Below, one piece after another: positions 1 through 64,000 of a stretch of 64,000 nucleotides of DNA (position 1 is its first letter; each line of letters begins with the position of its first letter). Where the stretch lies: assembly GCA_902535745.1 (NCBI GenBank), contig CACAUR010000002.1, forward strand, positions 62,001-126,000, written 5' to 3'. The translations under genes and the position numbers were made by a program. The stretch comes from an uncultured Pelagibacteraceae bacterium. GTDB taxonomy: Bacteria > Pseudomonadota > Alphaproteobacteria > Pelagibacterales > Pelagibacteraceae. A model generated the notes under the pieces. That model ran no database searches. It saw only the letters and a list, made by a program, of their open reading frames with translations, and had not been told where the DNA came from.

Positions 1-28
1 AAATTTTTCTGATATTGAAAGTGCATAA
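1..28 (+). CDS. C-terminal tail of an upstream gene (partial, reads ...NFSDIESA*), TAATG overlap with ppdK
   Basis: Open frame from position 2 to TAA at 26-28, overlapping the ATG at 28; too short to identify. Confidence 0.35.
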
Positions 29-2688
29 TGAGCAATTTAGTTTTTAATTTTAAATCTAAAAAAATAAAAAATATAAAGTATCCAAAGTTTGTTTTAGGCG
101 GAAAAGGAGCAAATCTTGCTCAAATGGGAAAACTTGGTTTACCCGTGCCACCTGGATTTACTATATCTACTGAGGTCTGTGAAATATTTTATAAAAATAA
201 TAAAAAACTTAATCAGAAACTAATTAAATCTATTAAGCAAGAATTAAAACAAATCGAAAAAGAATGTGGAAAAAAATTTGGTGATTTAGATAATCCATTA
301 CTAGTTTCAGTAAGGTCAGGCGCAAGAGTTTCAATGCCTGGAATGATGGATACAATTTTAAATTTAGGTTTGAACGATGAAACAGTCAAAGCTCTTGCAA
401 AAAAAACATCCAATATGAGGTTTGCAAAAGATAGTTATAGAAGATTTATTCAAATGTATTCGAATGTGGTGCTTGGAGTAGAAAGTTATAATTTTGAGGA
501 ATTAATTGAAAATTATAAGTTAACTAAGGGCGTTTTGTTAGATACTGATTTAGATGAAAATGATTGGGATGGTCTTATTGATGACTTTAAAAACGTTGTT
601 AAAGAAAAGACTAAAAAACAATTCCCTCAAGATGTTTATGAACAATTGTTTGGAGCTATTTCAGCAGTTTTTTTGTCATGGGAAAGTAACCGTGCAAAAG
701 TTTATAGAAAATTAAATCAAATACCTTCCGCATGGGGAACAGCTATAAACGTTCAATCAATGGTTTTTGGAAATATGGGTAACGATTGTGCAACAGGTGT
801 AGTTTTTACTAGGAACCCATCAAATGGAAAAAATGAAATTTACGGAGAATATCTTATAAATGCTCAAGGGGAGGATGTTGTAGCTGGCACAAGGACGCCA
901 AACTATATAACAAAAAAAGCGAATAAAGACTCAAACTCAAAAGGTAAATCAATGGAACAGGCCATGCCAAAGGTTTATACCCAACTAAAAAAAATTCTCA
1001 AACTTTTAGAAAAATTTTACAAAGATATGCAAGACGTAGAATTCACAGTTGAAAATTCTAAATTGTGGATGCTTCAAACAAGATCTGGAAAAAGAACTGC
1101 AAAATCTGCAGTAAAAATAGCTGTAGACATGGTCAAAGAAAAATTGATAACGAAAAAAGAGGCAGTTTTAAGAGTTGATCCTAACACTTTGGACACACTT
1201 CTGCATCCATCATTAGACGAAACAAAAGAAGTAAAAACTATTGCAAAAGGTTTACCTGCTTCTCCAGGTGCAACAAGTGGAAAAGTTGTTTTTTCATCTG
1301 ATGAAGCAGAGAGATTAAATGGGATGATGCAAGATACAATACTTGTAAGAGTAGAAACCTCACCTGAGGATATCCATGGTATGCATGCTGCAAAAGGTAT
1401 TTTAACTGCTCGCGGAGGAATGACTAGTCATGCTGCTGTTGTTGCAAGAGGTATGGGAAGACCATGTGTTTCAGGTTCCAGTGAAATAGATATCAATTAC
1501 GAGCAAAAAATATTTAAAACTTCTTCAAACGTAGAAGTAAAAGAAGGAGATGTGATTACAATTGATGGATCTACAGGTAGAGTTATTTTAGATAAAGTTC
1601 CAACGTTAAAGCCAGAGATCTCAGGTGATTTTTCAAAATTAATGAGTTGGGCTGATAGTTACAGAAAATTAAAAGTAAGAACAAACTCCGAGACCCCTCT
1701 TGATACAAAAACGGCAAGAGAATTTGGAGCTGAGGGGATTGGTCTTTGTAGAACTGAGCATATGTTTTTTGACGAAGATAGAATTTTGTCTGTAAGAGAA
1801 ATGATTTTATCAAAAACTATAGAAGATAGAAATAAGGCTTTGGCAAAATTACTACCTCATCAAAAAAATGACTTTATTCAAATTTTTGAAATTATGAATG
1901 GTCTTCCAGTGACAGTTAGATTACTTGATCCACCTTTACACGAATTTTTACCCAAAAATGATAAAGAAATAGGAGACCTTAGTACAGTGACTGGTTTAAA
2001 CCCAAGCGAAATAAAGTCAAGGACAGATGAATTGCATGAACATAATCCAATGCTCGGTCATCGAGGATGTAGATTAGGTATTTCCTTTCCAGAAATTTAC
2101 GAAATGCAGTGCAGAGCAATTTTTGAAGCTTTGGTTGAATGTAAAAAAAAGAAACTCAAATCTACAATGCCAGAAATAATGATACCCCTTGTATCAACCG
2201 AAGCTGAAATCAAAATAATGAAAGATTTAGTAATAAGAGTTGCTAAAAAAGTTCAAGATGAAAATAATACTAAAATAAGTTTTTTGGTGGGAACTATGAT
2301 TGAACTTCCAAGAGCAGCCATTAAAGCAAAAGATATTGCAAAACATGCTGAATTTTTTAGTTTTGGTACTAATGATTTAACTCAGACAACTTTTGGCATT
2401 AGCAGAGATGATAGTGGAAAATTTTTAAATGATTATATTGAAAATAAAATATTTGATATTGATCCTTTTGTTTCAATAGACGAGGGTGTAGGGGATTTAA
2501 TTGAAATAGCTTCGTTAAAAGGTAGAAAACAAAATAAAAAAATTAAACTTGGAATTTGTGGAGAACATGGTGGAGATCCTAAAAGTATAAGTTTTTGTTC
2601 TAAAACTGGGTTGAATTATGTCTCTTGTTCACCTTACAGAGTTCCCGTTGCACGTCTAGCAGCAGCTCAAGCAGAATTAAAAAAATAA
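28..2688 (+). CDS. ppdK: Pyruvate, phosphate dikinase
   Basis: 886 aa; GGKGANLAQM N-terminus, GGMTSHAAVVARGMGRPCVSG phosphohistidine region, GICGEHGGDP C-terminal motif. Confidence 0.96.
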   Translation: MSNLVFNFKSKKIKNIKYPKFVLGGKGANLAQMGKLGLPVPPGFTISTEVCEIFYKNNKKLNQKLIKSIKQELKQIEKECGKKFGDLDNPLLVSVRSGARVSMPGMMDTILNLGLNDETVKALAKKTSNMRFAKDSYRRFIQMYSNVVLGVESYNFEELIENYKLTKGVLLDTDLDENDWDGLIDDFKNVVKEKTKKQFPQDVYEQLFGAISAVFLSWESNRAKVYRKLNQIPSAWGTAINVQSMVFGNMGNDCATGVVFTRNPSNGKNEIYGEYLINAQGEDVVAGTRTPNYITKKANKDSNSKGKSMEQAMPKVYTQLKKILKLLEKFYKDMQDVEFTVENSKLWMLQTRSGKRTAKSAVKIAVDMVKEKLITKKEAVLRVDPNTLDTLLHPSLDETKEVKTIAKGLPASPGATSGKVVFSSDEAERLNGMMQDTILVRVETSPEDIHGMHAAKGILTARGGMTSHAAVVARGMGRPCVSGSSEIDINYEQKIFKTSSNVEVKEGDVITIDGSTGRVILDKVPTLKPEISGDFSKLMSWADSYRKLKVRTNSETPLDTKTAREFGAEGIGLCRTEHMFFDEDRILSVREMILSKTIEDRNKALAKLLPHQKNDFIQIFEIMNGLPVTVRLLDPPLHEFLPKNDKEIGDLSTVTGLNPSEIKSRTDELHEHNPMLGHRGCRLGISFPEIYEMQCRAIFEALVECKKKKLKSTMPEIMIPLVSTEAEIKIMKDLVIRVAKKVQDENNTKISFLVGTMIELPRAAIKAKDIAKHAEFFSFGTNDLTQTTFGISRDDSGKFLNDYIENKIFDIDPFVSIDEGVGDLIEIASLKGRKQNKKIKLGICGEHGGDPKSISFCSKTGLNYVSCSPYRVPVARLAAAQAELKK

Positions 2689-2694
2689 GAAAAA

Positions 2695-3528
2695 TTAAAT
2701 TTCTAATTTAAAATCAATAGCAGGAGCACTATGAGTAATGCTACCAACAGAGATTCTGTCAACACCTGTTCTTAAAACTGATCTAACATTTTTTAGAGTT
2801 ATATTTCCAGACGCCTCAGTTTCATAATATTTTTTTGCAATTTTTACACCTTCTTTAAGATTTTTAATATTCATATTATCAAAAAGCACTGTATTGAATT
2901 TAAATCCCCAAATTAATTTTAGTTGTTTTAAATTATCGACCTCAACTGTTATTTTTCTTCCTTTTTTATTTTTGATTGCCCTTTGAACTAAAGATTTTAA
3001 ATTTGAACTCGCGATGTGATTATCTTTTATTAAATACTCATCACTTAGATTAAATCTATGGTTAGTGCCCCCACCCAATTTAACTGCATACTTTTGTATT
3101 ACTCTTAAGTTTGGAATTGTTTTACGAGTACAGCAAATCTTACTTTTGCCTTTAGCATGTTTAACAAATTTATTAGTGTAACTAGCTATACCCGATATAT
3201 GAGAAAGAAAATTGAGCGCCACTCTTTCACAAATTAAAATGTTTTTTGCATCGCCTTTGATAATAGCAATAATCTGGCCCTTTTTAACTTGAGAACCATC
3301 TTTTTTTTTAATATGAAATTGGATCTTGTTATCGAAGATTTTAAATGTGCTTTTAGCAAATTCTATTCCACCAATGATTCCATTTTGATTTACGATTATT
3401 TTAAATGTCTTGATACTACTTTTCTCAATGAGATTTGATGTGATATCTCCGCCGGGGTATAAATCCTCATTTAAAGCGAGCTTAGCAGAATTTTTTATGA
3501 AACTTTTACTTAAAATTATTTTGGACAC
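2695..3528 (-). CDS. nadC: Nicotinate-nucleotide pyrophosphorylase (carboxylating)
   Basis: 277 aa; NFLSHISGIAS, TRKTIPNLR, KLGGGTNHRFNLSD motifs. Confidence 0.95.
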   Translation of the reverse strand: MSKIILSKSFIKNSAKLALNEDLYPGGDITSNLIEKSSIKTFKIIVNQNGIIGGIEFAKSTFKIFDNKIQFHIKKKDGSQVKKGQIIAIIKGDAKNILICERVALNFLSHISGIASYTNKFVKHAKGKSKICCTRKTIPNLRVIQKYAVKLGGGTNHRFNLSDEYLIKDNHIASSNLKSLVQRAIKNKKGRKITVEVDNLKQLKLIWGFKFNTVLFDNMNIKNLKEGVKIAKKYYETEASGNITLKNVRSVLRTGVDRISVGSITHSAPAIDFKLEI

Positions 3529-3533
3529 AGATA

Positions 3534-4523
3534 TTATCTGCCTATTTCAGCCATTCTCTCCACAGACTTTCTAGCTTTTTCAATTGTTTCATCTGACATT
3601 AAAATTTCATTTGTCTCATTTTTTAAACAATCTAAAATTTTAGGAAGTGTAATTCTTTTCATGTGGGGACATAAGTTGCATGGTCTTATAAACTTCACAT
3701 TCGGATTATCTACTTGGACATTATCGCTCATGGAACATTCCGTTACCATCATGACCTTTTCTGGTTGATTGTCTTTTACATATTTTATCATACCACTTGT
3801 TGATCCTGTAAAATCACTTGCATTTATAACGTCTGGTGGACATTCAGGATGAGCAATAACTTTTATTCCAGGATTATTTTTTCTTATCTCATTTATCTCT
3901 GTATCATTAAACTTTTCATGCACTTCACATGTTCCTTTCCATGAGATAATTTCAACATCTGTTTGTGAAGCAACATATTTAGCAAGATAATCATCTGGCA
4001 AGAAAATTACTTTTCTGACACCTAATGAATTTACGATTTTAACCGCATTTGCTGAAGTACAACAAACATCAGTTTCCGCTTTTACATCTGCTGAAGTGTT
4101 TACGTATGATACAACTGGAATACCTGGGTTTTGTTTTTTTAGTTTTCTCACATCTTCACCAGTTATTGAAGATGATAAAGAACAACCAGCCCTCATATCT
4201 GGCAACAAAACTTTTTTACCAGGACTCATAAGTTTTGCAGTCTCGGCCATAAAATGTACTCCACACATGACAATTATATCAGCTTTGGTTTTTGCAGCCT
4301 CAACAGCTAGAGCAAGAGAATCCGCAGAAAAATCTGATATCCCATGATATATTTCTGGTGTCTGATAATTATGAGCAAGAATTACAGCATTCTTCTCTTT
4401 TTTAAGTTTGTTTATTTCATAAATATAAGGAGCGTAAGTGGACCATTCAATTTCAGGAATAGTCTTAGAAATTTTTTGGTAAATTGGCTGAGTTGCTTTT
4501 TTTATTTCAGGAGTAAATTCCAT
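3534..4523 (-). CDS. nadA: Quinolinate synthase
   Basis: 329 aa; AHNYQTPEI, Cys-containing MCGVHFMAETAK, HPECPPDV, CNLCPHMKRITL motifs; 5 bp from nadC. Confidence 0.95.
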   Translation of the reverse strand: MEFTPEIKKATQPIYQKISKTIPEIEWSTYAPYIYEINKLKKEKNAVILAHNYQTPEIYHGISDFSADSLALAVEAAKTKADIIVMCGVHFMAETAKLMSPGKKVLLPDMRAGCSLSSSITGEDVRKLKKQNPGIPVVSYVNTSADVKAETDVCCTSANAVKIVNSLGVRKVIFLPDDYLAKYVASQTDVEIISWKGTCEVHEKFNDTEINEIRKNNPGIKVIAHPECPPDVINASDFTGSTSGMIKYVKDNQPEKVMMVTECSMSDNVQVDNPNVKFIRPCNLCPHMKRITLPKILDCLKNETNEILMSDETIEKARKSVERMAEIGR

Positions 4524-4579
4524 AAAACATATGTATCAACTTGAAAGATAATTGTCATTCAATTAATGTGACGCACAAG

Positions 4580-4665
4580 GCGGCCATGCTGAAATTGGTA
4601 GACAGGCACGGTTGAGGGCCGTGTGGACCTAGTCCGTGAGAGTTCAAATCTCTCTGGCCGCACCA
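4580..4665 (+). tRNA. tRNA-Leu (anticodon GAG), CCA encoded
   Basis: Acceptor GCGGCCA pairs with TGGCCGC followed by ACCA; anticodon stem CACGG/CCGTG with loop TTGAGGG; T-arm AGAGTTCAAATCTCT; class II variable arm. Confidence 0.95.
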
Positions 4666-4666
4666 T

Positions 4667-5011
4667 TTAAATAGCTTTGTTTTTTTTTCTTAAAAACACT
4701 AATAATAAACATCCTTTTTTAGAAAAAGATGAATGTTTTGAACCTGGCTTATACGAGATAAAATCACCTTCATTGAAAGTTGTATTATCCTCATCTGTAA
4801 GTTCTCCATCCAAAACAAAAAATTCCTCATAGTTTTGATGTTTATGTTTTAAACTTTTAGTACCAGGAGCCATTTTTAGTATGTAACTTCCAACACCAGT
4901 ATTTTGATTATAAGATATTTTATGCCAACTCATACCTGAAATTGGTTTTCCATAGCTGTTAAATTGAGTAAATTTTAATTTAGATGGATGTATTATTTTC
5001 CTATTTTTCAC
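4667..5011 (-). CDS. Cupin-domain protein
   Basis: 114 aa; KHKHQNYEEFFVLDGEL...GDFISYKPGSKHSS cupin motifs. Confidence 0.75.
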   Translation of the reverse strand: MKNRKIIHPSKLKFTQFNSYGKPISGMSWHKISYNQNTGVGSYILKMAPGTKSLKHKHQNYEEFFVLDGELTDEDNTTFNEGDFISYKPGSKHSSFSKKGCLLLVFLRKKNKAI

Positions 5012-5899
5012 TAATTTAACCAGTTAGGTTTTAATATTTCGATATTTGCTTCTCCACACTTGAATTCTTTGTTATATTCAAACTCCTTATCTTTAAATTT
5101 GATTAGGGCAAAACTAAATTTATTTGCTATCAAAACTTTACCAATTTCTACATTATTAGATGTAATTGTGTCATTATTATTTATAGAGCCTTTTTTTACT
5201 TGAAGCGGCAATAATCTTTTATTTAATTTATCTTTATTTTTAATACGTGAAGTATTTTCTTGGCCAACATAACAACCTTTCTTAAAGTCTATTGCATTAA
5301 GTTCCACAAAATTACACTCTATTCCAAATAACCTTTCCTGTAACTGGTCCATGTTACTTTGGGGTATACCTAGCTCAAAGCTTAATTTGTAGTATTCATC
5401 TATGTTAGAAGATTTAAGTTTCATTTTTTTTAGGGACATGTACAGTTTTTCAAGATTAGCAATAATTCTACCCCCCCAATTTTTTATTTCTTGGATCAAG
5501 AAGAATATGGTCCTCATTATATTTAGTGGTAAATCCCAACTCATCTTTTGCACCTTCTATAGATATGAATTTTTCATGATTAAAAGCAGCTACCACAAAT
5601 TCGTTGCTAAGATTTAAAATCTCTACCTTTGATTTTAGTTTATATATGTCTAATTTTTTATATAACTGATCAATTATTTTCTTTTCACAATCTAACAAGT
5701 AACCGTCTTTATGTTTGATTACTATAAAATCAAATAAAAATTTTCCCTGAGGTGAAAGCAAAGAGGCAAAACAACTTTTACTTTCATTTACTTTTTCAAT
5801 GTCATTTGAGATAAGATTTTGTAAAAATTTTTTAGAGTCTGGACCATTGATATACAAAATACCCCTATCATCTAAAATATAAACTTTTTCCGTATTCAT
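5011..5899 (-). pseudogene. ygfZ: YgfZ/GcvT-like folate-binding protein, split into two ORFs by a single extra G in a homopolymer (ORFs 5468..5899 and 5011..5553)
   Basis: N-part ends ...LLDPRNKKLGG*; other frame continues ...GGRIIANLEKLYM...KGCYVGQENTSR (YgfZ signature K-G-C-[YF]-[IV]-G-Q-E). Removing one G from the G7 run (plus strand C7, 5471-5477) joins them as DPRNKKLGGRIIANLEK. Confidence 0.85.
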
Positions 5900-5941
5900 A
5901 ATTGATTAATATATAAATATAATATATCTATTCTTAAAACA

Positions 5942-7246
5942 ATGTTAGATCTAATCATTAAAAACGGCGAATGTTATATTAACGGTAATCTTGAGAAAAA
6001 AGATATTGGAATATCTAATAACAAAATTATTGAGATTGGCGACTTGAAAAATAAATCCAAAGAGATATTTGATGCAAAAGGATTGACTGTTTTGCCTGGT
6101 TGTATTGACACTCAAGTTCATTTTAGAGAGCCGGGCTCAACAGATACTGAAGATCTTAATTCTGGGAGTATGGCAGCAGTCATGGGAGGCATAACATCAG
6201 TTTTTGAGATGCCAAATACAAAACCACCAACTACTAATTTTGAGGAATTCGAAAAAAAAATAAACATTGCAAAAAAAATGTACTGTAATCATGCTTTTTT
6301 TTTTGGAGCTACAGCTGAAAATTATTCAACCTTGGAGAAACTTAAAGATTTAAAAGGGTGTTGTGGAATTAAACTTTTTGCAGGATCTTCAACAGGCAAC
6401 TTATTGGTAGATAAAGAAAAAGATATAGAAAAAGTTTTTGAACACGCGTCAAAAGTTGTAGCAGTTCATTCTGAAGATGAAGAAATCTTAAAAATGAGGA
6501 AAAAATTAATTGAAAAAGGCAATGTAAAAACACATCCTATTTGGAGAAATGAAGAAGTTGCAATGTCATCAACTAGAAGAATTGTTAAAATTGCAAAAAG
6601 ATTAAATAAAAAAGCACATATACTTCATATTACTACAAAAGAAGAAATAGACTTTCTGTCTCAGAACAAAGGTAACATTACCTTTGAAATAACGCCTCAA
6701 CACCTAACTCTTTACGCACCCGATTGTTATGATAAAATTGGAACTTACGCTCAAATGAATCCGCCTATAAGGAATAAAACTCATCAAGATCGTCTTTGGT
6801 ATGCAATAAAAAATAATTACAATGATACAATTGGTTCAGATCATGCACCACACTTAAAGGCTAATAAAGATAAGCCTTATCCAAATTCACCCTCAGGTAT
6901 GCCTGGCGTGCAAACATTACTACCTGTCATGTTAAATCATATTAATAATGGAAAATTAAAATTAGAGCAATTGATGAAATTTATTTGTGAAAATCCTGTT
7001 AAAATATTTGGAGTTAAAAATAAAGGATACATCAAAAAAGACTTTGACGCTGATCTCACAATTGTAGATTTAAACAGAAAAATCACAATCGATAACAAAG
7101 ATATGCAAAGCAAATGTAAATGGACACCATATCATGGAGAAACTTTCAAAGGTTGTGCAGTAGCAACTATAGTAAATGGAAAAATTAAAATGTTAAACGG
7201 AAAAATAATAGGATCACCAGAGGGACTACCTCTTGATTTTAATTAA
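5942..7246 (+). CDS. pyrC: Dihydroorotase (class I type)
   Basis: 434 aa; PGCIDTQVHFREPG, EMPNTKPPT, GSDHAPH motifs. Confidence 0.9.
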   Translation: MLDLIIKNGECYINGNLEKKDIGISNNKIIEIGDLKNKSKEIFDAKGLTVLPGCIDTQVHFREPGSTDTEDLNSGSMAAVMGGITSVFEMPNTKPPTTNFEEFEKKINIAKKMYCNHAFFFGATAENYSTLEKLKDLKGCCGIKLFAGSSTGNLLVDKEKDIEKVFEHASKVVAVHSEDEEILKMRKKLIEKGNVKTHPIWRNEEVAMSSTRRIVKIAKRLNKKAHILHITTKEEIDFLSQNKGNITFEITPQHLTLYAPDCYDKIGTYAQMNPPIRNKTHQDRLWYAIKNNYNDTIGSDHAPHLKANKDKPYPNSPSGMPGVQTLLPVMLNHINNGKLKLEQLMKFICENPVKIFGVKNKGYIKKDFDADLTIVDLNRKITIDNKDMQSKCKWTPYHGETFKGCAVATIVNGKIKMLNGKIIGSPEGLPLDFN

Positions 7247-8048
7247 ACAATTTTTTACTTAAAGCTAAACATTCCTTTTTTAATTCATAGACTTCATTTT
7301 TAATATTTATTTTTGACATCAACTTTTTGTTATTAAGGTAGAAATCTTGGTTTCTTTTAAATTCATATTTTATAACTTTTAAAGATTTTTTATTATACTT
7401 ATTAAGCCAATTATTTATCTGATTTAAGAATATTTTTTTACCTATTGATACATTGTAGATACCTCTTAAATCTTTTTTAATTATCATTACCAATATTTGA
7501 GCAAATTTCTTTATAGATAAGAAGTCCTTAAATCTATTTCCATTATCATAGATAAAACCTTTTTTTGCCTTTTCATAAAACAAATCAACAAAAGTTTTAT
7601 GAAGATTCTCTCGAAACTTTAATTTAAATCCAATTATATTTGATATTCTCAATATCAATAAGTTTGATTTCAGCTTACTTTTTAAAAAATTTTCTGTGAT
7701 TAGTTTATTTTTTGAGTAATACGATAAAGGGTTTAACTTATCATTCTCCTTAATATTTTTTTTTGATTTATAAACCTTTCTTGAGCTAAAAAAAATAAAT
7801 GTATTTTTTTTTGGATCCAAAAGGTTTGATATTTGAAAATCATTATCAAATTTTTTATCATACTTTTTTTTGATGTAGTTTTTGTTTATTGATGTGTTGA
7901 TTATATAATCATATTTAACTATTGATTTTTTGACATTATTAACTTCTTTAAAAGATATGAAACTAAGTTTAAATTTTTTACGTAAATATTTATTTAAATA
8001 ATTCCCTAAAAAACCCCTTTTTCCAATTAATAGTATTCTTTTCATCAT
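7239..8048 (-). CDS. NAD-dependent epimerase/dehydratase (dTDP-4-dehydrorhamnose reductase-like)
   Basis: 269 aa; N-terminal ILLIGKRGFLGNYL Rossmann motif, YYSKNKLITENFL catalytic YxxxK. Confidence 0.7.
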   Translation of the reverse strand: MMKRILLIGKRGFLGNYLNKYLRKKFKLSFISFKEVNNVKKSIVKYDYIINTSINKNYIKKKYDKKFDNDFQISNLLDPKKNTFIFFSSRKVYKSKKNIKENDKLNPLSYYSKNKLITENFLKSKLKSNLLILRISNIIGFKLKFRENLHKTFVDLFYEKAKKGFIYDNGNRFKDFLSIKKFAQILVMIIKKDLRGIYNVSIGKKIFLNQINNWLNKYNKKSLKVIKYEFKRNQDFYLNNKKLMSKINIKNEVYELKKECLALSKKLFN

Positions 8049-8830
8049 TACAAAAACTTACATATAAATTTTGTAAGAAGAAAGTCGAAATTTTTATCAA
8101 AATTTAATTTATTATCTTTAGAAAATTGTTGAAAAAATTGATGAGCTTGCATCCTTCTTTTCCACCAATTTTTTGAAAACTTGTTAAATTTCGAAGATAT
8201 GTTTGAGGCAGTTTTTCTGTAAAAGGTTAAATTTTCATTTATTATATGAAAATCTTTTAAAATATATTTTGAAAATAAACAGATTCTTAAATCTAACCAT
8301 ACGTCAGTAAAATCTTTGTAAGAAATAACTTTTAACAACGCCTCAAAACAATTTTTTTTAATTGAAATACAGCTAGTTGGATGAATATATGGCCAGTATG
8401 TTTTGAAAAAACTAAGTTTTGTTTTTTTCGAATAAATATTGTTATTTTCAACTATTAACGGATAATCGAAAACTATTTTTGCATTTTTATTATTATTAAA
8501 GTAATCAACTACTTTCTCAATTTTTTCTTTATTAAAATAATCATCGCTATCGAGTAAAAAAATTAAATCACCTTTACTTATTTTAATTGCTTCTTTAAAG
8601 GCGTTTAATTGATTTAATGAGCCAAATTTTGTTTGAATTTTATTTTCAATAATCTTTACATTTGAAAATTGTTTGATGATATCGATAGAGTTATCTAATG
8701 AGTTATCATCGAAGAAAATTATCTCTAAATTTTTGTACGTTTGAGAATTTAAAGAATTAATACATTGCTGAATATACGGTGAATTATTATAGTTAGCTAT
8801 CAATATAGAAACTAAAGGTTTTTTTTGCAT
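8048..8830 (-). CDS. Glycosyltransferase family 2
   Basis: 260 aa; VSILIANYNNSPYIQQCINSLNSQTYKNLEIIFFDDNS, DLIFLLDSDDYF. Confidence 0.9.
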   Translation of the reverse strand: MQKKPLVSILIANYNNSPYIQQCINSLNSQTYKNLEIIFFDDNSLDNSIDIIKQFSNVKIIENKIQTKFGSLNQLNAFKEAIKISKGDLIFLLDSDDYFNKEKIEKVVDYFNNNKNAKIVFDYPLIVENNNIYSKKTKLSFFKTYWPYIHPTSCISIKKNCFEALLKVISYKDFTDVWLDLRICLFSKYILKDFHIINENLTFYRKTASNISSKFNKFSKNWWKRRMQAHQFFQQFSKDNKLNFDKNFDFLLTKFICKFL

Positions 8831-8896
8831 TAAAATTTATTTAAAAAGTTCTTAATTATAACAAAATTGTTATTTAAGTTATAACTAATTCTACAG

Positions 8897-9988
8897 ATGC
8901 AAAAAAAACTTATTATATTTATACCCTCTATAGAAGGTGGAGGAGTAGAAAAGAACTTATTTATTATATCTAATTATTTAAAAAATAAGATTAACAACAT
9001 TTCTGTTATTTCGGTCTCAAATAAATTCAAGAACAAATTTAATTATAAAATTAAGTTTATCTCTCCTAAGGCAGACTTTTGGAACTCAATAGGAAGAAAA
9101 AAAAAATTTTTTGTAGGCTTATTTTTACTTTTTATAGAAATTTTGAAAGATAGAAATGTTCTAGTTTTTTCTTTTCAAGGAAACGTGTATTGCACGTTAT
9201 TATGCAAGCTATTACGAATAAAGGTAATTGTTAGATCAAATTCAGCACCTGATGGCTGGTCTCAAAATGGATTTAAAAACTTTATTTTTAAATATGTCTT
9301 AAGAAGTGCCGACAAAATAATTGTAAATAGCTTTGAATTTAAAAAAAAATTTAAGACAAAATTTAAAATTCATGCCGAATGTATATACAATCCATTAAAT
9401 AAAAAAGAAATAATCAAAAAATCAAAAATCAAAAGTAAAATTAAGTTTGATAGGAAAAAATTGAAATTAATAAACATAGGTAGATACACTGATCAAAAAG
9501 ATCAACTTACTCTTCTAAAGGCAGTGAATAGAATTAAAGATAAAATAAGATTTAATTTATTATTAGTGGGTAGGGGAGTTGAAAAAAAAAATTTGGTTAA
9601 ATATATTTATGAAAATAATCTTTCTAAACAAGTAAAATTATTAGATTTTCAGAATAATCCTTTTAATTTAATTAAATCTTCAGATGTTTTTATTTTATCC
9701 TCAATATATGAAGGTTTACCAAACGTTTTGTTAGAATCTCAGGTCTTAAGAAAATTTATCATTTCTTCAAATTGTCCAACTGGACCAAGAGAAATTCTTT
9801 TAAACGGAAAAGCAGGGTTTTTGTTTAATGTTGGTAATTATTTAGAATTGTCAAATTTAATTTTGCATTATTCTAAAAATAAAAAGTCATTATCCAAAAA
9901 AATATCAATAGGTTATAAAAATTTGAATAGATTTGATTATAATCAAAATCTCAAAAAATATTTAAATATTATTAATTCTTTAATTTAA
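8897..9988 (+). CDS. Glycosyltransferase family 4 (GT-B)
   Basis: 363 aa; IPSIEGGGVEKNLF, INIGRYTDQKDQLTLLKAV, LSSIYEGLPNVLLES, CPTGPREIL. Confidence 0.9.
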   Translation: MQKKLIIFIPSIEGGGVEKNLFIISNYLKNKINNISVISVSNKFKNKFNYKIKFISPKADFWNSIGRKKKFFVGLFLLFIEILKDRNVLVFSFQGNVYCTLLCKLLRIKVIVRSNSAPDGWSQNGFKNFIFKYVLRSADKIIVNSFEFKKKFKTKFKIHAECIYNPLNKKEIIKKSKIKSKIKFDRKKLKLINIGRYTDQKDQLTLLKAVNRIKDKIRFNLLLVGRGVEKKNLVKYIYENNLSKQVKLLDFQNNPFNLIKSSDVFILSSIYEGLPNVLLESQVLRKFIISSNCPTGPREILLNGKAGFLFNVGNYLELSNLILHYSKNKKSLSKKISIGYKNLNRFDYNQNLKKYLNIINSLI

Positions 9989-9994
9989 TAAGTT

Positions 9995-11911
9995 TCAATC
10001 AGATTTTAATATACTATTTCTAATAAGATCATCTTTAATCTCATCTAAAATTGCTGGGTCATCAATAGTAGGAGGCATTTTATATTCAACATTATCTGCT
10101 ATTTTTCTTATTGTACCTCTTAAAATTTTACCCGATCTTGTTTTTGGAAGTCTTTTAATTATTATTGCAACCTTAAATGCAGCAACTGGACCAATTTTAT
10201 CTCGAACCATTTGAATACATTCTTTAGAAATTGTCTCATTATCTTTGTCTACTCCTGTTTTTAATACAATAAGTCCAATAGGCAACTGCCCTTTTAATTT
10301 ATCTGTTATTCCAAGTACTGCACATTCAGCAACTGACTGATGTTCTGATAATACTTCTTCAATTGCGCCAGTGGATAATCTGTGACCAGCTACATTTATT
10401 ATATCGTCAGTCCTGGACATAATCCAAATATAACCATCTTCATCAATATGACCTGCATCGTAGGTTTGATAATAACCCTCGTAATTTGACATATAATTTT
10501 CTTTGTATCTTTTATCTGCATTCCAAAGAGTTGGAAAAGTTCCTGGTGGCAAAGGTAGTTTTACAACAATATCCCCCATTTCATTTGGATTTGCTAAACT
10601 TTGATCAGGTTTAATTATTTTTACATCATAACCTGGAACAGCTTTACATGCAGAACCATATTTTGTTTTCATCATTTCGATACCAGTACAATTTGAGCTT
10701 ATCGCCCAGCTTGTTTCAGTCTGCCACCAATGATCAATTACTGGAACCTTGAGTAAATTTTCAGCCCACTTTATTGTATCAGGATCTGCACGTTCACCGG
10801 CTAAAAATAAAGACTCAAAAGAGCTTAAATCATATTTTGAAAAAAACTTCCCCTCCGGGTCTTCTTTTTTGATTGCTCTAAAAGCAGTAGGTGCAGTAAA
10901 TAAAGATTTGATTTTATAGTCTGAGATCATTTTCCAGAAGGCACCAGCATCAGGAGTCCCAACTGGCTTACCTTCAAATAAAACAGTGGTGCAACCTTTA
11001 AATAAAGGGGCATAAACAATATAGGAGTGGCCTACAATCCAACCAATATCACTTGCGGACCACCAAACATCGCCTTCATCTATGTTGTAAATATTCTTCA
11101 TAGTCCATTTAAGAGCAACTATGTGGCCCCCGATATCTCTTACAATTCCTTTTGGCACACCAGTTGTACCTGATGTATAAAGAATATAGGCGTATTCATT
11201 TGAATTCATCTCTACACAATCTGTATCTTTTGCATTTGAAAAAGCTTCGTCCCAACTAATTTCTTTTGGAGCATTTAATTTTACCTCATGTCCCTTTCGT
11301 TGGAAAAAGATAACTTTTTCAACCAAATGTTTGGCAAGTTTTAGAGCCCCATCAACGAGTGGTCTATACTCTACTGTTCTTCCAGGTTCGAAACCGCAAG
11401 ATGCAGTTATTAAAATTTTGGCTTTACTATCATCTATACGACTTGCAAGTTCATTAGAGGCGAATCCTCCGAACACCACTGAGTGAATGACACCTATTCT
11501 TCCACATGCCAACATAGCAACAACGGCCTCAGGCACCATTGGCATATAAATTATAGCCCTATCACCTTTTTGGAGCCCTTGATTTCTTAAAGCTCCAGCA
11601 AATTTTGAAACTTTCGACCTTAATTGATTATAGGTAAACTTTGCTTTGTTACCTGTAATTGGGCTATCGTAAATTAGTGCAGTTTTTTCCCCTAAACCGT
11701 TATCAATGTGGAAATCTAGAGCATTATAACAAGTGTTTGTAGTTCCGTTCTCGAACCATTTGTAGAATGGGGGATTAGTATTGTTTAAAATCTTAGTTGG
11801 TTTTTTAAACCAGAATATATCTTCTGATACTTCACGCCAGAACTCCTCTGGTTTAGTAATAGATTTATTGTAAATTTGCTCAAATTTTCTGTTCATATCA
11901 TTATGATTCAA
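9995..11911 (-). CDS. prpE: Propionate-CoA ligase / acyl-CoA synthetase (PrpE-like)
   Basis: 638 aa; YTSGTTGVPKGIVRD AMP-binding motif, SVVFGGFASNELASRIDDSKAK, WWQTETSWAI, KTRSGKILRGTIR. Confidence 0.85.
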   Translation of the reverse strand: MNHNDMNRKFEQIYNKSITKPEEFWREVSEDIFWFKKPTKILNNTNPPFYKWFENGTTNTCYNALDFHIDNGLGEKTALIYDSPITGNKAKFTYNQLRSKVSKFAGALRNQGLQKGDRAIIYMPMVPEAVVAMLACGRIGVIHSVVFGGFASNELASRIDDSKAKILITASCGFEPGRTVEYRPLVDGALKLAKHLVEKVIFFQRKGHEVKLNAPKEISWDEAFSNAKDTDCVEMNSNEYAYILYTSGTTGVPKGIVRDIGGHIVALKWTMKNIYNIDEGDVWWSASDIGWIVGHSYIVYAPLFKGCTTVLFEGKPVGTPDAGAFWKMISDYKIKSLFTAPTAFRAIKKEDPEGKFFSKYDLSSFESLFLAGERADPDTIKWAENLLKVPVIDHWWQTETSWAISSNCTGIEMMKTKYGSACKAVPGYDVKIIKPDQSLANPNEMGDIVVKLPLPPGTFPTLWNADKRYKENYMSNYEGYYQTYDAGHIDEDGYIWIMSRTDDIINVAGHRLSTGAIEEVLSEHQSVAECAVLGITDKLKGQLPIGLIVLKTGVDKDNETISKECIQMVRDKIGPVAAFKVAIIIKRLPKTRSGKILRGTIRKIADNVEYKMPPTIDDPAILDEIKDDLIRNSILKSD

Positions 11912-12044
11912 AATCCTGTTATTTAAGGCTTTTTCTACGTGTTAGTTGCATTTAATTTCAAAAAGCGAGTAAAATCAACCTAAATTAGTCCTAAATAACA
12001 CTTCTAATAACCCTAGATATTTGGTATTAGGACCCAACTTTGAT

Positions 12045-12082
12045 CTAAACTGAAGTTTAGGTCGTAGTTTAAATTTAAACTA
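12045..12082. promoter_or_regulatory. Tandem palindromes upstream of proteorhodopsin (CTAAACT-GA-AGTTTAG and TAGTTTAAATTTAAACTA)
   Basis: Direct reading; four TAAACT/AGTTTA half-sites, palindrome centres 21 bp apart. Confidence 0.7.
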
Positions 12083-12112
12083 ACAAAAAACTAACTAAAG
12101 AGGGAGTTTTTT

Positions 12113-12886
12113 ATGAATAAACTAAAACTGTTTGCATTAGCAGCATTAGCTCTAGTTGGCTTTGCTGGTACAGCAAACGCAGCAGACACTGTTCTGTTAG
12201 CTACGGATGACCTTGTAGGAATATCATTTTGGTTAATTTCTATGGGTATGGCTGCAGCAACTGTCTTTTTCTTTATGGAAAGAGGTTCAGTAGCTGGTGG
12301 TTGGAAAACATCTATAACAGTTGCAGGTCTAGTAACAGGTGTTGCATTTGTTCACTACATGTACATGAGAGAAGTATGGATCATTACAGGTGACTCACCA
12401 ACAGTGTACAGATACATTGATTGGTTGATTACAGTGCCGTTACAAATGATTGAGTTTTATCTAATATTAGCAGCGATAAGAAAAGTACCTTCAGGAATTT
12501 TCTGGAGATTACTAATCGGATCAGTAGTAATGCTAGTAGGTGGATACTTAGGAGAAGCAGGTTACATCAACGCTACACTTGGTTTCGTAATCGGTATGGC
12601 TGGATGGATCTACATCTTATATGAAGTATTCTCAGGTGAAGCTGGAAAAGCAGCATCTAAAAGTGGTAACAAAGCACTTGTTACAGCTTTCGGTGCAATG
12701 AGAATGATCGTAACAATCGGTTGGGCAATTTACCCATTAGGTTACATTTTTGGTTACCTAACAGGCGGAATTGATGCAGCTTCATTGAACATCATTTACA
12801 ACTTAGCTGACTTTATTAACAAGATCGCATTCGGTCTAGTTATTTGGGCAGCTGCAGTTTCAAGTACACCAGCGAGAGCTAGATAA
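12113..12886 (+). CDS. Proteorhodopsin (light-driven proton pump, predicted blue-absorbing)
   Basis: 257 aa; signal peptide ending ANAAD, YRYIDWLITVPLQMIEFYLIL (proton acceptor D, donor E, spectral-tuning Q), LADFINKIAFGLVIW retinal Lys. Confidence 0.97.
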   Translation: MNKLKLFALAALALVGFAGTANAADTVLLATDDLVGISFWLISMGMAAATVFFFMERGSVAGGWKTSITVAGLVTGVAFVHYMYMREVWIITGDSPTVYRYIDWLITVPLQMIEFYLILAAIRKVPSGIFWRLLIGSVVMLVGGYLGEAGYINATLGFVIGMAGWIYILYEVFSGEAGKAASKSGNKALVTAFGAMRMIVTIGWAIYPLGYIFGYLTGGIDAASLNIIYNLADFINKIAFGLVIWAAAVSSTPARAR

Positions 12887-12905
12887 TTAAAATTATCTTA
12901 ATTTT

Positions 12906-12944
12906 AAAATAGGGCGAGTTTAACCACTTGCCCTATTTTTTTTT
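12906..12944 (+). terminator. Rho-independent terminator after proteorhodopsin
   Basis: AATAGGGCGAG-tttaacca-CTTGCCCTATT followed by T9. Confidence 0.85.
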
Positions 12945-12961
12945 GTGCTTATATAAATTTA

Positions 12962-13282
12962 ATGGCAAAAATTACTTACAAAGAGCATAATGGAACGAAC
13001 CATACAGTAGACGTTCAAAACGGACTAACAGTAATGGAAGGTGCCGTTCAAAACAATATACCAGGCATTGATGCAGATTGTGGAGGAAGCATGGCTTGTG
13101 CAACTTGCCATGTTTATATCAAAGAAGATTGGTTTGATAAGATAAATAAAAAAAATGAAGGTGAAGATGATATGCTAGACCAAGCTTACGAACCAAAAAA
13201 AAATAGCAGACTAAGTTGTCAAATAATTGTTTCAGATGATTTAGATGGTTTGGTAGTAGACATGCCAGAAAAACAAACGTAA
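12962..13282 (+). CDS. 2Fe-2S ferredoxin
   Basis: 106 aa; [15 protein letters not shown] cluster motif, RLSCQI. Confidence 0.93.
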
Positions 13283-14301
13283 TGATTAAAACAGATGCGT
13301 TAATTATTGGAGCTGGACCAACTGGTCTTTTTACTGCGCACCAATTAAAATTAATTGGTTTAGATTGTGAGATCGTTGATAACTTGGATAAGATAGGTGG
13401 ACAATGTATAGAACTTTATCCTGACAAACCAATTTACGATATTCCCGCGGTTCCAGAATGCACAGGCGAAGAGCTTACTAATAATTTAATTAATCAACTA
13501 AAACCATTTGATATTAAATTTCATTTATCTGAAAGAGTTGATGAAGTAAAAAAAGATGGTGAAAAGTGGATTGTTAAGACAAATAAAGGAACTTCGTTTA
13601 CTACACCAAATGTCATAATTGCGGGTGGAGTTGGATCATTTGAACCAAGAAAATTTTCAGTTGAAGGACATGAGAAATTTGAAAATAAATCAATTTTATA
13701 TTCAATAAAGGATAAAAATATTTTTAAAGGTAAAACAGTTTCAATTTTTGGTGGTGGGGATAGTGCTTTAGATTGGGCTGTTGAATTGTCAAATAATTCT
13801 AATGTAAACTTGATACATAGAAGGGATGAATTTAGAGGCGCTCAGGCAACTGTTGATAAAGTTCATGAATTTACAAAATCAAAAAAAATAAATCTTTTTA
13901 CCAAGTTTCAATTAAAAAAACTTAATGGTTCAAGTAAAATTGAAAGTATAGATATTGAAGATGATGATAAAAAAATTAAAAATTTAAAAACAGACTATGT
14001 GCTAGGTTTCTTTGGACTTATTATGCAGTTAGGACCAATTGCAAATTGGGGGCTTAATATTGATAAAAAAACAGTCGAAGTTGATACTGAAAAATTCGAA
14101 ACAAACCAAAAAGGGATTTATGCTGTTGGTGACATTTGTAACTATCCAGGGAAATTAAAATTAATTTTATCAGGTTTTCACGAAGGGGCTTTAGCAGCAA
14201 GGGCATGCTTCAAATTAGCTAGGCCAAATGAGAAATATCGTTTTGAGTTTACAACATCTTCAAAAGCTATAAAAAATAGACTTGGCGTTAAAAGTGATTG
14301 A
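13282..14301 (+). CDS. Ferredoxin-NADP+ reductase, thioredoxin-reductase-like type
   Basis: 339 aa; ALIIGAGPTGLFTAHQL, GGQCIELYPDKPIYDIP, GGGDSALDWAVEL, YAVGDICNYPGKLKLI; no CxxC redox pair of true TrxB. Confidence 0.9.
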   Translation: MIKTDALIIGAGPTGLFTAHQLKLIGLDCEIVDNLDKIGGQCIELYPDKPIYDIPAVPECTGEELTNNLINQLKPFDIKFHLSERVDEVKKDGEKWIVKTNKGTSFTTPNVIIAGGVGSFEPRKFSVEGHEKFENKSILYSIKDKNIFKGKTVSIFGGGDSALDWAVELSNNSNVNLIHRRDEFRGAQATVDKVHEFTKSKKINLFTKFQLKKLNGSSKIESIDIEDDDKKIKNLKTDYVLGFFGLIMQLGPIANWGLNIDKKTVEVDTEKFETNQKGIYAVGDICNYPGKLKLILSGFHEGALAARACFKLARPNEKYRFEFTTSSKAIKNRLGVKSD

Positions 14302-14920
14302 GCTTTTTACAGCCGATACGCCTAATGGAAAAAAGATCTCAATTATGCTTGAGGAAATTCAATATGAGTACAAAGTTACGAAGGTTAATTTGTTTAAAAA
14401 TGAACAATTTAAACCTGAGTTTAAAAAAATAAGCCCATTTAATAAGACCCCTGTAATTAAAGACCATGATAATGGTAAAACAATTTTTGAGTCTGGCGCA
14501 ATCTTGATCTACCTAGGTAATAAAAGTGGTAAGTTTTATGACGAAAAAAATAGAGATCAAATCAATCAATGGTTAATGGCCCAGATGGGTTATGTTGGAC
14601 CTATGCTGGGCCAGCATCATCAGTTTCATCATTATAATTCAGGAAAAAGTAAATTTGGGGAAGACAGATATTTTAAAATATCAAAGGCAATCTATAACGA
14701 TTTGGATCTAAGATTATCACAATCAAAATTTTTAGCAGGTGAAGAGTACTCAATTGCTGATATAGCTACATGGCCATGGATTGCTAGGCATGACTGGCAT
14801 GATATTGGTTTGAAGAACTATAAAAATTTGATGAGATGGTATAACGATATCGCAGGTAGAGCAGCGGTTATCAAAGGTTATGATTTTATGAATAAAGGAG
14901 AAAAAATACCCTCTCCCTAA
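14294..14920 (+). CDS. Glutathione S-transferase family protein
   Basis: Frame of the 14282 ORF; TADTPNGKKISIMLEE, NKTPVIKDHDNGKTIFESGAILIYL; GTG start at 14294 or TTG at 14282. Confidence 0.85.
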   Translation: MIELFTADTPNGKKISIMLEEIQYEYKVTKVNLFKNEQFKPEFKKISPFNKTPVIKDHDNGKTIFESGAILIYLGNKSGKFYDEKNRDQINQWLMAQMGYVGPMLGQHHQFHHYNSGKSKFGEDRYFKISKAIYNDLDLRLSQSKFLAGEEYSIADIATWPWIARHDWHDIGLKNYKNLMRWYNDIAGRAAVIKGYDFMNKGEKIPSP

Positions 14921-15336
14921 ACGTCACTTGCGTAAACTTTTTCCTCTTTTTCATGTTTTTCTTGAGCTGAAATACTTAATGTTGCAACAGGACGAGCAAT
15001 TAATCTCTTAATTCCAATCGGCTCACCTGTATCCTCACAGAAACCATAAGTCCCATCTTTAATTCTTCTAAGCGCAGCATCGATTTTAGATATAAGTTTT
15101 ATCTGTCTATTTATAGCTCTCATCTCAACATTTTTGTCAGTGTATGAACTTGCCTGATCCACAATGTCTGCTGATGTGCTATTGTCATCCATTGAGCTAT
15201 TGTACAAAGCTTCGTTATTTGATCTTATTAGATCTTTTTTCCACTCCGATAATTTGTTTTTGAAAAACAGCTTATGTTTTTCACACATATATTTTTCTGA
15301 TTCTTTTGGAACGTAGTTTTTTGAAATTTTAACCAT
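14917..15336 (-). CDS. dksA: DksA/TraR family RNA polymerase-binding regulator
   Basis: 139 aa; GTYGFCEDTGEPIGIKRLIARPVATLSISAQEKHE, one-Cys variant of the DksA C-terminal finger. Confidence 0.88.
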   Translation of the reverse strand: MVKISKNYVPKESEKYMCEKHKLFFKNKLSEWKKDLIRSNNEALYNSSMDDNSTSADIVDQASSYTDKNVEMRAINRQIKLISKIDAALRRIKDGTYGFCEDTGEPIGIKRLIARPVATLSISAQEKHEKEEKVYASDV

Positions 15337-15416
15337 TTTAATTTCTAAAGCGCTCGCAGTATATTCAGCAATTAAATGGTGTCAAGAAACCATTAATTGT
15401 ATAAATATATAGATAT

Positions 15417-16736
15417 ATGTTTAAAAAAAAGAATATAAGTAATTTATTCTATCTTTTTTTAATTACGCACTTATTTGTTTGGACTTTGATTCCTTCAATA
15501 ACAAATAATAATTTACCATTAGATACAATAGAAGCATTAGCCTGGGGTAGTAATTTAGATTGGGGATATAACAAACATCCACCAGTGAGTGCTTTCTTTG
15601 TTGAATTTTTTTACTTTTTTTTTGGAAGTAATGACATTGCATATTATTTTTTAAGCCAAATTTTTGTAATGTTAACTTTCTATATTGTTTGGATATTTTC
15701 AAATGAATTTTTTCAAAATAAAACTTTAAGTTTTTTTTCTGTTTTAATTCTTGAAGGAATATATTTTTATAATTTTACCACACCAGAATTTAATGTAAAT
15801 GTTTGCCAGTTACCTTTTTGGGCTTTTACAGTTTACCTTTCATGGAAATTATATATGAAGAAAGATACAAATACTGTAATACTGATTTTGTTAGGTGTAA
15901 CCGCTGCAATTGGTTTTTTAACAAAGTATTTGTTTGCTTATTTGCTTTTATCAGTAGTAATAATTTTTGCCTATGATTTTTTTATAACAAAAACTAGGAA
16001 AATAGATTTTAAACATTATTTACCAATTGAAATATTTTTTGTTTTGTTAGTCCCTCATTTAATTTGGCTTTTTCAAAATGATTTTGTAACAATTAAATAT
16101 GCTTTTAATAGAGCTGGACTAGTAGATTATAGTTTTTTAAATCACTTAAAGTTTCCAATTTTATTTTTGATCAAGCAGATTGGAATATTAATTCCTTTTT
16201 TTGTTCTTTGTTATTTTATAATAAAAAAAATAAAAATAAGATTTGATATAAAGGATAAAAAAAAATATTTCATTTTACTTATAAACTTTCTTCCAATAGT
16301 TTTAATGTTTATAACTTCAGTAGTAACTGGCTCAAAAATAAGAACAATGTGGATGACACCTTTTTATCTTTTTTTCGGTGTCTTTATCTTAAGTATGTTT
16401 GATATTAAAGATGACGAACAAACGTTTAAAGAATTTTTCAAACCATTTTTAATATTGTTTTTATTATCTCCTATTACATATGGTCTGGTCTCACTCATTA
16501 ATGAAAATAAAAGGACTGATTACAAGGGTAAGATTGAAGCTAATAAAGTTCTTCAAGTTTGGCAAAAAGATTTCACAGAATCAATTAATGTGGTTTTAGG
16601 AGATGAATGGTATGCAGGTAATATATCTTACCATATGGAAGGAAGACCAGTATGGCTTGGAGAAATAAATCAAAAAAATGTTGATTTACTAAATGCATAT
16701 ATTTGTACTAAAAAAGTTTGTGTAGGTTATAGATGA
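15417..16736 (+). CDS. Membrane glycosyltransferase, ArnT/PMT family (GT39-like)
   Basis: 439 aa, multi-TM; LPLDTIEALAWGSNLDWGYNKHPPVSAF. Confidence 0.82.
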   Translation: MFKKKNISNLFYLFLITHLFVWTLIPSITNNNLPLDTIEALAWGSNLDWGYNKHPPVSAFFVEFFYFFFGSNDIAYYFLSQIFVMLTFYIVWIFSNEFFQNKTLSFFSVLILEGIYFYNFTTPEFNVNVCQLPFWAFTVYLSWKLYMKKDTNTVILILLGVTAAIGFLTKYLFAYLLLSVVIIFAYDFFITKTRKIDFKHYLPIEIFFVLLVPHLIWLFQNDFVTIKYAFNRAGLVDYSFLNHLKFPILFLIKQIGILIPFFVLCYFIIKKIKIRFDIKDKKKYFILLINFLPIVLMFITSVVTGSKIRTMWMTPFYLFFGVFILSMFDIKDDEQTFKEFFKPFLILFLLSPITYGLVSLINENKRTDYKGKIEANKVLQVWQKDFTESINVVLGDEWYAGNISYHMEGRPVWLGEINQKNVDLLNAYICTKKVCVGYR

Positions 16737-17599
16737 AAAAAATAATAATCTTAATTCCAATTTATAACGATTGGCAGTCTCTTGAAAAACTTATTGAAGA
16801 TATAAACTTGAAGGTGAAAAACATTCACTGCAAGTTCTCAATTTTTGTAATTAATGATGGATCGACAGAGAAATATGATGATAAAAAATTTTCTACTGAG
16901 GAAATAAAAGTTGAAGTAATAAATTTATTAAAAAATGTTGGACACGCAAGATCTATTGCGACCGGTTTGAAATATATTTATGAAAAAGAGGATTTTGATT
17001 ATGCAATTCCAATGGATGGCGACGGGGAGGACAGACCAGATGAAATTAGTAAATTTATTGAAAGCACAGATTATTATGTTGAAAAAGCAATAGTTGGTGA
17101 AAGAATTAAAAGATCCGAAGGATCAATTTTTACTTTTTTTTATGTAGTCCATAAATTTTTGACATATTTCTTTACAGGAAAAAGTATTAAATTTGGAAAT
17201 TTCACTTGTTTACCCAAATCAGTTATTAAAAAGTTTATTATTGAAAAATCATCCTGGAATAGTTTTTCTGGATCTCTTGTTAAAATTGAAAAAAGTTTTG
17301 GATCCATTAAATCAATCAGAGGCAAACGTTATTTTGGACCATCGAAAATGAGTTTTATAAATCTAGTTAAACACAGTTTATCCATCATTTCTGTTTTTAA
17401 GTTTAATGTTATTATAAGATCAATTTTGTTTTTTGTAATTTATTTTGCCATCATAAATAAAAATATTTCCTTAATCACTATCTTTCCTCTTTTTCTTCTT
17501 ATCTTTTTTTTATTTATCATTTTCAATTTATCTAATAGAGAAAATATCAAAGAATTCGATGCATCACTCTCAAACATTGGGGATGTTCGTCCGCACTAG
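16733..17599 (+). CDS. GT2 glycosyltransferase, polyprenyl-phosphate sugar transferase type with C-terminal TMs
   Basis: 288 aa; [34 protein letters not shown]; 4-bp ATGA overlap with the upstream gene. Confidence 0.82.
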
Positions 17600-18876
17600 T
17601 TTGCTACTATTTTAGGTAAACAATAAAAATCCGCTGTATCAATTTTTGAGGAATATTGTCTTCTCATACTCCATTTTTTATTTATTCCTGCACTTGCTAA
17701 GCTAATTGTTGATCTTCCATATCTATAGTTAGTATTGTCAATAGATTGCATTAAATTTTTTATCTTCTCGTCTTTTGTAGACTTAAATAAACTATTACCT
17801 TTTTCAGAGTCAGACAAGCCTGACAAAATTATACCAGCTTTTTGATACTTAAATCCATCTTTGTATATTAGATCAAGACCTGTAAGAGCGTTTTTAACTA
17901 TTTCGATACTATTATTTGTTGCAATAGGAAAGTCGATTGTCTTTGAATTTGAGTAAAATATACCTTTATTTTGAAAAGGACTTGTTCTTATAAAAATCGT
18001 AACAGATTTGCATACTAATGACTCAGATCTAATTTTTTCTGCTGCATTCAAACAGTAGCTTGTTACAGACTCTTTTAGTTCTCTAAGTTTTTCTATTTTC
18101 TTTCCAAACGATCTCGATACACAACAACTTTTTCTTTTTGCTTGTTTGGTTTCAATTTCGATACAAGGAACACCTCTAAGCTCCATAGCAGTTCTTGAAC
18201 TAAGAACATTTTTAGTTTTTTTAATCCAAGTGTTCGAGGCATTTTTTAATTGTTTTGCATTATAAATCCCGTTTTTGATATAAAACTTTGAGAGTTGTTT
18301 TCCAACTCCCCATATATCTCTTACTTCAACTTTTTCTAATATTGGGTCTAAGTCCTTAATATTGACCAAACTTACAACACCCGACTTTTGTTTTTTTGCT
18401 ATATGATTTGCAACCTTGCTTAAAGTTTTAGTTTCAGCTATTCCAATACTAGTTGGTATACCAGTCCATTGTAAAACAGTATTTCTAATTTCTTTACCAA
18501 CATCCTTTACATCTTTGTCTGAAAAATTAGACAAATCTAAAAAAGCTTCATCAATAGAATAAACTTCTATTTTTGAGTTAAATCTCTTTAGTGTTCGCAT
18601 TACTCTTCGTGATATGTCCCCATATAGAGAATAGTTTGACGAAAATACTTGAACATTATTTTTTATGATAATATTTCGTGCTTTAAAATAAGGCTCTCCC
18701 ATTTTAATTCCTAAGGCTTTAGCCTCGTTAGATCTTGATATTATACATCCATCATTATTAGAAAGAACTACCACAGGTAACTTTCTTATTTTTGGATTGA
18801 ATAATCTTTCACAAGAAACATAGAAAGAATTGCAATCTATCAATGCAATTTTTTTAGTATACAGAGTGGATGACAT
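17596..18876 (-). CDS. umuC: Y-family DNA polymerase V subunit UmuC
   Basis: 426 aa; [54 protein letters not shown]. Confidence 0.95.
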
Positions 18877-19249
18877 AAGTTACGACTCCCCAAACAAAAA
18901 TATCTGCTTCTTCATTTATTAAAATTCTATCCTCAAATTTTTTAGATCCCGAGGTTAAAAATTGCCTATCTTTTTCTTTAACAAAATTTTTAACAACGAG
19001 TTCGTCGTGAACATTTGCTATAACAGTAGAAAAGTTTTTGGGCTTTAGGCTTTTGTCTACAACCAATAGATCTCCGTCATAAATTCCAGCATTGACCATA
19101 GATTTTCCCTGCACCCTAATTATAAATGTTGCGGGAACATTTTTTATGAGGTGAACATTTAGATCTATATCTTCTTCAATGTAGTCTGTAGCTGGCGAAG
19201 GAAAACCCGCTCCAGCTTTGTGCAAATAATAGGGTATAGTTAACTTCAT
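18854..19249 (-). CDS. umuD: UmuD-like S24 peptidase
   Basis: 131 aa; [38 protein letters not shown] (Ser), [13 protein letters not shown] (Lys). Confidence 0.93.
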
Positions 19250-19253
19250 AAAT

Positions 19254-19268
19254 GTTCTTATTTTGTTC
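19254..19268 (-). promoter_or_regulatory. Predicted LexA operator GTTC-ttatttt-GTTC of umuDC
   Basis: Exact match to the alphaproteobacterial GTTCN7GTTC LexA box, 4 bp before the umuD ATG. Confidence 0.8.
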
Positions 19269-19330
19269 TTTTCTAATTAATAGCCTAATAAATCGATATA
19301 GTCAAATAGGTTGTATTTTGAGTCTGAAAT

Positions 19331-19390
19331 TGAATCAAAAGTGAATCAAAACGTGAACACCGAAACTACATTTTGATACGTTGTGGATAA
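19331..19390. repeat. Iteron-like TGAATCAAAA direct repeats, an inverted TTTTGAT and a perfect DnaA box (TGTGGATAA)
   Basis: TGAATCAAAA at 19331-19340 and 19342-19351; TTTTGAT at 19371-19377; TGTGGATAA (=TTATCCACA reverse) at 19382-19390. Confidence 0.55.
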
Positions 19391-19417
19391 CTTTTACAAG
19401 GGATAGAGTAAAAAGAG

Positions 19418-19792
19418 ATGAAAAAATTAACGTGCCACTGTGGAGAGATAGAAATAAAAATAAAATTAAAAGAAAAATCAAATGATTATTACAGATGTAA
19501 CTGCTCTATTTGTAAAAGAAAAGGCTCTATAACAACAATAGTGGATAAGAAAGATTTGGAAATAGTTAAGGGTGCAGAAAAAATTAAATGTTACCAATTC
19601 AATACAAAAGCTGCAAAGCACTTTTTTTGTTCAGTCTGCGGAATAAATACTCATAATTTGAGAAGGAGTGATCCAAATACATATGGAGTAAACATTGGGT
19701 GTTTGGAAGATATATCAACTAAGGAATTATTTAAACTTAAGGTAAGAGTTAATGACGGTAAAAATCATAAGATGGATAGAATTGAAAAATGA
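19418..19792 (+). CDS. GFA/CENP-V family zinc protein, copy 1
   Basis: 124 aa; CHCGEIEIKIK, CNCSICKRKGS, FFCSVCGINTHN. Confidence 0.88.
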   Translation: MKKLTCHCGEIEIKIKLKEKSNDYYRCNCSICKRKGSITTIVDKKDLEIVKGAEKIKCYQFNTKAAKHFFCSVCGINTHNLRRSDPNTYGVNIGCLEDISTKELFKLKVRVNDGKNHKMDRIEK

Positions 19793-20160
19793 TTAAAAAA
19801 TTAACATGTCATTGTGGGCAAGTAGAAGCTGAGGTAAAGATACCTGAAACAGGTATTGAAAAATTCATGAGATGCAATTGCTCTTTATGTAAAAGAAAAG
19901 GATACATAATTGGTGTAGTTGGGGAAAATGATTTCAAATTAATTAAAGGTGAGAAAATATTGAAACTTTACCAATATTATACAAAAGTTGCCAAACACTA
20001 TTTCTGTTCTATATGTGGTATTCATACTCACAATAGACCAAGAATTAATCCAAAAATTTACGGAATAAACATTGCATGTATTGACGACATAGATACTTTT
20101 GCATTAAAAGATGTTCCAGTTAACAATGGTGAAAACCACCCATTAGATCAAAAAAAGTAA
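19789..20160 (+). CDS. GFA/CENP-V family zinc protein, copy 2
   Basis: 123 aa; CHCGQVEAEVK, CNCSLCKRKGY, YFCSICGIHTHN; ATGA overlap with copy 1. Confidence 0.88.
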   Translation: MIKKLTCHCGQVEAEVKIPETGIEKFMRCNCSLCKRKGYIIGVVGENDFKLIKGEKILKLYQYYTKVAKHYFCSICGIHTHNRPRINPKIYGINIACIDDIDTFALKDVPVNNGENHPLDQKK

Positions 20161-20161
20161 A

Positions 20162-21091
20162 ATGCAAAATTATAGAGAGTGTTTTGAAAAGGTAAGAAAA
20201 GATTGTGTAAAATACATACAGTCGCAAGAAACAAAAAAAGAAAAGTTTAAAAACAAAGATCAAATGATAAAATCCCATATAATTCCTTTATGTTTTTGGA
20301 TTAACAAAAAAAGGAAAAATAACAAAACTTTGCTCTTAGGTCTTGCAGGAGGTCAGGGGACTGGAAAAACAACAATTTCAACTTTATTAAGATTAGTACT
20401 TATCAAGTATTTTAAACTACGAGTTTTTAAAATTTCTATTGATGATTTTTATAAAACTAGAAAAGAAAGAATTTTATTGTCAAAAAATAAACATCCTTTG
20501 TTACTTACAAGAGGAGTTCCAGGCACCCACGACATACAATTAATGATTAATCTTTTTAGGAAAGTTAAAAAAAATACATTTAGATCAATTAATGTTCCGA
20601 AATTTGATAAGTCAATTGATGACAGGTGTAAAAAAAATAGTTGGTTCAAATTAAAAAAGAAACCAGATATTTTAATTTTAGAAGGTTGGTGTGTTGGTGC
20701 TAAACCTGAAAATAATAAATCTTTAAATAGACCAATAAATGTTTTAGAAAAAAATGAAGACAACAAAAAGATTTGGAGAAGTTATGTTAATAATCAACTT
20801 AAATTGAAATATTCAAAACTCTTTGATCAACTTGATAGTCTGTTATATTTAAAAGCTAAAAATTTTAAATTACTAAAAAGATGGAGATTGAAACAAGAGA
20901 AAAAACTAAAAATGAAAAGTGGAACTAAAAAAAATTCAAAAATAATGAATGAGAAAGAAGTTGAAACTTTTATGATGACTTATCAAAGAATTACTCAAAA
21001 TATGTTTAAGTATACCCCAAAATATTCTTCAGCAGTTATAGATCTTAATGAAAAACATCAAATTAAAAAGGTAAGATTTAAACATGCTTAA
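20162..21091 (+). CDS. P-loop kinase, D-glycerate 3-kinase (GLYK)-like
   Basis: 309 aa; LLLGLAGGQGTGKTTIS Walker A, ISIDDFYKTRKER, TRGVPGTHD, LEGWCVGAKP. Confidence 0.78.
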   Translation: MQNYRECFEKVRKDCVKYIQSQETKKEKFKNKDQMIKSHIIPLCFWINKKRKNNKTLLLGLAGGQGTGKTTISTLLRLVLIKYFKLRVFKISIDDFYKTRKERILLSKNKHPLLLTRGVPGTHDIQLMINLFRKVKKNTFRSINVPKFDKSIDDRCKKNSWFKLKKKPDILILEGWCVGAKPENNKSLNRPINVLEKNEDNKKIWRSYVNNQLKLKYSKLFDQLDSLLYLKAKNFKLLKRWRLKQEKKLKMKSGTKKNSKIMNEKEVETFMMTYQRITQNMFKYTPKYSSAVIDLNEKHQIKKVRFKHA

Positions 21092-22388
21092 TTTTTTAAG
21101 AATAACAATTTTAATTTTATTTTTCTCGATACAAAATTCGTATGCTGCAGATTTTTACAAAGCATTACAGGACGCTTATTTGAGTAACCCTGAGCTAAAT
21201 GCAGAGAGAGAAAACATCTTAGTTTCAGAAGAAGATTTAAAAATATCAAAGAGTGAGTTTTTACCTTCCGTTACAATTACTGGCACTAAAAGTGAGGCGA
21301 CCACTAAAAAATTAACAGATCGCGATGGAACTAGTGCTGCTATTACTGATGTAGATACTGAAACACAAACTGTCACGATAGAGCAAAAAGTTTTTCAAGG
21401 TTTAGGTGGAAAAGCAGACCTTGATAAAAGTAAAATTGGTATAAATTTAGCAAAAGCAAAATTATTAAAGAAAGAACAAGAAGTTATATTAAGTGCAGCT
21501 GAAGCTTTTACAGGAGTTATTTTAGCTAACAAGAAATTTAAAATAAATAAAGAAAACTTAGATTTATTGGAAAGACAAGTAGAAACTGATCAAAATAGAC
21601 TTGAAAGTGGAATTATAACTTTAGCAGATTTAGCTCAATCTGAATCATCTTTAGCTGGAGCACAAGCACAATTTATCAACTCTCAAAATGATTTAGTTAC
21701 CGCCAAACTTCTTTATGAAAAAATTATAGGCCCACTTAATGATATTGAAAGTTTAAGTGAAGATGTAAACATAGAATTTGATATTCCAACATCCCTTCAA
21801 AACGCTATTCAAATTTCAAAAGGGAGTAACCCAGATCTTACAATTGCTAAACTAGAGTATGACCAATCTGAAAAGGATGTTAAAATCGCACTTTCAGAAT
21901 TTTCACCTACAGCAACTATTTCAGCTAAGTCTTCAAAATCAGATGACTTTAGCTCATCATATGATGAAAGAGAACAAGAGACAGTAAGTGCTGAAATTTC
22001 TTGGCCAATATTTCAAGGAGGAAAAAATTCAGCATCTCTTGAAAGGAGCAAGAATTTACAAAATCGAAAACAATTACTTTTAGATAATGCTGTTAGAACT
22101 AATGAAACAATCGTTGCCAGCGCTTGGTCTAAGTTTCAATCTTCAGATAGTTTGTTATCTTCAGTTCGTGCGCAGGTGAAAGCTGCAGAAATTGCTCACG
22201 AAGGGATAACAGTTGAATATGAAACTGGACTTGGAAGAACCACTCTTGATGTTATTCAATCAAATACAATTCTTTTAACGGCTAGAATCAATTTAGCTAA
22301 CTCAGAAAGAAACCTCCTATTGTCACAGTTAGAGTTGTTAAAATCAGTGGGCCTTTTGAACGCCAAATATCTTAAGATTATTAAGTAA
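21084..22388 (+). CDS. tolC: TolC family outer membrane efflux protein
   Basis: 434 aa; signal peptide; ALQDAYLSNPELNAERE, RLESGIITLADLAQSES, TTLDVIQSNT. Confidence 0.9.
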   Translation: MLNFLRITILILFFSIQNSYAADFYKALQDAYLSNPELNAERENILVSEEDLKISKSEFLPSVTITGTKSEATTKKLTDRDGTSAAITDVDTETQTVTIEQKVFQGLGGKADLDKSKIGINLAKAKLLKKEQEVILSAAEAFTGVILANKKFKINKENLDLLERQVETDQNRLESGIITLADLAQSESSLAGAQAQFINSQNDLVTAKLLYEKIIGPLNDIESLSEDVNIEFDIPTSLQNAIQISKGSNPDLTIAKLEYDQSEKDVKIALSEFSPTATISAKSSKSDDFSSSYDEREQETVSAEISWPIFQGGKNSASLERSKNLQNRKQLLLDNAVRTNETIVASAWSKFQSSDSLLSSVRAQVKAAEIAHEGITVEYETGLGRTTLDVIQSNTILLTARINLANSERNLLLSQLELLKSVGLLNAKYLKIIK

Positions 22389-22485
22389 TTTAGAGCTTTT
22401 TTTTTAATCCTTGCCAATGAGAACAAAATGTGTACATTTATATCTATGATTCGTATGTTAACAATTAATAAAAAAAAGGCATCAA

Positions 22486-23610
22486 ATGACAAAAAATAAC
22501 TTAAAAGTGGTTAAAACCGCGAAAGATAAAGATTTGGAAAACAAAGAAAAAAACAAAGCTCTAGACGCAGCTATCAGTCAAATTACTGATAATTTTGGAA
22601 AAGGTTCTGTAATGAAGCTTGGCCAAAAAAAAGCTATGGATATAGAGTCTATTTCTACAGGCTCTTTAAGCTTAGATTTAGCTTTAGGTATTGGTGGATT
22701 ACCGAAAGGAAGAATTGTCGAAATTTATGGTCCAGAGTCATCTGGAAAAACAACACTTGCTCTTCAAGTAGTCGCTGAAGCTCAAAAATCTGGCGGAATA
22801 TGTGCATTTGTTGATGCAGAGCATGCTTTAGACCCAGTATATGCAAAAAAATTAGGTGTAAATACAGAGGAATTATTAATTTCTCAACCTGATGCTGGTG
22901 AGCAAGCACTCGAGATAGCAGATACACTTGTTAAGTCAGGTTCTATTTCTGTAATAGTTATTGATTCAGTTGCAGCATTAACACCAAGAGCTGAAATTGA
23001 AGGGGACATGGGCGATCATCACGTAGGTCTTCAATCAAGATTAATGAGTCAGGCATTGAGAAAATTAACTAGCTCAATATCAAACACAAACACAATGATG
23101 ATTTTCATTAACCAAATCAGAATGAAAATAGGTGTTATGTTTGGAAGTCCTGAAACTACATCAGGTGGAAATGCATTAAAATTCTACTCATCTGTAAGAA
23201 TGGACATTAGAAGAATTGGTGCGATAAAAGATAAAGATGCAATCATTGGTAATTCTACAAGAGTTAAAGTTGTTAAAAACAAAGTATCTCCACCATTTAA
23301 AGTAGTTGAGTTTGATCTAATGTATGGAAAAGGAATTAGTAAAGTAGGTGAATTAATCGACCTTGGTGCAAAAGCAGAGATTGTTGAAAAATCTGGTGCT
23401 TGGTATGCATACAAAGGTGAGAAAATTGGTCAAGGAAGAGAAAATGCCAAAATCTACTTAGAACAAAATCCAAAAGTTGCCGCTGAAATAGAGATGGCAA
23501 TTAGAGAAAAAGCAGGTGTGATTACTAAAAAAATTGAAGGAAACCCACTTGATCAGGAAAAAATAGAAGCGAGCCAAAAACAAGAGACTCCTCCTGCAAA
23601 AAAGAATTAG
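22486..23610 (+). CDS. recA: Recombinase RecA
   Basis: 374 aa; [52 protein letters not shown]. Confidence 0.98.
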
Positions 23611-23633
23611 CTAAATAGTCATTATTAGTTAAG

Positions 23634-23660
23634 AAAAGGCGCTGTAACAAGCGCCTTTTT
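23634..23660 (+). terminator. Rho-independent terminator after recA
   Basis: AAAGGCGCT-gtaaca-AGCGCCTTT plus T tract. Confidence 0.88.
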
Positions 23661-23707
23661 CCCCTTAAGATTATAGACATCATTTAAAAAAGCTGTATTT
23701 TAAAAAT

Positions 23708-26374
23708 ATGGCTCAAAAAACCTTAAATGAAATAAGAAATACTTTTCTCAAATATTTTGAGAAAAATGATCATAAAATAGTTGAGTCTAGCAATCTTGTT
23801 CCTAACAATGATCCAACATTGATGTTTGCAAATTCCGGGATGGTTCAATTCAAAAATGTTTTTACTGGGTTAGAGAAAAGAGATTATAAAAGAGCCACCA
23901 CTTCACAAAAATGCGTTAGAGCAGGCGGAAAACATAATGATTTAGAAAATGTTGGATATACCCCAAGACACCACACTTTTTTTGAAATGCTTGGAAACTT
24001 TTCGTTTGGAGATTATTTTAAAGAAAGAGCAATAGAGCTTGCATGGAATTTAATAACTAAAGATTTTGGATTAGATAAAAATAGACTTTATTTCACAGTT
24101 TTTAAAGAAGATGAAGAAGCATTTAAACTTTGGAAAAAAGTATCAGGCTTAAATGAAAATAAAATAATTAAAATTTCCACCTCAGATAACTTTTGGTCAA
24201 TGGGTGAAACAGGTCCATGTGGCCCTTGTTCTGAAATTTTTTATGATCACGGAGATCATTTAAAAGGTGGGCTACCCGGAAGCAAAGACCAAGATGGCGA
24301 TAGATATATTGAGATTTGGAACTTAGTTTTCATGCAATATGAACAGGTTTCAAAAGATAAAAGAATAGATTTACCCAAACCTTCAGTAGATACAGGTATG
24401 GGTCTTGAGAGAATGGCAGCACTTCTTCAAGGTACACATGACAATTATAAAACAGATCATTTCTTAAAATTAATAAATTCAATTTCAGAAACTGTAAAAG
24501 TTAAACCAAACGAAAACAATTTATCAAGTTTTAGAGTAATAGCTGATCACTTAAGAGCAAGTGCGTTTCTACTTGCTGAAGGTGTGTTACCATCCAATGA
24601 GGGAAGAGGCTATGTACTAAGAAGAATAATGAGAAGAGGAATGAGACACTCACATTTACTAGGTTCTAAAGAACCAATTTTTTACAATATTTTTAAAACT
24701 CTTTTAGATGAAATGTTTAAAAATTATCCGGAATTAAAAAGAGCAGAGTCGCTTATTAAAGAAACTTTGAAAATGGAGGAAGAAAAATTTTTGGTTTTAT
24801 TAGAAAGAGGTATGAAAATTTTAGATGATGAAATCTCAAAAATTAAAAAAGTCCTTCCAGGTGAAGTTGCTTTCAAGCTTTACGATACTTACGGATTTCC
24901 TTTAGATTTAACTGAAGATATTCTTAAGAACAAATCTCTTCAAATTGATAACAAAAAATTTGATGAGATGATGAAAAAAAGTAAGGAATTAGCAAAAAAG
25001 AATTGGAAAGGTTCAGGTGATAGCTCAGTCAGTGAAATTTGGTTTAACTTAAAAGAGAAAATTGGTCCTACTGAATTTTTAGGTTATGAGACTAATCAGG
25101 CTGAGGCAAGTGTTACTGCAATTATTAGAGATGATAAAGAAATTCAACAATTAAAAGAAGGTGAAGAAGGACAAATTATTTTAAATCAAACCCCTTTTTA
25201 TGGAGAGTCTGGTGGCCAGGTCGGAGACGAAGGTACGATAACTTCAGGTGAAAACGAATTTGAGGTAAATGACGTCCAAAAAAAGATTGGAAACTTATTT
25301 GTGCACTTTGGTAAAGTTTCAAAAGGAACAATTAAACTTAAAGATAATGTTGAATTAAAAATTAACTCAAAAAGACGTCAAGATATAAGAGCATATCACT
25401 CAGCAACACATTTATTACATGAATCTCTTAGAAGAACTTTAGGCACACATGTAATGCAAAAAGGATCATTGGTTGCGCCAGATAGATTGAGATTTGATTT
25501 TAGTCATATGAAACCAATTACAGATGAAGAAATGAAAAAAATCGATGAAAATGTTAACAAGTTTGTAAATTCAAAAACAGAAGTTGTTACACGACTAATG
25601 ACTCCTGAAGAGGGAATTAAACAAGGAGCAATGGCTTTATTCGGTGAAAAATATGGAGATGAAGTTAGAGTTGTGTTTATGGGTGAGGAAGATAACAAAT
25701 ATTTTTCAACAGAATTATGTGGTGGAACACACGTAAAAAACACTGGTGAGGTTGGTAAATTTAAAGTAGTCAGCCAGTCATCAATAGCTGCGGGTGTTAG
25801 ACGGGTTGAAGCATTAAGAGATAAACAACTTGAAGAATATCTTAAGTCAAAAGATAAGATGTCTAGTTTGTCCTCTCAAAAAAATGAAGAAGCTATTAAG
25901 TCGTTATCAAATGAAATTATAAAACTTGGAGGAAAACCAATTAAAAAATCAGATGACCTTAAGATTACAATTAAGGAGCTGACAAAACAATTAGAGGAAA
26001 TAACAGTAAAAAGTATTTTATCAGATAAGAAAAAAAATATTATTAAAGATGAAAATATTAAAAAGATTAATATTAGATTTCAAAAAATAGATGACTTACC
26101 TTTTAAAGAATTAAGAAGACTTGTTGATCAAGGTAAGAAAGATATTAAAGAAGGGATTGTTGTTATTTATGCAATTAAAGATGATAAAATTGGTTTAGCA
26201 GTTGGAGTTACAGAAACTTTAACTGAAAAGTACGATGCAATAAAATTTGTAAAATTTGGTTCAGAAATTCTTGGTGGAAAAGGTGGTGGAGGTAGATCTG
26301 ATTTTGCCCAAGCCGGAGGAGTTGATTTAAATAAAATAGAAGAAAGTTTTGAAAAGATTAAAAGCTTAATTTAA
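23708..26374 (+). CDS. alaS: Alanyl-tRNA synthetase
   Basis: 888 aa; [61 protein letters not shown]. Confidence 0.97.
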
Positions 26375-27580
26375 CTTCTTTTTTAAATTGCCATCAATTG
26401 CATCAAGAAATTGATTTGTAGTAAGGTATTTTTGATTTGTATCTATTAAAATTGCTAAGTCTTTAGTCATTGATCCAGTTTCGACACAATCGATGCAAAC
26501 TTTTTCCAAAGTATTTGCAAATTTTATCAGCTGATCATTTGCATCTAATTTTCCTCTATGAGCAAGTCCTCTAGTCCAAGCAAAAATTGATGCTATTGGA
26601 TTTGTTGAAGTTTCTTTTCCTTGTTGATGCATTCGATAATGTCTCGTAACAGTTCCATGAGCAGCCTCTGCCTCCATCGTTCTTCCATCAGGTGCGAGTA
26701 AGACACTTGTCATAAGTCCAAGAGAACCATATCCCTGAGCAACAGTATCTGATTGAACGTCACCATCATAGTTTTTACAAGCCCAAATATATTTACCGCT
26801 CCACTTCATTGCACAAGCAACCATGTCATCTATAAGTCTATGTTCATAGGTTAAATTATTCTTTTCAAATGAAGATTTAAATTCCTTTTCAAAAACACTT
26901 TGAAATATGTCTTTAAATCTTCCATCGTAAGTTTTTAAAATCGTGTTTTTTGTTGAAAGGTAAACTGGCCATTTCTTAATCAATCCGTAGTTAAAGCAAG
27001 ATCGAGCAAAATCTTCTATTGATTTATCTAAATTGTACATTGATAAAGCCACCCCTGATCCAGGGAAATTAAATACTTCGTAATTTTTGGTATCTTTACC
27101 GTCTTCAGAAGTCCATTTAATTTCAAGTTTTCCTTTACCAGGAACTTTAAAATCGGTTGCTCTATATTGGTCACCAAATGCATGTCTTCCAATAATCACA
27201 GGATCAGTCCATGATGGTACCAATCTTGGAACATTTTTACAAATAATGGGCTCTCTAAATACAGTTCCTCCAATGATATTTCTAATTGTACCGTTTGGAG
27301 ATCTCCACATTTTTTTTAAATTAAATTCTTTTACTCGTGCTTCGTCTGGAGTAATTGTTGCACACTTAATACCTACACCATTCTTTTTAATTGCATTCGC
27401 ACAATCTATAGTTATTTGATCTGAGGTATCATCCCTGCTTTTCATACCAAGATCGTAATATTCAATACCTAAATCTATATACGGTAATATCAGTTTATTC
27501 TTAATAAACTCCCAAATTACTCTTGTCATTTCATCGCCATCCAACTCGACGATTGGGTTTTTGACCTTAATTTTGCTCAT
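26366..27580 (-). CDS. icd: NADP-dependent isocitrate dehydrogenase (eukaryote-like type II)
   Basis: 404 aa; [62 protein letters not shown]. Confidence 0.96.
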
Positions 27581-27656
27581 ATTTATGTATAAATCTTAGT
27601 AATTGAATTTCTGCTTTTTATATACATATTAATCAGAAATTATCAAATAAAGGATT

Positions 27657-28304
27657 ATGATAGATAAAGTTTTTCCGAAAATACATAACGAGGGATATAA
27701 GTTTTTAGTAATCTTTGGACTTGGAACACTTGTTTTATATTTAATAAGTGGTTTCTTAGGTTTAATAGGTGTCATTCTTACAATATGGGTTTACTATTTT
27801 TTTAGAGATCCAGAAAGATTCCCAATTAATGATGAAAATTATCTTGTAAGTCCGGCTGATGGATTAGTGATAAAAGTAGAGGAAGTTAATGGACCTTCAG
27901 AACTTTCCTTAGAGAATAAAAAATTTACCAAAGTAAGCGTGTTCATGAATGTTTTCGATTGTCACGTAAATAGAATTCCATGCAGTGGTGAAATTGAGGA
28001 AATTTTATATAAACCTGGCAAGTTTTTAAATGCGTCTCTAGACAAAGCCAGCGAGGACAATGAGAGAAATTATTATAAAATAAAAAATAGTAATGGTGAC
28101 CAGATTGTAGTTGTTCAGATAGCTGGTTTGATTGCTAGGCGTATTGTTACTGAGACAAACAAAGGAGAAAAACTAAACCAAGGTGATCGAATAGGAATGA
28201 TTAGATTTGGTAGTAGGGCAGATATATACTTTGAAAATTACAAACCATTAGTAAAAGTAAATCAAAGAGCAGTGGCTGGCGAGACATTAATTGCAAAAAA
28301 ATAA
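27657..28304 (+). CDS. psd: Phosphatidylserine decarboxylase (short type)
   Basis: 215 aa; FRDPER, SPADGLVIKVEEV, MNVFDCHVNRIPCSG, MIRFGSRADIYF. Confidence 0.94.
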   Translation: MIDKVFPKIHNEGYKFLVIFGLGTLVLYLISGFLGLIGVILTIWVYYFFRDPERFPINDENYLVSPADGLVIKVEEVNGPSELSLENKKFTKVSVFMNVFDCHVNRIPCSGEIEEILYKPGKFLNASLDKASEDNERNYYKIKNSNGDQIVVVQIAGLIARRIVTETNKGEKLNQGDRIGMIRFGSRADIYFENYKPLVKVNQRAVAGETLIAKK

Positions 28305-28305
28305 A

Positions 28306-29103
28306 ATGGAACAACAAAATAAAAATTTCAAATTAGTTGCGAATAAGAAAACAAGATCGATTTTACCTAATATGTTTACACTAGTGGGCGTGTGTATAGG
28401 CTTAACGTCTATTAAATTTGCTTTTGATGGCAGCTTTGGTTTTGCAGTTCTTGCAATATTAGTTGCGGGTATTATAGATGGTCTTGATGGAAGAATTGCA
28501 CGACTTATAAAAGGAACATCTGAAGTTGGTAAAGAACTAGACTCATTAACGGATGTTATAAGCTTCGGAGTTGCCCCAGCTTTTATAATGTTTTTTTGGT
28601 CCTTAAATAATCTTGGAAGAGTAGGGTGGTTAGTTTGTTTGATTTATGTAATTTGTGTCGCTTTAAGATTAGCGAGATTTAATATTACATCTAATACAAA
28701 TGCAAAGTGGAAAGACAATTTTTTTGAAGGAGTCCCTTCACCAGCTGGGGGTATTTTAGTTTTATTTCCATTAATTTATAGTTTTAGTGAACTTCAATTT
28801 TTTTCGATCGAAAATGAATATCTAGTGCCCAGTTTTTTTATTTTAACTTCAATTTTATTAATCAGTAAAATACCAACTTATTCTTTTAAAAAGATTGTAG
28901 TCCCTAGAAGATTAACAATCTTTTTATTATTTACGTTAATTTTATTTTTTGGGTTGTTAATAATCTATACCTATAACGTTCTAGTATTATCAACGTTAAT
29001 ATACTTACTTCTTATTCCAATTAGCTTTTTCCATTTTCGCAGCTTATCCAAAAAACTTAGTCATGTTAGTCAAGATGGTGAAGATCAAGAAGATGTCCTT
29101 TAA
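28306..29103 (+). CDS. pssA: CDP-diacylglycerol-serine O-phosphatidyltransferase
   Basis: DGLDGRIARLIKGTSEVGKELDSLTDVISFGVAPA CDP-alcohol transferase motif; start probably ATG 28306 rather than TTG 28291. Confidence 0.93.
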   Translation: MEQQNKNFKLVANKKTRSILPNMFTLVGVCIGLTSIKFAFDGSFGFAVLAILVAGIIDGLDGRIARLIKGTSEVGKELDSLTDVISFGVAPAFIMFFWSLNNLGRVGWLVCLIYVICVALRLARFNITSNTNAKWKDNFFEGVPSPAGGILVLFPLIYSFSELQFFSIENEYLVPSFFILTSILLISKIPTYSFKKIVVPRRLTIFLLFTLILFFGLLIIYTYNVLVLSTLIYLLLIPISFFHFRSLSKKLSHVSQDGEDQEDVL

Positions 29104-30018
29104 ATGAAAACAAACGCTATAGTTTCATTAGCAGATGAAAAGTATTTTAATTTATTAATTGAATTAATTGACTCAATAAAAAAAAACCCTAAGAGCAAAG
29201 ATATAGCAATTTGCATACTTGATGCAGGCTTAAATGACAATCAAAGAAAAGAACTAAAAAACAACGTTGATGAAGTTGCAAAAGCAGAGTGGGATATTGA
29301 AGTTTCAAATTTAAAAGTAATGGGAAAAGAATGGCTGAAAAGTCAAGTGTCTCGTGCATTTCTACCAAAATATTTTCCAAAATATGAAAAGTATCTTTGG
29401 ATAGATTGTGATGCATGGGTTAACGATTGGAAGTGTATAGATTTATATTTCAAAGCATGTGAAAAAGGAAAATTGGGAATAACTCAAACAATGGGCCCAG
29501 GCTATAAAGTAATGTCAAAAGTTAAATGGTTATTTGGAAAATTAGCAATAATTAAAAGCCAAAATTTTAAACATGCTCTTTCGTCAAATATTGGTATTTC
29601 AAAATCAAGAAAACTTGCGTTTGCACCCCATATTAACATTGGTGTTTTTTCACTTCAAAAAAATTCACCTTGCTGGGAAGTATGGCAAAAAAATCTAAGA
29701 CAAACCTTAAAAAGTGGAAAAATTTTTGGCTCAGAAGGGTTAGCAATTAATCTAAGTGTTTACATAGATGAAATTGATACAGAGTTTTTACCTTTAAATT
29801 GTAATTGGATTGCAAGTAATTTACTTCCAAAATATGATAGCAATCAAAAGACATTTGTAGAGCCTTACTTACCAAATAATAAGATCGGCATCATGCACTT
29901 AGCTGCAGGAATTTGGAAAGATAATGTAGACATGAGATTAGATAAAAATGTAAAAATTGATATCTATAATCTTGATGATCAAAAAGAACTTAAAAGTTTA
30001 AGGTTTAGTAATAGTTGA
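29104..30018 (+). CDS. Putative glycosyltransferase (GT8/nucleotide-diphospho-sugar transferase-like)
   Basis: 304 aa; AIVSLADEKYFNLLIELIDSIK, KYLWIDCDAWVND (DxD), IGIMHLAAGIWKD. Confidence 0.55.
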   Translation: MKTNAIVSLADEKYFNLLIELIDSIKKNPKSKDIAICILDAGLNDNQRKELKNNVDEVAKAEWDIEVSNLKVMGKEWLKSQVSRAFLPKYFPKYEKYLWIDCDAWVNDWKCIDLYFKACEKGKLGITQTMGPGYKVMSKVKWLFGKLAIIKSQNFKHALSSNIGISKSRKLAFAPHINIGVFSLQKNSPCWEVWQKNLRQTLKSGKIFGSEGLAINLSVYIDEIDTEFLPLNCNWIASNLLPKYDSNQKTFVEPYLPNNKIGIMHLAAGIWKDNVDMRLDKNVKIDIYNLDDQKELKSLRFSNS

Positions 30019-30626
30019 AAAAAAATAAAATTTCTAAAAGCTGGGTTATAAGACAAAGAAGAGATAAATATGTTCGTCAATCAAAGTTAGAAGGTTATAG
30101 GTCTAGAGCAGTATATAAACTTAAAGAGTTAGACGAAAAATTTAGAATTATAAAAAATAATTTAAGTATTTTAGATATAGGCTCTGCGCCTGGAAGTTGG
30201 ACACAGTATTTATCCGAAAAATCAAGAGGTTCAAAAATAATGTCTATTGATCTGAAAGAAGTTGAAAAAATAAAAGATGTTTATCATGTTGTTGGTGATT
30301 TCTTAGATAATAAAAACCAACAAATAATTTCAGATTTTTTTCCAAAAAAAATTGATCTCGTAGTCTCTGATATGGCAGTTAACACAACTGGAAATAAAAA
30401 TTTAGATTCAATTCAAACGGGTGAACTTTCTTTAATGGCAATGCACTTTGCCGCTAGTATGCTTCGACCAAAAGGAATTTTTTTATCAAAAATTTTTATG
30501 GGCTCAACATTTAATGAAATTGTTGAAAATGCAAAAAAAAACTTTAAAGAAAGCAAAATCTTTAAACCGCCTTCAAGTAGAAAAGACTCAAAAGAAAACT
30601 TCATTATCTGTAAAAATTTAAGATAG
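30015..30626 (+). CDS. rlmE: 23S rRNA 2'-O-ribose U2552 methyltransferase
   Basis: 203 aa; RSRAVYKLKELDEKF, ILDIGSAPGSWTQYL, DLVVSDMAVNTTGN. Confidence 0.93.
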   Translation: MKKNKISKSWVIRQRRDKYVRQSKLEGYRSRAVYKLKELDEKFRIIKNNLSILDIGSAPGSWTQYLSEKSRGSKIMSIDLKEVEKIKDVYHVVGDFLDNKNQQIISDFFPKKIDLVVSDMAVNTTGNKNLDSIQTGELSLMAMHFAASMLRPKGIFLSKIFMGSTFNEIVENAKKNFKESKIFKPPSSRKDSKENFIICKNLR

Positions 30627-30663
30627 TCACTTTAAAATTTTCAGGAATCGTATATAAACTATT

Positions 30664-31740
30664 ATGGATCCTATAAAAGAAGCACTTACCTTTGATGATG
30701 TCACTTTAGCTCCAAAGTATTCTTCTGTGCTTCCTTCAGAAGTTAATACATCTGTGAAACTATCAAAAAATTTGAATCTTAAAATACCTTTGCTCTCGTC
30801 TGCCATGGACACAGTCACAGAGTCTAAAATGGCAATTGAAATAGCAAAGGCAGGGGGGATCGGAGTCATTCATAGAAATCTGACCATTAGTGATCAAATA
30901 TTAGAAATAAAAAAAGTTCAAAAAAAAGGGCTATCGGTTGGTGCAGCAGTTGGGACCAATGATACTGAACTATCTCGAGCAGATAAAATTATTAAATGTA
31001 AGGTAGATTTAATTGTTGTGGATACAGCGCACGGCCACACTAAAAGAGTAGCAAATATAATCAAATTTATAAAAAAGAAAAAATCGAACAAAACAACCTT
31101 ATGTGCAGGCAACATTGCAACAGCTGAAGCCGCAAAATTTTTATGCAAACTTGGAGTTGATATAGTAAAAGTAGGAATTGGACCAGGATCGATTTGTACA
31201 ACTAGACTTGTTGCAGGTATTGGTGTTCCTCAGCTAAGTGCATTACTGGATGTAAAAAAAGGTTTAAGCAAAAATGTAAAAATGATTTCTGATGGAGGAA
31301 TTAAATTTTCTGGAGATATTGCAAAAGCACTCGCTGCAGGTGCAGATGCTGTAATGGTGGGGTCAATGATTGCTGGAACCAATGAAGCTCCAGGCAAGAT
31401 TATAAAAAAAAATGGAAAGTTGTTTAAAGTTTTTAGGGGAATGGGATCGGTTGGAGCAATGAACAAAGGGTCTGCTGATAGATATTTTCAAAAAAAACAA
31501 AAGGATATCTCGAAATATGTCCCAGAAGGAGTAGAAGGTTTAATTAAATATAAAGGCGACGTATCTAAGATAATTTTTAAACTTATTGGAGGACTCAAAT
31601 CATCAATGGGCTATTTAGGTTCTAAAAATATCATTAATCTAAGAAATAAACCAAAATTTGTTAAAATTACAAAAGCTGGATTTTATGAGAGTATGGTTCA
31701 TAGTATAGATGAGGTGAAAAAAAACAGTCAATATTTATGA
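30664..31740 (+). CDS. guaB: IMP dehydrogenase lacking the CBS (Bateman) module
   Basis: 358 aa; ALTFDDVTLAPKYSSVLPSEV, VDTAHGHTKRV, VKVGIGPGSICTTR catalytic Cys, SDGGIKFSGDIAKALAAGADAVMVGSM; N- and C-parts joined directly without CBS pair. Confidence 0.92.
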   Translation: MDPIKEALTFDDVTLAPKYSSVLPSEVNTSVKLSKNLNLKIPLLSSAMDTVTESKMAIEIAKAGGIGVIHRNLTISDQILEIKKVQKKGLSVGAAVGTNDTELSRADKIIKCKVDLIVVDTAHGHTKRVANIIKFIKKKKSNKTTLCAGNIATAEAAKFLCKLGVDIVKVGIGPGSICTTRLVAGIGVPQLSALLDVKKGLSKNVKMISDGGIKFSGDIAKALAAGADAVMVGSMIAGTNEAPGKIIKKNGKLFKVFRGMGSVGAMNKGSADRYFQKKQKDISKYVPEGVEGLIKYKGDVSKIIFKLIGGLKSSMGYLGSKNIINLRNKPKFVKITKAGFYESMVHSIDEVKKNSQYL

Positions 31741-32171
31741 GGAATATAGTTAAATTTTTTCTAATTTTGTTGTTTTTTAAAACAACTGCCTACGGCTCGG
31801 AAAATTTTTATGAGCAAGCAGTAGATAAATTCAATGATAAAAAATTTGATGATTCTAAATTTTTGTTTCATAGAAATATTGTGTTTAACCCTACAGATGC
31901 TAAATCTTATTTATATTTGGCTAAGATTTTCAATTCTGAAAAAAACCAGAAAGAGGAAGAAAAAAATTTAAACACTACCCTTCTACTTGAACCAAATAAT
32001 GAAGAAGCAATTTATATGCTAATACAAATTAATCTTGATAAATCAAATTTTTCTAAAGCAAATGAATTGTTAGCAAAACTAAATATAGTTTGTAAGAATT
32101 TTTGCTCCAAAAAAAAAGAAATTGAAAAAACACTCCAAAATCTTGAAGCAAAAAATGAAAAAAAGCAGTAG
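31737..32171 (+). CDS. Exported TPR-like protein
   Basis: 144 aa; hydrophobic N-terminus, [41 protein letters not shown] repeats. Confidence 0.6.
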
Positions 32172-33714
32172 TTCTAAGAAAATTCTTATAATCGATTTTG
32201 GTTCTCAATATACTCAATTAATTGCAAGACGTGTAAGAGAGCTTGGTGTATTTTCAGAAATAGTAAATCACAAACAAGCAAAAAAAATTAATGTAGACGA
32301 ACTGTTTGGAATTATTTTATCTGGTGGCCCTTTAAACGTTTATGAAGACAAAAAAATTAATTTTAATAAAAAAATTTTGGACTTGGAGATTCCTATTTTA
32401 GGTCTTTGTTTTGGCCATCAGTTAATTTCAAGATACTATGGTGGCAAAGTTGTAACAGCAAAAAATAGAGAGTTTGGCTTAGCAACTATTAAGAAAAAAT
32501 TAAAATCTAAATTTACCAAAAACTTTTTTGATAACAACAAACAAAGAAAAGTATGGATGAGCCATGCGGATCACGTTACCAGGCTACCAAAAGGTTTTAA
32601 AGTAGCTGCATCAACAAAAGGTTCAAAATTTACGATAATTGAAAATGATGTGATCAAAAGATATGGCGTTCAATTCCATCCCGAAGTAACTCACACAGAA
32701 AAAGGAATTTTATTACTCAAAAATTTTGTTTTTGGTATATGCAAGTCGAAAAAAAATTGGTCAACAGATCACCAAAAGAAAACGTTAATATCCAGTGTCC
32801 AAAATCAAATCGGTAATAAAAAAATCATATGCGCACTCTCTGGGGGTGTAGATAGCAGCGTTGTGGCACAATTATTAAATAAAGCAGTAGGTAAACAACT
32901 ATATTGCATTTTTGTAAATACAGGATTGTTAAGACTTAATGAAGAAAAACAAGTAGTAAATACTTTTAAAAAAAAACTAAAAATGAATTTGATATATGTA
33001 AATGCAGCAGATGAATTTTTAAAGAAATTAAACAATATTATAGAGCCTGAGAAAAAAAGGAAAATAATTGGAAATTTATTTATTAAAATTTTTGAAAGGT
33101 ATGCGAAAAAACTTAAAAACGTGAAATTTTTAGCTCAAGGGACCTTATACCCAGATTTGATTGAAAGTAAGTCAGTGACCGGAAGTCAAACCTCTAAAAT
33201 TAAATCACATCATAATGTTGGTGGACTGCCAAAAAAAATGAAATTGGAATTGTGCGAACCATTAAGATTACTTTTTAAGGATGAAGTAAGAAAACTTGGA
33301 ATAAAATTAAATTTATCTAAGGACATAATTAGTCGTCACCCATTTCCAGGGCCAGGGTTAGCAATAAGAATGCCAGGCAAAGTTTCGAAAGATAAAATAG
33401 AAATATTAAAGCAAGCAGATAATATTTTTATTTCTGAACTTAAAAAAGAAAAGTTATATGATAAAATTTGGCAAGCATACGCCGCTTTATTACCAGTAAA
33501 AACAGTCGGTGTTATGGGAGACAATAGAACTTATGAGTATATTTGCTTGCTAAGAGCAATAACTTCCCAAGATGGAATGACAGCAGATTTTTTTGATTTT
33601 CCTAAAAATTTCATACAAAATGTGTCAAATAAAATAATTAACAACATTAGAGGAATAAACAGAGTAGTTTATGATGTCACTTCAAAACCGCCAAGTACCA
33701 TTGAATTAGAGTAA
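32155..33714 (+). CDS. guaA: GMP synthase (glutamine-hydrolysing)
   Basis: [58 protein letters not shown] 32155 preferred over 32122. Confidence 0.96.
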
Positions 33715-34490
33715 TGAATAATAAAATTAAAAAAATTTTAAAGAAAAAAAATAAATCCAAGATTGTTTGCCTTACAGCATATTCAAAGAATATTGCTGAA
33801 ATAATCGATGACCATGCAGATATAGTTCTAGTTGGAGACTCTCTGGGATCTGTACTTTATAATTATGATACAACAAGAAAAGTAAGTCTTAATATGATGA
33901 TCGAGCACACAAAGAGCGCTAGGATAGGTGTAAAAAAAGGCCTGTTAGTTATTGATCTTCCTTATAATACCTACAGAAGTAAATCTGAGGCACTTAAAAA
34001 TTCTAAGAAAGCAATAAAACAGACAAAATGTGATGCTGTTAAAGTTGAGGGAGGAACAAGGGTGAAAGAAATAGTAAAACATTTAGTCAAAAATAGAATA
34101 CCAGTATTAGGCCATATTGGCGTGACACCTCAGACAACTAAAGGAAAATTTAGATCTAAAGGTAAGAATGAGTTAGAAAAAAGAAAACTTTTAAAGGATG
34201 CTAAAGATTTAGAACAAAGTGGAGCATTTGGAATTGTTTTAGAGTGTATTTATAGCGATATCTCAAAACAAATAACAAACTCAATTAATATACCAACAAT
34301 TGGAATCGGTGCTTCAATAAATTGCGATGGCCAGGTTCTTGTAACTGATGATTTAATTGGTTTAAATGAAACCAAATTTAGGTTTGTTAAAAAATTCGGG
34401 AATATAAAGAAAGACATTAAAAGTGCAGTTATAAAATATAAAAATTCGGTAAAACAAAAAAAATTTCCCTCAAAAAAAAACAGTTATTAG
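33714..34490 (+). CDS. panB: 3-methyl-2-oxobutanoate hydroxymethyltransferase
   Basis: 258 aa; LVGDSLGSVLYNYDTT, VKVEGG, PVLGHIGVTPQT, GIGASINCDGQVLVTDDLIGL. Confidence 0.93.
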   Translation: MNNKIKKILKKKNKSKIVCLTAYSKNIAEIIDDHADIVLVGDSLGSVLYNYDTTRKVSLNMMIEHTKSARIGVKKGLLVIDLPYNTYRSKSEALKNSKKAIKQTKCDAVKVEGGTRVKEIVKHLVKNRIPVLGHIGVTPQTTKGKFRSKGKNELEKRKLLKDAKDLEQSGAFGIVLECIYSDISKQITNSINIPTIGIGASINCDGQVLVTDDLIGLNETKFRFVKKFGNIKKDIKSAVIKYKNSVKQKKFPSKKNSY

Positions 34491-34497
34491 TTAAGAA

Positions 34498-35688
34498 TTA
34501 TCTTTGCTGTCTTGTTTTAAATTTACCTTTTATAACCTCTTTTTCTAAAAATGTTCCAAAAGCATCTCCATTGATATCAAATTCAATATTTGTAGCTCCC
34601 TCAAAATTAATTTTTTTTCCTTTTTTTAAAAGTTTTAAACCTTTCGCAATCTCACCTGGATATATTTTAGTACCGGGCGAATTACTTACTGACATAATAT
34701 TTTTAGATAAATTATTATTTGACTTTAAATTTTTTTCCTGCAAGGCAAGAATAAGTATAGCCGCCGCATCATAAGACTCCCCGATAAATGGTTCTGAAGT
34801 ATCAATATTATTTTTTTGGGCGATTTTGTAAAATGAGTTAATATTTTTGGAATTTGAACCTGGAATTATCCCAAATGAATTATTAAGTAATTTGCCAAAC
34901 TCTTTTTCGGTAGACTCATTAATCATCCTATCTGATAAGATAAATTTTTCAAAAGCCCCTGAGTCAAGAATTGATTTAATTAATCTTTCACCATCTTGCT
35001 CAACTTCAGTAAAAATTGCAACCGCGTCTCCGCCTGCAGCAGCCAAGACTGACACTTCATTTGATAGATCAGTTTTATTCATTTTCATGGGTAAGCTTAC
35101 GGTAATTTCTACATTACTATCATTAAGTGTTTTTTTAAAATTTCTCTCTAATTCTTTTCCATAATTTGTGTCTTGAAACGAAATAGCAATTCGCTTGATG
35201 CCTTTATCTTTTATAATTTTAGCTAAAACCTCTCCATCCCTATTACTTGGGGCTGTGGTTCTAAAAAATAGATTTTTTTCATCTATTGTAGATAACAAGG
35301 GAGTAGTTGCTGATGGAGAAATCATAGGAATATTTTTTTCATTAGCTGATCCCAAAAGAATTCCTTCGGATATCCCAGGGCAGGCAGCACCGATAATTGC
35401 AATAATATTATTTTTGTTAATTGTATTGTTTATTGATTTAATCTGGGACTTGTCACACATTGTATCTATATTAATTAAATTAATTTTTTTCTCACCATTT
35501 AAAAATATTTTTGAGGAATTTGCTTCTGAAATTGCTAACTCTGCTGAAGATGCCATACTTGGAACAATAGATTCTGTTGGGCCTGTAAAACCAAGAGCTA
35601 TACCGATAGTAATTTCATTCGCCTGGATTTCTGTTTGATTACCCATTAAACAGAATAAAAAAAGAACACTTAGAATTTTTTTTCTCAT
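34498..35688 (-). CDS. ABC-transporter-like substrate-binding protein (LivJ/periplasmic binding type 1)
   Basis: 396 aa; signal peptide; ITIGIALGFTGPTESIVPSMASSAELAI, IGAACPGISEGILLGSANEKNIPMISPSATTP. Confidence 0.82.
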   Translation of the reverse strand: MRKKILSVLFLFCLMGNQTEIQANEITIGIALGFTGPTESIVPSMASSAELAISEANSSKIFLNGEKKINLINIDTMCDKSQIKSINNTINKNNIIAIIGAACPGISEGILLGSANEKNIPMISPSATTPLLSTIDEKNLFFRTTAPSNRDGEVLAKIIKDKGIKRIAISFQDTNYGKELERNFKKTLNDSNVEITVSLPMKMNKTDLSNEVSVLAAAGGDAVAIFTEVEQDGERLIKSILDSGAFEKFILSDRMINESTEKEFGKLLNNSFGIIPGSNSKNINSFYKIAQKNNIDTSEPFIGESYDAAAILILALQEKNLKSNNNLSKNIMSVSNSPGTKIYPGEIAKGLKLLKKGKKINFEGATNIEFDINGDAFGTFLEKEVIKGKFKTRQQR

Positions 35689-35736
35689 GACTAGGTAAAA
35701 TAAAAATATGCCATGATTAATACTTTTTCAATTAGG

Positions 35737-36591
35737 TTATTTTACCTTTTGAATTAAAAACACAGATCCAACTACAATTATCCCTCCTAAAGTCATTATC
35801 AAACTAGGGATTTCATTAAATATTATAAATGTTTGGATCAATCCAAATACAGGAAACAAAGCATAAAAGGGCAGAACTTTTCCAACCGGATAAAACTTAT
35901 ATAAGTAAAACAAAGACATATGGGCTCCTATTGATACTATTAAACCAGAGTAAATTATAAAAAACCACATATCTAGCTGAATGTTTTTTAGAATAAACAT
36001 TGTATTTCCCTCAAATAAAAATGATAAAAAAATTAATACAACAAATCCAATAGATGCCATGAAAAAATTTGTAGTTACGATGTTTAATTTATTTGTATCT
36101 CTACTAGCCACGTTCGCGATAGCATAGAAGAATGCCATTAAGGCAGTTAGCACAAGTGCAAAAATATTATTAATCAACTCTGGATCAAAACCAATAAAGA
36201 TTATCCCTAAAAAAGAGGTAATTACAAAAAACCATTTACTAAAACTAAATTTTTCATTTAGAAAAAAATTACTTAAAATAATTGCAAATGGAATAGCGAG
36301 CTGAGAACCTATTATAACGGGTGAAACTATATTAGACTCCTGTAAAGATAGATAAGTGAAACCTGTAACACCAACCCCCATAGAAAAAGAAAAAATAAAT
36401 AAAGATTTCAAATTTTCCTTAGGAATCTTAAAATTAAAAAAAGGTAATAAACAAATTATGACTACCAACATTCTAAGCGATCCAAAAAGTAAAGGAGGTA
36501 CATTTGTATTTAAGACAAGTTTTCCAAAAACAAAAGCACTTCCAAACAGTGCCATAATTAATAAAATTAATAAGTAATGTTTAATAGTCAA
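35737..36591 (-). CDS. EamA/DMT-family transporter
   Basis: 284 aa, about 10 TMs; ALFGSAFVFGKLVLNTNVPPLLFGSLR. Confidence 0.88.
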   Translation of the reverse strand: MTIKHYLLILLIMALFGSAFVFGKLVLNTNVPPLLFGSLRMLVVIICLLPFFNFKIPKENLKSLFIFSFSMGVGVTGFTYLSLQESNIVSPVIIGSQLAIPFAIILSNFFLNEKFSFSKWFFVITSFLGIIFIGFDPELINNIFALVLTALMAFFYAIANVASRDTNKLNIVTTNFFMASIGFVVLIFLSFLFEGNTMFILKNIQLDMWFFIIYSGLIVSIGAHMSLFYLYKFYPVGKVLPFYALFPVFGLIQTFIIFNEIPSLIMTLGGIIVVGSVFLIQKVK

Positions 36592-36648
36592 AAAAATCCA
36601 AATTTAAATTGATTTATAGAATGACATTCATATTTTTTAAGTTATCCT

Positions 36649-37401
36649 GTGTCAATAAATATGAATTCAAAAAAAATTAAAGCTCAATTTGCAAAAGAGA
36701 CTAACCCAAAAGTAGGTTTAATTGTTTTGTCTACCGACAACATGATAGAAAAAGATTTCTCAAAAGTTTTAAGTGATAAACCAGTAGATTTATATGTTAA
36801 TAGGATTAAAAATTACAATCCCGTGACAGCTGAAAATTTAAAAAAAATGTCAGAAAACATTACTTCAGTTGTGGATAACATATTACCTGGTGAAAAAGTA
36901 GATTGTGTTGTTTTTGGATGCACATCAGGAACAATAGTTTCTGGTTTTGATAACATTAAAAAAAAAATTAATTTAGCTAAACCAAATGCGTTAGTTACAG
37001 CCCCAAGCACTGCAGCCATTAATGCCCTTAAGAAAAAAAATATTAAAAGAATATCTGTAGTCACACCATATATTAAGTCTTTAAATGATGATGTTGTAAA
37101 TTTTTTTAGAGAAAATAACTTCGAAATAGTTTCAAATACATATTTCGACATTGAGTCAGATGTTGATATTGGAAAAGTAGATCAAAATAAGTTATACGAG
37201 ATATTGTCTGAAATTGATCATAACCAAGCTCAAGCGCTATTTGTTTCTTGTACTTCATTACCAGTTTTAAACATAATTGAAAAACTTGAAAGAAAATTAA
37301 ATATGATTGTGTTATCAAGTAATCAGGCACTAATTTGGGAAACTCTAGAAAAAATAAAAGAGAACAAATCTGTTACTGGATTTGGAAGCTTATTTAATTA
37401 A
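36649..37401 (+). CDS. Asp/Glu racemase-superfamily protein (maleate isomerase/EutA-like)
   Basis: 250 aa; DCVVFGCTSGTIVSGFD and QALFVSCTSLPVLNIIEKLE paired Cys motifs. Confidence 0.8.
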   Translation: MSINMNSKKIKAQFAKETNPKVGLIVLSTDNMIEKDFSKVLSDKPVDLYVNRIKNYNPVTAENLKKMSENITSVVDNILPGEKVDCVVFGCTSGTIVSGFDNIKKKINLAKPNALVTAPSTAAINALKKKNIKRISVVTPYIKSLNDDVVNFFRENNFEIVSNTYFDIESDVDIGKVDQNKLYEILSEIDHNQAQALFVSCTSLPVLNIIEKLERKLNMIVLSSNQALIWETLEKIKENKSVTGFGSLFN

Positions 37402-37409
37402 TTTTATAT

Positions 37410-38576
37410 ATGAATTTCACAGTCAAAGAATATAAAAATCGTCTTAAAAAAGTTCAATCAGAAATGCAAAAAAAAGGAATTGAACTTCTTATTTCACAGG
37501 ATACTGCAAACATAAATTATCTGACAGGATATGATGCTTGGTCTTTTTATTATTCTCAATGTGTAATAGTTCATGTGAATTCTGATGAGCCTCTATGTTT
37601 TGTGAGAGCTCAGGATGCTGGTGGGGCTTTTATAACTACCTACCTTAAAAAGGAAAATATTATTATTTATGACGAAAAATATATTCATACCTGGCCGACT
37701 CATCCATATGATGCGTTAGTTAATTTAATAAAGAAAAAAAAGTGGGACAAAATTAATATAGGAGTAGAAATGGATGCCCATTATTTCACAGCTTATTGTT
37801 ATGAAAAGTTAAAAAAGGGATTGCCAAACGCAAAAATTTTAGACTCTGAGAGATTAGTCAATTGGGTAAGAGTAGAAAAATCCATCGCTGAGATTGAACA
37901 TATGAAAAAGGCAGCAACTATTTCTGAGATGGCGATGAAAACTGCAATGGAAACAATAAGTCCAGATGTAAGACAATGTGATGCTGTTGCTGAAATTCAA
38001 AGAACTCTATTTAGAGGTACCCCAGAATATGGTGGTGAATATGCAAGTATTGCAACTTTACTTCCTACTGGAAAAGGAACATCTGCTTCACATTTAACTG
38101 CAAGTGACAAAAAATTTGTTAATGGTGAAGCAACAATTATTGAGTTATCAGGGACTTTTAAAAGGTATCATGCTCCAATGGCAAGAACAATCAACTTAGG
38201 AAAACCAGATCAAAAAAAACTTGATGCTATGAAAGCAACTAACGAAGCTTTAGAGGAGGGTATTCATGCTAGTAAACCAGGTAATACTGCTAACGATGTT
38301 GCGGAAAAATTTTGGGGAGTCTTGGATAAGTATGGAATTAAAAAAGAATCTCGAACAGGTTACTCTATAGGTATTGGGTATCCACCAGACTGGGGTGAAC
38401 ACACTTTAAATATTTACAAAGGAGACATGACAGAATTAAAACCTAACATCTGCTATCATATGATTGCTGTTATGCAATTTGGTGATTGGGGCGTTGAGTC
38501 ATCAGAGTCTATTAGGATAACTGAGAGTGGAAACGAACTTTTATGCAATTTTTCAAGAGATTTACACGTAAAATAA
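37410..38576 (+). CDS. M24 metallopeptidase family, ectoine hydrolase (DoeA/EutD)- or creatinase-like
   Basis: 388 aa; NINYLTGYDAWSFYYSQCVIV, YSIGIGYPPDWGEHTLNIYKGDMTELKPNICYHM. Confidence 0.78.
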   Translation: MNFTVKEYKNRLKKVQSEMQKKGIELLISQDTANINYLTGYDAWSFYYSQCVIVHVNSDEPLCFVRAQDAGGAFITTYLKKENIIIYDEKYIHTWPTHPYDALVNLIKKKKWDKINIGVEMDAHYFTAYCYEKLKKGLPNAKILDSERLVNWVRVEKSIAEIEHMKKAATISEMAMKTAMETISPDVRQCDAVAEIQRTLFRGTPEYGGEYASIATLLPTGKGTSASHLTASDKKFVNGEATIIELSGTFKRYHAPMARTINLGKPDQKKLDAMKATNEALEEGIHASKPGNTANDVAEKFWGVLDKYGIKKESRTGYSIGIGYPPDWGEHTLNIYKGDMTELKPNICYHMIAVMQFGDWGVESSESIRITESGNELLCNFSRDLHVK

Positions 38577-38618
38577 GTTCTTGAAAAAAATCTCTACAAA
38601 TGTTTTAAACCTTATTTT

Positions 38619-39707
38619 ATGTCAAAGAACTTAGAATTTGTAAAATTCGATAAAGTTGACAAAAGTTACGATGGAAAAGTACTTGTTGTTAAAGATTTAA
38701 ATTTGGACATTGCTGAAGGCGAGTTCATAACTATGTTAGGGCCTTCTGGATCAGGTAAGACAACTTGTTTGATGATGTTAGCTGGTTTTGAAACTCCCAC
38801 AAATGGAGAAATTTATTTAGATAAAAATCCAATTTCAAATATACCCCCACACAAAAGAGGAATAGGAATGGTCTTTCAAAACTATGCCTTATTTCCTCAC
38901 ATGACCGTGTATGAAAATTTAGCCTTTCCTCTTAAGGTAAGAAAATTTCAAAAAGATGAGATTGATAAAAAAGTAGATAAAGCTTTATCAATGGTGTCTC
39001 TGTCAGGTTTTGAACATAGAATGCCAGGGCAATTATCTGGTGGTCAGCAACAAAGGGTAGCTGTAGCTAGAGCTTTAGTATTTGATCCTCAAGTCGTATT
39101 AATGGACGAACCATTGGGTGCTTTAGATAAAAATTTAAGAGAGAGTATGCAATATGAAATCAAACATATTCATGAAAGTATTGGTGTTACGGTAGTTTAT
39201 GTCACTCATGACCAAAGTGAAGCATTAACAATGTCTAATCGAATAGCAGTATTTAATGATGGAAAAGTTCAACAACTTTCATCACCAGACAAATTATATG
39301 AAGAACCAGTAAATTCTTTTGTTGCTAGGTTCATCGGGGAGAATAATACTTTTGCAGGACAAATAACAGATATGTCAAAAGATCAATGCAAAGTAAAATT
39401 AAATGATGGATCTGAAATAATTGCAAATCCAATCTCAGTAAAAACAAGTGGAGATAAAACTACCGTATCAATAAGACCTGAGCGAGCTTTAATAAATACG
39501 AAAGAGAAAATGGACAATAACTTTAAAGGAAAAATAGAAGAGGTAATCTATCATGGAGATCATACAAGAGTAAGACTAGACCTATTAGGAAACAAAGAAT
39601 TTATATTAAAGGTGCCTAATAGTTCTGCAAATATGGATATAAAAATGGGCAACCAAATTAATGTTAGTTGGAATAGTCATGATGCTCGAGCACTAGATCC
39701 AAAATAA
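38619..39707 (+). CDS. potA: ABC transporter ATP-binding protein, polyamine (PotA) type
   Basis: 362 aa; LGPSGSGKTTCLMMLAGFE, LSGGQQQRVAVARAL, MDEPLGALDKNLRESMQYEIK, TOBE C-terminus. Confidence 0.88.
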   Translation: MSKNLEFVKFDKVDKSYDGKVLVVKDLNLDIAEGEFITMLGPSGSGKTTCLMMLAGFETPTNGEIYLDKNPISNIPPHKRGIGMVFQNYALFPHMTVYENLAFPLKVRKFQKDEIDKKVDKALSMVSLSGFEHRMPGQLSGGQQQRVAVARALVFDPQVVLMDEPLGALDKNLRESMQYEIKHIHESIGVTVVYVTHDQSEALTMSNRIAVFNDGKVQQLSSPDKLYEEPVNSFVARFIGENNTFAGQITDMSKDQCKVKLNDGSEIIANPISVKTSGDKTTVSIRPERALINTKEKMDNNFKGKIEEVIYHGDHTRVRLDLLGNKEFILKVPNSSANMDIKMGNQINVSWNSHDARALDPK

Positions 39708-39831
39708 ACCTCAGGTTTAATTTTCAATTTTTTTATCAAATAACGCCCTATTTTAGCCAAATGGCATGTTGACTCCTGTAATATATCTTGCTGTAATTAG
39801 TCTTTATATAAAACGTTTAAACGGAGGAATA

Positions 39832-40947
39832 ATGAAAAAACTAAGTAAACTATTACTAGTTCTATCTTTTGTATTTTCTGTGACTTCATCAGCATTTGCA
39901 GTAACCGTTGCATCATGGGGTGGAGCTTATACAGAGTCTCAAAAGCTAGGATATGGTGATCCAACTGCTAAGAAACTTGGAATATCAATCAACTGGGTTG
40001 ATTATTCAGGTGGTTTATCAGAAATTAAAGCACAAAAAGAGGCTGGCAAAATTACGTGGGATATAATTGACGTATTTGCAATGGATACTATCACAGGATG
40101 TGACGAAGGTTTATTTGTTGAATTTGATTTTGACAAAGACTTTCCAGCAGCTCCAGATGGTACAAAAGCAAGTAAAGATTTCTTTGCTCCAATGCCAAGT
40201 AAATGTGCTGTAGGAAACATTTTATATTCTTGGAACTACGCTTATAACACTAAAAATGTTAAAGGTACTCCAAAGACTATAAAAGATTTCTTTGACACTA
40301 AAAAATTTCCAGGAAAAAGAGCTATCTATAAAGGCGCTTTAACAAACTTAGAGATCGCTTTAGCAGCAGATGGTATTAAACCAGGAAAAGGTGGAAAGAA
40401 AATCTACAAAGCTCTTAATACAGAAAAAGGCGTTAACAGAGCAATGAACAAAATCAAAGCATTATGCACAGACCCTAACGGTGGATGTGTATTTTGGTCA
40501 GCAGGTGCTCAACCACCAGAATTATTAGTATCTGGTGAAGTTGTTATGGCAACTGGTTGGAACGGAAGATTCTTCAACGCTCAAATCGGTGAAGGTGCTC
40601 CAATCAAACAAGTTTGGGATGGACAAGGTCTTGACTACGAATATTTCGTATTAGTAAAAGGTTCACCAAATGAAGCTGATGCTAAAAAAGCTTTAGCAAT
40701 GATGACAAGTACAGAAGGTCTAGCTGGAAGTGCAAAATATATTGCATATGCTCCTTGGAGAAAATCATCACTTAAAGTTATGGCAGCAGGTGAGCCATGG
40801 TACAAAGATGGTAAGACTAACATGGTTCCACAAATGCCAACTGCACCAGCAAACACTAAAAATTATTTCCTAGTAGACCCACTATACTGGGCTGACAACG
40901 GCACAGAACTTGGTGAAAAATGGGAAGCAATGAAAGCTGGTCTATAA
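39832..40947 (+). CDS. potD: Periplasmic binding protein, PotD-like
   Basis: Signal peptide from ATG 39832 (RBS GGAGG upstream); VASWGGAYTESQ, WDIIDVFAMD; listed ORF start 39766 is likely too early. Confidence 0.85.
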   Translation: MKKLSKLLLVLSFVFSVTSSAFAVTVASWGGAYTESQKLGYGDPTAKKLGISINWVDYSGGLSEIKAQKEAGKITWDIIDVFAMDTITGCDEGLFVEFDFDKDFPAAPDGTKASKDFFAPMPSKCAVGNILYSWNYAYNTKNVKGTPKTIKDFFDTKKFPGKRAIYKGALTNLEIALAADGIKPGKGGKKIYKALNTEKGVNRAMNKIKALCTDPNGGCVFWSAGAQPPELLVSGEVVMATGWNGRFFNAQIGEGAPIKQVWDGQGLDYEYFVLVKGSPNEADAKKALAMMTSTEGLAGSAKYIAYAPWRKSSLKVMAAGEPWYKDGKTNMVPQMPTAPANTKNYFLVDPLYWADNGTELGEKWEAMKAGL

Positions 40948-40983
40948 TTTAAGTTTTATAAAACTTAATTATATATTATAATT

Positions 40984-41012
40984 AAAGGGCGGTTTTATAA
41001 CCGCCCTTTTTT
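40984..41012 (+). terminator. Intra-operon hairpin/terminator between potD and permease
   Basis: AAAGGGCGGTT-tta-TAACCGCCCTTT then T-rich; 4 bp before the permease ATG at 41017. Confidence 0.85.
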
Positions 41013-41016
41013 ATTT

Positions 41017-42270
41017 ATGAGCTCTGAATCTAAACAGATTTTAACAACTGACGGCATACCTTTAGAGGTAAGTTTAAAAAAGGCTGAAAGAAAAAATAAG
41101 ATAAAAGCTTTTTTACTTGTAGCTCCTTTACTTCTTTTTTTACTAATTACTTATATTTTTCCAATTGGAGATATGCTGATGCGAAGTGTTGACGATAAAA
41201 TGGTAACTCAAATGCTTCCAAAAACATTTAAGTCAATGGAAACTTGGGATGGAAAGGAGTTACCACCTGAAGAAGTCTTTGAGGCTTTTTATTTAGACTA
41301 TAAAAAATTAATTGAAGAAAAGACTTTTGGTAAATTATCTACTCAACTTAATTATACAAAAAATGGATTCAAAAGCATTTTAAAAAAATTACAACGTAAG
41401 ATGAAAAAATTTGAAGAGGGAAACTATAAAGAACAAATTATGGCTGTTCACCCTAGATGGGAAAATGTCGAATATTGGAGAGCAATTAAAAGACGGGCAC
41501 CAGCTTACACTAGTTCTAAATATTTAAAGGGGATGGACATGTATGTTAACGAGGAGGGAAAAATTGTTAACGTTGCTGAAGATCGTCGAGTTCATAGGAT
41601 TTTATGGCTTAGAACTTTGGAGGTTGCATTTTTTGTAACATTACTCTGTTTCTTAATGGCATATCCAATTGCTCATTTGCTCGCGACTTTACCAATGAAG
41701 TATAGTAATTTATTAATGATATGTGTTTTACTTCCCTTTTGGACTTCACTTTTAGTAAGGACTGCAAGTTGGATGATACTTCTTCAACAGCAAGGAATAG
41801 TAAACGATTTTTTTGTAATGACAGGTTTAGTAGCAGACGATGCAAGACCGGAGATGATGTATAACAAAACTGGAACCTATGTTGCTATGACACAGATATT
41901 ATTACCTTTTATGGTCTTACCTTTATATAGTGTTATGAAAACAATATCCCCGAGTCTTATGAGAGCTGGTAAATCGCTAGGTGGAACCCCCTTTATTGCT
42001 TTTTGGAAAGTTTATTTCCCTCTAACTATACCCGGGATTGGAGCTGGTTGCTTATTAGTATTTATTCTTGCAATTGGTTATTATATAACGCCAGCATTAG
42101 TAGGAGGTGCATCAGGAACTTTAATAAGTAATCAAATCGCATTTCACATGAAAAGTACTCTTGATTGGAGCTTTGCTTCAGCGATGGGCTTAATGTTGCT
42201 CGCAGGAGTTTTAGCAATTTATTGGGTATATAACAAATTAGTGGGAGTAGATAATATTAAATTAGGATAA
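41017..42270 (+). CDS. potB: ABC transporter permease (PotB-like) with large insertion after TM1
   Basis: 417 aa; AGKSLGGTPFIAFWKVYFPLTIPGIGAG EAA motif; about 130 aa hydrophilic region between TM1 and TM2. Confidence 0.86.
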   Translation: MSSESKQILTTDGIPLEVSLKKAERKNKIKAFLLVAPLLLFLLITYIFPIGDMLMRSVDDKMVTQMLPKTFKSMETWDGKELPPEEVFEAFYLDYKKLIEEKTFGKLSTQLNYTKNGFKSILKKLQRKMKKFEEGNYKEQIMAVHPRWENVEYWRAIKRRAPAYTSSKYLKGMDMYVNEEGKIVNVAEDRRVHRILWLRTLEVAFFVTLLCFLMAYPIAHLLATLPMKYSNLLMICVLLPFWTSLLVRTASWMILLQQQGIVNDFFVMTGLVADDARPEMMYNKTGTYVAMTQILLPFMVLPLYSVMKTISPSLMRAGKSLGGTPFIAFWKVYFPLTIPGIGAGCLLVFILAIGYYITPALVGGASGTLISNQIAFHMKSTLDWSFASAMGLMLLAGVLAIYWVYNKLVGVDNIKLG

Positions 42271-42272
42271 AT

Positions 42273-43127
42273 ATGGCATTACCAAAGTATACTGAAACAC
42301 GTTATAGAGTTTGGCACTACTTCTATATTACCATTTGCTCATGTGTATTTTTCTTTTTAATTGCACCTCTATTTGTAATATTTCCATTATCTTTCAATGC
42401 TGAAGAATTTTTAAGTTTTTCTGAAGGAATGAAAAACCTTGATCCTGATGCATTTTCTTTAAGGTGGTATAAAGACATGATTTATGGAACAAAAAATCCA
42501 TGGGGCTTAGCGGCAAAAAATAGTTTCATAATTGCAATATTTGCAACTCTTGGATCAGTCCTTTTAGGAACTGTAGCCGCATTAGGTTTAAGCAGCAGAC
42601 ATATGCCGTTTAAAGGCTTGATAATGGCAACTTTAATTTCACCTATGATTGTTCCTTTAATAATTTCTGGAGTAGCTATTTTCTTTTTTATGGCTAAAGC
42701 AGGTTTGGCAGCAACTCATACCGGTATAGTTCTTGCACACATAATTTTAGGAACACCTTTTGTTGTTATCACTGTGACTGCTACTCTATCAGGTTTTGAT
42801 CACAGTGTTACTAGAGCGGCCTCAAGTTTAGGTAGCGATCCGGTAAATACATTTATGAAAATTACACTACCATTAATTCTTCCAGGAGTAATTTCAGGAG
42901 GATTATTTGCTTTCGTTACATCTTTCGACGAAGTCGTTGTGGTTTTATTCTTAGCTGGTCTAGAAAACACAACAATTCCAATTCAAATGTGGACTGGTCT
43001 AAGGGAACAATTAAGCCCTACAATTCTTGCTGTTGCGACATGTTTAATAATTTTATCTACGTTAATTCTTGTTACAGCTGAGCTATTAAGAAGAAGATCT
43101 GAAAGGCTCAGAGGAATAAATAGATAA
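42273..43127 (+). CDS. potC: ABC transporter permease (PotC-like)
   Basis: 284 aa; RAASSLGSDPVNTFMKITLPLILPGVISG EAA motif. Confidence 0.87.
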   Translation: MALPKYTETRYRVWHYFYITICSCVFFFLIAPLFVIFPLSFNAEEFLSFSEGMKNLDPDAFSLRWYKDMIYGTKNPWGLAAKNSFIIAIFATLGSVLLGTVAALGLSSRHMPFKGLIMATLISPMIVPLIISGVAIFFFMAKAGLAATHTGIVLAHIILGTPFVVITVTATLSGFDHSVTRAASSLGSDPVNTFMKITLPLILPGVISGGLFAFVTSFDEVVVVLFLAGLENTTIPIQMWTGLREQLSPTILAVATCLIILSTLILVTAELLRRRSERLRGINR

Positions 43128-43130
43128 AAA

Positions 43131-45353
43131 ATGGAAATCAAAAAAGTTGTTGTAATAGGCTCTGGAACTATGGGTAGTGGAATCGCTGCTCATTTATGTA
43201 ATGCGAATGTACCAGTTACTTTATTAGATCTTACGACTGACATAAGCACCAAGGCAAGAGAACGAATACATAAATCAAGACCGCCATTATTAATTGATAA
43301 ATCAAAAATTGATAATATCAAAGTTGGTAATATCAAAGATGATTTTAATGTTGTAAAAGAGGCAGACTGGATAGTCGAAGCTGTAGTTGAAAGAATAGAC
43401 ATTAAACATCAAATTTACAAAAAAATCTTTGATAATAGAAAAGATGGAGCAATTGTTTCATCTAATACTTCCTCAATTCCAATTAAAATTCTATCCGAAA
43501 ATATGACTGATGAGCAAAAAAAAGATTTTTGTATAACACACTTCTTCAATCCAGTTAGATACATGGGTTTATTAGAAATAGTAAAAAATGAAAATAATGA
43601 TTTAAAAAAAATTAATTCTTTAAAAGTCTTTTGTGAAAGTGAACTCGGTAAAGGAGCCATTGTTTGTAACGATACGCCAGGCTTCCTAGGTAATAGAGTA
43701 GGAGTTTATGCAATGCAAGTTGCTATGACTGAAGCATTTAAAATGAAATTGACTATTGAAGAGGCTGATGCAGTCTTTGGAAGACCTATGGGAATACCTA
43801 AAACTGGAGTGTTTGGTTTATACGATCTAATTGGTATTGATTTGATGGCAGATGTTTTAAAAAGTTTTGTAAAAGAACTTCCAGAAAAAGATAAATTTCA
43901 GGAGGTTGCTAAAGAGATACCACTTGTAAAAAAATTGATCGACTCTGGGTATACTGGAAGAAAAGGCAAGGGTGGTTTCTATAAGATGAAAAAATTAGAA
44001 AACCAAAAAATTTTGGAGGCAATTGATCTTCAAACTGGAGAATATTCTGAGTCTAAAAAAATTGATCTCAAAATTGATACTGTGGACCTTAACACTATCA
44101 TAAATAGGAAAGATAAATATGGAGAATATGCTTGGTCAGTAATTTCTCAAATCATTAAATATGCATCATCTTTAGTTCCAGGTATTACTAATAAATTCAA
44201 TGATATTGATGAAGCTATGAGATTAGGATTTAACTGGGCTATGGGACCCTTTGAAATGCTTAAATCAATCGGTGTAAAAAATTTTTTCAATCGTGTTGAC
44301 GAATTTAAGGGAAACAAATTTTTAGAGGAACTTTCAGTAAAAAAAGATGAAAACTTTTACGGTGAAAGACAAATTTACACCGAAATAGAAACACTTGGCA
44401 AGGTCAAACCCAAAGCTTTAAGTTTGGATAAAAACAAGTCAGCGGAGATTTACAGGTTTAAGGATTTTAACATTGTAGAGTTTACCACCAAAGCATGTGC
44501 GCTAGATTACGACTCTATGGATAGTTTAAAAAAAGCAACAGACAAACCTCTGATTATAATAAATGAAAGTATGCAATTTTCTGCTGGTGTTAATTTATCA
44601 TATACAATGAACTTTGCTGAAAGAGGGGATTTTAAATCTATAGAAAAATTTATTAAATATTTTCAAGATACTTGTAAACAACTTAAGTATTCAAAATTTC
44701 CCGTTGTTTCAGCGCCTTCTGGACTTACGTTAGGTGGTGGATTTGAAGTAATGGTTCAAAGTAATTTTGTAACATCTCACACAAATATAGTAGTAGGTTT
44801 AGTTGAGACAATGGTTGGACTTGTACCCGCTGGCGGCGGATGTAAAGAAATGCTGTGGAGATGGGCTCAAAGCGAGGAGTCCAAGAAAGATTTAGATTTT
44901 GCACCACTTAAAGTATTTGAAATAATAGGTTATGGAAAAACTGCATCTTCTCCAGTTGAAGCTGAGCCACTGAAATACTTGTTACCAACTGATAAAAAAA
45001 TAATGAATAGAAATAGCTTATTTTCAGAAGCAAAAAAAGTTATAGAGAGAAATAAAAATTTTAAACCAAATATCGAGTGTACTTTTAAACTATCGGGAAA
45101 ATCAGTAAAAGAAAAAATGTTTAAAACTTTGGACAAACTTTATAACGATAAAGTTATCTTTGATCATGGTATGACAGTAGGAAAAGAACTTGCAAATGTT
45201 TTAAGTGGTGGTGATACGAATTCTGAAAAAATGCTGACTGAGGATGATATTTACAAATTAGAATTAGACTCTTTTATGAGATTAATTGAAAATAAAAAGA
45301 CTCAAGACAGAATAAAGCATACATTGTCTACTGGCAAACCTTTGTTCAATTAG
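43131..45353 (+). CDS. 3-hydroxyacyl-CoA dehydrogenase / enoyl-CoA hydratase fusion (HCDH N-terminal, FadN-like order)
   Basis: 740 aa; VVVIGSGTMGSGIAAHLCNANVPVTLLD, ITHFFNPVRYMGLLEIV, C-terminal FPVVSAPSGLTLGGGFEVMVQ and GLVPAGGGCKEML. Confidence 0.88.
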   Translation: MEIKKVVVIGSGTMGSGIAAHLCNANVPVTLLDLTTDISTKARERIHKSRPPLLIDKSKIDNIKVGNIKDDFNVVKEADWIVEAVVERIDIKHQIYKKIFDNRKDGAIVSSNTSSIPIKILSENMTDEQKKDFCITHFFNPVRYMGLLEIVKNENNDLKKINSLKVFCESELGKGAIVCNDTPGFLGNRVGVYAMQVAMTEAFKMKLTIEEADAVFGRPMGIPKTGVFGLYDLIGIDLMADVLKSFVKELPEKDKFQEVAKEIPLVKKLIDSGYTGRKGKGGFYKMKKLENQKILEAIDLQTGEYSESKKIDLKIDTVDLNTIINRKDKYGEYAWSVISQIIKYASSLVPGITNKFNDIDEAMRLGFNWAMGPFEMLKSIGVKNFFNRVDEFKGNKFLEELSVKKDENFYGERQIYTEIETLGKVKPKALSLDKNKSAEIYRFKDFNIVEFTTKACALDYDSMDSLKKATDKPLIIINESMQFSAGVNLSYTMNFAERGDFKSIEKFIKYFQDTCKQLKYSKFPVVSAPSGLTLGGGFEVMVQSNFVTSHTNIVVGLVETMVGLVPAGGGCKEMLWRWAQSEESKKDLDFAPLKVFEIIGYGKTASSPVEAEPLKYLLPTDKKIMNRNSLFSEAKKVIERNKNFKPNIECTFKLSGKSVKEKMFKTLDKLYNDKVIFDHGMTVGKELANVLSGGDTNSEKMLTEDDIYKLELDSFMRLIENKKTQDRIKHTLSTGKPLFN

Positions 45354-46002
45354 AAATCTCAGGCAGCATCCTTAAAGAATTAATAAAGTCAGGCCGCAAC
45401 ACATACTCAGACTTGTTTCCAGATTTAATTTTTGTTAATGCTGCAAATCCATGAGTTACATTACCAAGCGGAGTGTACTCACCCTCAAATAAAGGCGCCT
45501 CTGAAAGAAGTATAAAAAATTCACTATCTTCCATGTCTCCATTTTTACTTTTCGCAAATCCAACAGAGCCTTTTTTAAAATCAAATGGTTTATCTTTTTC
45601 TGGTTTAATCAAACTGTATTTTGATTTACCACTACCAATATAGGTGTAATTTACATTTCCTTTTTTGCCAAATTCTAAATCACCTGCTTGGACTAAAAAA
45701 TTTTCTACAACACGATGAAAAGCAACATTGTCATATTCTTTGTTAGCTATTATGTTTTTAAATCTCGCAACAGCATTTGGCGAGACCTCAGGTAGAAGTT
45801 CGATTATAACATTTCCACAATTAATATTCATGACAACAATATTTTCTCTATTCTCAAAAGTAAGTTTATCAACCTTAACTTTTTCGACAAAAAGACATTT
45901 ATTTTTGATTAATACAAAAGATGAGACAGCAAAAATTGTTAATAAAATTAAAAAGATAAGTAAAATTTTTTCTGATTTACTTTGTTTTATTTTTGTAAGC
46001 AT
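45346..46002 (-). CDS. Cyclophilin-type peptidyl-prolyl isomerase, membrane-anchored
   Basis: 218 aa; one N-terminal TM; VAFHRVVENFLVQAGD, DSEFFILLSEAPLFEGEYTPLGNVTHG. Confidence 0.88.
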   Translation of the reverse strand: MLTKIKQSKSEKILLIFLILLTIFAVSSFVLIKNKCLFVEKVKVDKLTFENRENIVVMNINCGNVIIELLPEVSPNAVARFKNIIANKEYDNVAFHRVVENFLVQAGDLEFGKKGNVNYTYIGSGKSKYSLIKPEKDKPFDFKKGSVGFAKSKNGDMEDSEFFILLSEAPLFEGEYTPLGNVTHGFAALTKIKSGNKSEYVLRPDFINSLRMLPEISN

Positions 46003-46011
46003 TCTTAAAAT

Positions 46012-46743
46012 TTATAAAGATTTTTTAATATTTGACATTCCTTCTTTTATAAAAATTACTTTTTTATTTAGAATTTTGTCTAAATTTATTACTTCAGAAA
46101 CATATTTCTCCCTAGAATTGATATAGGAAAAGGTTTCAGCCATGTCTTCTGATATTGAATATTTTGCATATTCTGAAAAGAAACCATTAGTATTCCCAAG
46201 TTTAGTCAGACTATACGCCTCTGGATTTGTTATACTACCAGAATAATAAAAATTTGGATTATTAAATTTAGCCCAAACTGTATCTGGGAAAAATTTTTTA
46301 TAATTATTCTCTATAATATGAAATACTTCATGATGAATTACTCTTTCAAAATCATTATCATTTATATTAATATTTAATAAAATTGTTTCCATTTCAGGGT
46401 TAGCAAAACCAAGAGCATTAATTTCACCAACTTTTAACCCCTCACATAAAACGATATATCTAAGTTTAATTTTTTCAAAAAACTTCTTTTTAAAAACATT
46501 TAACTCATTTTTAGTTTTTAAATATTTTTTCTCAACTCTATAGTTATTTGGTTTTTTACAACTAATATTATTTATTCCTGAATTAGTAACGAAGTCTTTT
46601 TTTGGGGTTAAATATCTCAAATTATTTTCTTTATCTATTTGATAAATCTTAAGATTGGGTATTTTTATTAATTCATAAATTTGGTCAGCTTTAGATTGAA
46701 AAATTGTGAAGAAAAATAATAATATTAAAATATTTAATTTCAT
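46012..46743 (-). CDS. Exported putative zinc metallopeptidase
   Basis: 243 aa; signal peptide; VIHHEVFHIIENN contains HExxH. Confidence 0.55.
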   Translation of the reverse strand: MKLNILILLFFFTIFQSKADQIYELIKIPNLKIYQIDKENNLRYLTPKKDFVTNSGINNISCKKPNNYRVEKKYLKTKNELNVFKKKFFEKIKLRYIVLCEGLKVGEINALGFANPEMETILLNININDNDFERVIHHEVFHIIENNYKKFFPDTVWAKFNNPNFYYSGSITNPEAYSLTKLGNTNGFFSEYAKYSISEDMAETFSYINSREKYVSEVINLDKILNKKVIFIKEGMSNIKKSL

Positions 46744-46794
46744 TTTTTAAATTTAAACATATTAGAATTTAATATCATATGGTATATTAAAGAA

Positions 46795-46920
46795 ATGAAA
46801 AAAAAGAAAAAGAAAGAGTCAGATCCAAAATCAGTCCCAAATCTTTTTACTAGTAAATACATTGTATATTATTATGGATTTTTTTGGATGGTACTAATAT
46901 CGATTGTTGTATTTTCGTGA
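46795..46920 (+). CDS. Small 41-aa single-TM protein (MKKKKKKESDPKSVPNLFTSKYIVYYYGFFWMVLISIVVFS)
   Basis: Complete ATG-TGA frame not in the supplied track; basic N-terminus plus one TM; GTGA overlap with downstream gene. Confidence 0.6.
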   Translation: MKKKKKKESDPKSVPNLFTSKYIVYYYGFFWMVLISIVVFS

Positions 46921-47873
46921 AAAAAAAGAGTAAAGATCCTATTCAACCTGTAAGTGGAACAGTAGTTCCTAGATTTGCTGGTCCTAGTACTTTTGCAAGG
47001 TTGCCAGAGTTAAGGGATGTAGAAAGTTGCGATGTAGCAATTGTTGGCATCCCTTTTGATGCAGGCACAAGCTATAGACCAGGTGCAAGATTTGGCCCTC
47101 AAAGCATAAGACAGGCCTCGAGGCATTTAAGAACTAATTATCATCCAAATTATGATGTTGAACCATTTAAAGTTCAGCAAGTTGCTGACGCCGGGGATAT
47201 AACTTGTAATCCATTTAATATCGATGAAGCAATAAAACAAATAGAAAAAGGAGCTTACGATTTACTTAAAAAAACTGGAAGAATTATAAGTATGGGAGGA
47301 GATCACACGATAGCATTTCCACTTTTAAGAGCAATCAACAAAATAAATCGAGGACCCGTAGCACTTGTTCACTTTGATGCGCACTTAGATACATGGGATA
47401 CTTATATGGGTGCCCCTTATACTCATGGAACACCCTTTCGTAGAGCTAGAGAAGAAAATTTATTTTTAGATGATGCATCAATGCACGTTGGCATAAGAGG
47501 ACCACTCTACAGCAGAGATGATCTTAAAAACGATGAAAGTTTTGGATTTAAAACAATTCATTGCGATGAATTTCAAAGTGAGGGAGTTGATAAAATTGTT
47601 CAGAGAATTAAAAAGAGAGTAGGTGATAATCCGTTATATTTATCAATAGATATTGATGTACTAGATCCAGCTTACGCACCAGGTACCGGAACACCAGAAA
47701 TAGCCGGCATGACAACTAGAGAAATGGTCAATGTTATTAGAGGATTATCAGGTATGAAATTAATTTCTGCAGATGTTGTTGAGGTTGCGCCGGCCTATGA
47801 TCATGCTGAGGTAACATCATTAGCCGCAGCAACTATAATTTACGAACTTACTAATTTATTTGCAAAAGTTTAG
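46917..47873 (+). CDS. speB: Ureohydrolase (agmatinase/guanidinobutyrase-like)
   Basis: Frame of ORF 46884; SMGGDHTIAFPLLRA, HFDAHLDTWD, SIDIDVLDPAYAPGTGTPEIAG; GTG 46917 is the likely start. Confidence 0.88.
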   Translation: MKKKSKDPIQPVSGTVVPRFAGPSTFARLPELRDVESCDVAIVGIPFDAGTSYRPGARFGPQSIRQASRHLRTNYHPNYDVEPFKVQQVADAGDITCNPFNIDEAIKQIEKGAYDLLKKTGRIISMGGDHTIAFPLLRAINKINRGPVALVHFDAHLDTWDTYMGAPYTHGTPFRRAREENLFLDDASMHVGIRGPLYSRDDLKNDESFGFKTIHCDEFQSEGVDKIVQRIKKRVGDNPLYLSIDIDVLDPAYAPGTGTPEIAGMTTREMVNVIRGLSGMKLISADVVEVAPAYDHAEVTSLAAATIIYELTNLFAKV

Positions 47874-47893
47874 AGAATAGCTAATTTCTTATC

Positions 47894-49330
47894 ATGCTAA
47901 ACAAAAAAAATTTTTATATAAACGGTAAATGGGTCAAACCTGATAGCGAAAAAGAAATCAAAGTAATTAACCCTGCTAATGAAGATGTTTGTACTTTGAT
48001 TACTTTAGGAAACAAAAAAGATATTGATACTGCTGTTTCCGCAGCAAAAGAAGCATTTAAATTATGGGGATATTCTCCAAAGGAAGAAAGGATTGATTAT
48101 TTAGAAAAATTATACACTTTATATAAACAAAGGTGGGATGATTTTACTAATGCAATCGTCTTAGAGATGGGAGCTCCTAAAGAATTTGCATCGAAACTAC
48201 AGGTAGGTGCTGGAGCAGCTCATATTAAATCATTCATAAAATATTTAAAAGAATTTAATTTTGATAAGCCTCTAAATGATCATTTAGCCAATCAAAGAAT
48301 TATTTATGAGCCTAAAGGTGTATGTGCACTTATAACTCCATGGAACTGGCCAATGAATCAAGTTTGTTTAAAGGTTATTCCTGCACTTGCATCAGGTTGT
48401 ACCATGGTTTTAAAACCATCAGAGATAGCTCCATTATCCTCAATGATATTAGCTGAAATAATTGATGAAGTACGATTTCCTAAGGGTGTTTTCAATTTAG
48501 TAAATGGAGATGGAGCAACAACTGGAGAAGCACTAAGTAGACATTCAGATATTGATATGATTTCTTTTACTGGGTCAACAAGGGCAGGTGCGTTAATTTC
48601 ACAAAATGCTGCTAAGGATTTTAAAAGAATTAGCCTTGAATTAGGTGGTAAAGGAGCAAATATAATTTTTAAAGACGCTAAACCCGATGCTGTTGAAAAA
48701 GGAGCATCAAGATGTTTTAAAAATTCAGGACAGTCATGCAATGCTCCTACAAGAATGCTGGTTGAAAAAACAATTTATAACGAGACCATTGAAAGAGTAA
48801 AAAAATTTACATTGAACTTAAAAGTTGATCATCCTTCAAAAGAGGGAAATCATATTGGACCTGTAGTTTCAGATCAACAATTTAAAAAAGTTCAAATACT
48901 TATTCAAAAAGGATTAGATGAGGGCGCTAAATTAATCGCTGGTGGCACTGGTAAACCCGAAGGTTTCCAAAAAGGTTATTATGTAAAACCAACAGTATTC
49001 GCAGATGTAAATAATAAAATGGAGATTGCAAGAACAGAAATATTTGGACCAGTTTTATCAATAATACCTTTTGAAGATGAAGAAGAAGCTATAGAAATTG
49101 CCAATGATTCAGATTACGGATTAGCTAATTATATCCAAACTCAGGATAAGGAAAAAGCAAATAGAATTGCAAGAAAATTGAGATCTGGAATGGTTGACAT
49201 TAATGGAGCTGGTCTCGCTGTTGATTCTCCTTTTGGGGGCTTCAAACATTCTGGTATTGGTCGCGAAGCCGGAAAAGAAGGTTTATTAGAATTTTTAGAA
49301 GTAAAATCAGTAGGTGGTTGGGCTAATTAG
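47894..49330 (+). CDS. NAD(P)-dependent aldehyde dehydrogenase
   Basis: 478 aa; TPWNWPMNQVCLKVIPALASGCTMVLKPSE, LELGGKGANIIF, NSGQSCNAPTR. Confidence 0.93.
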   Translation: MLNKKNFYINGKWVKPDSEKEIKVINPANEDVCTLITLGNKKDIDTAVSAAKEAFKLWGYSPKEERIDYLEKLYTLYKQRWDDFTNAIVLEMGAPKEFASKLQVGAGAAHIKSFIKYLKEFNFDKPLNDHLANQRIIYEPKGVCALITPWNWPMNQVCLKVIPALASGCTMVLKPSEIAPLSSMILAEIIDEVRFPKGVFNLVNGDGATTGEALSRHSDIDMISFTGSTRAGALISQNAAKDFKRISLELGGKGANIIFKDAKPDAVEKGASRCFKNSGQSCNAPTRMLVEKTIYNETIERVKKFTLNLKVDHPSKEGNHIGPVVSDQQFKKVQILIQKGLDEGAKLIAGGTGKPEGFQKGYYVKPTVFADVNNKMEIARTEIFGPVLSIIPFEDEEEAIEIANDSDYGLANYIQTQDKEKANRIARKLRSGMVDINGAGLAVDSPFGGFKHSGIGREAGKEGLLEFLEVKSVGGWAN

Positions 49331-50513
49331 ATTTTGATTTTTCTTTAACCCCGTCCAAAAATTTAAGACATTTTTTTAGTTCTTCTAATTCAATAAATTC
49401 ATCTACTTTATGTGCCTGTTCAATTGATCCAGGACCACAAACGACAGTACTAATTCCAATTTCCTGAAAAAGACCTGCCTCTGTTCCAAAGGAAACGACT
49501 TCACGAGAATTGTCACCAGTAATACTTGAAACTAGTTCACATGCCTCAGAATTTTTTTCTCTATTAAATCCTATTATTTCTCCAATTATTTCTTTCTCAA
49601 TTTTAGATTTTGGATAAATTTTTTGCATTTCTGGAAGCAATTCTTTTTTGATAAATTCATCAGTTTCATTATTAATAAATATTCCATCTTCTTTTACAAC
49701 AGGTCTTAATTCCCAATCAACTTTACATCTGTCTGCAATTACGTTTCTTGCAATTCCTCCTGAAATACCACCAATTTGTAGGGTGGTATATGGCGGGTTA
49801 AATACAGAATTTTCAGGTTTTCTTTTTTTTAAAACATCTCTTAATTGCATAAGTTTTTGAATAAATTTCGAAGCATATTCTACTGCATTAACTCCTTTGT
49901 CAGGCTGTGAACCATGGCCAGCAAGACCATGAAAATGTGTTGTGTATTCATAACAACCCTTGTGAGCATCAATAATTTTCATATTAGTTGGCTCTCCAAC
50001 AATACACAAAGAGTCTTTTATATTTCTTTTTTTTAATTCATCTATTAAAAGGGGCGCTCCTTGACATGCTGTCTCTTCATCAAAGGTAAAAGAAAAATGG
50101 ATATCTCGATCTAGCTTTTCAGAAGAAAAAACTGGTGCATAGGCCAACACACAAGCCAAAAAACCCTTCATATCACACGACCCTCTTCCAAATAGCTTCC
50201 CATCTTTTATCGTTGCTTTGAAGGGATCTGTTGACCAACTTTTTGTTACAGGTACCACATCAGTATGACCCGAAAAAATTATAGATTTTTTTCCATTCCT
50301 TTTTTTTGATTTTAAAGTTGAAAATAGGTTCACTCTTTTTTTATCATTATCAAATACTTTAAATGATGATGCTCCGATATCACTTAAAATTTTTTCACAA
50401 TAATTTATAATTGAGTTATTATCTTCACCTGAAATAGTTTTAAATCCTATCAAATCAGAGAGGATTTTAATTGAATCGTTATATAATTTATCTGAATTAT
50501 TTTCTGTACTCAT
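49323..50513 (-). CDS. argE: Acetylornithine deacetylase (M20 family)
   Basis: 396 aa; FSGHTDVVPV, GRGSCDMKGFLACVLAY, FTFDEETACQGA, GTEAGLFQ. Confidence 0.85.
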   Translation of the reverse strand: MSTENNSDKLYNDSIKILSDLIGFKTISGEDNNSIINYCEKILSDIGASSFKVFDNDKKRVNLFSTLKSKKRNGKKSIIFSGHTDVVPVTKSWSTDPFKATIKDGKLFGRGSCDMKGFLACVLAYAPVFSSEKLDRDIHFSFTFDEETACQGAPLLIDELKKRNIKDSLCIVGEPTNMKIIDAHKGCYEYTTHFHGLAGHGSQPDKGVNAVEYASKFIQKLMQLRDVLKKRKPENSVFNPPYTTLQIGGISGGIARNVIADRCKVDWELRPVVKEDGIFINNETDEFIKKELLPEMQKIYPKSKIEKEIIGEIIGFNREKNSEACELVSSITGDNSREVVSFGTEAGLFQEIGISTVVCGPGSIEQAHKVDEFIELEELKKCLKFLDGVKEKSKSN

Positions 50514-50540
50514 TCGTAAAAAGAATTATATATTAATTCC

Positions 50541-50882
50541 ATGAAAGAACAAATATCCTATGATCAATTTGACAAGATAGATTTAAGAATCGGGACTGTA
50601 ATTTCAGTCAAAAAAAATGAAAAAGCACGAAAACCTTCACTAGTTGTAAAGGTTGATTTTGGAAAAGAAATAGGCATTAAACAATCTTCTGCCCAAATTA
50701 CACATTACTATAATGAGGAAAATTTGAAGAATAAACAGGTTATCGGTGTCTGTAATTTTGCAGAAAAAAATATTGCTGGAGTTATTTCCCAAGTTTTAAT
50801 ACTTGGAGCAATAGATCAAGAAGGAAAAGTAGTATTACTTCACCCTTCTCAGAAAACTGAAGACGGGTTACCGATAGCTTAA
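50541..50882 (+). CDS. csaA: tRNA-binding-domain protein, CsaA-like
   Basis: 113 aa; FDKIDLRIGTVISVKKNEKARKPSLVVKVDFG, GVISQVLILGA. Confidence 0.87.
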   Translation: MKEQISYDQFDKIDLRIGTVISVKKNEKARKPSLVVKVDFGKEIGIKQSSAQITHYYNEENLKNKQVIGVCNFAEKNIAGVISQVLILGAIDQEGKVVLLHPSQKTEDGLPIA

Positions 50883-50972
50883 TTTTGCTAGTAAATTTGC
50901 GACAAATGATAAATTTATTTAATTATTTTATTATGTTATGTCAGCTTACTTTTTACTCAAAAATAATTTGAT

Positions 50973-53642
50973 ATGAAACCAGGAAATAAAAACTCTTATA
51001 AATCACTTACCTCGATTAACATTAATGGCAAAGAATATACTTATTTTTCTTTAAAAATTGCAGAAAAGAATGGTTTAAAAGGTACAGAAAAATTACCAAA
51101 ATCATTAAAAGTTTTATTAGAAAATCTATTGAGGTATGAAGATGGTAAGACAGTCACTAAAGATCAAATTCTCGCTTTGCAAAAATGGCTAAAAGATAAA
51201 AAGTCTGATACAGAAATTGCATATAGACCTGCTAGGGTACTTTTGCAAGACTATACAGGAATACCAGCAGTTGCAGATTTAGCTGCTATGCGGGAGGCTG
51301 TTAAAGAAAAAAATAAGGATCCACAAATAATTAATCCATTGTCTTCTGTTGACTTGGTAATCGACCATTCAGTACAAGTTGATAAGTTTTCAACGCCAGA
51401 TTCATTAAAAAAAAATGTTGAAATTGAGTTTCAAAGAAATGCAGAGAGATATTCTTTTTTAAAATGGGGGCAACAAGCTTTTGATAACTTTAGAATAGTT
51501 CCGCCAGGGACTGGAATATGCCATCAAGTTAATCTTGAGTATCTTTCTAAAGTAGTATGGAAAGAAAAATTTGAAAATAAAGATTACATTTTTCCAGATA
51601 CATTAGTAGGTACCGATAGCCATACAACTATGGTAAATGGTTTGTCTGTTCTTGGATGGGGAGTAGGAGGTATAGAGGCCGAAGCTGGTATGCTGGGGCA
51701 ACCTATTTCTATGTTAATACCTGAAGTAATTGGTTTTGAAATAACAAATAAACTTCCAGAAGGAACAACAGCTACTGACTTAGTTTTGACAGTTGTTAAA
51801 ATGTTAAGGGATAAAGGTGTTGTTGGAAAGTTTGTTGAGTTTTATGGAGAGGGTCTTAAAAATCTTACTTTAGCTGACAGAGCAACTATAGCTAATATGG
51901 CTCCAGAGTATGGAGCAACCTGTGGTTTTTTTCCAATCGATGATGAAACTTTAAGATATTTAGAATTCTCTGGTAGAGATAAAAATCAAGTAGAAATAGT
52001 TAAAAGATATGCACAAGAGCAAGGGCTATGGGTAAGCGATGATATAGTTTTTACTGACACACTTAAATTAGATATGTCTACAGTTGTTCCAACGATCTCT
52101 GGGCCTAAAAGACCTCAAGATAAAGTTTTATTAACAGAGGCTTCTAAAAATTTTGATCTTAATTTTAAAAATATTACAAAAAGGGAAAATTTTTCTTCTT
52201 CAAAAGTTGATGGTACAGACTATGAAATTAAAGACGGTTCTATTTTAATAGCTGCAATAACCTCATGCACGAATACATCAAATCCCAATGTATTAATTGG
52301 GGCCGGTTTACTAGCTAAGAAAGCTTGTGATCTTGGGTTAACAACAAAGCCGTGGGTAAAAACTTCTCTTGCACCAGGGTCTCAAGTTGTTACTGATTAT
52401 TTAGCAAAGGCTGGTTTAAACGTTTATTTAGATAAGCTTGGTTTTAATCTCGTTGGTTATGGTTGCACAACTTGTATTGGTAACTCTGGTCCTTTACCAG
52501 AAAATATATCCTCTGCTGTTCAAAAAAATAATATTTATGCCGTTTCAGTATTATCTGGTAATAGAAATTTTGAGGGAAGAATCTCTCCGTTGATTAAAGC
52601 TAATTATTTGGCATCACCACCTTTAGTAGTAGCTTATGCATTAGTTGGACACATGAAATTTGATTTTTATAAAGATGCATTAGGGAAATCAAAAGATGGA
52701 AAAGATATTTTCTTAAAAGATATTTGGCCATCTAATAAAGAAATTGAAGATACATTAAGCGATTCTCTCAATGCAGAAATGTTTATTAACAGATATTCAA
52801 ATGTATCCAAAGGACCATCTCAATGGCAAAATATTAAAACAAAAGAAAGCAGCATCTATGAATGGGATGAAAATTCAACTTATGTGAAAAAACCTCCATT
52901 CTTTAACAATCTTAAAGATAGCCCAGATGGATTTAAAGATATTATAAATGCAAGACCCTTATTAATCCTAGGAGACATGGTTACAACAGATCATATTTCA
53001 CCAGCTGGCTCAATTCAAAAAGAGAGTCCTACAGGCGATTATTTTATGAAAAATCAAGTTTTACAAAAAGATTTTAACTCCTACGGGTCGAGGAGAGGCA
53101 ATCATGAGGTAATGATGAGAGGAACTTTTGCAAATATAAGAATTAGAAACGAGATGGCACCAGGAACTGAGGGAGGTTTTACTAAATTGTATCCTGAGGA
53201 AAAAATAATGCCAGTTTTTGAAGCAGTAGAGGAGTACAAAAAAAGAAAAACTGATTTAATAGTCATTGGTGGTAAAGAATATGGAACAGGCTCTTCAAGA
53301 GATTGGGCAGCTAAGGGTACAAAGCTTTTAGGAGTAAAATCTGTATTTGCTGAAAGTTTTGAAAGAATACATAGATCGAATTTAATTGGGATGGGAATAT
53401 TGCCATTACAATTCATAGATGGCATGGACAGAAAAAAATTAAAACTTACAGGTTCAGAAATAATTACAGTCAACGGAATAGAGAAAGGACTTAATCCCGG
53501 GGATAAATTATCTGTCGAATTTAAATATCAAAATGGAGAAATAAAAAAGATTCAAATGCTCTGCAGAATAGATACTAATAATGAGTTAGAATATTATAAA
53601 CACGGTGGGATTCTTCAATACGTTTTAAGAAATACAATTTAA
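50973..53642 (+). CDS. acnA: Aconitate hydratase
   Basis: 889 aa; VGTDSHTTMVNGLSVLGWGVGGIEAEA, TSCTNTSNP, GCTTCIGNSGPL, YGTGSSRDWAAKGT. Confidence 0.97.
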   Translation: MKPGNKNSYKSLTSININGKEYTYFSLKIAEKNGLKGTEKLPKSLKVLLENLLRYEDGKTVTKDQILALQKWLKDKKSDTEIAYRPARVLLQDYTGIPAVADLAAMREAVKEKNKDPQIINPLSSVDLVIDHSVQVDKFSTPDSLKKNVEIEFQRNAERYSFLKWGQQAFDNFRIVPPGTGICHQVNLEYLSKVVWKEKFENKDYIFPDTLVGTDSHTTMVNGLSVLGWGVGGIEAEAGMLGQPISMLIPEVIGFEITNKLPEGTTATDLVLTVVKMLRDKGVVGKFVEFYGEGLKNLTLADRATIANMAPEYGATCGFFPIDDETLRYLEFSGRDKNQVEIVKRYAQEQGLWVSDDIVFTDTLKLDMSTVVPTISGPKRPQDKVLLTEASKNFDLNFKNITKRENFSSSKVDGTDYEIKDGSILIAAITSCTNTSNPNVLIGAGLLAKKACDLGLTTKPWVKTSLAPGSQVVTDYLAKAGLNVYLDKLGFNLVGYGCTTCIGNSGPLPENISSAVQKNNIYAVSVLSGNRNFEGRISPLIKANYLASPPLVVAYALVGHMKFDFYKDALGKSKDGKDIFLKDIWPSNKEIEDTLSDSLNAEMFINRYSNVSKGPSQWQNIKTKESSIYEWDENSTYVKKPPFFNNLKDSPDGFKDIINARPLLILGDMVTTDHISPAGSIQKESPTGDYFMKNQVLQKDFNSYGSRRGNHEVMMRGTFANIRIRNEMAPGTEGGFTKLYPEEKIMPVFEAVEEYKKRKTDLIVIGGKEYGTGSSRDWAAKGTKLLGVKSVFAESFERIHRSNLIGMGILPLQFIDGMDRKKLKLTGSEIITVNGIEKGLNPGDKLSVEFKYQNGEIKKIQMLCRIDTNNELEYYKHGGILQYVLRNTI

Positions 53643-53644
53643 CA

Positions 53645-54286
53645 ATGTCTGAAGATATAGAAATCATTAATCAAAACACAAGAATTGAAAAAATTAAAAA
53701 TTTTTTTTCAAATAACTTTTTAAAATTAATAGGTTCATTAGTACTAATATTGCTAGTACTATTTTCATATTTTGGTTACCAAGAATATAAAAAAAGAGCA
53801 AAACTAGAGGTTGCAGAGATTTATAATCAAATTACTCTTAAAACAATAACAATTGAAAACACCAATGATATTGAACAATTGGTAAAAATTATAAAAGAAA
53901 AAGATCCAATTTATTCGGCTTTGTCATTATATTTTATCATAGAAAATAATTTAGTGAATGACCAACAAGAAATTAACAATTTTTTTGATCTAGTAATAAA
54001 ATCTCAAGAGGAAAAAGAAATTAAAAACTTAATCATTTATAAAAAAGCTATGTACAATTCAGAGATAGTCTCAGAAAATGAGATACTTGACATATTGAGT
54101 CCTATACTCAAATCAGAAAGCGTGTGGAAATCACACGCATTACTTCTTATGGCAGACTATTTTGAACATAAAAATAACTTGATAAAGTCCAAAGACTTTT
54201 TGGAAGAAATAGTAAATTCTGAATTGGTTATCAATGAAATCAGAATTGAAGCCGAAAGACGTTTGAAGAGGAAGTTCGGTGATTAA
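53645..54286 (+). CDS. Membrane-anchored TPR-like protein, YfgM-like
   Basis: 213 aa; single N-terminal TM followed by helical region; immediately precedes bamB-like gene. Confidence 0.6.
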   Translation: MSEDIEIINQNTRIEKIKNFFSNNFLKLIGSLVLILLVLFSYFGYQEYKKRAKLEVAEIYNQITLKTITIENTNDIEQLVKIIKEKDPIYSALSLYFIIENNLVNDQQEINNFFDLVIKSQEEKEIKNLIIYKKAMYNSEIVSENEILDILSPILKSESVWKSHALLLMADYFEHKNNLIKSKDFLEEIVNSELVINEIRIEAERRLKRKFGD

Positions 54287-55574
54287 AAGATATTTTTATT
54301 TATTCATATTTTTATTTCTTCTTAATTGTTCATTAAATCCTAATTCGAAATTTTGGACAAAAGAAAAAAAGATTTTGGTCGATAAAAACTCAACTACCGT
54401 TTTATTAAAAACAGAAAAAAAATCCTTAAGTGAATTTAATCATAATTTTAAAATTTCTCTCCCCAAAAATTTGAAGGTAAATATCAATAAGAATTTAAAT
54501 AATGACGGCTTCATAAATTTTGATGCAAATCTTGAAAGGATGTCTAAATATAATTTTAGTAAGATAAAATCATTCTCAAATTTTGAGCCTGAAATATTGA
54601 TAGATAAAAATCACCTGTTTTACTTTGACAACAAAGGATCAATAATTAAATTCGATAATAACTCAAACATAGTCTGGAAACAAAATCACTACTCGAAACA
54701 AGATAAGAAACTACAACCAATTTTATTTTTTGGCAAAAGTGGAGAAAATTTACTTGTTGTGGATAGCATAGCAAATTATTACGTAATTAATAAAATTACA
54801 GGAAAACTAAAATGGAAGAAAAAACATTCTTCGTCATTTAATTCTCAAATAAAAACTTTTGAGGATAAAGCTTTGGTAATTGATATGGAGAATAAGTTAA
54901 GATGTTTTTCTTTGGAGACCGGAGATCTTTTATGGTCAGTAAAAACCCAACAATCACTCTTGAGATCTCAAAAAAAACAATCACTTATTTTAAATAACGG
55001 TAAAGTTGTTTTTAGTAATTCTATCGGAGATGTTACTGCAGTAGATATTTATAGTGGAAAAATAATTTGGCAGACACCAACTCAATCAAATTTAACTTTT
55101 GGGAATACTTATTTTTTGAAACTCTCGGACATTGTCTCGGATAAATCTTCAATATTTGTTTCAGACAACAATGACCAATTTTTATCTATTGATTTATTAT
55201 CGGGTGCTATTAATTGGAGACAAGATTTTAGCTCTGAACTTAGACCAACAATAATTGGCAATTATTTGATTACAATTTCAGATAATGGTTTGCTTGTAGT
55301 GATGAACAAAGAGACGGGTCAGATTCTAAGAATTAATGATTTATTTAAAAATGTTAAGGAGAAAAGAAAAAAAGATTACCAACCCATAGGTTTTTTAGTC
55401 GGAAAGTTTTATCTTTATGTCTCAACGAATAATGGAAGAATTTTGGTTGTAAATTTTAAAGAAGGTAAAATTGAAAAAACATTAAAATTAGATAACAATA
55501 AGCTTCAAAGACCTGTTTATTTCAATAAAAGTTTATATATTGCAAAAGACAATTCGATCATTAGACTAAATTAA
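54279..55574 (+). CDS. bamB: PQQ-repeat beta-propeller lipoprotein, BamB-like
   Basis: 431 aa; lipobox FLLNC; ITGKLKWKK, ETGDLLWSV, YSGKIIWQT, LSGAINWRQ repeats. Confidence 0.8.
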   Translation: MIKRYFYLFIFLFLLNCSLNPNSKFWTKEKKILVDKNSTTVLLKTEKKSLSEFNHNFKISLPKNLKVNINKNLNNDGFINFDANLERMSKYNFSKIKSFSNFEPEILIDKNHLFYFDNKGSIIKFDNNSNIVWKQNHYSKQDKKLQPILFFGKSGENLLVVDSIANYYVINKITGKLKWKKKHSSSFNSQIKTFEDKALVIDMENKLRCFSLETGDLLWSVKTQQSLLRSQKKQSLILNNGKVVFSNSIGDVTAVDIYSGKIIWQTPTQSNLTFGNTYFLKLSDIVSDKSSIFVSDNNDQFLSIDLLSGAINWRQDFSSELRPTIIGNYLITISDNGLLVVMNKETGQILRINDLFKNVKEKRKKDYQPIGFLVGKFYLYVSTNNGRILVVNFKEGKIEKTLKLDNNKLQRPVYFNKSLYIAKDNSIIRLN

Positions 55575-56002
55575 TGCTTCTAAAAATTCTTGAAAAATTA
55601 GGTAGAAAAAAAATTGTTTTAGATAGGGGGCCTTCCCATCCTCAATATGAAAAGGCTAAACCTTGGATGAACAGATATTATCTAATTTTTAGAAATAGGC
55701 CCAAGTGGTTTCCTTTTAATATTTTAATACATGAAATGTTAGATGATGATCATGGGGAAGGTGTTCATAATCATCCATTCCCTTTTATGACAATAATTCT
55801 TAGGGATGGATATTTTGAAACTCTAAAAAGTGGAAGATACTGGAGACCAGCAGGATATATTGGTTTTAGATCAGCAAATACACATCATAGAATTGATATT
55901 AAGCCAGGAACGAAACCTCTTACCGTGTTTATAGCAGGACCTTATGGATTGAGAAAAGGACCAAGATCAGAGTATGGAATTGATTTTAAAACTAAAAAAT
56001 GA
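55574..56002 (+). CDS. Cupin-like protein of unknown function
   Basis: 142 aa; HGEGVHNHPFPFMTIILRDGYFE ... HHRIDI. Confidence 0.55.
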   Translation: MLLKILEKLGRKKIVLDRGPSHPQYEKAKPWMNRYYLIFRNRPKWFPFNILIHEMLDDDHGEGVHNHPFPFMTIILRDGYFETLKSGRYWRPAGYIGFRSANTHHRIDIKPGTKPLTVFIAGPYGLRKGPRSEYGIDFKTKK

Positions 56003-56418
56003 AGCAAAAGTTTTTTGAATTAGAAATAAAAACAAACGGACAAAAATTATATAATTTTACTGATCAAACCATAAACTGGATTAAGAAAAATTCTTTTAAT
56101 GATGGAATTTTAAATTTAAGCATTCAACACACAAGCGCCTCTTTAATCGTTCAAGAAAACGCTGATCCAGACGTTCAAGCGGATTTAATTAACTATTTTG
56201 ATAAATTAGTTCCTATGGATGAAAAATCCTACATTCATAAATCCGAGGGAAAGGATGATATGCCAGCGCATATTAAATCCGCTCTAACAAATAATCAAAT
56301 TTCTCTGAGTATAAAAAAAATGGAATTATTGTTAGGTACATGGCAAGGAATTTATTTATTTGAACACAGAATTGAAAGACAAGTGAGAAAAATTATTCAC
56401 CATTTCATAGGCGACTAA
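55999..56418 (+). CDS. YjbQ/UPF0047 family protein
   Basis: 139 aa; LSIQHTSASLIVQENADPDVQ, GTWQGIYLFEHR. Confidence 0.9.
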   Translation: MKQKFFELEIKTNGQKLYNFTDQTINWIKKNSFNDGILNLSIQHTSASLIVQENADPDVQADLINYFDKLVPMDEKSYIHKSEGKDDMPAHIKSALTNNQISLSIKKMELLLGTWQGIYLFEHRIERQVRKIIHHFIGD

Positions 56419-56861
56419 ATGTGAGGATCGTATGCCCACTGTAAAATAGCTTGTCTCTGTCTTCTTCTACAAGTTAAATTTCCTTTTTCACAATTTTTTT
56501 CTATAGCAGTCACATGTCTTCTGAAATTCTTCCACCTTTTAATTTGAGTTATATCTACCTTTGGTATTCTTCTACCCATTGAGAATCTACAATACCACTG
56601 GAACCAACCCAATGGATCTTCTTTAAATATCCATCCTTTCTCAATCCAGTGTTCTCTAGAAAGCCCAGCTTTCACTTTAAATCTATTTATATTTACATCA
56701 AATGTCTTACTCAGTTTAGCTTTTACAAACCAACTTTTTGGATACTCTTTAATGTTATTTCCAAAATAAGATCCACCAAAAACTCCCAACTCAAGCATTT
56801 TTTTTGGGGAAAGTTCTGGTTTAAATAATCTATAAATCTCTGCGTCGCTTAATTTTTTCAT
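56415..56861 (-). CDS. Conserved-looking protein of unknown function
   Basis: 148 aa, Trp/Arg/Lys rich, no recognised domain; MLELGVFGGSYFGNN...DPLGWFQWYCRFSMGRR. Confidence 0.6.
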   Translation of the reverse strand: MKKLSDAEIYRLFKPELSPKKMLELGVFGGSYFGNNIKEYPKSWFVKAKLSKTFDVNINRFKVKAGLSREHWIEKGWIFKEDPLGWFQWYCRFSMGRRIPKVDITQIKRWKNFRRHVTAIEKNCEKGNLTCRRRQRQAILQWAYDPHI

Positions 56862-56865
56862 ACAA

Positions 56866-58002
56866 TTAAATCAATTTTTTTCCCTCACTTAATAACTTCT
56901 GGTAAAGATCTGTATCTGTAGATCCTTCACAACCAATTAATAATATATTTGAATTTTTATCTATTTCTAGGTTACTCTTTATTTCTTTGTTATTACAACA
57001 TGAAATTAAACTTGTGATCCCAGGTGTTGAACATTCACCTCCTTCTATTGAAATATCACTTAATACTTTATCTGCTAACATTGCCACGGTCTGTGAGACG
57101 AATTTATCTGAAACAGATATACAATTATTTACAGAATTTTTTAATATTTGCCATGGGACTAATGACACTTCTCCACAAGACATGCCACCCATAATACTTT
57201 CATTCCTAATGTTTACACTAGTAGGAGTATTATTTTCAATACTCTGCATTACACAATTTGCATTTTCAGGCTCAACAATAATAATTTTTGGTACCTTTTT
57301 GAAGTAATTAGCTACACCAGCAACTAAACCTGCCGCCATACCTCCGACACCTGCTTGTAAAAAAATATGTGTGATATATTCGTTGGTTTGAACAGAAATT
57401 TCTTTTATTATTGTCGAATATCCAGCCATTGTAAGTTTTGGAACAAATTCATAATCTGGCCATGATACATCTTGAATAATTTCCCAATTATTTTTTTTTG
57501 ACTCTTCCTTACAAAAATTTAGGGAATCTTCATAATTTCCTTTAACTCTGATTACTTCAGCATTCAAATTCCTCATTTCTTCAGCTCTTGTTTCGCTCAC
57601 ATTCTCACCAATAAAAATTTTACAACTTAATCCTAAATTTTTTGCTCCCCAAGCGACTGATTTGCCATGATTCCCTGCAGTTGCCGTTGAAACTATAATA
57701 TCTTTTCTCCCTTTAGTTATTCTCTCTACAGCATAGGCGCCACCAAGCGCCTTAAAAGATTTGAGACCAAATCTCTTAGATTCATCTTTGTAAAATATAT
57801 TTTTTAACCCTAATTCTTTACAAAGTTTACTTAAACTTTCTAACGGAGTAGGTTGATATTTTCGCCATTTAGAAATTGTTTTATGGGCGTCTTCTAATAA
57901 ATCGCTATTTAAGATTTTTAATATTTTTGATCGATCAAATTCAAAATTTTCATTATTAATAAACTTTGTAAATTTTTGATTCAGGTATAGATTTTTCTGC
58001 AT
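56866..58002 (-). CDS. PLP-dependent diaminopropionate ammonia-lyase-like / threonine dehydratase-family enzyme
   Basis: 378 aa; YKDESKRFGLKSFKALGGAYAV PLP Lys, STATAGNHGKSVAWGAK, QAGVGGMAAGL. Confidence 0.82.
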   Translation of the reverse strand: MQKNLYLNQKFTKFINNENFEFDRSKILKILNSDLLEDAHKTISKWRKYQPTPLESLSKLCKELGLKNIFYKDESKRFGLKSFKALGGAYAVERITKGRKDIIVSTATAGNHGKSVAWGAKNLGLSCKIFIGENVSETRAEEMRNLNAEVIRVKGNYEDSLNFCKEESKKNNWEIIQDVSWPDYEFVPKLTMAGYSTIIKEISVQTNEYITHIFLQAGVGGMAAGLVAGVANYFKKVPKIIIVEPENANCVMQSIENNTPTSVNIRNESIMGGMSCGEVSLVPWQILKNSVNNCISVSDKFVSQTVAMLADKVLSDISIEGGECSTPGITSLISCCNNKEIKSNLEIDKNSNILLIGCEGSTDTDLYQKLLSEGKKLI

Positions 58003-58081
58003 TTGTTTAAATAGTAAGAAATTATAAGGTAACTCTTAGGCTGGACTAAATCAAATAATTAGTGCATAGAGATTATCATAT

Positions 58082-59098
58082 ATGACTAAAATTATTATAA
58101 TTGGCGCTGGTGCAATGGGCTCGGCTTTCACGATCCCTTGCATTGAAAATGGCAATGATGTTACCTTAATCGGTACACACCTCGAAAATAATTTAATTGA
58201 TGAAATTTCCAAATCAGTTCATCCTGTATTGAAAGTAGCTTTACCCAAAAAACTTAAACTTGCAAAATTTGAAAAAATTAAGGATTATTCAGATGCTGAT
58301 TTAATTGTATGTGCGGTAAGCTCTATAGGAGTTGATTGGTTTATTGACCAAATTTCTCAAATGGGAAATAAAAAACTTAATATAGTTTTATTAACCAAGG
58401 GTTTGAGTATCGAGGCAGGAAAATTAATAACCATTTCTTACAAGATTAAAAATGAACTAAAAAAAAGTGGTTTTGATGATGTGATTGTATCAGCAATAAA
58501 AGGACCTTGTCTTGCAGCTGGGTTAGCAAATAAGATGAGAACAGGAACAGTAATTGCTAGTGAAAACAAAGATACTGCAAAAATAATACAGAAAACAATA
58601 ACAACTGAATATTATTCGACAGAGACATCAGAAGACGTAAAAGGAGTAGAATTTTGTGGTGCAATTAAAAATATCTATTCTATGTTAATTGGTGCCTCTG
58701 AAGGTTTAAGTAACCCAAGCGCACCTGAAAGTATTAAATCAAAATACTTTTTGAATACCTCAGCATCTTTAATTCATCGCTCAATTTCTGAGATGGTAAA
58801 ATTTACCAAATACTTTGGTGGGAATGAAACAACAGTTTATGGACTTGCTGGTTTGGGAGATCTATATGTAAGTGCAATAGGCGGGAGAAATAGTCAAATG
58901 GGGAAATATTTAGGACAAGGAACTTTATATAAAGAAGCTAAAGAAAAATTTATGAATGATATTACTGTTGAAGGTGCACAGTTAGCACTTGAAATTGGTC
59001 CAATTCTTTTAAAGGAACTTAAAAAAAATGAATTTCCTTTAATGTTCAACATACTTGAGACTATCTGCAATAATAAGAAATTAAGTATTAATTGGTAA
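58082..59098 (+). CDS. Glycerol-3-phosphate dehydrogenase-like NAD(P) oxidoreductase (GpsA family)
   Basis: 338 aa; IIIGAGAMGSAFTIPC, KGPCLAAGLA, EFCGAIKNIYSMLIGASEG, GLAGLGDLYVS. Confidence 0.8.
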   Translation: MTKIIIIGAGAMGSAFTIPCIENGNDVTLIGTHLENNLIDEISKSVHPVLKVALPKKLKLAKFEKIKDYSDADLIVCAVSSIGVDWFIDQISQMGNKKLNIVLLTKGLSIEAGKLITISYKIKNELKKSGFDDVIVSAIKGPCLAAGLANKMRTGTVIASENKDTAKIIQKTITTEYYSTETSEDVKGVEFCGAIKNIYSMLIGASEGLSNPSAPESIKSKYFLNTSASLIHRSISEMVKFTKYFGGNETTVYGLAGLGDLYVSAIGGRNSQMGKYLGQGTLYKEAKEKFMNDITVEGAQLALEIGPILLKELKKNEFPLMFNILETICNNKKLSINW

Positions 59099-59099
59099 A

Positions 59100-60788
59100 C
59101 TAAAACAGTCCCTCAACTTCACCTTTTTTGTTAAGCTTAATATTATTTGCAGCAGGAACTTTGGGTAGACCAGGCATAGTCATAATTGATCCACAAACAA
59201 CTACAATAAACTCAGCTCCTGACGACAATCTTACCTCTCTAATTGGGATTTCATGATTTGATGGAGCTCCTTTCAACTTTGGATCTGTTGAAAAACTATA
59301 TTGGGTTTTAGCTATGCAAACAGGTAAGTTTTTGTAGCCGTTATCCTCAAACACTTTAAGTTTTTCTTTTACATCTTCATTTGCAACGACTCTATCACCT
59401 CTGTAAATTTCTTTTACAATTTTTTCAATTTTATCCCAAAGATTTAAACTATCCTCGTACAAAAGTTTGAAATTACTTTTTTTTGAGTCTTTACAAGTTT
59501 TAACAACTTTTTTAGCTAGGTCGGTTGTACCCCTACCTCCTATCGCCCAGTGATTACATTCACTAACCTGAATATTCATATCTTTACAAAAATTAAGAAC
59601 AACATTTATTTCTTTTTTTGTATCTAAAGCAAAATGGTTTATTGCTACAATTGGTTCTAATCCAAATTTTTTAATATTTAATATGTGTCTTTCTAAATTG
59701 ACTAAACCTTTTTTTAAAGACTCGATGTCCTCTTTTTTAAGATTCTCTTTTTCTACACCTCCGTGCATTTTTAATGCTCTTATAGTTGCAACAATTACAA
59801 CACAGCTAGGTTTTAATCCTGCCTTTCTACATTTAATATCCAAAAATTTTTCAGCACCAAGGTCTGCACCAAACCCTGCTTCTGTAACAACGTAGTCTGA
59901 TAGCTTAAGAGCTGTTGTTGTAGCAATAACAGAATTACATCCATGAGCAATATTAGCGAATGGACCTCCATGAATAATAGCTGGGTTATGCTCTAAGCTT
60001 TGGGTAACATTAGGTCTTATTGCCTCTTTTAAAAGAACAGTCATTGGTCCGTGGGCATTTAAATCTTTTGCAAAGATTGTCTGACCCTCTTTATTGTAAG
60101 CTATAGTTATATTTCCAATTTTTTTTTCTAAATCATTTAAATCTTTAGCCAAACAAAAAATGGCCATGACCTCAGAAGCAACAGTTATATCAAAACCATC
60201 TACTCTTTTAAAATCTTTTGCAATACCACTGGTATTGATATCAATAAATCTCAGAGCGCGGTCGTTCATATCCATCACTCTTTTCCAAACTATTTTTTTT
60301 TCATCAATATTAAGTTTGTTTCCCCAGTAAATATGATTATCAATCATTGCAGATAACAAATTATGTGCTGATGTAATCGCATGAAAGTCTCCAGTGAAAT
60401 GAAGGTTTATCTGCTCCATAGGAACAACTTGAGCATATCCACCACCAGCAGCTCCTCCTTTCATACCAAACGAGGGTCCAAGACTTGGCTCTCTTAAACA
60501 AACAATAGATTTTTTTCCAATTTTATTCAAACCATCATTTAGACCAACAGAAGTAGTTGTTTTACCTTCCCCCGCCGGTGTTGGAGTAATAGCTGTCACA
60601 AGGATAAGATGACCGTCTTTTTTCTTTTTAAGTTTATTTAAAAACGTAAAATTTATTTTTGCTATATGTCTTCCCATGGGGCTGAAAGCACTTGGGTTAT
60701 CAGGAACGTTTATTTTTTTTAAAATTTTTGAAATTGGTTTGAGTTTACTATTTCTAGCTATTTCTATATCGGATTTAAATTTTTTCAT
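59100..60788 (-). CDS. fhs: Formate-tetrahydrofolate ligase
   Basis: 562 aa; [58 protein letters not shown]. Confidence 0.97.
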
Positions 60789-60883
60789 TTATGTCGTTTT
60801 TTAGGGTGTTTATACTTTATTTGTTCACTTTAAAAGAACTAAATTACAATGGACATTTAATTATTAAATACATATCTTGAAGC

Positions 60884-61993
60884 ATGAAAAAAAATTTCAG
60901 ATTTTTTGATAATAGACAAAAATATCTTCTATTTGTAACCACAACTAATGAAAAAAATAAAATCGCTGATGCTTTAAAACCAATTGTTCAAAATTTAAAA
61001 CCAAAAAACCCTGCACTAAAGGTTTTCGACGCTGGAATGGGGGACGGCTCTTTATTAATGAGCGTGATGAGGCAATGTCATCAAAAAATGCCTAATATAC
61101 CTCTGTTGGTCTCTACAAAAGAAATAAGCATGGAAGATGTGAGGTTAGGTTTAGAGAAACTCCCTGATAGATTTGCTGAGCATAAAAATACTGTTTTTGT
61201 TATTTCAAATTTGAATTATGTAGAATCGACTTCTTTAAAATCAAAAAATGTTAAAAAACAAAAAAAGATGAATTGGAAAGTTGTAAAATTAAAGGGAAAT
61301 TCCTCTTTAGACTTTTCAAATCAATTAAGGAGACTTAACCAAGAATTTTTAGCTAAAAAGTGGCAAGTTGAAACTAATCCAAAAACAGGAACATCAACTT
61401 ATAAAGAACCATGCGTGATTGTTATCTATAGAAAAGATCAAGAATTCGTTCTTAAGGATGTAATACCAAAAAAAAATAATGGAAAAACTGATTATAATTT
61501 AATTATTGCCTCTCAACCTTATAGATCAAGAGTAACTGCAGAAAAAAAGGTAAAATATGTAATTGAACCAATGATAAAGTCTTTAGCAAAAAGGGGAAAG
61601 CTAGTTGTGGTTCATGCTTGTGGTGAAGATCCAGCAAATAAAATAATTAAAAAGGTATGGCCTAAAGAAAATCCATTTCCATATTTGTATTCATCGATTG
61701 AAAAATACATTAAGTCAAATACAGATAAATCTTTCTTAAAAACATTAAAATTCCATAAAGTAAAAAAAATTAGTTATGTTTTGAGAGCACTGCCAAACGA
61801 AATTAGTGGTGGAATAGCTACATCATTAATTTTTTCTGCATGGAATGCCGCAGTCTATGTGAACCAAATATCGGATGAGCAAATAATGAAAGCAGAAAAA
61901 CATAAGAATTACCAAAAAATTGTACAAAACATCGTAAATAAATATAAAGGATTACACTTTAAAAACGAATTATTCATAATAGAAAAAAAATAA
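60884..61993 (+). CDS. Uncharacterised SAM-dependent methyltransferase-like protein
   Basis: 369 aa; KVFDAGMGDGSLLMSVM motif I-like; YNLIIASQPYRSRV, GKLVVVHACGEDP. Confidence 0.6.
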   Translation: MKKNFRFFDNRQKYLLFVTTTNEKNKIADALKPIVQNLKPKNPALKVFDAGMGDGSLLMSVMRQCHQKMPNIPLLVSTKEISMEDVRLGLEKLPDRFAEHKNTVFVISNLNYVESTSLKSKNVKKQKKMNWKVVKLKGNSSLDFSNQLRRLNQEFLAKKWQVETNPKTGTSTYKEPCVIVIYRKDQEFVLKDVIPKKNNGKTDYNLIIASQPYRSRVTAEKKVKYVIEPMIKSLAKRGKLVVVHACGEDPANKIIKKVWPKENPFPYLYSSIEKYIKSNTDKSFLKTLKFHKVKKISYVLRALPNEISGGIATSLIFSAWNAAVYVNQISDEQIMKAEKHKNYQKIVQNIVNKYKGLHFKNELFIIEKK

Positions 61994-62105
61994 TAAATAT
62001 TTTTCAACCATTATTTGTAATTAAATTTTTTTTTTATCCTCAAATTGATCACCAATTTTCATTTTAAATTGTTGTAAAAAATCTTCACAAATTGTAACAG
62101 AGGCA

Positions 62106-62315
62106 ATGTTTAATAAAACACTTATTCCAATTGCCTTTTTTTTAATACTAACTAGTTGTTACCAGTCCACCACTTCATTAATTGCCCCAACAGTTACATT
62201 AGGAACTTCTGGAAACACAACAAAATCCGCATTTTCATACTATGTAAATAAATCAGTAAAAAAAGCCACTGGAAAATATCCTGCTGAACACATAAAAAAA
62301 AGATTTAAAAAATAA
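62106..62315 (+). CDS. Small predicted lipoprotein
   Basis: 69 aa; signal with lipobox ILTSC; basic C-terminus. Confidence 0.65.
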   Translation: MFNKTLIPIAFFLILTSCYQSTTSLIAPTVTLGTSGNTTKSAFSYYVNKSVKKATGKYPAEHIKKRFKK

Positions 62316-62318
62316 AAA

Positions 62319-62774
62319 TTAAACTTTTATTTTCATATAGCAAGAATTTGGATCATCCCTATAATGACCAAAAGAACCACACTTTTCAAAGCCACAAGAT
62401 TTGAATAATTTTCTTGCTGGCTCAAAAAAATTACCTGACCCAGTTTCTATAAAAATATTCTTTAATCCAATATCTCTAGACTTTGATAATAAAATAGAAA
62501 TAATTTTTTTACCAAAACCTTTTTCTCTAAATTTATCATGAACTCTTATAGATTTAAACTCACCATGATTTTGACTGAGGACCTTTATTGCTCCACATCC
62601 AATTAGGTCTTCATTATCCCAGATGCTCCAGAATTTTATTGTTTTATCTTTAAGTCCATTTATATCGAGGACATGAGTACTACCCGCTGAAGAGACAGAT
62701 CTTAATTCAATAAAGTGTTTTATTAAAAGTTCATTTACTTTCAAATCATCAAAATTATTTTCAATGGCTTTCAT
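62319..62774 (-). CDS. GNAT family N-acetyltransferase
   Basis: 151 aa; IRVHDKFREKGFGKKIISILL, RKLFKSCGFEKCGSFGHY. Confidence 0.88.
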   Translation of the reverse strand: MKAIENNFDDLKVNELLIKHFIELRSVSSAGSTHVLDINGLKDKTIKFWSIWDNEDLIGCGAIKVLSQNHGEFKSIRVHDKFREKGFGKKIISILLSKSRDIGLKNIFIETGSGNFFEPARKLFKSCGFEKCGSFGHYRDDPNSCYMKIKV

Positions 62775-62780
62775 TGTAAT

Positions 62781-63824
62781 CTATAAAATGTCATCTAAAT
62801 TTTTGAATTCACCGATTTTAAAAATAATTGCTTCATCATTTTTAAAACCATATTTTTTTGCATTGTCCAAAAATCTTTTTGGAGGCTCCATTATAGGCTC
62901 TAATGATAATACAAAAGTTCCCCAATGCATTCCAATAACCGTTTTGCTATTTAAGTCTTTAGCTATTTGCAATGCCTCTTCTGGATTGGTATGGTAAATA
63001 GATTTATCAAACATGGGTTTAAAGTTATAGGCGCCAATGTTTATAATGGTGAGATCAATTGGACCAAATTTTTTTCCAATCTCCTTATAAATTTCTCCGT
63101 ATCCAGTATCACAAGCAAACAAAATTTTTTTTCTTTTATATTCAATTAAATAACTTCCCCAAAGAGTTTTATTAGTATCCGTTAGACTTCTTTTTGACCA
63201 ATGAACTGCAGGTAGCATCGTTATTTTTAAGTCATTTTTTTCTATTGATTGATACCAATCAAGTTCACTTACATTTTGAAAATTATTTTTCGTGAAATAT
63301 TTACCAAGTTTAAGAGGAACAATTACATTTGCATCTTTATAGGGAAATTTTCTAATTGTACCCATATCTTGATGATCATAATGATTATGCGTCAGTAAAA
63401 ATAAATCAATTTTTGGAATTTCATTTAAGTTTAAAGCTGGTTCAACATATCTCTTAGGTCCAAAAATTAATGGCCCTGCATTTTTTGAGAAAACTGGATC
63501 TGTTATAATAGTTGTTTCCCCAAGTTTTATTAAAAATGTAGCATGACCAATCCAGCCAATATAATCTCCATTTTGTTTTATGGCTAAATTTTTTAAAACA
63601 TCCTCTTTTTCTAAAACATGATCTTCTGGTACTGTCATGTCCAATTTTTTTTTCTCTTTGTTAAAAGTAGAGTAAGACCACTTAATTTTGTCATCTCTCT
63701 CAGGAGATCCCTCTGGGTTTCTAAAGGTATTATCAGGTAAATGATGATACGGTTTATTATTCATAGAATTTAAATTTGAAAAAATAGAAAAACAGAAAAC
63801 TAAAACAATAAGCTTCTTAATCAT
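62781..63824 (-). CDS. Exported metallo-beta-lactamase-fold hydrolase (UlaG/NAPE-PLD-like)
   Basis: 347 aa; GWIGHATFLIKLGETTIITDPVFS, LLTHNHYDHQDMGTI, ACDTGYGEI, GMHWGTFVLS. Confidence 0.9.
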   Translation of the reverse strand: MIKKLIVLVFCFSIFSNLNSMNNKPYHHLPDNTFRNPEGSPERDDKIKWSYSTFNKEKKKLDMTVPEDHVLEKEDVLKNLAIKQNGDYIGWIGHATFLIKLGETTIITDPVFSKNAGPLIFGPKRYVEPALNLNEIPKIDLFLLTHNHYDHQDMGTIRKFPYKDANVIVPLKLGKYFTKNNFQNVSELDWYQSIEKNDLKITMLPAVHWSKRSLTDTNKTLWGSYLIEYKRKKILFACDTGYGEIYKEIGKKFGPIDLTIINIGAYNFKPMFDKSIYHTNPEEALQIAKDLNSKTVIGMHWGTFVLSLEPIMEPPKRFLDNAKKYGFKNDEAIIFKIGEFKNLDDIL

Positions 63825-64000
63825 TAATCTTATTGATTTCTGTAAAATGTCCCATTTTTCTTTTTTCTTTAATTTCCTTTTTTAAATAATCAAAAAAAAA
63901 TTCGTTATCTTGAAATTTTTTTCCTTTATAATTAATTATTTCATTACCTAGAATATTTGTCATTTCCGCATTGTAAAGTTTTAATGTTTTTACCTTTTTG
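63817..64000 (-). CDS. purK: C-terminal fragment, probable 5-(carboxyamino)imidazole ribonucleotide synthase (partial, runs off window)
   Basis: Minus-strand frame ending ...LYNAEMTNILGNEIINYKGKKFQDNEFFFDYLKKEIKEKRKMGHFTEINKIND*; RKMGH(F/I)T is PurK-like. Confidence 0.6.
   Translation of the reverse strand, partial: KKVKTLKLYNAEMTNILGNEIINYKGKKFQDNEFFFDYLKKEIKEKRKMGHFTEINKIND

Follow-up and report, generated by a model that had tools for sequence, protein, structure and literature searches.

The window examined here, 64 kb long with a GC content of 31%, belongs to a Pelagibacter (SAR11) genome whose 27 contigs add up to 0.92 Mb. It carries a coding sequence for the light-driven proton pump proteorhodopsin (257 amino acids, 12113..12886, + strand), identified as an open reading frame and named bacteriorhodopsin in strain HTCC7211; the relatives listed across the genus are 76-100% identical to it. 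An intrinsic terminator (12906..12939, + strand; a 14-pair stem, then a T-run) lies 3′ of the gene, followed by open reading frames whose translations read as a ferredoxin-like and then a thioredoxin-reductase-like protein. The divergent upstream neighbour appears from its translation to encode an acetyl/propionyl-CoA synthetase-type enzyme. The gap to this neighbour measures 201 bp if its TTG at 11911 is taken as the start codon and 216 bp with the in-frame ATG at 11896, in agreement with the length of about 200 bp given in the initial annotation of this DNA. Elsewhere in the window, at 19309-19398 (+ strand), the SAR11_0636 sRNA family (RF01827, 96 bits) is the only Rfam match above the gathering score.

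Two palindromes had been pointed out in this gap, CTAAACT-GA-AGTTTAG at 12045-12060 and TAGTTTAAATTTAAACTA at 12065-12082. Both were confirmed letter for letter, as was the distance of 21 bp between their centres (12052.5 and 12073.5). The letters of a direct repeat, AAACTAAC (12077-12084 and 12088-12095, 11 bp from start to start), were also found as described; the repeat is made up of the 3′ arm of the second and the 5′ arm of the third of the hairpins presented below (hp2 and hp3), and its spacing is not conserved, since in relatives hp2 lies anywhere between 27 and 35 nt from the start codon. Perfect palindromes of at least 16 bp occur seven times in the window (30 dinucleotide shuffles: mean 3.3, maximum 9). 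Neighbouring inverted repeats (arms of at least 7, loop of at most 4, within 10 bp) were found in two places with 5 pair counts (shuffles: mean 0.73, maximum 6 pair counts), and folding of the single window sequence as RNA gave z = -2.8. The shuffles show single palindromes of such size to be unexceptional in the window, and its sequence, taken without relatives, would be suggestive only; conservation in relatives shows that the element is real.

Proteorhodopsin was detected in 231 of the 297 family genomes and 80 named contigs. Leaders were gathered from about 146 loci, and 106 distinct ones with a recognisable second palindrome were obtained. Alignment A1, prepared without structural guidance, contained 93 distinct leaders from Pelagibacter and its nearest relative; alignment A2 consisted of the gap-free class of 44 sequences. 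When RNAalifold was applied to the mixed alignment A1, hp2 alone was recovered, since the registers of the first hairpin (hp1) differ between classes, and the gap-free A2 was then used for hp1.

The hairpin hp1 (12042..12063, + strand) has the form GATCTAAAC-TGAA-GTTTAGGTC, with 9 bp including one U-G pair, and was recognised from covariation and folding. Between species the sequence of its arms drifts almost freely while their complementarity is kept, as in the arm pairs GGCTTAGG/CCTAAGCC, GAATGACC/GGTCATTC and GCAGTAAG/CTTACTGC of relatives. On A2 (n=44), all 8 pairs vary, 7 of the 8 being altered on both sides, and 95.7% of the cells pair; five out of five covariation measures were above 500 of 500 shuffles and above every slid register. 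When changes were counted by the Fitch method on a tree built from 73 coding sequences, 12 compensatory double Watson-Crick changes were obtained, and single steps between Watson-Crick and G-U pairs numbered 25 versus 2 between Watson-Crick and A-C (sign test, 6e-6); the count placed a few leaders with unusual loop lengths in the wrong register, an error that adds mismatches and not support. With the register set by Watson-Crick pairs only, the bias was 77 versus 4. A G-U pair is neutral in RNA of the coding strand, and a DNA palindrome or an RNA of the other strand would give A-C equally often. The excess of G-U over A-C therefore argues for an RNA hairpin on the coding strand. In genus g4, hp1 is longer, contains an internal loop and covaries independently (10 sequences; two of the five measures not above the shuffles). 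The pair probability of hp1 was 1.0 from 10 to 37 °C. An extension of its stem by AACU:AGUU was discarded, as it was present on folding from 12036 and gone on folding from 12037, the putative transcription start. The comparison of sequences shows hp1 to be an RNA hairpin that is conserved in its pairing and not in its sequence.

The second hairpin, hp2 (TAGTTTA-AATT-TAAACTA, 12065..12082, + strand), was recognised from its conservation in leaders and from folding, and follows hp1 with 0-2 nt between them. Among the 106 distinct leaders from Pelagibacter, g14 and g4, 105 have the form TAGTTTA-core-TAAACTA; a similar form occurs in g2, where an outer A-U pair is swapped to U-A at one locus (L154; TGTTTA/TAAACA). 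Its core is 2 or 4 bp long and in every case self-complementary: TA (70), AATT (23), TATA (8), ATAT (3) or TTAA (1). Such near invariance indicates that the sequence of hp2, and not pairing alone, is under selection. Its pair probability in the window was about 0.9 at 10-37 °C. The stem has little stability (-1.6 to -3.1 kcal/mol at 37 °C) and closes a loop of A and U only. As an RNA hairpin, hp2 is supported more weakly than hp1.

The third hairpin, hp3 (AAAAAACT-loop-AGTTTTTT, 12085..12112, + strand), was recognised from folding and ends adjoining the start codon. Its arms (AAAAACT...AGTTTTT) surround the GAGGG of the Shine-Dalgarno sequence GAGGGAG (12100..12106, + strand) in a 12 nt loop, and this sequence is near invariant in all A1 leaders. 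The hairpin formed in folds at 10-37 °C, and GAGGG was for the most part within the loop. It is constant within clades, and its covariation support is a single compensatory change across clades, the outermost pair being A-U in Pelagibacter and G-C in g4 and g2 (GAAAAC...GTTTTC); hp3 is thus modestly supported as an RNA hairpin. A Pelagibacter subclade (L022, L049, L057, L061, L062, L065-L067, L069 and L073) has lost hp3 (ATAAATAAAC...GTTTTTAAT) and retained hp2, which in some of these leaders (L022) has grown into a longer palindrome; the loss hints at changed translational control.

An extended -10 element, TGGTATTAG (TGn plus hexamer; 12022..12030, + strand), precedes the hairpins, and an element of its type in relatives, TGnTATTTA, lies 10-13 nt 5′ of hp1 in 92 of 93 leaders. 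A start position is available from HTCC7211, for which Hou et al. (2016, PMC5069720, Table 2) give 529616-530457 as the coordinates of the bacteriorhodopsin gene and 507 as its number of start reads, which ranks it tenth. In the HTCC7211 genome the proteorhodopsin ATG is at 529690 and the stop codon ends at 530457. The first coordinate in the published table was read as the transcription start, because genes without a mapped start are given there with plain coding coordinates and because glcB reproduces the leader of 162 nt stated in the text. On this reading, transcription in this one strain starts 74 nt before the ATG, 8 nt after the extended -10 element and 5 nt before hp1, giving a leader of the form ATCTT-hp1-hp2-hp3, and a start so close to hp1 would place the whole element in the 5′ untranslated region. 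Transferred to the window, the predicted start is the A at 12037 (+ strand), with the 5′ overhang ACTTT before hp1. When folding begins at the mapped or predicted start, the three hairpins are the dominant structures throughout the range 10-37 °C (probability about 0.9 or more in the window, >0.7 in HTCC7211). The suggestion of stacked hairpins in the leader, made from the single sequence, is thus borne out by the covariation and by the strand-specific G-U bias, and the palindrome region would almost certainly be a transcribed, structured 5′ untranslated leader of about 76 nt of the proteorhodopsin mRNA.

A covariance model (R1) was built for the leader element. One strong place was found in the host genome, and 79 of 147 order genomes had a match, one each; the matches compared with proteorhodopsin coordinates (69 of 69) lie directly 5′ of that gene. 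Infernal was run with strict filters in the large searches, so that weak matches may be lost: with this proviso, no match was obtained in six Pelagibacter genomes without proteorhodopsin (G097, G140, G182, G188, G200 and G238), nothing outside Pelagibacterales among 289 class genomes except in two Pelagibacter, and only chance matches or none among phages, plasmids and viral contigs. One further match (G308, E = 0.029) was taken as chance, the genome being without a proteorhodopsin match. Two genomes (G088 and G218) have two proteorhodopsin-like genes and a single leader match each; the second rhodopsin, without the leader, may be a paralog such as FArhodopsin.

Different leaders were seen at other rhodopsin genes of the order. 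In genus g9 (L164, L165, L167, L171 and L176), a GC-rich hairpin (GCGAA...TTCGC) is followed immediately by a U-run and then by the palindrome TTTTTGTTTAAACAAAAA and a Shine-Dalgarno sequence, the hairpin and U-run being like an intrinsic terminator or attenuator; in genus g12 (L166, L168 and L177), a hairpin is combined with the same palindrome, TTTTTGTTTAAACAAAAA. Members of family f2 (L214-L225) have a hairpin, CCTAATTTT-ATAA-AATTAAGGGG, immediately 5′ of the proteorhodopsin start codon; its CC can pair with the GG of the Shine-Dalgarno sequence, possibly making it a sequestering hairpin of separate origin. Locus L152 (genus g10) encodes a proteorhodopsin 76% identical to that of the window behind an unrelated leader without hp2 and hp3; its assembly is 8% contaminated, and transfer or misbinning is possible.

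The explanation that accounts best for these results, and that is judged probable, is a structured leader in which hp1 would act as a 5′-terminal stabiliser and hp2 and hp3 would tune ribosome access. The extended -10 promoter would direct transcription to begin about 5 nt before hp1. Located at the very 5′ terminus behind an overhang of 3-6 nt, hp1 would block 5′-end-dependent decay, that is, removal of pyrophosphate by RppH and subsequent attack by RNase E, and the abundant message would stay long-lived. Both enzymes appear to be available, as RNase E/G (8e-99) and RppH (model score above its cut-off) are encoded in the host genome. The hairpin hp2 would add a second barrier coaxial with hp1, or serve as a recognition site at the RNA or DNA level, and the weak hp3 would present the Shine-Dalgarno sequence in its loop and probably set the rate of translation initiation. 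The main point against this explanation is the near invariance of hp2, which does not fit a pure structural stabiliser.

That near invariance is the basis of the alternative that survives best, possible though well behind an even chance: hp2 may be an RNA recognition element through which a trans-acting RNA-binding protein or small RNA links proteorhodopsin to light, energy or retinal state. In favour of this, the near-invariant sequence is part of a transcribed leader that serves a single gene and disappears together with it; against such an element speak its weak stem and its AU-only loop, and to our knowledge no such protein or RNA has been described from SAR11. The narrower proposal that hp2 is the site of a dedicated trans-acting factor with this one target gene, tying proteorhodopsin synthesis to the light or energy state, is somewhat less probable still; an RNA-binding protein, a small RNA or hp2-hp2 pairing between mRNAs would be candidates for the factor.

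Alternatively, hp2 alone might be a DNA operator at which a dimeric protein bound to TAGTTTA-n-TAAACTA, a short way 3′ of the transcription start, blocks elongation or initiation, with hp1 as a separate RNA hairpin. This would agree with the contrast between the near-invariant hp2 and the drifting hp1, and with the palindromy of all five cores, a property unneeded by an RNA loop; protein-binding candidates are listed among SAR11 intergenic regions by Stav et al. (2019, PMC6429828). The distance between the half-sites, however, differs by 2 bp from clade to clade, a change that a rigid dimer would rarely accommodate, and the element directly adjoins an RNA hairpin, with a fixed spacing of 0-2 nt. 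Furthermore, TAGTTTA-N2-4-TAAACTA has a single occurrence in the host genome, and AGTTTA-N1-8-TAAACT showed no enrichment in the 297 genomes, being rarer than its reversed control in most of them, which argues against a regulon; recurrence at other promoters was thus not observed. An operator at hp2 is accordingly considered unlikely.

Still less credit is given to a translational RNA thermometer or riboswitch on hp3, in which the arms of hp2 and hp3 would exchange partners. The arms are complementary in an alternative register (TAGTTT with AAACTA, AAACT with AGTTT), the Shine-Dalgarno sequence sits in hp3, and Stav et al. (PMC6429828) mention, with no gene named in the main text, that SAR11 strain HIMB5 may have an RNA thermometer. 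The exchange of partners, however, had a probability of 0.0 in the one fold scored (window, 20 °C), hp3 persists from 10 to 37 °C with GAGGG in the loop, and one subclade dispenses with it. Nor did the alignments contain a riboswitch-like core or junction: outside hp2, conservation of unpaired positions is confined to an A-rich stretch and the Shine-Dalgarno region that follows it, and the Pelagibacter leader is without a terminator.

The proposal made for the two palindromes together, in which a dimeric regulator would bind four TAAACT half-sites cooperatively with 21 bp phasing, is contradicted by conservation. Only 3 of 93 leaders have TAAACT or AGTTTA within hp1, and the centres of hp1 and hp2 are 18.0 apart in 62 of 93 leaders and 18.5-21.5 apart in the remainder; the window is one of the few members in which hp1 happens to carry the hexamer of hp2. 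In the comparison of RNA covariation with half-site conservation, covariation was found for hp1, and neither the four half-sites nor their phasing were retained; the half-site pair is not enriched, and the element lies 3′ of the transcription start. Chance palindromes in AT-rich DNA, to which the abundance of similar single palindromes in the window might point, are a negligible explanation, refuted by the covariation and tree counts of hp1, the invariance of hp2 across genera, and the specificity of the covariance model with its one-to-one linkage to proteorhodopsin.

SAR11 are among the most abundant bacterial groups in the ocean. The proteorhodopsin transcript has one of the strongest starts seen in sea-water RNA (rank ten for HTCC7211, PMC5069720), and a genus-wide leader that is present once per genome, and gained or lost with proteorhodopsin, would provide a concrete post-transcriptional handle on its expression. 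In metatranscriptomes the level of proteorhodopsin mRNA is often taken as transcription, though its lifetime may set the level, and the leader could help in the interpretation of such data.

When the Rfam 15 covariance models were run against the element, no family scored above its gathering threshold. Meyer et al. (2009, PMC2704228), Stav et al. (2019, PMC6429828) and Weinberg et al. (2010, PMC2864571) make no mention of rhodopsin in their main texts, although the leader may be listed in the supplements of the first two. The analysis of Meyer et al. was limited to intergenic regions of >26% GC. The leader element is thus unannotated in Rfam 15 and in those main texts, which does not prove it unreported. 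In kind it resembles the RNAs described by Meyer et al. (the rpsB, rpsL and ffh leaders, SAM-V and SAR11_0636), likewise clade-restricted conserved structures found in SAR11 intergenic regions by comparative analysis, and the HIMB5 motifs of Stav et al., which are also of this type. The cyanobacterial and cyanophage leaders PhotoRC-I/II, psaA and psbNH (Weinberg et al., 2010) are comparable in that they, too, are structured and precede genes of marine microbes for light-energy membrane proteins; unlike a member of these families, the element did not reach a gathering score, PhotoRC-II giving 21.5 bits, and on the wrong strand, where 39 is the cut-off.

The closest functional parallel is the stem-loop of E. 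coli ompA (and papA). Structures at the 5′ end such as that of ompA stabilise mRNA, since an unpaired 5′ end is required by RppH as well as by RNase E (PMC3997798). The two are not homologous, and unlike ompA the SAR11 leader adds the invariant palindromic hp2 and a Shine-Dalgarno sequence within a third hairpin; an effect on half-life is predicted for it. Like the ompA stabiliser, hp1 stands a few nucleotides from the 5′ end of a highly expressed message for a membrane protein, its pairing outweighs its sequence, a strong Shine-Dalgarno sequence follows on its 3′ side, and RppH and RNase E are both encoded in the genome.
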